Below are positions 1-28,484 of a stretch of DNA of 28,484 nucleotides, piece by piece. The DNA lies in the IMG/VR virus record IMGVR_UViG_3300000117_000171, positions 1 to 28,484 of that record; one strand, given 5' to 3'. Made by a program: the position numbers and the translations under genes. The notes beneath the pieces were generated by a model. It had not been told where the DNA came from. It did no database searches and saw only the letters and a program-made list of their open reading frames with translations. The stretch is from a virus. Within the stretch, counting starts at the first letter, position 1; every line of letters starts with the position of its first letter.

Positions 1-107
1 TTGAAGAACGAGTTGATGAACTCAAGTCAATTCATAATGCTGAAATAGAAGAGATACAGAAGTGGTACAAATTAAACATTTTTGGAAAAGACAAAAGAAG
101 AAAATGA
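1..107 (+). CDS. C-terminal end of an unidentified protein (partial)
   Basis: The third frame is open from the window edge to a TGA at 105-107 and encodes about 34 residues, rich in Glu and Lys, ending in KDKRRK. Its TGA overlaps the ATG of the next gene (ATGA at 104-107), the same translational coupling used by the other genes of this strand, which supports it as the tail of a real gene. The start lies outside the window. The charged helical composition would suit a coiled coil. No family can be assigned. Confidence 0.6.
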   Translation, partial: EERVDELKSIHNAEIEEIQKWYKLNIFGKDKRRK

Positions 108-202
108 ATCCATTAGAATGGTGGAAAGAAGATATATGGGTAGAATTAGATGACATTGAACATGGTTACTTTATTAATAAAGAGTTGCGGAGAGTACGAT
201 GA
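104..202 (+). CDS. 32-residue acidic mini-protein, unknown function
   Basis: An ATG at 104 opens 32 codons ending at TGA 200-202. The peptide begins MNPLEWWKED, is aromatic and acidic, and has no membrane segment. It is coupled on both sides: its ATG overlaps the upstream stop and its stop overlaps the next ATG at 199. The perfect chain of overlaps is the main support. No homology is recognised, and such a short frame could be a chance opening. Confidence 0.45.
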   Translation: MNPLEWWKEDIWVELDDIEHGYFINKELRRVR

Positions 203-318
203 GCAAGAAGCGTTTTTGTTGTATGATATGTAACGAATGGTGCTTAAAGCCTTACAATGGATTATGTAAGGAATGTCAAAAAAAAGAAATAACTGAATAT
301 AGAGGTAAAGAAGAATGA
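199..318 (+). CDS. 39-residue zinc-ribbon-like mini-protein
   Basis: An ATG at 199 overlaps the preceding TGA and opens 39 codons. The protein has five cysteines in its first 26 residues plus a CKEC pair (CCMIC near residues 7-11, a lone Cys, then C-x-x-C near 23-26), spaced like a small treble-clef or zinc-ribbon fold. Its stop overlaps the next start (ATGA at 315-318). Mini zinc-ribbon proteins are common in phage operons and usually lack an assigned role. Metal binding is inferred from cysteine spacing only. Confidence 0.55.
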   Translation: MSKKRFCCMICNEWCLKPYNGLCKECQKKEITEYRGKEE

Positions 319-608
319 CTGAGTTAGCGGAATTATATTTGCAATTAGGAAGCGCAGGCTTCATTGCGTTACTATTTGGATTTATGATATATAATCTTAT
401 ACAAGAAAACAAAGACCAAAGCGAAGATTTAGAAAATATAAAACAAAGTATTCATAAAATGGAAAATGTTTTAGACCAATCGATGCAAGTAAATATTAAA
501 TTAATTGATAGATTAAATAAATCTGATGAAAAAAGAGAAGAATTTTGGAGACAATTATCTGATGACTTAGCCTATTTAAAAGGCAGGATTAACGGAAACG
601 CCAAATGA
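315..608 (+). CDS. Small membrane protein with coiled coil, holin- or spanin-like
   Basis: 97 residues. A hydrophobic segment lies at about residues 12-29 (LGSAGFIALLFGFMIYNL), followed by a long charged helix with heptad spacing (QENKDQ through KGRING), which resembles the BhlA/UviB type of phage holin: one N-terminal transmembrane helix and a charged C-terminal tail. It is the first of three successive one-pass proteins directly upstream of the endolysin, coupled by ATGA to both neighbours. It could equally be a spanin-like or structural membrane protein; the lysis role rests on context. Confidence 0.6.
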   Translation: MTELAELYLQLGSAGFIALLFGFMIYNLIQENKDQSEDLENIKQSIHKMENVLDQSMQVNIKLIDRLNKSDEKREEFWRQLSDDLAYLKGRINGNAK

Positions 609-841
609 AGTTAAATACAAATATATCCCTAGAAAACATCGTAGCTATAATTGCTATTATTTGCTCTATAACGCTCGCTTTCGGTTTTATGCAATACGAC
701 ATAGACCTATTGAAAGAAGAGCTTGATTTAAAGGCAAATAAACGCGAAATAGTGGCGGATAGAGAATTGGTTGCTTATAAACTTGATATAATAATGCAAG
801 ATATTGCAGAAATTAAAGAAACACTAAAAGAGAGGAAATAA
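605..841 (+). CDS. Small membrane protein with coiled coil, possible holin or spanin partner
   Basis: 78 residues. A strongly hydrophobic stretch at about residues 11-28 (IVAIIAIICSITLAFGFM) is followed by an amphipathic, charged helix to the C-terminus (DLLKEELDLKANK, then DIAEIKETLKERK). The topology repeats that of the preceding gene, with which it overlaps by four bases (ATGA). Two adjacent proteins of the same design before an endolysin suggest a holin with a regulator, or an inner-membrane spanin component, but no lipobox or Rz1-like gene is visible. Confidence 0.55.
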   Translation: MKLNTNISLENIVAIIAIICSITLAFGFMQYDIDLLKEELDLKANKREIVADRELVAYKLDIIMQDIAEIKETLKERK

Positions 842-843
842 AT

Positions 844-1077
844 ATGGATTGGATGAACTGGGAAAATTTTGCTTATTTAATGGTAATTATATTGGGCGCA
901 TTGGGTACGATGGTTGCGACTAAATATAGAATGGTCGTTAAAGAGTTAAAAGAAGTTGCTAAGAAATATTCAGATGCTAAAAAAGATGGAAAGGTTACAA
1001 AAGAAGAGCAACAAGCTATAGCAAAAGAATGCATGGATGTATTAATGGCAGTTGTTAAAATGCTCTGGAAGTTTTAA
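844..1077 (+). CDS. Small membrane protein next to the endolysin, possible holin
   Basis: 77 residues with one transmembrane segment at about residues 9-26 (FAYLMVIILGALGTMVAT), a basic stretch (KYRMVVKELK), a Lys-rich region and a short amphipathic C-terminal helix. It has its own Shine-Dalgarno-like GAGAGG at 831-836 and ends one base before the endolysin start at 1079. Position immediately before the endolysin makes it the most conventional holin candidate of the three. The family is not identified by sequence. Confidence 0.55.
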   Translation: MDWMNWENFAYLMVIILGALGTMVATKYRMVVKELKEVAKKYSDAKKDGKVTKEEQQAIAKECMDVLMAVVKMLWKF

Positions 1078-1078
1078 A

Positions 1079-1510
1079 ATGCCCAAACTTGGTAAAAGAA
1101 GCATGAAAAGGCTTGAGGGAGTAGACCCAAGATTGGTAAGCGTATTACAAAAAGTGGTTAAGTATTACGATATTACAGTTATAGAGGGGTTGCGTTCTCA
1201 AGAAAGACAAAATGAATTGTTGGCGCAAGGAAAGTCTAAAACTAAGTTTGGGAAGCATTGTGAAGGCTTGGCGGTCGATATTGCACCATATAACTATAAG
1301 ACTCGAAAGATAGATTGGAATAATAGAGATGATTGGCACTATTTAGGTGGGTTTGTTTTAGGTGTCTCTGCAATGATGGGCGTAAATGTTCGTTGGGGTG
1401 GGGATTGGTCATCGCCTAGCCTTGATAAAAATGTTATGATGGGTAAAGAGGTTAGGACTACATCTGATAATTCATTCGATGATTTATTGCATTTTGAGAT
1501 AAAAGAATAA
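1079..1510 (+). CDS. Endolysin, M15-type peptidoglycan L-alanyl-D-glutamate peptidase-like
   Basis: 143 residues from the ATG at 1079; an in-frame ATG at 1052 lies inside the preceding gene and is less likely. Hallmarks of the VanY/M15 zinc peptidase fold are visible: GLRSQERQ near 37-44, the metal-binding pattern H60 and D67 in GKHCEGLAVDIAP, and a second histidine H138 in LLHFEI. Such enzymes cut the stem peptide of peptidoglycan to release progeny phage. No signal peptide is present, so export would depend on one of the small membrane proteins upstream. The stop overlaps the next start (TAATG). Confidence 0.88.
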   Translation: MPKLGKRSMKRLEGVDPRLVSVLQKVVKYYDITVIEGLRSQERQNELLAQGKSKTKFGKHCEGLAVDIAPYNYKTRKIDWNNRDDWHYLGGFVLGVSAMMGVNVRWGGDWSSPSLDKNVMMGKEVRTTSDNSFDDLLHFEIKE

Positions 1511-2586
1511 TGCCAAAACAACCTAACGGCTTAACTAAAAAAGCACCTAAAGACGATAAAGGAAATTCTCTAGGATGTCCTTTTTGTGACAATAATGATA
1601 TTTGTAAGAATGGATTTAGAATATATAAAGGGCAAAGTAAAAAACGACAAAGATACTATTGTTTTAAGTGTGATAGGAATACTCTAGTGCCTAGAATTAC
1701 AGAGTATAGCGAATTTGTAGTTCAAGATATTCCAGTGGAAGAGATGTCCATTGAGGATATTATAAAATATAGAAATAAAAAATACGCTAGGAAATATAAT
1801 GCTTATAAAAAAAGCCAATTAATTGATATTGCAATAAATGTTAGAGGGGTTATCGGAATATGTCATTTCGGAGACCCTCATGTTGATGACGATGGAACAA
1901 ATCTTGCGGAGATATATGCTTTATGCGATTTAATAAGAGAAACAAAAGGATTATTTGCGGGTAACTTGGGAGATGTGCAAAATAATTGGATTGGAAGATT
2001 GCAAGCATTGTATGGACAACAATCAACAACTGCCAAAGAATCTTGGATGATTACCGAGCATTTCTTAAATAGTGTGGATTGGGTATATTTGATAGCAGGC
2101 AATCATGATGTTTGGAGTGGGGATGGAGACCCTTTGGAATTTATTATGCGAGATAAAAAAACGCTATATAAGCAACATGGAGCAAGAATGAATCTTAGAT
2201 TCCCCAATGGCAAGAATGTTAGAGTCTCAGCTAGGCATCAATTTAAAGGCAACTCGATGTGGAATACTGCTCACTCAATTAGTAAAGCGGTTCAAATGGG
2301 TTGGAGAGACCATATCTTAACCGCAGGTCATACTCATGTTAGTGGTTATCAAGTCTTAAAAGACCCCTCAAATGGATTAATTAGTCATGCACTTCAAGTA
2401 GCCTCGTTTAAAAATATGGATGAATACGCTACTAGATTAGGATTAGATGATAAAAATATATTTAATGCGCCAGTTACAATTATTGACCCTAAATATGATG
2501 ACGATGACAATAGATTAATTACTACATTTTTTAATCCTTATGAAGGCGCAGATTATCTAAAATTTAAACGCAAGAGGAAATCATGA
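1510..2586 (+). CDS. Metallophosphoesterase with N-terminal zinc ribbon
   Basis: 358 residues. Cys23, Cys26, Cys51 and Cys54 form a CPFC...CFKC zinc ribbon like those of DNA-binding proteins. A complete calcineurin-like metal site follows: D122 and H124 (GDPH), D155 (GNLGD), N198-H199 (GNHD), H243 and GHTH at 273-276. All canonical ligands are present, so it is predicted to be an active phosphodiesterase or phosphatase on an unknown substrate. The gene sits between the endolysin and the connector genes, with TAATG and ATGA coupling, so it is expressed with late genes. Nuclease activity is possible given the ribbon but unproven. Confidence 0.85.
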   Translation: MPKQPNGLTKKAPKDDKGNSLGCPFCDNNDICKNGFRIYKGQSKKRQRYYCFKCDRNTLVPRITEYSEFVVQDIPVEEMSIEDIIKYRNKKYARKYNAYKKSQLIDIAINVRGVIGICHFGDPHVDDDGTNLAEIYALCDLIRETKGLFAGNLGDVQNNWIGRLQALYGQQSTTAKESWMITEHFLNSVDWVYLIAGNHDVWSGDGDPLEFIMRDKKTLYKQHGARMNLRFPNGKNVRVSARHQFKGNSMWNTAHSISKAVQMGWRDHILTAGHTHVSGYQVLKDPSNGLISHALQVASFKNMDEYATRLGLDDKNIFNAPVTIIDPKYDDDDNRLITTFFNPYEGADYLKFKRKRKS

Positions 2587-3572
2587 GTACATACGAATCT
2601 ACTTATTGTAATATTACCACAGACTTATTATTTGTAGAGCCAAATATAGGGCAATACGATGGGAAAAGAGTTTTAGCTAGTAATTGGGTGTCTAGCGGAA
2701 CAACTCACTTATTTTACTTATATAATAGCGGAGATGTAAGTGGACAATTATATTTAGATGGGCAAGAAATGACCGCAGTAGCGGATGCGCCTGATGCTAA
2801 TAATGAATATCGTTACACCGCATCAACTGATTTATTGGAACTATATCAAAGTGGTGGGAGTGCTAACACACTAAACTCTAGCATGGTTGAAAGTTCTAGT
2901 GATTGGGTAACTTTAAAAACCGATGCGGTCAAAAGAGCGAGTGATTTTATTCGTGGGTATTTACCATTCCCAATTTATCCAAACAAAGGAATTGGAACGC
3001 AAGATGTATCTGCCTCGGATTTTCCAGAAATCATTGTGAGAAGTTGTGCAATCCTAACTTGTGAATCTTTGATTAGACCTTATGATGTAGAAAAAGCAGA
3101 CCAAATATTAAGCCAAGCAATAAATGAGCAAGGAACTGGTTATCTTGATATGCTTAGAACTGGACAAGTTCACATATATTCTAGTGAAAGCGAATATAAA
3201 AAGCGTGGAATATTAAGAACTATAAGCCAAAACGCTAATTCTACTGGTGGAATCGTAGACATAAAAGGCACTCCATCTTATTCTTGGGATAAAATAAAAA
3301 TTATAATAAGCAATGGTGGCACAATTACAGAGGGTGTTGCTAATAGTAGTGTGAAATTTAATTCTTTTATAGGTAATGAAAATGGATTGAAATTAGAACA
3401 AATGGCTAGTGATGAAGTGATAGATTGTTATTGGCAATTAGTTGGGCATAATATGTATTGCAGATTTTCCGCAGGGGTATATACAACCAGTGATGAATTT
3501 GAATTAGAAATTAGTGGAACAATAGACCAAAGATTAACACCAATCAAACGAGTACAAATGACTAGACGATAA
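2583..3572 (+). CDS. Head-tail connector / adaptor-like protein
   Basis: 329 residues. The middle part (about 113-175), with a helix of the type AVKRASDFIRGYLPFP and a later helical stretch ending RPYDVEKADQIL, resembles head-tail connector proteins of the gp6/DUF1320 type. The flanking N-terminal 100 residues and C-terminal 130 residues look beta-rich and may be added decoration or interaction domains. Order supports the call: it precedes a tail-terminator-like gene and the tail tube. The ATG at 2583 overlaps the previous stop. Longer than typical connectors, so the exact family is uncertain. Confidence 0.55.
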   Translation: MSTYESTYCNITTDLLFVEPNIGQYDGKRVLASNWVSSGTTHLFYLYNSGDVSGQLYLDGQEMTAVADAPDANNEYRYTASTDLLELYQSGGSANTLNSSMVESSSDWVTLKTDAVKRASDFIRGYLPFPIYPNKGIGTQDVSASDFPEIIVRSCAILTCESLIRPYDVEKADQILSQAINEQGTGYLDMLRTGQVHIYSSESEYKKRGILRTISQNANSTGGIVDIKGTPSYSWDKIKIIISNGGTITEGVANSSVKFNSFIGNENGLKLEQMASDEVIDCYWQLVGHNMYCRFSAGVYTTSDEFELEISGTIDQRLTPIKRVQMTRR

Positions 3573-3994
3573 TGCCAACAGATTTCACAAACATATTATT
3601 CACTAAAATTATTGAGCCATTAACAAGTTTAATTAATGCAGAATTTAGTACTTCAGTGCATTACGATGAACATCGTGGAAATTCTAGCTTTTTAATTACA
3701 CCTCAATCAGATTCTTTAGTGACTCAACTATCTTATGGAACTCAAAGAGAGTATGAGATTGAAATAAATTATCAAGTCAAATTTGGTGGTAATTATAATA
3801 AAAATAGTATTAAACAAGTAAGTGGCGTAATGGAAAGATTAAAAAGATTAATTAATAATAATCCTACATCAAGTAATGGCGCAGAATTTTTTGATGCTAA
3901 TATTTCTAGCATTGAATACGAACAAGATGAAGATGACAAATCTTTATTAAGGGGAATAGCAATATTTAATTGTCAAAATATAGAGGCATTATAA
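3572..3994 (+). CDS. Tail terminator / minor tail protein-like
   Basis: 140 residues, no membrane segment. The pattern of an N-terminal helix (ILFTKIIEPLTSLI), beta strands (REYEIEINYQVKF), a second helix (SGVMERLKRLINN) and a final strand pair matches the size and fold expected of tail terminator or tail completion proteins. Position between the connector and the tail tube gene is the classic place for it. Start and stop overlap neighbours (TAATG at both ends). The assignment rests on synteny and secondary structure, not on a specific motif. Confidence 0.5.
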   Translation: MPTDFTNILFTKIIEPLTSLINAEFSTSVHYDEHRGNSSFLITPQSDSLVTQLSYGTQREYEIEINYQVKFGGNYNKNSIKQVSGVMERLKRLINNNPTSSNGAEFFDANISSIEYEQDEDDKSLLRGIAIFNCQNIEAL

Positions 3995-4188
3995 TGAAAG
4001 TAAAAGCAAGGCTAAATAAATTTTACAGAGTAAATCCTAATGGAGTTGCTTGTAATAAATCCTCACTTAAAAAACTTCGGAATGGTGAGGTCGTAGAATT
4101 ATCCGAAGATGTAGCCAACGAACTCCTAAATATGGGATTTGTTGAGCCAGTTAAAAATAAACCAAAAAAGAAAAAGGAGAGTAAATAA
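3994..4188 (+). CDS. 64-residue basic protein, unknown, in the tail operon
   Basis: The ATG at 3994 overlaps the preceding TAA and is preferred over a TTG at 3970 inside the upstream gene. The protein has an N-terminal YRVNPNGVACNK segment, a stretch LSEDVANELLNMGFVEP and a Lys-rich C-terminus (KKKKESK). Small proteins of this type often sit just before the tail tube gene in siphophages and may be accessory tail-joining proteins. It is coupled to the tube gene by TAATG. No precise function is recognised. Confidence 0.6.
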   Translation: MKVKARLNKFYRVNPNGVACNKSSLKKLRNGEVVELSEDVANELLNMGFVEPVKNKPKKKKESK

Positions 4189-5267
4189 TGGCAGATACTC
4201 GTGTACTCCCTGTTAGTGGTGTTAAATATGGCTTAAAAGCTGAAACATCTTTCGGGGTAGCTTTAGACTCAAGTGGAGCAGATGGAACTGCATATCACAC
4301 ACAACCAGTTGTTCAAGTAGAAAAACCAACATTTAATATTTTGAGAGAATCGAGATTATTAAGTGGTCGTGGAAGTATAAAGAACGCTGAAGATACAATA
4401 ACAAACACAAGAGGCGGAACGATTACAATGCCTTTTGACATGGTCGCAACACCAAGAACATTAGCTCAACACTTGCTTTTAGTAGGACAAGAAAGCGGAT
4501 ATTCTAGTGGAGTTCACGAAACAGAGTTTGATGGTTCAAGCAATGCGGATTCTATAGGTGGCTCAATATCAAGTGGTATGCCACATAGTGCTAACTTAGC
4601 TTATTATCCTGCAGCTGGCGAAGGGATTAAACTTTGTGGCGTAGTGTGTTCAGATTTGTCGATTTCGGGCGATGTAGGAGCTAATAATGGATTAATTTCT
4701 ATGAGCGGAAATTACTTCAGTGGTTTCTCAACTAAAGATATTGCAACATCATCTTGCTTAGAGCAAACATTTGATGGCACTTGGGTAGCGGGCGAAACGC
4801 AACATTTTAATGTCATGGATGCAGATGTGAGGACATTGGATGTTGAAGGTAACGCAACGCAAACATTTATTATGAAATCATTCTCGTTTAATATCGCTAA
4901 TGGTGTTAATAGAGTTGGATTTGATACAAATGGTAACGCGGAATTGTACGCTTTCCCAGAGTATGTAATAACTGGTAGCTTGGTAATTAAGTACGATGAT
5001 TTATTTGATTATAGCGCGGGTACTAATGTTATTCAAGATTTTCTTGATGGCGATACTATGAGCCTAGCAATCAAAATTGGCGATGGAACTATAAGCTCTG
5101 AAGGTGAGTTAAATATCTTAGCAGAGATACAATATACTGGAGACCCAAGCCAAGATTTAAGTGAGAGCGGTGTATTTCACTCACTTGAATTTGAATGCGT
5201 TCAAAATGGTTCTACTGAAGCGTTGAAAATATCAACATTCAAGAACGAAGCACCAGATGCTTTTTAA
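4188..5267 (+). CDS. Major tail tube protein
   Basis: 359 residues, beta-rich and full of Gly, Ser and Thr. The beginning (VSGVKYGLKAETSFG) and the later RGGTITMPFDMVATPRTLAQ are typical of phage tail tube proteins, which stack as hexameric rings around the tape measure. It lies directly upstream of the frameshifted chaperone pair and tape measure, the fixed order of siphovirus tail modules. The length is somewhat above that of a minimal tube subunit, so an inserted or C-terminal domain is likely. The ATG overlaps the previous stop. Confidence 0.75.
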   Translation: MADTRVLPVSGVKYGLKAETSFGVALDSSGADGTAYHTQPVVQVEKPTFNILRESRLLSGRGSIKNAEDTITNTRGGTITMPFDMVATPRTLAQHLLLVGQESGYSSGVHETEFDGSSNADSIGGSISSGMPHSANLAYYPAAGEGIKLCGVVCSDLSISGDVGANNGLISMSGNYFSGFSTKDIATSSCLEQTFDGTWVAGETQHFNVMDADVRTLDVEGNATQTFIMKSFSFNIANGVNRVGFDTNGNAELYAFPEYVITGSLVIKYDDLFDYSAGTNVIQDFLDGDTMSLAIKIGDGTISSEGELNILAEIQYTGDPSQDLSESGVFHSLEFECVQNGSTEALKISTFKNEAPDAF

Positions 5268-5291
5268 TTAATAGTAAATGAGGAGTAAATA

Positions 5292-5567
5292 ATGATAGTT
5301 GATACTAAATATGGTCAATTTGAATGTAAGGATATAACTAGAAAACAACGTAGAGAGCTTTATAAGAAAGTAAAAAACATATATGCTAGTGAAGATATGG
5401 AAAAGATGCATGAATTAGCGGATGAATTTACTATTTTAGCTTTTGGGGATGAGAAGAAAGCCGATGAGAAACTTGCAAAACTAACTGCGTTAGAAGAAGA
5501 TGAAGTGTTAATGACAATAATAAATAGTTATATGGGTGTCAAAACCCCTTTAAAGACTGGCGGTTGA
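5292..5567 (+). CDS. Tail assembly chaperone, short form (G-like)
   Basis: 91 residues, starting at an ATG preceded by GAGGAG (5280-5285). It is charged and helical (RKQRRELYKKVKNIYASED), as expected of tail assembly chaperones that bind the tape measure protein and recruit tube subunits. It ends at TGA 5565-5567, directly after a double slippery sequence. Ribosomes that slip by -1 would extend it into the next frame to make a long form of about 223 residues. The position between tube and tape measure and the frameshift are hallmarks of the lambda G/GT type arrangement. Confidence 0.8.
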   Translation: MIVDTKYGQFECKDITRKQRRELYKKVKNIYASEDMEKMHELADEFTILAFGDEKKADEKLAKLTALEEDEVLMTIINSYMGVKTPLKTGG

Positions 5568-5574
5568 GAACTGC
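5546..5574 (+). promoter_or_regulatory. -1 programmed ribosomal frameshift signal (slippery site plus hairpin)
   Basis: Read in the frame of the upstream gene, CCT TTA AAG at 5547-5555 is preceded by C, giving two overlapping heptamers of X-XXY-YYZ form: CCCTTTA (5546-5552) and TTTAAAG (5549-5555). Four bases later a 6-bp hairpin (GCGGTT 5560-5565, loop GAG, AACTGC 5569-5574, one G-U pair) could stall the ribosome, and it contains the zero-frame TGA. The downstream frame has no ATG before its 3' part, so slippage is the best way to express it. Confidence 0.85.
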
Positions 5575-5962
5575 ACTATGGTTTTCCTCTTTTGGAATAC
5601 CTAGAACTGGTTTACTCCTCCCATATACCGCTCAATCGCCAACTCTTTTTAAGAAAACAGAGTACAAAACAATAGAGGATATTGATGATGAAATCCAAAG
5701 AATTTTATCAGAAAAAAATATACACAAATTTGGTGTCGGAAAAAGTCTTTATTTCCAATTGCCATTTTTTTGTAATCCCTCTGATGTTATTCCAGAGTGG
5801 TGTTATCAAATGATAGAGGATTATCACTTGGTTACAACATATAACATTCCATTAGCAACCGATTTAGACAACTTAAATGTTTGGCGTTCTGATTGTTTTT
5901 TAGCAATTGAAAACGAGTTAAATCATATTAAAGAATATAAATTAAAAGAAAATGGTAAGTAA
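5564..5962 (+). CDS. Tail assembly chaperone, frameshift extension (T-like)
   Basis: This frame is -1 relative to the upstream gene and is open from 5528 to the TAA at 5962. The only early start would be TTG at 5564, without a Shine-Dalgarno sequence, so it is best read as the C-terminal part of a GT-type fusion of about 223 residues (residues 1-87 or 88 from the upstream frame, then KDWRLRTALWFSSFG). The part after slippage is aromatic-rich and ends near the tape measure gene, 2 bases before its ATG. In lambda-like phages the T domain contacts the tail tube protein. Confidence 0.75.
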   Translation: MRTALWFSSFGIPRTGLLLPYTAQSPTLFKKTEYKTIEDIDDEIQRILSEKNIHKFGVGKSLYFQLPFFCNPSDVIPEWCYQMIEDYHLVTTYNIPLATDLDNLNVWRSDCFLAIENELNHIKEYKLKENGK

Positions 5963-5964
5963 TA

Positions 5965-7920
5965 ATGGCGGTTAAAAATGTAGTATTAAAAATAGGCGCA
6001 AAAGGTGTTAAAGGCACAGTCAAAGGTTTAAAATCTGTAGCGGGTGGATTAACTAGCATAGGTAAAAAAGCTGCAATTGTTAGTGGCGGATTTGCAATCT
6101 TATCTACAAAATTAGCGGGAGATTTTCAAAAAGGGTTGATGGAAGTAACAACCTTAATGAAAGGCACTACAGAAAACACCCTAAAAAATCTAGGTAAGGA
6201 ATTAACAAGCGTAGCTAATGCATCGGGTCTAGCTTTAGACTCTTTAACAAAAGCTAAATATGACATTGTTTCCGCGGGTTTTAGCAATGCTGCCGATAGT
6301 GCTATTGTTTTAGAACAAGCAACAAAACTAGCGGTTGGTGGTGTTACAACTGCTGCGGGAGCTGCCGATATTTTAACATCTGCTTTGAATGCTTTTGGAG
6401 AAGGAGCAGACCAAGCGGATGAAGTAAGTGACGCATTATTTACAACTGTTAGATTAGGTAAAACCACTATAACGGAATTAGGTGCTAGTTTAGGGCAAGT
6501 ATTACCATTTGCTAAATCATTTAATTTAAGTCTTGAATCTGTTGGCGCATCAATGGCTACATTAACTGCAGCTGGTATAAATACCGCGGAATCAACTACT
6601 GCTTTAAAAGGTGCTATTGTAGCTTTAGAATCTCCAAGTAAGGGAGCTAGAGATGCAATGAAGAGCGCGGGGATTGAAGTTAAAAGGTTTGATGATGGAA
6701 CAGTTGATTTACTTAGCACAGTTTCACAATTTGAGGGTTTACCCGCAGAGACTATTAGTAAATTAATTCCAAATGTAAGAGCGCAATTAGCCTTAAAAAC
6801 AATGGTAAATAACATAGGGTCTTTAAGTGATAATTTAGAAGAATTTGAAGATACTACTGGAGCAACAGAAACCGCATTCGGAAAAATGTTAAAAGCATTT
6901 AATACCCAAATGTCTATTTTAAAGAATAACTTTCAAACTGTTTTTATAGAAATAGGTAACGTAATTATTGAAAAAATTCAACCCCACATAGAAACATTAA
7001 ACAAAGAATTTAAAAAATTAAATGAAATAGGGTTTGATAATTTAGCAAAAGCATTAGCAGACCAATTACCCATTCTTTTAGAAAATGTATCAAGAGCATT
7101 TCAAATAGCAATGCTAAATATTGGCGGTCAAATAGATGTTTTAGGATTAAAATTTCAAGATTTAATCACTCCTTTTAATGATATGAGTGAAGAAATAAAA
7201 TCAGTACAAACTACTAATGAAGAAACATTTAGAATGAGCATAGATACTATTGGTCTAATGTTTAGAAATATGTACAATGGTGTTGTTACTAAAGCTAGTG
7301 AAGCAAAAGCAAAGCAAGATGAATTAAATAAATCAACAGAAGATAATGGAACAAAAACTAAAGCAACTAGAAATATTTTATCATCGTTACTTGGTTTAAG
7401 AAAAAGTGAATTAGATTTAGGAATAGAAGTAGAAAAAGTAACTTCAAATAATATTGTAAGCCAAAATGAATTATTAAAATTAAAAGAAGAGCAACTCCAA
7501 GCCGAGTTAAAAGGCGCAATAATGTCGGGTCAATCTGCTAAAGATGCGATGAAAACAGTTGTAAGAGCTAAAACAATGGAAGGGGTTGTTGGACTTATGG
7601 CTAGTATTTTTAAATCAGTAGCTTACCCATTTAATTTAGTTTTAGCTGCTGGAGCAGGTGCTGCAGTTGGTGGAGTCGTAGATGAGCAATTAGCAAAATT
7701 TGCGGATGGTGGTATAGTACAAGGGAATCCATCACAAGGCGATGTTGTTCCAGTTATGGCAACTGCGGGAGAACTTATTTTAAATCAATCACAACAAAAT
7801 AATCTTGCGGGTGGCATGGGTGGCGTAACTATAAATATAGGTGGTAATTTTATAGGCGAAGAAGCATTTGTAAGAGATACATTAATACCTGAAATAGAAA
7901 GAGCTAGGACACTTGCATGA
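5965..7920 (+). CDS. Tail tape measure protein (TP901 family-like)
   Basis: 651 residues. The Ala/Gly-rich, repetitive helical region at about 60-260 (segments such as GVTTAAGAADILTSALNAFG and LSLESVGASMATLTAAGI) is diagnostic of TP901-type tape measure proteins, and the C-terminal FADGGIVQGNPSQGDVVP and GELILNQSQ motif is widespread in the family. Hydrophobic segments at about 32-50 and 545-570 may insert into the host membrane. Protein length sets tail length; at about 0.15 nm per residue the tail would be near 100 nm. It follows the chaperone pair directly and overlaps the next gene by ATGA. Confidence 0.92.
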   Translation: MAVKNVVLKIGAKGVKGTVKGLKSVAGGLTSIGKKAAIVSGGFAILSTKLAGDFQKGLMEVTTLMKGTTENTLKNLGKELTSVANASGLALDSLTKAKYDIVSAGFSNAADSAIVLEQATKLAVGGVTTAAGAADILTSALNAFGEGADQADEVSDALFTTVRLGKTTITELGASLGQVLPFAKSFNLSLESVGASMATLTAAGINTAESTTALKGAIVALESPSKGARDAMKSAGIEVKRFDDGTVDLLSTVSQFEGLPAETISKLIPNVRAQLALKTMVNNIGSLSDNLEEFEDTTGATETAFGKMLKAFNTQMSILKNNFQTVFIEIGNVIIEKIQPHIETLNKEFKKLNEIGFDNLAKALADQLPILLENVSRAFQIAMLNIGGQIDVLGLKFQDLITPFNDMSEEIKSVQTTNEETFRMSIDTIGLMFRNMYNGVVTKASEAKAKQDELNKSTEDNGTKTKATRNILSSLLGLRKSELDLGIEVEKVTSNNIVSQNELLKLKEEQLQAELKGAIMSGQSAKDAMKTVVRAKTMEGVVGLMASIFKSVAYPFNLVLAAGAGAAVGGVVDEQLAKFADGGIVQGNPSQGDVVPVMATAGELILNQSQQNNLAGGMGGVTINIGGNFIGEEAFVRDTLIPEIERARTLA

Positions 7921-10832
7921 GCTTAACACCAACCGATAATTATAGTGGTGCATCAAGGTTAGGCAATGTTAAAGAAAACTGGCTATTTCAATTATTTAAT
8001 CAAGATTCATATTTATCATTTGATGGGGTAGATGATTTTATAAATTGTGGAAACCCTAGTGCTACTATTAAAGCATTAACTAATATTACAATATCATTCT
8101 GGGTTAAGTTTCCATCATCTTCAACTGGTTACAATGTTTACGTTTTTAACTCTGAAGGCGTAGAAGATTATTTTCATGGGTTTAGTGTTTTTAAAGATGA
8201 TAGCGAAAAAATATCTCTTATAATTGGAGATGCGGGAAATAACACTAATTACGAAAGAGTTAGGGGTGGCAGTGTAAGTAAAGATGTTTGGCTTAATATT
8301 GTAATAAAAAGTGATATTGGTTCTAGTTTTGGCTCTTCAAATACGAGTATTTTTATAAACAACTCAGAAGTAAGCACAAGTGATTTTGGCGTAGGTGGTA
8401 TTACGTCAGTAGGTTATTCCGATAATGGTATAACAAACTTTGGTAAAAGTTTTATTGAAGACCCTGATGCTTTTTATAAATTCGACATTAAGAGTTTTGC
8501 AATATGGGGAACACAATTAAACGAAGATAACATAGAAGCTATTTACAATAGTGGTAATTTTCTAAGCGTTGAAGAAAATAGCGGTAATTATGACCAATCT
8601 TCTAATTTAAAAGCATATTGGGAGTTTAATAATGGAGAAAATTTTGCTCAAGATATAACAGGGAACACTACGACTGGAACGATTACTGGTGCTAAATACG
8701 AAGGGTTTTTACCTTTATCTTATAGAGACACAACAGTTGATAATGTGTTTTATCATGGCGTAATTAAATCATCGGCATCGATTAGAAATAGCATCGATGT
8801 TTTAAAATCAACTGAAAAAATTGGCAATTTATCTTTAAGTGTTATTAATTCAAAATATCAAGGTAGTAACTTATCTAAAGAATTATTTTTAGGCTCTAAT
8901 AATTATTATAATAGAACAGTTAAAGTTTATTCGCAATTAAATGAAATAAATAATATTAGCGATTGCTTACAATTATATCATGGTAGGCTTACAAATATTT
9001 CTCATAATGATTCTGATGTAAAATTAAGTATAGTACAGAAGTCTCCCTGGGATAATATAACTATTCCTAATGTCAAATCTGAAAGAGGTAATTTTTTTCC
9101 TATTGTTTACGGCAATTATACTAAAAACGCTAGTACGTATGACTCAACTGCATACGTTGGAACTCTTAATAAATTAGTATTTCCAGTTAAAGTTGATAGT
9201 ACTACGCACTATTATAATTGCTTATTACATAAAGATATAGGCTCAACAGATATAACATTACATCATTATGAAGAGGGTATGGATGCTTTTTTACCTTTAG
9301 AAGATTCTAATAACGCAGAATCTTATGGTAATGGGTATGCAATAAAATCATCATGGAAGTTAAAAAGGCATATAAAATATAAACCTATTGGGGCTATAGC
9401 TAGGTCGTTACCACCTACGTTTTCAAATATCATTGATGGTGATGTAGACCATTCACTCTCTGATGGTCAATCTAGTATTAGTATGAATAAAGCAAGCGAT
9501 GGAACAACAACTAATATTCATAAAGATAATTTATTTAGCTTACCTTTATTATCAGACCCGCCAGACATTTTAAGTACAAGTAATAATCATGGTTTAAAAG
9601 TAGAAGTACGATGGAATATGACTGGCTTTTATGGAACAACTGGGCATACGGCAGGTTTAGCGGTAAATAGCATTACTATATATGACCAAAGTAGATATGC
9701 AACTGGGAGCATTCCAAACACTGAAAGCGTTGGTACTCAATTTGCAACTAATGGCACATTTGATAAAGTTAATACAGCTACTGGCTCAACTAATTCAACA
9801 ACAATTACAGAAGTTACAAGCGCAACAACTGGCTCTGTAACCGCTAATAGTTTTCACACTTATCCCTGGGATAATGGATTATCTATAAGGTTTAGGAGAT
9901 TAGTTACCTCAAATACAGATGAGGGAAGTGGTACGCCATCTTCTGATATTTTTGGAACTTTAAATGTTGCCGATGTAAGATTGACTGGTACATTTAGAAT
10001 CCACGAATACGCATCAAGAGTAAACGAAATAAAAGAATTGTATTTAGGAGCGGATGGCTTAACTGCAAGCTGGGATGATGGAGCGATTACAAAAGGTCAC
10101 GAAGCACATAGAGATTTATTAATTCGCTATGCGGGAATGCCTACAATAGAACCCGAAAATTGGAGCGCATTAGAAAGCGATAGAAATACTTGGCTAATTA
10201 GATATTGGCTACATGATGAAAAAGAATTAAAAAAAGTATTAGAGAAGTTACAATATGAGTTTGGCATTATTGCATCGATTTCACCATCAGGAGTTTTAAA
10301 ATATAAGTGGATTCATGGCACTGGAACGAATAATGCTTTTAGAGCCGAAGATGTAGTAGCTACATTAACTAAATCCGACATAAGCAACATAGACATTAAA
10401 ACAAATTCATTGTCCGATATTGTCACAAAGGTAATAATAAACAATGTTAGGCATCCCGCTAAAGACTCTTATTTAACCGAGACAACCGCTTTAAATGCCG
10501 AACCTAGAAGTAAGTACAATATTAAAAGTAAAGAGAACGTAGCTACAATAAACCTAGATGCTTTAACGCTTACTCCCGCGACTACTCCCGCAACGGATAA
10601 ACAAGCAGACTTTTATTCTTATTATAGTCAAACAAATGCGGATGTAAAAAAGATTGTCGATTGCGAAATTGTTAATATTCAAAAAGGGTATTTATTAGAA
10701 ACTGGAGACATAATTAAATTTGATGATATGGTAGTTGAGCCATTTGCAGATGATTGGGCAAATTATTATATGATTGTAAGTATAACTAGAACCGCAGGAA
10801 AAATTAAAATTACTGCTAGAGAGGTAGGATAA
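7917..10832 (+). CDS. Large tail-tip / hub protein with LamG-like domain
   Basis: 971 residues. Residues about 30-240 carry a concanavalin/LamG-type jelly roll (YLSFDGVDDFINCG, ITISFWVKF, later FAIWGTQLNEDNIEAIYNSG), a fold used for carbohydrate binding. The final 250 residues (LHDEKELKKVLEKLQYEFG through MIVSITRTAGKIKITAREVG) resemble the baseplate hub or tail-tip proteins that follow a tape measure. The combination suggests an adsorption-related tip component that displays a glycan-binding module near the N-terminus. It is translationally coupled to both neighbours. Sub-family assignment is not possible by eye. Confidence 0.65.
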   Translation: MSLTPTDNYSGASRLGNVKENWLFQLFNQDSYLSFDGVDDFINCGNPSATIKALTNITISFWVKFPSSSTGYNVYVFNSEGVEDYFHGFSVFKDDSEKISLIIGDAGNNTNYERVRGGSVSKDVWLNIVIKSDIGSSFGSSNTSIFINNSEVSTSDFGVGGITSVGYSDNGITNFGKSFIEDPDAFYKFDIKSFAIWGTQLNEDNIEAIYNSGNFLSVEENSGNYDQSSNLKAYWEFNNGENFAQDITGNTTTGTITGAKYEGFLPLSYRDTTVDNVFYHGVIKSSASIRNSIDVLKSTEKIGNLSLSVINSKYQGSNLSKELFLGSNNYYNRTVKVYSQLNEINNISDCLQLYHGRLTNISHNDSDVKLSIVQKSPWDNITIPNVKSERGNFFPIVYGNYTKNASTYDSTAYVGTLNKLVFPVKVDSTTHYYNCLLHKDIGSTDITLHHYEEGMDAFLPLEDSNNAESYGNGYAIKSSWKLKRHIKYKPIGAIARSLPPTFSNIIDGDVDHSLSDGQSSISMNKASDGTTTNIHKDNLFSLPLLSDPPDILSTSNNHGLKVEVRWNMTGFYGTTGHTAGLAVNSITIYDQSRYATGSIPNTESVGTQFATNGTFDKVNTATGSTNSTTITEVTSATTGSVTANSFHTYPWDNGLSIRFRRLVTSNTDEGSGTPSSDIFGTLNVADVRLTGTFRIHEYASRVNEIKELYLGADGLTASWDDGAITKGHEAHRDLLIRYAGMPTIEPENWSALESDRNTWLIRYWLHDEKELKKVLEKLQYEFGIIASISPSGVLKYKWIHGTGTNNAFRAEDVVATLTKSDISNIDIKTNSLSDIVTKVIINNVRHPAKDSYLTETTALNAEPRSKYNIKSKENVATINLDALTLTPATTPATDKQADFYSYYSQTNADVKKIVDCEIVNIQKGYLLETGDIIKFDDMVVEPFADDWANYYMIVSITRTAGKIKITAREVG

Positions 10833-12037
10833 TGAGTTATCAAAGAGTAGGAAAGCCAAAGGCATATGTAGATATGATTCAGCCGTTATTAGAAAATGGT
10901 ACAATAACTGGAACAGACCAAATAACTGGTGCGGGAATACTAACAACCGCATCATCAATTATTCAATTATTTGACAATAAACCAAACAATGCAGTTACAA
11001 TAGGCGGTAGTGGTGGTACTACTGCTCAAACAATTACGATTGATACTAATATATCAGACAATTCTTTTACTGATTCTACTTGCGATTTATCCGCTGGAGA
11101 TGCAACTGTTACGCATGATACAAACTCTAAAATAGTAGCAGGTTTAAAAGTTTCAGGAGTGGGTATACCATCGGGAACAACTGTAGCATCTATAACAAAC
11201 ACAACAGAATTTGAATTAAGCGCAAATGTCGAAAGTGGTGGAAGCGATACAGATATCACATTAACATTTAGCGAATCAACTGGCACATTATTAAACGAAA
11301 CTATGTTTGTTGCTATATTAGGTCATAACTTTAAAAGCGCAGACGCTAAATTTCAAATTCAAACAGACCACGCAAGTGATTTTACTGCTAGTCAAACCCC
11401 TACGATGACTAATGTTTGTAATAGTGCGGTCACTTCAGATTTCTCAATTCCAACTACAGACGGATGGAGCTTAATCACATACACTCAAGATTTTGATAAT
11501 AGATACCAAAGATTAGTTATTGATGATGTAAGTACATTTGACACAGATGTAAAAATCGGATGCATTTTATGGGGCGTTGTTTACGACTTCCCGAATGCTC
11601 CAGACATGAACATTAAAAAAAGTTTTAAATATGATGGAATAAAAGTCAACCAATCTTTAGGTGGTCAAAAATATTCACACGCAACACATTTAAAAAATAG
11701 CTCATGGGCATCAACTCAAGCATGGTCATCATCTAATAATAAAGGATTTAAATCGGGTAGAAAAAAACTAGATATGAGCTTTAGTTACTTATCCGAATCT
11801 AATACTTTTCCAACCGACTTATATGGATTCGCAAGCACAAGAAAAGACGAGTCAATGGTCAATAGGATAATAATGATGACTAACGGAGGAATGTACCCAC
11901 TATTATTACAGCTTGATGGAACTGATGCTAACGAAGATGATGGTTTTATGTGGTGCAGATTAGATAATGAACCCTCTTTTAGCCAAGTAGCTTACAATCA
12001 ATATAGTACGCAATTATCATTTGTAGAAGAATTTTAG
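10832..12037 (+). CDS. Tail protein with inserted Ig-like domain
   Basis: 401 residues, last gene of the tail operon. Residues about 75-150 form a Thr/Ser/Gly-rich block (SAGDATVTHDT, GLKVSGVGIPSGTTV, FELSANVESGGS) that looks like an Ig-like or beta-prism repeat found on phage surface proteins. The rest (SFKYDGIKVNQSLGGQKY, NRIIMMTNGGMYPLLLQLDG) is beta-rich and resembles a minor tail or tail-tip protein. It overlaps the upstream gene by TAATG. A role in the tail tip or fibre is inferred from position. Confidence 0.5.
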   Translation: MSYQRVGKPKAYVDMIQPLLENGTITGTDQITGAGILTTASSIIQLFDNKPNNAVTIGGSGGTTAQTITIDTNISDNSFTDSTCDLSAGDATVTHDTNSKIVAGLKVSGVGIPSGTTVASITNTTEFELSANVESGGSDTDITLTFSESTGTLLNETMFVAILGHNFKSADAKFQIQTDHASDFTASQTPTMTNVCNSAVTSDFSIPTTDGWSLITYTQDFDNRYQRLVIDDVSTFDTDVKIGCILWGVVYDFPNAPDMNIKKSFKYDGIKVNQSLGGQKYSHATHLKNSSWASTQAWSSSNNKGFKSGRKKLDMSFSYLSESNTFPTDLYGFASTRKDESMVNRIIMMTNGGMYPLLLQLDGTDANEDDGFMWCRLDNEPSFSQVAYNQYSTQLSFVEEF

Positions 12038-12086
12038 TTTTAATTGTTAAAAATTTAAAGTAAGTTCAATATTACAAAATCTCTTT

Positions 12087-12153
12087 GAGGGGTGGTTTAT
12101 CTTGCTACGTTCCAGTAGCGTCTTCTTGTTGGATAATCACACTTCCACCCCTC
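12087..12153 (+). ncRNA. Nested stem structure after the tail operon (terminator or structured RNA)
   Basis: Three nested stems can be drawn: GAGGGGTGG (12087-12095) with CCACCCCTC (12145-12153), 9 perfect pairs; TTATC (12097-12101) with GATAA (12132-12136); and GCTAC (12104-12108) with GTAGC (12115-12119) around loop GTTCCA. Unpaired stretches of 12 and 8 bases lie on the 3' side. It starts 49 bases after the last tail stop codon and ends 38 bases before a promoter. A weak T-rich run follows, so termination is plausible, but the internal loops are larger than in a simple terminator. I cannot match it to a known RNA family. Confidence 0.5.
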
Positions 12154-12191
12154 TATTCTTTAACTCTTTGTAAACCCTATAAAAATAATAC

Positions 12192-12236
12192 TTGCACCCT
12201 ATTGCTAGGCTTGGTACATTACATTGTGATTATCAA
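12192..12236 (+). promoter_or_regulatory. Promoter with conserved downstream element (copy 1)
   Basis: TTGCAC at 12192-12197 and TACATT at 12215-12220 are separated by 17 bases. Two bases later comes ATTGTGATTATCAA (12223-12236), which recurs exactly at 19030-19043 behind a similar -35/-10 pair. TGATTATCA is a dyad around a central T, so it could be an operator, or it may be the conserved start of the transcript. The site sits ahead of the early/replication-like genes beginning at 12259. The -35 match to TTGACA is poor; the strength of the call comes from the two copies. Confidence 0.6.
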
Positions 12237-12258
12237 GAAAAATAACAAGAAGTTAAAA

Positions 12259-12459
12259 ATGACAAAATTAGAAAAAATCATAAATAAAATAGCTAACGCT
12301 AGAGATAAGAGATTTGGTAGCAAAAGAAAATTAAACTTTTCAGATTGGGTATCTACTAAATATATGACCAATTTAAGAAGGCAGTTTAATGATGAAGTTC
12401 AAAAATTAGAGTCACAAGGCATTAAAGTGAGTTCCGATTTTGGAGATTATTTATGCTAA
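12259..12459 (+). CDS. 66-residue basic protein, first gene of the early operon
   Basis: The ATG at 12259 is chosen because an upstream extension to 12085 would run through the stem structure and promoter. The leader contains AACAAG at 12244-12249, shared with the leader at 19053-19058. The protein begins MTKLEKIINKIANARD, has a basic patch (RFGSKRKLNFSDW) and ends DFGDYLC. It is likely helical and may bind nucleic acid, but no family is recognised. As the first gene after the promoter it is a candidate early regulator or takeover protein. Confidence 0.6.
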   Translation: MTKLEKIINKIANARDKRFGSKRKLNFSDWVSTKYMTNLRRQFNDEVQKLESQGIKVSSDFGDYLC

Positions 12460-12698
12460 ATAAAAAAAGTGAAAATAAAAACAAGGAGTCAAAAGTGAAA
12501 AATACAATCAAAGACTATAATGGTATCGTAATTAACGATAAGCCTATTAAAGCAAGTAAAGTAAAAATTTCAATAAGTGTTGAGTATGAAGGCAAACATG
12601 GAATAGAAGAATATGATTTGGATAGCTATACATTAGATAATGGCTTAGATGTTGATAGTCTTATTGAAAGTCAAATAGAAATAGATTGGGAGGCATAA
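12453..12698 (+). CDS. Small protein of unknown function, two possible starts
   Basis: 81 residues from the ATG at 12453, which overlaps the upstream stop and has GGAG seven bases before it. A GTG at 12495 lies six bases after AGGAG (12484-12488) and would give a 67-residue protein starting MKNTIKDYNG; that ribosome site is at least as good, so the Lys-rich first 14 residues may not be made. The remaining part has beta-strand character (KVKISISVEYEG) and an acidic end (SQIEIDWEA). No homology is recognised. Confidence 0.55.
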   Translation: MLNKKSENKNKESKVKNTIKDYNGIVINDKPIKASKVKISISVEYEGKHGIEEYDLDSYTLDNGLDVDSLIESQIEIDWEA

Positions 12699-12703
12699 TT
12701 AAT

Positions 12704-13009
12704 ATGTTACTTAAAAAAAGCGAAATCAAAAAACTTATAAGAGATGAGGGTTATAGAATTAGCCCAGAATCTTATGAGGGTATAAATAGAGCGGTAGAAA
12801 GCACGATTAAACAAATGCTAGTGCAAGTAGCCAATGATAATATGAAAACCCTAATGATGCAACATACTGGGGCAAGAACAACCACAATAGACTCTAGCTC
12901 TTGCTCAAGATGCGCTAACATCGAAAACACATATCTTAGGTGGGCTAGAAATGTCCAACAATTTTGTGCGGATGAAGCGACTATAATGCTTAACAGATTG
13001 AGAGGTTAA
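12704..13009 (+). CDS. Possible histone-fold DNA-binding protein
   Basis: 101 residues from ATG 12704, ten bases after GGGAGG at 12688-12693; a TTG at 12686 inside the upstream gene is less likely. The first 55 residues (MLLKKSEIKKLI, then YRISPESYEGINRAVES, then a long helix reaching HTGARTTT) match the helix-loop-helix rhythm of archaeal or bacterial histone-like proteins: a short helix, R-x-S loop, long amphipathic helix and a HxGxRT-type turn. A CSRC pair at about 69-72 and a C-terminal helix follow, not usual for histones. The fold call is by eye. Confidence 0.45.
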   Translation: MLLKKSEIKKLIRDEGYRISPESYEGINRAVESTIKQMLVQVANDNMKTLMMQHTGARTTTIDSSSCSRCANIENTYLRWARNVQQFCADEATIMLNRLRG

Positions 13010-13012
13010 TTG

Positions 13013-13438
13013 ATGTTAGTTCAAGATATTAAACAAATCAAAACAAAGAAGTGTAATGATTGCGGTAAAGTAGATGTCGAAGAAGAATTTGCAACCGCTA
13101 GTTATAAAACATTAAAGTCAACAGGTAAGAAAAAAAGATATACTAGGAACTATTGCCACTCTTGTTACTATATAAAAGTAAATAAAAAAAGGAGGATTTC
13201 TTTAGTTAATTGGTATCGAGAGATAAAGTTAGGTTTATGTTGTGATGGATGTGGTTGGGATAAATTTCCAGAAGGTTTAGACTTTCACCATGTTGACCCA
13301 ACTACTAAGTTTGGAAATGTTTCAGATATGGTTTTTAGCTTGTACTCTAAAAAAAGAATATTAGAGGAAATCGCTAAGTGTGAGGTTTTATGTCTTATTT
13401 GTCATGCGAAGGAGACTTTTTATGATAGCACCAACTAA
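13013..13438 (+). CDS. HNH endonuclease-like protein with N-terminal zinc finger
   Basis: 141 residues from ATG 13013. An N-terminal CNDCGK and CHSC pair form a zinc finger. The C-terminal part has the HNH/treble-clef pattern: CDGCGW, then the catalytic-type DFHHVDP, a spacer with KFGNVSDMV, and LCLICHAKE as the second zinc knuckle. Phage HNH proteins of this type act as free-standing homing nucleases or in packaging and recombination. It overlaps the next start by 17 bases. The central Asn of a strict HNH is not obvious, so activity is uncertain. Confidence 0.7.
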   Translation: MLVQDIKQIKTKKCNDCGKVDVEEEFATASYKTLKSTGKKKRYTRNYCHSCYYIKVNKKRRISLVNWYREIKLGLCCDGCGWDKFPEGLDFHHVDPTTKFGNVSDMVFSLYSKKRILEEIAKCEVLCLICHAKETFYDSTN

Positions 13439-13637
13439 TTTATTTGAATTGCACAAGCTAAAAGAATATTGCTCTAAATTGAGTAGTTTTATTCGAAGCC
13501 TAGACAACCATCTAGGCTTTGATAAACAAAGCGATTTAAGGGATATATTGAACGAATTAGATATAATGAAAGCAAGGATTGATACTACGATTATAGAGAT
13601 GGATGCTTTTGAACAAAATGAATTGGGGATGAAATGA
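13422..13637 (+). CDS. 71-residue helical protein, unknown
   Basis: The ATG at 13422 has GGAG (13411-13414) seven bases upstream, which decides the start over an alternative start at 13380. The protein is almost entirely helical and charged (KLKEYCSKLSSFIRSLDN, then DILNELDIMKARID), resembling a short coiled coil. It overlaps the HNH gene end and is coupled by ATGA to the next gene. No function is recognised. Confidence 0.55.
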   Translation: MIAPTNLFELHKLKEYCSKLSSFIRSLDNHLGFDKQSDLRDILNELDIMKARIDTTIIEMDAFEQNELGMK

Positions 13638-13786
13638 GACCTATGGTAACAGATGATGACTTTACACCATTTTTAAGATGGTTGGTAAGCAGGTATAATT
13701 ACAATGAAGAACAAATAATTCATGTGGTAGAGAAACCATATCGATATGAAGAACTATATGAGGAATTTTTTAATGAAGAAATCTAA
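13634..13786 (+). CDS. 50-residue acidic protein, unknown
   Basis: ATG 13634 overlaps the TGA of the preceding gene (ATGA) and opens 50 codons to TAA 13784-13786. The peptide begins MRPMVTDDDFTPFLRW and ends in an acidic, aromatic run (YEELYEEFFNEEI). The gene after it starts within it at 13773. The acidic composition would suit a small inhibitor or DNA-mimic-like protein, but that is speculation. Support is the coupling on both sides. Confidence 0.5.
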   Translation: MRPMVTDDDFTPFLRWLVSRYNYNEEQIIHVVEKPYRYEELYEEFFNEEI

Positions 13787-14090
13787 GCACCAAAAAATAA
13801 AAGAGCATTTAGAATCGGGTAAAACGATTACAAGTTGGCAAGCCATTCAAGAATATAACGTAACTAGATTAGCTGCGATAATATTTAATCTTAAAAAAGA
13901 TGGGATGAAAATAGAATCAAAAGACTATGTGGGTAAAAATAATAATGGCGATAGTATTAGATATACTACATATAAATATTTAGATATTGTAGAAGATAAA
14001 GAGCAATTAGATATGTTTAGTAATAAGCCAAAAACATTTAAGAGGTGGCTAGACACTCCACCTAAATTAAAAAAAGGTGACATTAGATAA
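13773..14090 (+). CDS. Winged-helix / HTH protein
   Basis: 105 residues from ATG 13773; a further upstream ATG at 13746 lies in the body of the previous gene. Residues about 20-45 (ITSWQAIQEYNVTRLAAIIF) form a helix-turn-helix followed by NLKKDGMKIES, and then a beta wing with KNNNGDSIRYTTYKYL, like the HTH_39 type of phage proteins. Such domains bind DNA and often regulate transcription or take part in replication. The gene ends just before a stem-loop at 14096, so it could sit at an operon break. Confidence 0.65.
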   Translation: MKKSKHQKIKEHLESGKTITSWQAIQEYNVTRLAAIIFNLKKDGMKIESKDYVGKNNNGDSIRYTTYKYLDIVEDKEQLDMFSNKPKTFKRWLDTPPKLKKGDIR

Positions 14091-14095
14091 TCACA

Positions 14096-14152
14096 AGGGC
14101 ATGGGGTTTTTCCTCACAACGTCATGTTTGGATTTCGCTTCCCTCATGCCCT
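14096..14152 (+). ncRNA. Long stem-loop between operon parts
   Basis: AGGGCATGGGG (14096-14106) pairs with CCCTCATGCCCT (14142-14152, with one G-U) over 11 base pairs, enclosing about 35 bases. The stem begins six bases after the stop of the HTH gene and ends 21 bases before the next ATG (14174). The loop end carries no obvious T-tract, so it may be a terminator, a processing site or a cis-regulatory structure ahead of a 36-residue membrane protein. Known RNA families are not recognised. Confidence 0.5.
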
Positions 14153-14173
14153 ATAATTTAATAGGAGAAAATA

Positions 14174-14284
14174 ATGAACGACTTTTTAGACAAATTTGAG
14201 ATGTGGGTGTTTTTATTTTTAGTGGCGATGTTCACATCAATAGCAATAGAATTTTTAATTAAAACCATATATAGGAGCTTATAA
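14174..14284 (+). CDS. 36-residue one-pass membrane peptide
   Basis: An ATG at 14174 with AGGAG at 14163-14167 seven bases upstream opens 36 codons. Residues about 10-28 (MWVFLFLVAMFTSIAIEFL) form one transmembrane helix, followed by a basic end (KTIYRSL). It stands alone after a stem-loop and is coupled to the next gene by TAATG. Small membrane peptides in phage early regions may alter host membrane functions or act as anti-superinfection factors; no specific function is known here. Confidence 0.6.
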   Translation: MNDFLDKFEMWVFLFLVAMFTSIAIEFLIKTIYRSL

Positions 14285-14799
14285 TGCAAAACGAACGTAA
14301 ACCTAAAATCGAGTTTGAAAAAGGAAAGAAGTATAAGATTGAATTAATCTTTGATACTTGTAAATCAGGAAAGACATCTAAACCAGATGGTAAATCTTAT
14401 AATTGGTATTTATATCAATGTAAATATAATTCAACTGAATATACGTTTTTCGCAGATTATGATTTGCACGATGAACTAAAGAAGTTTGGTCGCGGAGATA
14501 TCTTAGAAGTTATTGACACTTATGAGGGCGATAATCCCTATGGACACGATTGGAGTGTTATGTCAGTTGGGGTCACTGGTTCATTAGATAAAGTAATGAA
14601 AAACTCTAAGAATAAAACAGAGATTAAGATTGAGTTGTTTGCTTGTATGAAAGTTGCATCGTCTTTTAGTAAAACATTAGATGATTTAAAATCTAATACT
14701 TATGCGGTTAAACAACTGCATGGGCAAATGGTCGATGAGGTTTACAATGAAGAATCAGAGTCTCAAGCAGTTAAAGATAAAATTGAGGAATTATTCTAA
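14284..14799 (+). CDS. Possible single-stranded DNA-binding-like protein (OB-fold suspected)
   Basis: 171 residues, starting at the TAATG overlap. The N-terminal 110 residues are rich in alternating strands (KKYKIELIFDTC, NWYLYQCKYN, EYTFFADYDL, GDILEVIDTYEG), compatible with an OB-fold-like beta barrel, followed by a helical C-terminus ending in acidic residues (KDKIEELF), as in several phage SSBs where an acidic tail binds partners. It sits in the replication-like region beside HNH genes. The fold is guessed from sequence pattern and location only. Confidence 0.35.
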   Translation: MQNERKPKIEFEKGKKYKIELIFDTCKSGKTSKPDGKSYNWYLYQCKYNSTEYTFFADYDLHDELKKFGRGDILEVIDTYEGDNPYGHDWSVMSVGVTGSLDKVMKNSKNKTEIKIELFACMKVASSFSKTLDDLKSNTYAVKQLHGQMVDEVYNEESESQAVKDKIEELF

Positions 14800-14800
14800 G

Positions 14801-15181
14801 ATGAAACGTAGTAAGTGGGATAAAGTTTTTTCTGATGCGATTAGAACTAGAGATAAGTGGACTTGTCAAAGGTGTTTAAAATATTATCCTGAAGGAAAAA
14901 GGCAAGGTTTGCATTGCTCCCACTTTTATGGTAGGGCAAAATATTCGACTAGATTTGATTTTGATAATGCAGAGGCTTTATGTTATGGATGCCACCAACA
15001 TTTAGGAAGTCATCCTGAAAAACACAGACAACATAAAATAGAAAAAATAGGTAAGTCTAAATTTGCAAAATTGACACTTAGGTCGAATAATAGAGCTAGT
15101 AAAAAAGACTTATTGTCAAACTGGCATTATGATTATTTAAAAAAAGAATTAAATAAATATAAACTTGATTGCGAAGATTAA
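14801..15181 (+). CDS. HNH nuclease-like protein, NinG/Rap type
   Basis: 126 residues from ATG 14801, just after the preceding stop. It begins with a basic helix (MKRSKWDKVFSDAIRTRDKW), then CQRC, a long HNH core with LHCSHFYGRAKYSTRFD and ALCYGCHQHLGSHPEKH. This matches NinG/Rap-like structure-specific HNH proteins that act in phage recombination (a known role in lambda), with C-x-x-C zinc knuckles and histidines in the right order. It would suit resolution of branched DNA during replication. It is the second HNH protein in this operon. Confidence 0.7.
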   Translation: MKRSKWDKVFSDAIRTRDKWTCQRCLKYYPEGKRQGLHCSHFYGRAKYSTRFDFDNAEALCYGCHQHLGSHPEKHRQHKIEKIGKSKFAKLTLRSNNRASKKDLLSNWHYDYLKKELNKYKLDCED

Positions 15182-15183
15182 AT

Positions 15184-15459
15184 ATGCCTAGTAAAAAAGA
15201 GTCAATGATTGAGTGGATAATAGAAGCAACAGACAATAGTGCGGTTAACAATAGAATCCATAATCAAAAAAAAGATAGTCAGTTTGAAAGATTGCATCAT
15301 AGGATAGATGATATTTTAATGTATTGTAAATCTTGTGAAAGGGTTTGGCAAAAAAATAGAAAAATGATGAGTAGAGATTGGGAGTCTTACCCAAAAAATC
15401 ATATACCAATAATAGGAAAACAAAAAAAGCAATGTCCAAATTGTAAGGAGAAAAAATGA
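15184..15459 (+). CDS. 91-residue zinc-ribbon protein
   Basis: ATG 15184 is used; a TTG at 15169 inside the upstream gene is less likely. The protein has a helical first half (MIEWIIEATDNSAVNNRI), a CKSC pair near residues 54-57, a basic loop (QKNRKMMSRDW) and a closing CPNC near residues 84-87, a classic zinc ribbon. It overlaps the next gene (ATGA, 15456-15459). Zinc ribbons in phage early genes often bind nucleic acid or RNA polymerase; the target here is unknown. Confidence 0.6.
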   Translation: MPSKKESMIEWIIEATDNSAVNNRIHNQKKDSQFERLHHRIDDILMYCKSCERVWQKNRKMMSRDWESYPKNHIPIIGKQKKQCPNCKEKK

Positions 15460-15773
15460 TAATTGACTGGGGTGCTACTAAAAAAAGAAGAAGTGAATGT
15501 TTTGATTTAAGTATCTCATATATGTTTAATGGTGATGTAATGGAAGCAACTTTATTAGTACACCACTATAATTATCCTACTAGAAAAACATTTTTTAATT
15601 TTGGTAATTATATGAAAGATGAATTGCTAGACCTTATAATAGAACAACTTAAAGAAGATACAGATTATAAATTTGGTAGAGCTACATATCATTATCTTGG
15701 AGCAATTTTACCATCAACATTAGAATGGGTTGTTTTTGATAATAAAAAAAGAACATTAAGCGATAATGAGTAA
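15456..15773 (+). CDS. 105-residue protein, unknown
   Basis: ATGA overlap with the zinc-ribbon gene sets the start. The protein begins MIIDWGATKKRRSECFDLSI and is rich in Tyr, Phe and His (HHYNYPTRKTFFNFGNYM). It contains no membrane segment and no recognisable motif. It ends in an acidic stretch (DNKKRTLSDNE) and overlaps the next start at 15766. Coupled expression with the surrounding replication-like genes is clear, but no function can be assigned. Confidence 0.55.
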   Translation: MIIDWGATKKRRSECFDLSISYMFNGDVMEATLLVHHYNYPTRKTFFNFGNYMKDELLDLIIEQLKEDTDYKFGRATYHYLGAILPSTLEWVVFDNKKRTLSDNE

Positions 15774-16029
15774 ATCTAAAAGCGTTTTTATTGCTACATC
15801 TAAAGGTCTTTGTGTGAAAGTGTATTTAGACTTAAAAAATAATTACGTAAAAGGAATGCAAAAAGGAGCTATACCATTTTTAAGAAAATTGGGTTGGGAT
15901 ATAGGAAAACAAGAAAAGAAAAATTATCGTAAAGACATTAATAATTTAAAGCGATATAGAATTTTTAAACATACAAATAAGATAAAAAACAAGGAGAAAA
16001 ATAATGGCAAAGCGTTTTATAGATACTAA
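15766..16029 (+). CDS. 87-residue basic protein, unknown
   Basis: ATG 15766 overlaps the end of the previous gene by eight bases. The product is very basic, especially in its second half (KLGWDIGKQEKKNYRKDI, then KRYRIFKHTNKIKNKEK), suggesting nucleic-acid contact. Its last 26 bases overlap the start of the replication initiator candidate at 16004. That gene has its own AAGGAG inside this one, so the two may be translated in balance. Confidence 0.5.
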   Translation: MSKSKSVFIATSKGLCVKVYLDLKNNYVKGMQKGAIPFLRKLGWDIGKQEKKNYRKDINNLKRYRIFKHTNKIKNKEKNNGKAFYRY

Positions 16030-16645
16030 AATATGGGATAAGGCTTGGTTTAGGAAACTAGATACAAATTCAAAATTAATATGGATTTATATTTTAACTA
16101 AGTGTGACCACGCAGGAATTTTAGATGCCGATTGGGAAGCAATGAATTTTTTCATTGGAACTAATGTAAATGATTTTGATAAAATTCCAGAGTCAATTAA
16201 AAATAAGATGCAAATGATTGATGATAATCAATTCTTTATTCCATCGTTTATTGAATATCAGTATGGAGCTTTAAGAATTAATTCTAAACCACATTTATCT
16301 GTTATAAAAAGACTCGAAGAAAAAGGTCTTAATGATTATTTACAAAGGGTTATGGTAACCCTTAAAGATAAAGATAAAGATAAGGATATAGATAAAAGAC
16401 AAGATAAGTTTATAGAAAAAGTAAACGCGGTTATAAAAGATAAAAAATACTCTAACGATGAAACTAATAACTTTGTTGGATTTTGGACAGAGCGCAACAC
16501 TTCAAACACTAAGATGAGATTTGAATTACAAGCTACGTTTGAAATATCAAGAAGGTTGGCAACTTGGGTAAGAAATAATAAGGATTGGAAAATAAACAAG
16601 AAGGAAAAAGATGAGCGAGAAGAAATGCAGTTCACAGGAAGCTAG
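16004..16645 (+). CDS. Replication initiator-like protein (winged-helix, O/DnaD type)
   Basis: 213 residues. Residues 1-120 begin MAKRFIDTKIWDKAWFRKL and contain KLIWIYILTKCDHAGIL, the typical start of phage replication initiator or replisome organiser winged-helix domains. A Lys/Asp linker at 121-130 (KDKDKDKDID) is followed by a C-terminal helical domain (FVGFWTERNT, then FEISRRLATWVRNNKDW) that may contact a helicase or loader. The start is backed by AAGGAG just upstream. The gene contains hexamer repeats that may mark an origin. No helicase or polymerase is visible nearby, so it probably relies on host enzymes. Confidence 0.65.
   Translation: MAKRFIDTKIWDKAWFRKLDTNSKLIWIYILTKCDHAGILDADWEAMNFFIGTNVNDFDKIPESIKNKMQMIDDNQFFIPSFIEYQYGALRINSKPHLSVIKRLEEKGLNDYLQRVMVTLKDKDKDKDIDKRQDKFIEKVNAVIKDKKYSNDETNNFVGFWTERNTSNTKMRFELQATFEISRRLATWVRNNKDWKINKKEKDEREEMQFTGS
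16364..16393 (+). repeat. Five tandem hexamers inside the replication initiator gene (origin candidate)
   Basis: Three AAAGAT units are followed by AAGGAT and ATAGAT, running without interruption through the linker codons (K-D or I-D pairs). In lambdoid phages the origin iterons lie inside the initiator gene at the linker between the DNA-binding and helicase-binding domains. The same position, plus an AT-rich downstream stretch, makes this an origin candidate. The repeats may instead simply reflect a charged linker. Confidence 0.4.
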
Positions 16646-17009
16646 TTTTTTTGTCAATGACTTATTTGATACGCTAGATATTAAAGGGAACAACCAACTA
16701 TTATTTAATCAATTTTGTAGCTTATTAATGAAGTTTGATAAGGAGACAATTAAAAAAGGGTGGAAAGATATCGTTTATAGTTGCGAACCACCCAACGGAC
16801 AAATGGCGGGGAGACTGCCAAAGATGTTTATAATTGAAAAGATATTGATGAGTAATAGACTTGATGATTGGAATGAGGAACATCGAGCGAATAAAAAACA
16901 AGAAATAGAATCTGGAACAATATCAAAATTATTCAACTGGGGGATTGAATATCATGAGGGGTTAATTACTAAACAAGAACTAGAAAAAAGGATAGAAGAT
17001 AATTTATGA
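16611..17009 (+). CDS. Possible helicase-loader-like or replication partner protein
   Basis: 132 residues from ATG 16611, overlapping the initiator gene by 35 bases. It is mostly helical (SFFVNDLFDTLDIKGNNQ, LLMKFDKETIKKGWKDIV, PKMFIIEKILMSNRLDDW). Its position directly after the initiator gene is where phages keep a helicase loader or P-like protein, but no Walker motif or other signature is seen. The last codons overlap the next ATG (17006). Function is inferred from location only. Confidence 0.4.
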   Translation: MSEKKCSSQEASFFVNDLFDTLDIKGNNQLLFNQFCSLLMKFDKETIKKGWKDIVYSCEPPNGQMAGRLPKMFIIEKILMSNRLDDWNEEHRANKKQEIESGTISKLFNWGIEYHEGLITKQELEKRIEDNL

Positions 17010-17269
17010 GTAAAAACCAAGAATCATTATTTGGAGATTTAGACAAATATTCATGGTGGGATGAACATTGGCAAGATATGCCAGAGTATAAAATGCTAGA
17101 TGAAAAACCATTTCATACAATAAAAGTTCATTTTGTAACTAAACAAGATTTAAAAAATTTTAAAGAATTAATTAATCAGACAGTTACAAGTCAAACTAAA
17201 TCTATCTGGTTTCCTAAAAAAGATGAATTACCGCCAAGATATTTTTTATATGTGGATGAAGAAGAATGA
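17006..17269 (+). CDS. Small conserved partner of the DNA glycosyltransferase
   Basis: 87 residues, starting at the ATGA overlap. The segment FHTIKVHFVTKQDLKNF, followed by TKSIWFPKKDELP, resembles the C-terminal domain of ParB-like phage proteins that, from memory, occur beside TAGT-family glycosyltransferases; here it stands alone without the nuclease domain. The next gene is a TAGT protein, coupled by a four-base overlap. It might bind DNA or deliver modified substrate. The resemblance is pattern-based and needs a profile search. Confidence 0.5.
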   Translation: MSKNQESLFGDLDKYSWWDEHWQDMPEYKMLDEKPFHTIKVHFVTKQDLKNFKELINQTVTSQTKSIWFPKKDELPPRYFLYVDEEE

Positions 17270-18114
17270 ACCCTAAATATCCAATATATATAATATCAAA
17301 AAATAGATGGAAATATTGTGGTGGTAACTTATCAACCTCTCATGCTTTGGATTTAATAAATGTTCCATATAGGATTGTCGTAGAACCTCACGAATATGAT
17401 AATTATAAAGAATATATTAATCCAGATAAAATATTAAAACTCCCATTTTCTAATTTAAATAAAGGCAGTATTCCAGCTAGGAACTGGGTTTGGGAGCATT
17501 CAATAAAAGAAGGTCATAAAAGGCATTGGATTATAGATGACAATATTCAGCATTTTTATAGATTAAATAAAAATAGAAGATTGCATATTGCTAGTGGAAC
17601 TATTTTTAAATGTGCAGAGGACTTTGTGGATAGGTATATAAATGTACCAATGGCGGGATTTAATTACAATACATTTGCTATTCCTAGAAAAAATCTTGCT
17701 CCATTTTATCTTAATACTCGCGTGTATTCATGTATATTATTATCAAATAGTTTAAAACATAGGTGGAGGGGAAGATATAACGAAGACACAGATTTAAGTT
17801 TAAGAATTTTAAAAGATGGTAACTGTACAATATTGTTTAATGCTTTTTTATGTGATAAAGTAAATACAATGAGAATGGGGGGAGGTAACACAGACAAACT
17901 ATATAAAGATAATGGTAGAAAAAAGATGGCAGAGTCTTTAGTAAAGCAACATCCAGATGTTGTTAGAATGGCTTGGAAATGGGATAGATGGACTCACTTT
18001 GTAGATTATAAACAGTTTAAACTTAATAACAAGCTAATTAAAAAAGATGGGATTAGTATTAAAAAAGGTATTAATAATTATGGCATGAAACTAATTCAAC
18101 TGGAGGATGTATGA
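17266..18114 (+). CDS. TET-associated glycosyltransferase (TAGT) family protein
   Basis: 282 residues. The family pattern is clear: YPIYIISKNRW at 5-15, a VVEPHEYDNY segment near 38-47, GSIPARNWVWEHS near 67-79, the metal/nucleotide motif IIDDN with D91-D92-N93, and RYNEDTDLS near 170-178. TAGTs attach sugars to modified pyrimidines in phage DNA and often travel with TET/JBP oxygenases. No oxygenase or modified-pyrimidine synthase is seen in this window. The epimerase gene that follows, coupled by ATGA, could supply the sugar nucleotide. Confidence 0.88.
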   Translation: MNPKYPIYIISKNRWKYCGGNLSTSHALDLINVPYRIVVEPHEYDNYKEYINPDKILKLPFSNLNKGSIPARNWVWEHSIKEGHKRHWIIDDNIQHFYRLNKNRRLHIASGTIFKCAEDFVDRYINVPMAGFNYNTFAIPRKNLAPFYLNTRVYSCILLSNSLKHRWRGRYNEDTDLSLRILKDGNCTILFNAFLCDKVNTMRMGGGNTDKLYKDNGRKKMAESLVKQHPDVVRMAWKWDRWTHFVDYKQFKLNNKLIKKDGISIKKGINNYGMKLIQLEDV

Positions 18115-18968
18115 TTTTAGTAACTGGAGGAGCGGGATTTATTGGAACTAATTTAATTGATAGATTAATAAAAGAGAAAGAAGATGTAATATCATTTGAT
18201 AAAAAGAAATTTAAAAATAAAAATATAACTATTTTTAAAGGAAATTTATCTAAGTCTAAAGATTTAAAAATCTTTATTGAATACATTGGAAGAGTAAAAT
18301 TAATAATTCATTTAGGGGCAATAGCAAGAGTTCATACATCAGTTAAAGAGCCTAGAAAGGTATTAATAAATAATTTAGTTAGTACGATTAATATTCTTGA
18401 TTATGCGAATGAGTTTAATATTCCAATTATTTATGCGGGTTCAAGCTCAAGATATGCTGGTGCGAATAAAAGTCCTTATTCTTTTTCAAAATATAAAGGC
18501 GAAGAGCTATGCAAATTATATAATCAATTATATGGTTTGAAGACTTATGTTTGCAGATTTTATAATGTTTATGGAAATCATCAAATTGAAAAAGGTAAAT
18601 ATTCAACTGTAATAGGAGTATTTGAAAAGCAATTTAGAGAAAATAAGCCATTAACAATCGTAGGTGATGGAACACAAAAAAGAGATTTTACCCATATTGA
18701 TGATATTGTAGATGGGATAATAAAAGCAAAAAATATGATTATGGATTCAAAATATCCATATTTAGAATTTGATTTTGGAACTGCAACTAATTATTCTATA
18801 AATCAAGTTGCTAATATGTTTGGTAAAGATTATCCAAAAAAATATGTAAAAAGTAGGAGTGGAGAATATAATTTTTCATTAGCAGATAATACTTATACAA
18901 AGAACACTTTAAACTGGAAACCGAGGAGAAAACTATCAAATTACATAAATAATATAGTAAACTCTTAG
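18111..18968 (+). CDS. NAD-dependent NDP-sugar epimerase/dehydratase (extended SDR)
   Basis: 285 residues, starting at the ATGA overlap. The Rossmann glycine motif TGGAGFIG (5-12), an acidic residue for NAD (D30), a serine run SSS (111-113) and the catalytic Y123-x-x-x-K127 (YSFSK) identify an extended short-chain dehydrogenase of the UDP-glucose 4-epimerase type. A GDGTQKRDFTHIDDIVDGI stretch is conserved in this group. It is likely to make the sugar nucleotide used by the glycosyltransferase upstream. Epimerase versus dehydratase cannot be separated by eye. Confidence 0.88.
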   Translation: MILVTGGAGFIGTNLIDRLIKEKEDVISFDKKKFKNKNITIFKGNLSKSKDLKIFIEYIGRVKLIIHLGAIARVHTSVKEPRKVLINNLVSTINILDYANEFNIPIIYAGSSSRYAGANKSPYSFSKYKGEELCKLYNQLYGLKTYVCRFYNVYGNHQIEKGKYSTVIGVFEKQFRENKPLTIVGDGTQKRDFTHIDDIVDGIIKAKNMIMDSKYPYLEFDFGTATNYSINQVANMFGKDYPKKYVKSRSGEYNFSLADNTYTKNTLNWKPRRKLSNYINNIVNS

Positions 18969-18997
18969 ATAACCCTTAAAATAAATTAAAAAAAGAC

Positions 18998-19043
18998 TTG
19001 CCTCGTATTATATAAAGCCCTAGTTTGTTATTGTGATTATCAA
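18998..19043 (+). promoter_or_regulatory. Promoter with conserved downstream element (copy 2)
   Basis: TTGCCT at 18998-19003 and TAGTTT at 19021-19026 are separated by 17 bases, followed three bases later by ATTGTGATTATCAA (19030-19043), identical to the element at 12223-12236. Both copies have the ACTTGC core at nearly the same distance (34 and 33 bases), TAnnTT at the -10 position and an AACAAG in the leader. The site lies in the 100-base gap before the amidoligase gene. It suggests coordinated expression of this gene set and the early operon. Confidence 0.6.
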
Positions 19044-19068
19044 TAATAATATAACAAGTGAGGCGAAA

Positions 19069-20085
19069 ATGCAAAAAGGTAAATTTAATAATAGTAGAGG
19101 TTTTGGAGTTGAAATCGAGTTCATCAGACCTAATGGTGTTTCTAAGCAATCTATATGTGATGCTTTAACAGTAACTTGTGAGGTAGAGGGATATAATCAT
19201 ATCACTAGACCACATTGGAAAATTGTTACTGATTGTTCAGTAAGAGAAAATAGCCGTCAATATGCTAGAGGTTTAGTTGGAGATAACGAGATTGTTTCTC
19301 CAATCCTTTATGGTGAAAATGGTTTTGCTCAATTAAAGAACATTTTAGATACTCTTAATGAGTTAGGTTGCGAAGTTAATTATACTTGTGGTATTCATGT
19401 TCATCACGATGTAACTAATAAAATGGTTGAAGGTAAAGAGCAGAGTCAAAAGTTTTTAGCTAACCTTATAAAATTTGTTGCTAAGTATGAGCATCTAATT
19501 TATAAGTTAGTTTCTCCATCAAGATTAGATAGTAGGGGTTATAGTACTCCAGTTAGGAAAGAGTTTTTTGGACACGCTGTAAGAATGGGAGAGTCAATAG
19601 ATAAAACTAATGTTAAAAAAATGGTTGCTAGAGTTAAAAATGATTGTAATAGTAAATATCGTTATGGTACTGAGATTAACAACAATCAACCATCTCCAAG
19701 TGTTCAATATAATAGAGCTTGTGGTCTTAACTTTCGTAATGTTTGGACAAGAGGGTCGGTTGAGTTTAGATACCATAATGGTTCTTTAAACTTCGATAAG
19801 ATTGTTTCTTGGATTGTTTTTACTCAAGCGATTGTTAATACAGTCGAAGATGCCAATAGCGTTCAAATGAGTTACGTTCCAAACAATGTTGATGGTCTTT
19901 TCTACTTAAGAAAAGCAATCGGTTTTGTGGGTAATACTAATAGAGATGATGTTACTGAATTAGCTACTAACTATATTGTTAAGAGATTCAAAGAGTTAAG
20001 TGCTAGAGAAGATGATTATACAAGAAATGGTAGACAATATAGTTATGTTCAAGATGGACTAACTACAAATCAAATAGGAGCGTAA
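19069..20085 (+). CDS. Amidoligase (Amidoligase_2 / COOH-NH2 ligase family)
   Basis: 338 residues from the ATG at 19069, with GAGG five bases upstream; a GTG at 19033 falls in the promoter element and is rejected. Diagnostic patterns: GFGVEIEF (11-18, acidic metal ligands E15 and E17), WKIVTDCSV near 50-58, NEIVSPIL near 73-80, CGIHVHHD (107-114) and a late VEFRYHNGSLN with a following W. These ATP-dependent ligases share the glutamine-synthetase fold and join a carboxylate to an amine. The next two genes are an amidotransferase and a cyclotransferase, as in published amidoligase operons. Confidence 0.88.
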   Translation: MQKGKFNNSRGFGVEIEFIRPNGVSKQSICDALTVTCEVEGYNHITRPHWKIVTDCSVRENSRQYARGLVGDNEIVSPILYGENGFAQLKNILDTLNELGCEVNYTCGIHVHHDVTNKMVEGKEQSQKFLANLIKFVAKYEHLIYKLVSPSRLDSRGYSTPVRKEFFGHAVRMGESIDKTNVKKMVARVKNDCNSKYRYGTEINNNQPSPSVQYNRACGLNFRNVWTRGSVEFRYHNGSLNFDKIVSWIVFTQAIVNTVEDANSVQMSYVPNNVDGLFYLRKAIGFVGNTNRDDVTELATNYIVKRFKELSAREDDYTRNGRQYSYVQDGLTTNQIGA

Positions 20086-20086
20086 T

Positions 20087-20977
20087 ATGTGTGGATTAGC
20101 AGGGATTATTTTAAAACAAAAAGATAGAGACAACGAGACCCTTAATCGGGTCTCAAAGTCTTTTGCGGGAATGCTTACAGAGGCAAACATTAGAGGCGGT
20201 CATGCGACTGGGTTTGCTTTAATAGATAAGCATGGAGATTATGTAATATGTAAGAAGCCAAAAGATGCTTATGGTTTTTTTAGCGATGAAGAAGTGCAAG
20301 ACAATATTGGTTTAGTTTATGATGGTATTACTACAATGATGGGTCATACTAGGTATGCGACACTAGGCTCTCCATCAATTAATAGTAACAATCATCCAAT
20401 TAGGACAGGTCAAACTATAGGAACTCATAATGGTTCTATATCTAATCATAAAGAGTTATTTCATAAGTACGATATGAAACGATTCGCTCAAGTAGATAGT
20501 GAGGCGATATTTAGATTATATGAGACATCTAATAATGTTGATGATTTCTTAGATAATAGATTACCAAAAGTTCAAGGTCGTGTTGCGATTGTTTGGGCGG
20601 ACTTAGAAAGACCAGATTATGTATATATGGTAAAAGCTAACAACCCTATTCAAATGGTCTATATAGAAGAGTTTGATTGCTTTGCTTATGGAAGTACCGA
20701 TTCTATTGTTAATGCGGGATTATGGGGTCATTGTGAGCCTATAAACATACCCGCTAATACAATGGTTAGGATTAATACTAGAACGCTTAAAATTGACACA
20801 AAAAAGATTAGAATAAAACAACCAAAGCCAAAACGCTTTTCGTTTTATGATGATAAGATTGGGGCATATAAAGACGAACCACAAACAGTTGATAGATTTG
20901 TTCCGAGGTTTTCTTATAGTGACCAATTAAAAATGTTCAAAGCTAATGATGGCTCAAAAATAAGAAAGGTAAGATAA
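20087..20977 (+). CDS. Class II glutamine amidotransferase
   Basis: 296 residues. The protein starts MCGLAGI, so Cys2 becomes the N-terminal nucleophile after methionine removal. Other class II residues are in place: R89 in GHTRYATLG, NHP (102-104), N115-G116 in GTHNGS and D137 in VDSEA. Such domains release ammonia from glutamine; no fused synthetase domain follows, so a separate enzyme must use the ammonia or the domain works in trans. The adjacent amidoligase is the obvious partner. The C-terminal 80 residues are basic. The start follows the amidoligase stop after one base. Confidence 0.9.
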   Translation: MCGLAGIILKQKDRDNETLNRVSKSFAGMLTEANIRGGHATGFALIDKHGDYVICKKPKDAYGFFSDEEVQDNIGLVYDGITTMMGHTRYATLGSPSINSNNHPIRTGQTIGTHNGSISNHKELFHKYDMKRFAQVDSEAIFRLYETSNNVDDFLDNRLPKVQGRVAIVWADLERPDYVYMVKANNPIQMVYIEEFDCFAYGSTDSIVNAGLWGHCEPINIPANTMVRINTRTLKIDTKKIRIKQPKPKRFSFYDDKIGAYKDEPQTVDRFVPRFSYSDQLKMFKANDGSKIRKVR

Positions 20978-21561
20978 TGACTGAAGTGTTTGTATATGGT
21001 ACATTAAAAAAAGGTGGAATGAATCATTATTTTTTAAAAGGTAGTGATTTCGTTAAGCACGAAGTTTTGCAAGACCATGCAATCTATGCGCCAAGAGGGT
21101 TCTCGTTTCCATTGCTTATACAAAGTGAGGGCGATAAGGTATATGGAGAAGTTTATAGCGTAAGTAGCACAACATTAGCTAAATTAGATATGCTTGAAAG
21201 CGAAGGAACTTTATATACTCGCGTTAATGATGTTGAATTAGGGTTTCAATATTATCTTTTTAATAAAGAATATGGAAATGTTAATTGGAATGAAGAGCGT
21301 GACAAAATACCTAATGGATATTGGAAAACTCAATACGAAATTGATTTGAATGTGATAATAGATAATCGTAACTATACAGATAAGGCGGACAAGTTAGTCT
21401 TTCATATGAGGTTCTTTGATGGGCAACGCGCACCAACAAATAAAATCTATATGGAATTAGTAAAGGCACGAAGCTATTTAGATTTAAACACCGAAAACGA
21501 AGAAATTTTTTTAAGAGATTGTATAATGGAAGGAGTTGTAAGTGAGTTCAAATACGAATGA
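20977..21561 (+). CDS. Gamma-glutamylcyclotransferase-like (GGCT/AIG2 fold) protein
   Basis: 194 residues. The signature VFVYGTLKKGG (4-14) is the substrate loop of the GGCT/AIG2 family, and the catalytic glutamate is expected at E74 or E76 in KLDMLESEG. The family cleaves gamma-glutamyl-amine isopeptides with release of 5-oxoproline. A C-terminal region after about residue 100 is longer than in minimal members. The gene overlaps the amidotransferase stop by one base (TAATG). With the ligase upstream it would hydrolyse or edit the same bond. Confidence 0.85.
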   Translation: MTEVFVYGTLKKGGMNHYFLKGSDFVKHEVLQDHAIYAPRGFSFPLLIQSEGDKVYGEVYSVSSTTLAKLDMLESEGTLYTRVNDVELGFQYYLFNKEYGNVNWNEERDKIPNGYWKTQYEIDLNVIIDNRNYTDKADKLVFHMRFFDGQRAPTNKIYMELVKARSYLDLNTENEEIFLRDCIMEGVVSEFKYE

Positions 21562-21688
21562 GATTTATAGTATAGCTTGCGATATATGCGATAAGAATGT
21601 CACAATCGTAAATAAGAAAAAGAAAGATAATAAAACGATTTGGACTTGTAATAACTGTGATTCTAAATATCCAAGATGGAAGAGCTAG
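21542..21688 (+). CDS. 48-residue zinc-ribbon mini-protein
   Basis: A GTG at 21542 with AGGAG (21531-21535) six bases upstream opens 48 codons, overlapping the cyclotransferase gene by 20 bases. CDIC (13-16) and CNNC (36-39) make a rubredoxin/zinc-ribbon knuckle pair with a Lys-rich strip between. It ends at TAG 21686-21688, overlapping the next ATG at 21676. The excellent ribosome site and cysteine pairs make it a likely real gene despite the non-ATG start. Function unknown. Confidence 0.65.
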   Translation: MSSNTNEIYSIACDICDKNVTIVNKKKKDNKTIWTCNNCDSKYPRWKS

Positions 21689-21840
21689 AACATATAGTGA
21701 CAATAGTTTCATTTAAAGAATTTGAGGATTTAATTAATAAAGTCGGTAATGACGAATTAACTATAATGGAATTAATAGATGCGATAGCGCAAATAAATGG
21801 AGAAATATATGAGCAAACGAACTCATACGGAGCTACTTAA
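21676..21840 (+). CDS. 54-residue acidic protein, unknown
   Basis: ATG 21676 opens 54 codons to TAA 21838-21840. The peptide (MEELEHIVTIVSFKEFEDL ...) is acidic and helical, with no cysteines or membrane helix. It overlaps both neighbours, the zinc-ribbon gene before it and the next gene after it, as usual in this genome. There is no strong Shine-Dalgarno sequence, so it may be translated by coupling. No homology is recognised. Confidence 0.5.
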   Translation: MEELEHIVTIVSFKEFEDLINKVGNDELTIMELIDAIAQINGEIYEQTNSYGAT

Positions 21841-22087
21841 CGTAAACCACGAATACTTATACCACGCGGAAATAAGATTTGAAACAAAAGACGCGTTTGA
21901 TTTTAAAAGCGCAGTCGGAAATTCAATAAAAGAGTTGATGAGCGATATAGGTATAAGATTAAAAGAATTATCTAAAAGAAACCCTCAAATAGTTCAAGTA
22001 TTATATAAGCCTCAAAACGAGTCAATGAACATAACCCCTAAGATACTATCGCTAATGCGCATGAAACCCGCTTATAGCACTAAATAG
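21809..22087 (+). CDS. 92-residue protein, unknown
   Basis: The ATG at 21809 has GGAG seven bases upstream (21798-21801), which favours it over ATG 21797. The protein begins MSKRTHTELLNVNHEYLYH, has a central helix (SIKELMSDIGIRLKELSK) and a basic tail (SLMRMKPAYSTK). It is the last gene before a 107-base gap that separates this region from the packaging genes. No function is recognised. Confidence 0.55.
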   Translation: MSKRTHTELLNVNHEYLYHAEIRFETKDAFDFKSAVGNSIKELMSDIGIRLKELSKRNPQIVQVLYKPQNESMNITPKILSLMRMKPAYSTK

Positions 22088-22098
22088 ACACCAATAAA

Positions 22099-22116
22099 CG
22101 CTATCATAGGTTAGCG
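22099..22116 (+). terminator. Weak hairpin after the accessory region, possible terminator
   Basis: CGCTA (22099-22103) can pair with TAGCG (22112-22116) around an 8-base loop, and an alternative pairing joins GGTTA (22109-22113) with TAACC (22130-22134). The following bases are AT-rich but contain no clean T-run. In the 107-base gap 22088-22194 I see only this and AAGGAG at 22183-22188 for the next gene; a -10-like TATAAA is too uncertain to call. Confidence 0.3.
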
Positions 22117-22194
22117 CATTTAATTAAAATAACCGCTTTCATTAGTTTTAAAAGTCTTTTTAAATTTAAGCACTTATAAATTAAGGAGATTATT

Positions 22195-22299
22195 ATGCCT
22201 GCTGGGAAAGGAACTTATGGTTCAAAGCGTGGAAGACCATCAAAAAAATCCAAACCAATGAAATCAAAAAAAGCTAAGTTTGGCAAAAGGAAAAAATAA
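22195..22299 (+). CDS. 34-residue Lys/Arg-rich mini-protein before the terminase
   Basis: ATG 22195 with AAGGAG (22183-22188) seven bases upstream opens 34 codons. The peptide (MPAGKGTYGSKRGRPSKK ...) is extremely basic, ending in KFGKRKK. Proteins with this GTYGSKRGRP-like start are often found just before terminase genes in related phages, by my recollection. It could be a small nucleic-acid-binding protein or packaging aid. It is very short, but the ribosome site is strong. Confidence 0.65.
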   Translation: MPAGKGTYGSKRGRPSKKSKPMKSKKAKFGKRKK

Positions 22300-22462
22300 A
22301 ACCTCTTTAAAAGCCGAGCTTGTTGGTATTAAAAACTTAAAGATTGCAGGCGCGTGGCGAGTAGAATTTGATGTCTATGAATTTGAAACCGAAGCAGTCA
22401 AAGATTTAATGGATATGCTAAACAAACCTGTGGCAATGGGATTAGTTACAATAGATGACTAA
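22280..22462 (+). CDS. 60-residue protein, TTG start, unknown
   Basis: The frame is open upstream only to a TGA at 22259-22261, so TTG 22280 is the only reasonable start; it overlaps the preceding gene by 20 bases. The protein has alternating strands and helices (SLKAELVGIKNLKIAGAW, VEFDVYEFETEAVKDL) that suggest a small alpha-beta domain. It ends eight bases into the next gene's start. Function unknown. Confidence 0.45.
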   Translation: MAKGKNKTSLKAELVGIKNLKIAGAWRVEFDVYEFETEAVKDLMDMLNKPVAMGLVTIDD

Positions 22463-22781
22463 ACAAACGCAAAACAAACGTAAGGATGGTAAGTTTGCCA
22501 AAGGGAATAAACTAGGCAATAGATGGAAAAAAGGCGAGTCTGGTAATCCTAATGGTAGGCGCAACGCTTATAGTGATTTAATTAAAGAGTTTAGCTACCA
22601 AGAAGTAAATGGCAAAGAGCGTAGAGAAATCATATTGAGTAAGTTATTTCAATTGGCAGAGCGTGGAGATTTAAGAGCAATTCAATTTATAGTTGAGCGC
22701 ATGGAAGGTAAGGCGTTAGAGCGACAAGAGCGAACAACAAAGAACGAACCAATACAAGTAATGGTTATAGGAGAAGATTAG
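22455..22781 (+). CDS. Small terminase candidate, DUF5681-like
   Basis: 108 residues. The first third (DGKFAKGNKLGNRWKKGES, then GNPNGRRNAY) carries the Gly-Asn-rich DUF5681 signature seen in phage proteins encoded next to large terminases, followed by helices (DLIKEFSYQEV, LFQLAERGDLRAIQFIVERM). Position two genes before TerL, with the basic N-terminus as DNA-contact region, supports a small-terminase (DNA-recognition) role. The role is inferred from context rather than a clear catalytic motif. Confidence 0.65.
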   Translation: MTKQTQNKRKDGKFAKGNKLGNRWKKGESGNPNGRRNAYSDLIKEFSYQEVNGKERREIILSKLFQLAERGDLRAIQFIVERMEGKALERQERTTKNEPIQVMVIGED

Positions 22782-22904
22782 ATGGCTAAAAAAGTTAGTT
22801 GGAAGTGGGGCAATAAACGCTACTCTGGAACATTAATAAGAGAAACCAAGACTCATAAGTTTGCTAGAACTGAAAGCGGTAAGATTAAAAAAATTAAAAA
22901 ATGA
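22782..22904 (+). CDS. 40-residue basic mini-protein between terminase genes
   Basis: The ATG at 22782 begins directly after the upstream TAG and opens 40 codons ending at TGA 22902-22904, which overlaps the TerL start (ATGA). The peptide has strand-like character (SWKWGNKRYSGTLI) and a very basic tail (GKIKKIKK). It is a third tiny basic protein in the packaging region. Function unknown; a small DNA- or terminase-binding role is possible. Confidence 0.55.
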   Translation: MAKKVSWKWGNKRYSGTLIRETKTHKFARTESGKIKKIKK

Positions 22905-24103
22905 TTCAATGGACACTAGACCAAACACGAAAAGATATATTAAGCGACCCAAACAGGTTCAAAGTCTTAGTATGTGGTCGAAGATGGGGCAAGACTATCT
23001 TGTCGCTTATGTATTTATTGAAAGACCCATTTCAACCAAACGAAAGACGATGGTTCATTACACCGACTTATCGAATGGGCAGGAATATTGTGTTTCCTAC
23101 TCTTCGCCAAATGTTTCAAGGGTTTGTTGGAGCTAAATTAAATGAGACCGAAATGTCTGTAAGATTTGAGAATGGAGCAGAGTTTGCAGTTAAGGGTGCG
23201 GACAATGAACACGCATTAAGGGGAGTAGAATTAACTAAATGCGTAATGGATGAAATGGCATATATAAAACCTCATGTTTGGGAAGAGATTGTTTATCCTA
23301 TGTTAGCAACAACGCAAGGAAGCGTTTTATTTATAGGCACACCAAGCGGTTATGATGTAATGTATGATTTATATAGTCGCGGACAAAGTGAAAAGAATTG
23401 GCGTTCATGGCAGTTCAAAACAATAGATGGTGGTTTTGTATCGGCAGAAGAAATAGCTAGTGCAAAGAAAACAATGGATGCTAGTGTATTTAGACAAGAG
23501 TTCGAAGCATCATTCGAATCAACTGGTAATAGAGCTGCATGGAACTTTGATAGAGCAATTCATGTTAAAAAAGCTAAAGAGTTATCCACTTATAAATGGT
23601 GGGGTTGTGATTTTAATGTTGATTATATGAGTGCGGTATTATGTACGCAATACACCGATGGAACGATTCACTATTACGATGAAGTGAGATTGAAGAATAG
23701 TAATACCGAACAAATGGCTAGAAAGATGAAAGCGATTGAACCTAATGTTGAAGTCTATCCAGACCCTGCAGGTTCGGCAAGGTCTACGACATCTAATCGC
23801 TCTGACCATCACATTTTAAGAGATTATGGATTCTTAATTAGGGCAAAGAAAGCACATCCAAGTCATATAGATAGATTAAACGCATTGAATAGAAAGCTAT
23901 TAGATGCGGATGGTAATGTGACAATGACAATAGACCCTAAGTGTAAATACTTAATAAAAGATTTAGAACAAGTGCAGAGAGATAAAAAGGGAGGAATTGA
24001 AAAATCTAACATGGAGCTAACTCACTCATTAGATGCTTGTAGCTATGCAATTAGTTATAAGTTTCCAGTGATAAGTAAAGCCTCACGAACAATGAAATGG
24101 TAA
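22901..24103 (+). CDS. terL: Large terminase subunit (packaging ATPase and nuclease)
   Basis: 400 residues. Walker A is GRRWGKT (26-32), Walker B is VMDE (115-118), and motif III is FIGTPSG (144-150), giving a complete packaging ATPase. The nuclease half has D237 in WGCDFNVDY, acidic E261 and D378 in HSLDAC, consistent with the RNase H-like metal site. It pumps DNA into the prohead using ATP and cuts concatemers. The ATGA overlap couples it to the preceding mini-protein and the portal gene follows after four bases. Confidence 0.94.
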   Translation: MIQWTLDQTRKDILSDPNRFKVLVCGRRWGKTILSLMYLLKDPFQPNERRWFITPTYRMGRNIVFPTLRQMFQGFVGAKLNETEMSVRFENGAEFAVKGADNEHALRGVELTKCVMDEMAYIKPHVWEEIVYPMLATTQGSVLFIGTPSGYDVMYDLYSRGQSEKNWRSWQFKTIDGGFVSAEEIASAKKTMDASVFRQEFEASFESTGNRAAWNFDRAIHVKKAKELSTYKWWGCDFNVDYMSAVLCTQYTDGTIHYYDEVRLKNSNTEQMARKMKAIEPNVEVYPDPAGSARSTTSNRSDHHILRDYGFLIRAKKAHPSHIDRLNALNRKLLDADGNVTMTIDPKCKYLIKDLEQVQRDKKGGIEKSNMELTHSLDACSYAISYKFPVISKASRTMKW

Positions 24104-24107
24104 CAAT

Positions 24108-25460
24108 ATGATAAACTTTGGTAGAACTGTCAATCAAGTAGTAATCCCTGAACAATCCGAGCAAATAATATTGCAAACAGTTGCAAAGGCAGAGCAAGAG
24201 TTCAATGAAAAGCAACAAGCGGAAAGGATGACCGCATTGGACTTTTATTTTAATGTTAATATGGACAAACATATTGAACAATACTTCTCAAGTGAATCAT
24301 TACAACAGATTCCAACTTATCCGCAAAAAGTAGTGCCTAGATTTTCAAGGGCGAGAATGATGCTATATAAGGATGCTCCCAAAAGGATAATAGGCGGAGA
24401 AGAGAATAGCGATTATAAGGACATTACATATATGTTAGATAGTCAAACTAAATGTTTTAGTGAATTAGCTTGGTTATTAGGTAGTTGTCATTTTAAAACT
24501 AAGTTTAATGAGCGCAAACAAAGATTAGAATATGAGATACTACCATTTGTAAAAGAATATTATTTAAATGGCGAATCAGAGCCTTATGGATATAGTTATG
24601 AAATAGATAAGGGTAATAATAAGGACAGACAATATGTCTTTTGGTCTGAAGATAGAGAAGGTATGCAAGGGATGCATTTTAAGTTTAATCAAAAAGGAAA
24701 ACGCTATGCCATAAGAGGGAATGAAGATATGGTTAATCCTTATGGAATAAATCCGATTAGTAAGGTAATCTATCCATCATCATCTTTTGATGTTATTAGA
24801 AGTGCTATCCAAATTGGTATTGCAATGACTGAGATTGCATTAAGCGTTAGAAGTAGATTAGGACAACCAGTATTTACTGGAATAGATGAAGGTCAATCAG
24901 TTATTAAATCGGGCATTGATTCGGCTATAATCCTGCCAGAAGGAGCGACATTCCAATATGTGTCTCCAAGTGGTGGCATCAATGAAATGATTGAAAGCGT
25001 AAAAGCATTTGCTAATCAAACCGCAGAGAACAATCATCTTAGGATTAGATGGGGCGAATCGGGCGGTAATTCTCCAAGTGGGGAAGCGTTAAGAATATTA
25101 GAAATTGAAAACCTTGAATCTCGTGAAAGTGACATCCCTTATTTTAAAGAATGGGAACATAGTAGATTTGAAATAGATAGAACAATATTAGAGAAGCATG
25201 GGGTTATGAATCTTAGCGAGGATTTATCTATTGACTTTGGCGAAGTATCATATCCAATGAGCGTTGAAGAAGAGATTAAGATACTTCAATGGAAACTAGA
25301 TAATGGTATTATGACTAAGCGCGATTTGCTATTGTATTACAACCCTGATATGAGCGATGAAGAACTAGAGATGAAGTTAGGAGAAGTGCAAGAAGAGAAG
25401 CAACAAGAGCGCGATGCACAACAACCAACAAGTCAAATTGAAAGAATCTTAAATGCCTGA
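24108..25460 (+). CDS. Portal protein
   Basis: 450 residues, directly after TerL. Features of phage portals include the N-terminal helical region (IILQTVAKAEQEFNEKQQAE), a RFSRARMMLYKDAP segment, the middle NPISKVIYPSSSFDVIRSA, and a Gly/Ser-rich SPSGGINEM with the later RWGESGGNSPSGEALR (tunnel-loop region). The acidic, Gln-rich C-terminus (EVQEEKQQERDAQQP) is typical. The portal forms the 12-mer ring through which DNA enters. Location between TerL and a MuF-like protein is conserved among siphophages. Confidence 0.85.
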   Translation: MINFGRTVNQVVIPEQSEQIILQTVAKAEQEFNEKQQAERMTALDFYFNVNMDKHIEQYFSSESLQQIPTYPQKVVPRFSRARMMLYKDAPKRIIGGEENSDYKDITYMLDSQTKCFSELAWLLGSCHFKTKFNERKQRLEYEILPFVKEYYLNGESEPYGYSYEIDKGNNKDRQYVFWSEDREGMQGMHFKFNQKGKRYAIRGNEDMVNPYGINPISKVIYPSSSFDVIRSAIQIGIAMTEIALSVRSRLGQPVFTGIDEGQSVIKSGIDSAIILPEGATFQYVSPSGGINEMIESVKAFANQTAENNHLRIRWGESGGNSPSGEALRILEIENLESRESDIPYFKEWEHSRFEIDRTILEKHGVMNLSEDLSIDFGEVSYPMSVEEEIKILQWKLDNGIMTKRDLLLYYNPDMSDEELEMKLGEVQEEKQQERDAQQPTSQIERILNA

Positions 25461-26148
25461 TAATGTTGATAAAGCAGTTGAATCGTTTATGGCTAATATT
25501 GAAAAGATAGAAAACGAATTGAAAGATGATTTGGAAAAGATGGCTTATAAAATGAAAGACATGACTGATACTGAATTACTTCAAACAACTAGACGATTAA
25601 ACTTCTTACAAGAGTTAGTTGAAAAAGGTTATGGTGATGAAATAAATAACTTAATGAGTGAGTATGATGTCTTATTAGCCAATGCGGTAAAAGAAGCTAA
25701 AAAGCGAGGCATAGCACCATTAAAATCTGAAACAGTTCAAGCATTACAACAATTAAAAGATTTAGATACAGAGATATTGTTAGGTAAGGCAGGTGCTTTT
25801 AGTAGTGATTTAAAAAAGTTAATGTTTACGAATATTTATAGCGGTACAAGCATATCAGAAATAGTTGCTCAATTAGGACAAACTAACCTAGCAACGCATC
25901 AATTAAATGTTGCGGTTAATACTGGTCTTAGACAATTTAGTGATTTTAGTAGATATAATATATTCAAAGGAGAGAATGTTAGATGGACTTATGTGGGAAC
26001 TCAAGATGCAAGAACGAGACCCGCTTGTGTATCGACAAATAATAATGAGCCGTCTCAAGGATATACAGAAGCTCAAGTAAATGATTCCGATACTCCATTT
26101 GGCGTAAGGGGCGGATTTAATTGCAGGCACAGTTGGATGGTATTATGA
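25453..26148 (+). CDS. Phage head morphogenesis protein, MuF/SPP1 gp7-like
   Basis: 231 residues. The C-terminal part has the MuF pattern: WTYVGTQDARTRPACVSTN near 180-198, then a glycine-rich RGGFNCRHSW at 219-228. The N-terminal two thirds are helical (VESFMANIEKIENELKDDL, then QLVEK-type heptads). MuF proteins are minor capsid components that are co-packaged and sometimes carry toxin domains, not seen here. The gene overlaps the portal stop by eight bases and the next ATG by ATGA. Confidence 0.82.
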   Translation: MPDNVDKAVESFMANIEKIENELKDDLEKMAYKMKDMTDTELLQTTRRLNFLQELVEKGYGDEINNLMSEYDVLLANAVKEAKKRGIAPLKSETVQALQQLKDLDTEILLGKAGAFSSDLKKLMFTNIYSGTSISEIVAQLGQTNLATHQLNVAVNTGLRQFSDFSRYNIFKGENVRWTYVGTQDARTRPACVSTNNNEPSQGYTEAQVNDSDTPFGVRGGFNCRHSWMVL

Positions 26149-26615
26149 AGATATTTAATGTAGTTAAAACAGATAAAAAAGATTGGAAAATTCTTGGTGG
26201 TAAGTTAGCAACTAGAATTGTAAAGGATGCAGATAAAGGTATAAGCCAAGATAAAAATGGAGAACCATTTAAAGCATATAGTGAAAATTATTCTTTAAAA
26301 AAAGGAATGGGCAAGGTAGGTAAAAAAGGATTGTCAAAAGATAGGCAAGTATCACCACCTAATTTAAGACTGACTGGTAAGATGTTAGACTCTATTAAGG
26401 CACAGAACGCCACTAAAGTAAGCGTAGAGATACTATTTGCCGATGGCGAAAAGGTAATGGGTCACGCTAAGAAAAGAGGTAATAAACCTAAAAGAAATAT
26501 TTACGGATTGAATGACGGCAATCAAAAGTTTTTAGAAGATTACTTATCAAAGAAAATAGAAAACAATATCTTGCGCTTTATTGCTAAAGATATAGAAATA
26601 GACTTAAACATATAA
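26145..26615 (+). CDS. Head-tail joining / virion morphogenesis protein
   Basis: 156 residues from ATG 26145, coupled by ATGA; a TTG at 26121 is rejected. The pattern of a conserved strand (PNLRLTGKMLDSI), a lysine-rich loop (GHAKKRGNKPKR) and a C-terminal helix (FLEDYLSKKIENNILRF) resembles phage virion morphogenesis or tail-completion proteins. Its place between the MuF-like gene and the scaffold supports a neck or head-completion role. It could also be a HK97 gp10-type protein. Confidence 0.6.
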   Translation: MKIFNVVKTDKKDWKILGGKLATRIVKDADKGISQDKNGEPFKAYSENYSLKKGMGKVGKKGLSKDRQVSPPNLRLTGKMLDSIKAQNATKVSVEILFADGEKVMGHAKKRGNKPKRNIYGLNDGNQKFLEDYLSKKIENNILRFIAKDIEIDLNI

Positions 26616-26896
26616 TGGCTAAAGATTCAAGATTAAAAAGGGCAGGTGTTAGTGGTTTTAATAAACCTAAAAGGACACCTAGCCATAAAACTAAATCTCA
26701 TATTGTTGTTGCTAAAGAAGGAACTAAAATAAAGACTATTAGATTCGGGCAGCAAGGTGTTAAAACTAATCAAACACCTAAACAACGAAAAGCGTTTAAG
26801 GCAAGACACGCTAAAAATATAGCAAGAGGCAAGATGTCTGGAGCTTACTGGGCAAATCGTGTCAAATGGTCACCAAGTAAAACAAAAAAGAAGTAA
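26615..26896 (+). CDS. Basic capsid-module protein, DUF6321-like
   Basis: 93 residues, very basic, starting at the ATG of the TAATG overlap. The stretches RLKRAGVSGFNKPKRTPSHK and GKMSGAYWANRVKW are a pattern I associate with a conserved uncharacterised phage domain (DUF6321) found next to head genes in marine phages. It contains repeated Lys/Arg and Gly, suggesting DNA or RNA contact inside the capsid. Function unknown; the family name should be checked by profile search. Confidence 0.6.
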   Translation: MAKDSRLKRAGVSGFNKPKRTPSHKTKSHIVVAKEGTKIKTIRFGQQGVKTNQTPKQRKAFKARHAKNIARGKMSGAYWANRVKWSPSKTKKK

Positions 26897-26925
26897 GATT
26901 TTTAATAACCAAAACGGAGGACAGA

Positions 26926-27495
26926 ATGTCTGAAATTAAATCAGGAGTAAAGGTAGAAAAAGAAATACCTAACTCAATGCAAGATAATGCGAACGAGGTG
27001 GCAACTGATAGCCAAACACAAACAACCGAACCTAGCGCAGAGGTAGGAAGTTTAATTGCAGAAAGCAAAAAGTATCGTAGTAGAGCGCAAATGGCTGAAG
27101 AATCACTTGCCAAACTTGAGAAGAAGTTAGAAGCCGATAGAGAGAATCAAATGGCGGAACAAAACAAGTGGCAAGAACTCGCAGAGGAACGAGCTTTAAA
27201 ACTAAAAGAGCAAGAGCCTGTCATAGAAGCTGCATCACAACAAATTGCAACTTATCGCGAGGAACTTCTAGCCGATATGAGTGAAGAGGATAGAGAAACA
27301 TTTGGCGATTTACCGCTAGATAAATTAAAAGCTCTTCATGGTAAATTAATTAATAACGAAAAAGCCGAAGTAGCACCGACAGATGGAACACCCGCTAGGA
27401 GCGCAAACCCTGACAATAAAAGTTGGGTAGACTTATCCGATGAGGAAAGGCGTTCTAATTGGGGAACTATCTTAGATGCATATCGTAGGCGATAA
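26926..27495 (+). CDS. Capsid scaffolding protein
   Basis: 189 residues, acidic, with an unstructured Gln/Thr-rich N-terminus (DSQTQTTEPSAEVG) and a long charged coiled coil at about 45-100 (SLAKLEKKLEADRENQ). It lies immediately before the major capsid gene, the standard place for a scaffold that templates prohead assembly. A well-placed GGAGG (26916-26920) precedes ATG 26926. The C-terminus (SWVDLSDEERRSNW) may bind the capsid protein. No protease domain is present, so scaffold removal must use another enzyme or exit through pores. Confidence 0.75.
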   Translation: MSEIKSGVKVEKEIPNSMQDNANEVATDSQTQTTEPSAEVGSLIAESKKYRSRAQMAEESLAKLEKKLEADRENQMAEQNKWQELAEERALKLKEQEPVIEAASQQIATYREELLADMSEEDRETFGDLPLDKLKALHGKLINNEKAEVAPTDGTPARSANPDNKSWVDLSDEERRSNWGTILDAYRRR

Positions 27496-27511
27496 ATAAG
27501 GAAAATAAATA

Positions 27512-28405
27512 ATGGCTAAACATTATCAAGGTAGCCCAGTTACTACCACAACAGACCAACATTTCATTCCAGAAATTTGGATGGATGGAATCTATAAATA
27601 CTTCGAAAGAAAAACAGTCTTTCGTGGTTTAATCGATGACTATAGTGCCGTATTTGGTGGCGCAGGTTTTGGAGATGTTCTTCATGTACCAGAGATTAGT
27701 CTAATAAGTGCTGCAGATAAGTCTGCGGGTTCAGATGTATCTTATGATGCAACTGCAACAACTGAGACTCAATTAACAGTTAATAAACATAAATATGTTG
27801 CTAAGCTGTTTGAAGATGTAGCAGAAATTCAGTCACAACCAGACCTAGTTTCTAAGTATTCTAGGATGATGGGCGAAGCTCTAGCTAGACAAGTTGATAC
27901 TGACATTTGGGGCGAGTTAGATGGATTAAATCAGAGCATTGATTTATCCGCTGATAACACTTTGACCGCTGCGGTTTTTGAGTCTGCATTAGCTAACTTA
28001 GGTGAGAACGATGTACCTTACATGGATGGCGAGTGTGCAATGGTTGTTAATCCAACTCTATTTGCAGACATCCTAAATCCATCTGCGGGTATTGCTCAGT
28101 ATTTCATCAGAAATGATGCAGTCGGAGAAGGTAACCGAGGACTTAGGTCTGGAATGGTTGGTTCTCTATATGGCATAGATGTATATATGTCTAATACTGT
28201 TTCAAGTTCAGGAACTGATGGTACAGTTTCGGGTGCTATTTTCCACAAGACAGCTTGTGCTATAGCAGTTCAAAACGAAGTAAGAGTTCAAAGTGAATAC
28301 TCGATTGACGCATTAGGAACAAAGGTAGTTTCCGACCTGCTGTATGGGGTTAAAATACTAGACGATTCTGATAATATTAAAGGTGTTGCATTCGCAAACA
28401 TTTAA
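27512..28405 (+). CDS. Major capsid protein
   Basis: 297 residues. The protein starts MAKHYQGSPVTTTTDQHFIPEIW and has an HK97-like pattern: an early GDVLHVPEIS, then long beta/helix segments (YDATATTETQLTVNKHKYVA) and a C-terminal region with conserved turns (FHKTACAIAVQNEVRVQSEY, GTKVVSDLLYGVKIL). It follows the scaffold gene after 16 bases with AAGGAAAATAA-type spacing. In tailed phages it builds the icosahedral shell. The match is by fold pattern and synteny. Confidence 0.85.
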   Translation: MAKHYQGSPVTTTTDQHFIPEIWMDGIYKYFERKTVFRGLIDDYSAVFGGAGFGDVLHVPEISLISAADKSAGSDVSYDATATTETQLTVNKHKYVAKLFEDVAEIQSQPDLVSKYSRMMGEALARQVDTDIWGELDGLNQSIDLSADNTLTAAVFESALANLGENDVPYMDGECAMVVNPTLFADILNPSAGIAQYFIRNDAVGEGNRGLRSGMVGSLYGIDVYMSNTVSSSGTDGTVSGAIFHKTACAIAVQNEVRVQSEYSIDALGTKVVSDLLYGVKILDDSDNIKGVAFANI

Positions 28406-28423
28406 TAGTCGTTAGTTAAATAA

Positions 28424-28449
28424 GTGGGGTATGATTCGCTCTGCCCCAC
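28424..28449 (+). terminator. Hairpin after the capsid gene, probable terminator or attenuator
   Basis: GTGGGG (28424-28429) pairs with CCCCAC (28444-28449) and can extend by one G-U and one A-U pair, leaving a 10-12 base loop. It lies 18 bases after the capsid stop and is followed by ATTTGAAAGG, with only a short T-run. It may lower transcription of the next gene relative to the highly expressed capsid gene. Confidence 0.5.
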
Positions 28450-28467
28450 ATTTGAAAGGAAAACAAA

Positions 28468-28484
28468 ATGCAATATTGGAAAAA
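28468..28484 (+). CDS. Start of the next gene (partial)
   Basis: ATG at 28468 with AAGGA (28456-28460) seven bases upstream begins MQYWK before the window ends. The spacing and ribosome site match the other genes. It is downstream of the capsid gene, where a connector or head-completion gene is usual, but too little is visible to say. If the window end were joined to the window start, this frame would stop after six codons. Confidence 0.45.

Follow-up and report, generated by a model that had tools for sequence, protein, structure and literature searches.

The phage "peptidoglycan modification cassette" reportedly goes back to Iyer 2009 and Hardies 2013. As described, it combines an amidoligase, a glutamine amidotransferase, an AIG2/gamma-glutamyl cyclotransferase, a second amidoligase, and an ATP-grasp enzyme, and is carried by phages phiEco32, 7-11, LUZ24, PaP3, tf, RIO-1, PSA-HP1, and CW02 (PMC5498523, PMC3890496, PMC11945000, PMC10580990). 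A role in blocking superinfection has been proposed for it, as a hypothesis only (PMC5498523, PMC3890496, PMC11945000, PMC10580990), and in the literature on phage cassettes we found no biochemical test of these enzymes or of their substrate. As in the locus described here, an amidoligase occurs with a GATase in the OM43 phages MEP401/402 (PMC10580990), and with both a GATase and a cyclotransferase in phage ZRK32, which adds a glutathione synthase and for which a function in nitrogen metabolism has been proposed instead (PMC10945688).

Gene organization and family assignment

The locus lies in a small tailed phage represented by a complete IMG/VR record of 28,484 bases, classed as linear and hereafter called the window, in which no tRNA genes were found. 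Three plus-strand genes, together taking up ~9% of this small genome, encode a 338-aa Amidoligase_2 protein with a GS/GCS-like fold (AL, 19069-20085), a 296-aa class II glutamine amidotransferase of the Ntn type that has no synthase domain (GAT, 20087-20977), and a GGACT/AIG2-like gamma-glutamyl cyclotransferase (GGCT, 20977-21561) in which the catalytic part (residues 1-117) is followed by a C-terminal extension (residues ~118-194). The phiEco32, LUZ24, tf, RIO-1, and PSA-HP1 cassettes likewise carry Amidoligase_2, class II GAT, and AIG2/GGCT genes among early/replication genes, and the clustering of amidoligase, GAT, and GGCT that characterizes them is seen here as well. The present phage differs in its fixed three-gene order before the terminase, in the GGCT extension, and in the components that could be detected. 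A second amidoligase of the COOH-NH2_lig family (PF14395) was found neither in the window nor in 9 relatives, in a search whose sensitivity was limited, as a Vibrio phage with the larger cassette was matched only below threshold. Likewise, no ATP-grasp gene was seen among the profile-scanned ORFs, which represent part of all ORFs. With neither component detected, the trio appears to be a reduced variant of an already described system rather than the full published cassette, and the novelty implied by the original prediction is unsupported because the module, with the same enzymes, has been described in many phages.

The three predicted enzyme families were borne out by profile searches, in which every match exceeded the curated Pfam cut-off: AL matched PF12224 (E = 4.9e-29, 102.4 bits; cut-off 22), GAT matched PF13522 (GATase_6; E = 3.6e-15, 56.6 bits; cut-off 27), and GGCT matched PF06094 (GGACT; E = 2.9e-20, 73.5 bits over residues 4-117; cut-off 22.8). 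PHROGs agreed with Pfam on all three genes. The adjacency of the genes was also as predicted, with ORFs separated by a single base at the AL-GAT junction and overlapping in TAATG at the GAT-GGCT junction. The AL start at 19069 is backed by the N-termini of relatives, and an in-frame GTG is also present upstream at 19033. Compared with close relatives, AL, GAT, and GGCT displayed dN/dS ratios of 0.09-0.25, indicating purifying selection, and a PADLOC search for membership of the trio in a defence system returned no match.

All but one of the key residues originally named proved to be conserved. In AL, the ExE and HxH residues of Amidoligase_2 (E15, E17, H110, and H112) were invariant in the alignment of relatives, and D114 was invariant in a further alignment. 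In GAT, the Cys after Met, Arg, Asn-Gly, and Asp of the GlmS type (C2, R89, N115, G116, and D137) were invariant and aligned with GlmS, and the C-terminal tail was conserved as well (...FVPRFSY...DGSxIRKVK). In GGCT, residues Y7-G8-L10 of the YGTL motif and the catalytic Glu, E74, were invariant, with E74 aligning to E82 of human GGACT; the exception was E76, which showed no conservation among the relatives.

Predicted structures were consistent with these assignments. The AlphaFold model of AL (pLDDT 91) matched YbdK-type carboxylate-amine ligases best (Z 13.5, rmsd 4.7, 239 aligned), followed by glutamine synthetases, plant glutamate-cysteine ligase, and the depupylase Dop (Z 11-12), although sequence identity across this shared fold (Z 11-13.5) is just 10-15%. 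A sequence-based search for solved relatives of AL returned only de novo designed helical proteins, which we took as spurious. The GGCT model (pLDDT 90) resembled human GGACT throughout its catalytic domain (residues 1-120; Z 14.5, rmsd 2.4, 115 aligned) and differs from the human enzyme by its C-terminal extension.

Conservation of the gene neighborhood

In 26 related viral contigs, AL, GAT, and GGCT directly precede the terminase genes as a contiguous block with the gene order of the window; in three others, L041-L043, GAT is followed by GGCT only after 2.7 kb. For a wider survey, 79 amidoligase loci were grouped into 31 clusters (60% identity), 22 of which contained a member with 3 kb or more of sequence on either side. 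Within 4.5 kb of AL, both GAT and GGCT were found in 13 of these 22 clusters, GGCT only in five, GAT only in one, and neither in three, so that AL-only lineages exist also. Taking one representative per cluster, GAT was found within 1.5 kb of AL in 17 cases and further out in none, against 16 and 5 cases for GGCT, which was on the same strand as AL every time; ten distant GGCT calls were confirmed with Pfam. The neighborhood check thus upheld the predicted linkage, both in the related contigs and in these 13 wider clusters.

The linkage is strong and recurs, rearranged, in unrelated phages. Arthrobacter phages of cluster AL (Laroye, Salgado) and phage Ottawa likewise have the three genes side by side, but with ~30% identity, without the GGCT extension, and in the order GGCT-AL-GAT. 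In phage C75C1, a GAT-like domain is fused to GGCT in a gene annotated only as gamma-glutamyl cyclotransferase (L046:7711-8607), and in an unrelated phage type the gene next after a divergent, zinc-finger-fused AL encodes a class II GAT-like protein (L162:2702-4761 and L163:2326-4379), and GGCT sits elsewhere; the GAT calls in C75C1 and in these two loci were made from motifs read by eye, without a profile match. Cys-rich ribbon-like segments occur on both AL and GAT in L162/L163, at the C terminus in the case of GAT. A scan of bacterial genomes for amidoligases yielded only 9 loci, mostly on short MAG contigs, and was uninformative on the host.

Upstream region

Between 18998 and 19051 on the plus strand, directly before AL, a -35/-10-like block (TTGCCT, 17-nt spacer, TAGTTT) is conserved in relatives together with a 22-nt leader (ATTGTGATTATCAA...), and leader and block recur at 12192-12244, so that the same element stands upstream of two gene blocks. 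The original prediction gave the trio its own promoter: the conservation of the block speaks for this, whereas a generic sigma-70 scan called no site upstream of AL. The repeated block suggests that the trio may be co-expressed with the gene block beginning at 12192-12244, and expression is probably early.

Further upstream lies a variable slot (17266-18968, plus strand), occupied in the window by a TAGT glycosyltransferase (17266-18111; PF20691, E = 7.6e-44) and an NAD-dependent sugar epimerase (PF01370, E = 2.9e-44). The slot genes are exchanged among close relatives while the trio stays. Its occupants are a C5-cytosine methyltransferase and a second methyltransferase in L002 (6087-7884) and, by sequence, in L034; an N4/N6 methyltransferase in L005 (6952-7884); a dUTPase, a DUF6378 protein, and a thymidylate synthase homologue in L010 (6478-7888) and, by sequence, in L020 and L037 (3382-6008); and two TAGT genes in tandem in L030 (4130-5754). 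Among the records searched, TAGT, C5-methyltransferase, and thymidylate synthase genes were mutually exclusive. No thymidylate-synthase-type or C5-methyltransferase gene was found anywhere in the record that carries the present TAGT, and solitary TAGTs have been reported before (PMC13216743). A Tet_JBP search gave no match, with the controls silent too.

This arrangement bears on whether the trio takes part in DNA hypermodification, decorating bases together with the adjacent TAGT and sugar epimerase. The trio does sit directly downstream of this pair, and the TAGT of phage T6 acts on DNA (PMC13216743). However, the trio stays the same when methyltransferase or dUTPase/thymidylate synthase genes fill the slot, has its own conserved leader, and is carried by Arthrobacter phages without such genes alongside. 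The constancy of the trio next to a varying slot makes it hard to assign the three enzymes to DNA modification; we consider such a role barely credible and rejected the trio as part of a TAGT system, and the slot is probably not part of the module.

Predicted chemistry and alternative readings

Among characterized enzymes, the GS-fold ligases nearest to AL proceed through a gamma-glutamyl phosphate, GGACT converts gamma-glutamyl amines to 5-oxoproline, and class II GAT domains attack glutamine at its gamma-amide or, as EgtC does, gamma-glutamyl amides. A linked three-enzyme module with amide or gamma-glutamyl chemistry is a well-supported prediction at this locus. As to its function, we tentatively favor, as possible rather than probable, a compact gamma-glutamyl (amide) modification module acting most likely on the envelope, for which we infer the reactions, their direction, and a partnership of the enzymes in trans as follows. 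AL would activate a carboxylate at the expense of ATP and join it to an amine; the gamma-carboxylate of either glutamate or a glutamyl peptide is the most likely substrate. GGCT would cleave gamma-glutamyl amides, releasing 5-oxoproline and removing either the same groups or existing ones of the host. GAT may convert glutamine to glutamate and ammonia for the ligase, or may hydrolyze gamma-glutamyl amides like its fold relative EgtC. The likeliest target would lie in the host envelope and be a peptide or an amine, in keeping with the published superinfection-exclusion idea; this leading guess comes from the literature and not from the genome, where the sole wall-related gene recognized by eye is a VanY/M15-like ORF (1052-1510) and nothing marks an envelope target.

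Attachment and subsequent removal of a gamma-glutamyl group, by a ligase and an Ntn hydrolase or cyclotransferase, are known from ergothioneine (EgtA/EgtC) and butirosin (BtrJ/BtrG) biosynthesis. The logic would be alike in the phage module, although GAT matched the EgtC model only weakly and under the cut-off (E = 5e-5), and no such pathway genes were seen. The trio was originally presented as a make-and-edit system, a description that fits the AL-GGCT pair. AL and GGCT pairs without a detected GAT suggest that ligase and cyclotransferase share a product, and the lineages with such pairs and no detected GAT nearby indicate that the role of GAT is not obligatory. GGCT could also act on free gamma-glutamyl metabolites.

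The same genes could instead serve pure amidation, in which GAT would channel ammonia to AL, AL would turn a carboxylate such as that of peptidoglycan D-Glu or meso-DAP into a carboxamide, and GGCT would have a side role. AsnB/LtsA and MurT-GatD are precedents for this chemistry, and it would suit a GAT with complete glutaminase residues, without a synthase domain of its own, and tightly adjacent to AL, including in L162/L163. Yet five AL clusters retain GGCT without a detected GAT, and the substrates of GGCT are gamma-glutamyl amines, not simple carboxamides, which makes amidation alone rather unlikely. We rate as less likely still a metabolic scavenging role, whereby the trio would process glutamine and gamma-glutamyl or glutathione-like compounds into nitrogen and amino acids for phage growth. 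GGCT families do break down gamma-glutamyl peptides, AL is close in fold to GCS/GshF, and this role was put forward for ZRK32 (PMC10945688). However, scavenging needs no ATP-consuming ligase, and the ZRK32 growth effect is not known to have been tied to these genes by deletion (PMC10945688).

Another reading is that a Pup-like ligase and remover tag or cap a protein of the virion or the host through isopeptide bonds. The AL fold also matches Dop/PafA, and both the conserved tail of GAT and the extension of GGCT could serve for docking or as substrates. The similarity of AL to GS and GCL is equally high, however, and no tag gene was identified, so that we regard tagging as quite improbable. The AL and GGCT core points to gamma-glutamyl chemistry as the focus for assays, and the three-gene form offers a tractable version for reconstitution. 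The ligase/cyclotransferase module is retained by phages of very different hosts, even in a small genome.

GGCT extension and downstream genes

The GGCT extension (21328-21558, plus strand) carries the motif ADKLVFHMRFFDGxRxPTNxxYMxLVxxR and is more conserved (residues 118-186; mean pairwise identity 0.65) than the catalytic domain (0.46). A Pfam scan of 21 members revealed no recurring family; a sub-threshold match to Tn7_TnsC_Int in 1 of the 21 was treated as chance. Nor did an HMM search of the Arthrobacter, Bacillus, and Vibrio cassettes reveal a stand-alone gene for the extension. It is absent from the 115-aa GGCTs of L035, L036, and L039, and the idea that a GGCT without the extension marks a genome without an amidoligase was refuted by divergent AL genes in the L035 and L039 records.

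A 48-aa zinc-ribbon ORF (CxxC...CxxC; 21542-21688, plus strand) overlaps GGCT at its 3' end, begins with a GTG start, and is kept at the same place in the close relatives L002, L003, L005-L007, L014, L018, L020, L021, L023, and L025. This ORF falls below the length of the program-made ORF list. One could picture the trio, the extension, and the zinc ribbon as one reversible machine that would put gamma-glutamyl tags on a specific protein or a specific polymer of the envelope, with the extension as the docking or targeting part, in a phage counterpart to pupylation/depupylation; we consider this very improbable. In one relative, a pyrimidine dimer DNA glycosylase gene (PF03013; L030:8618-9118) directly follows the trio.
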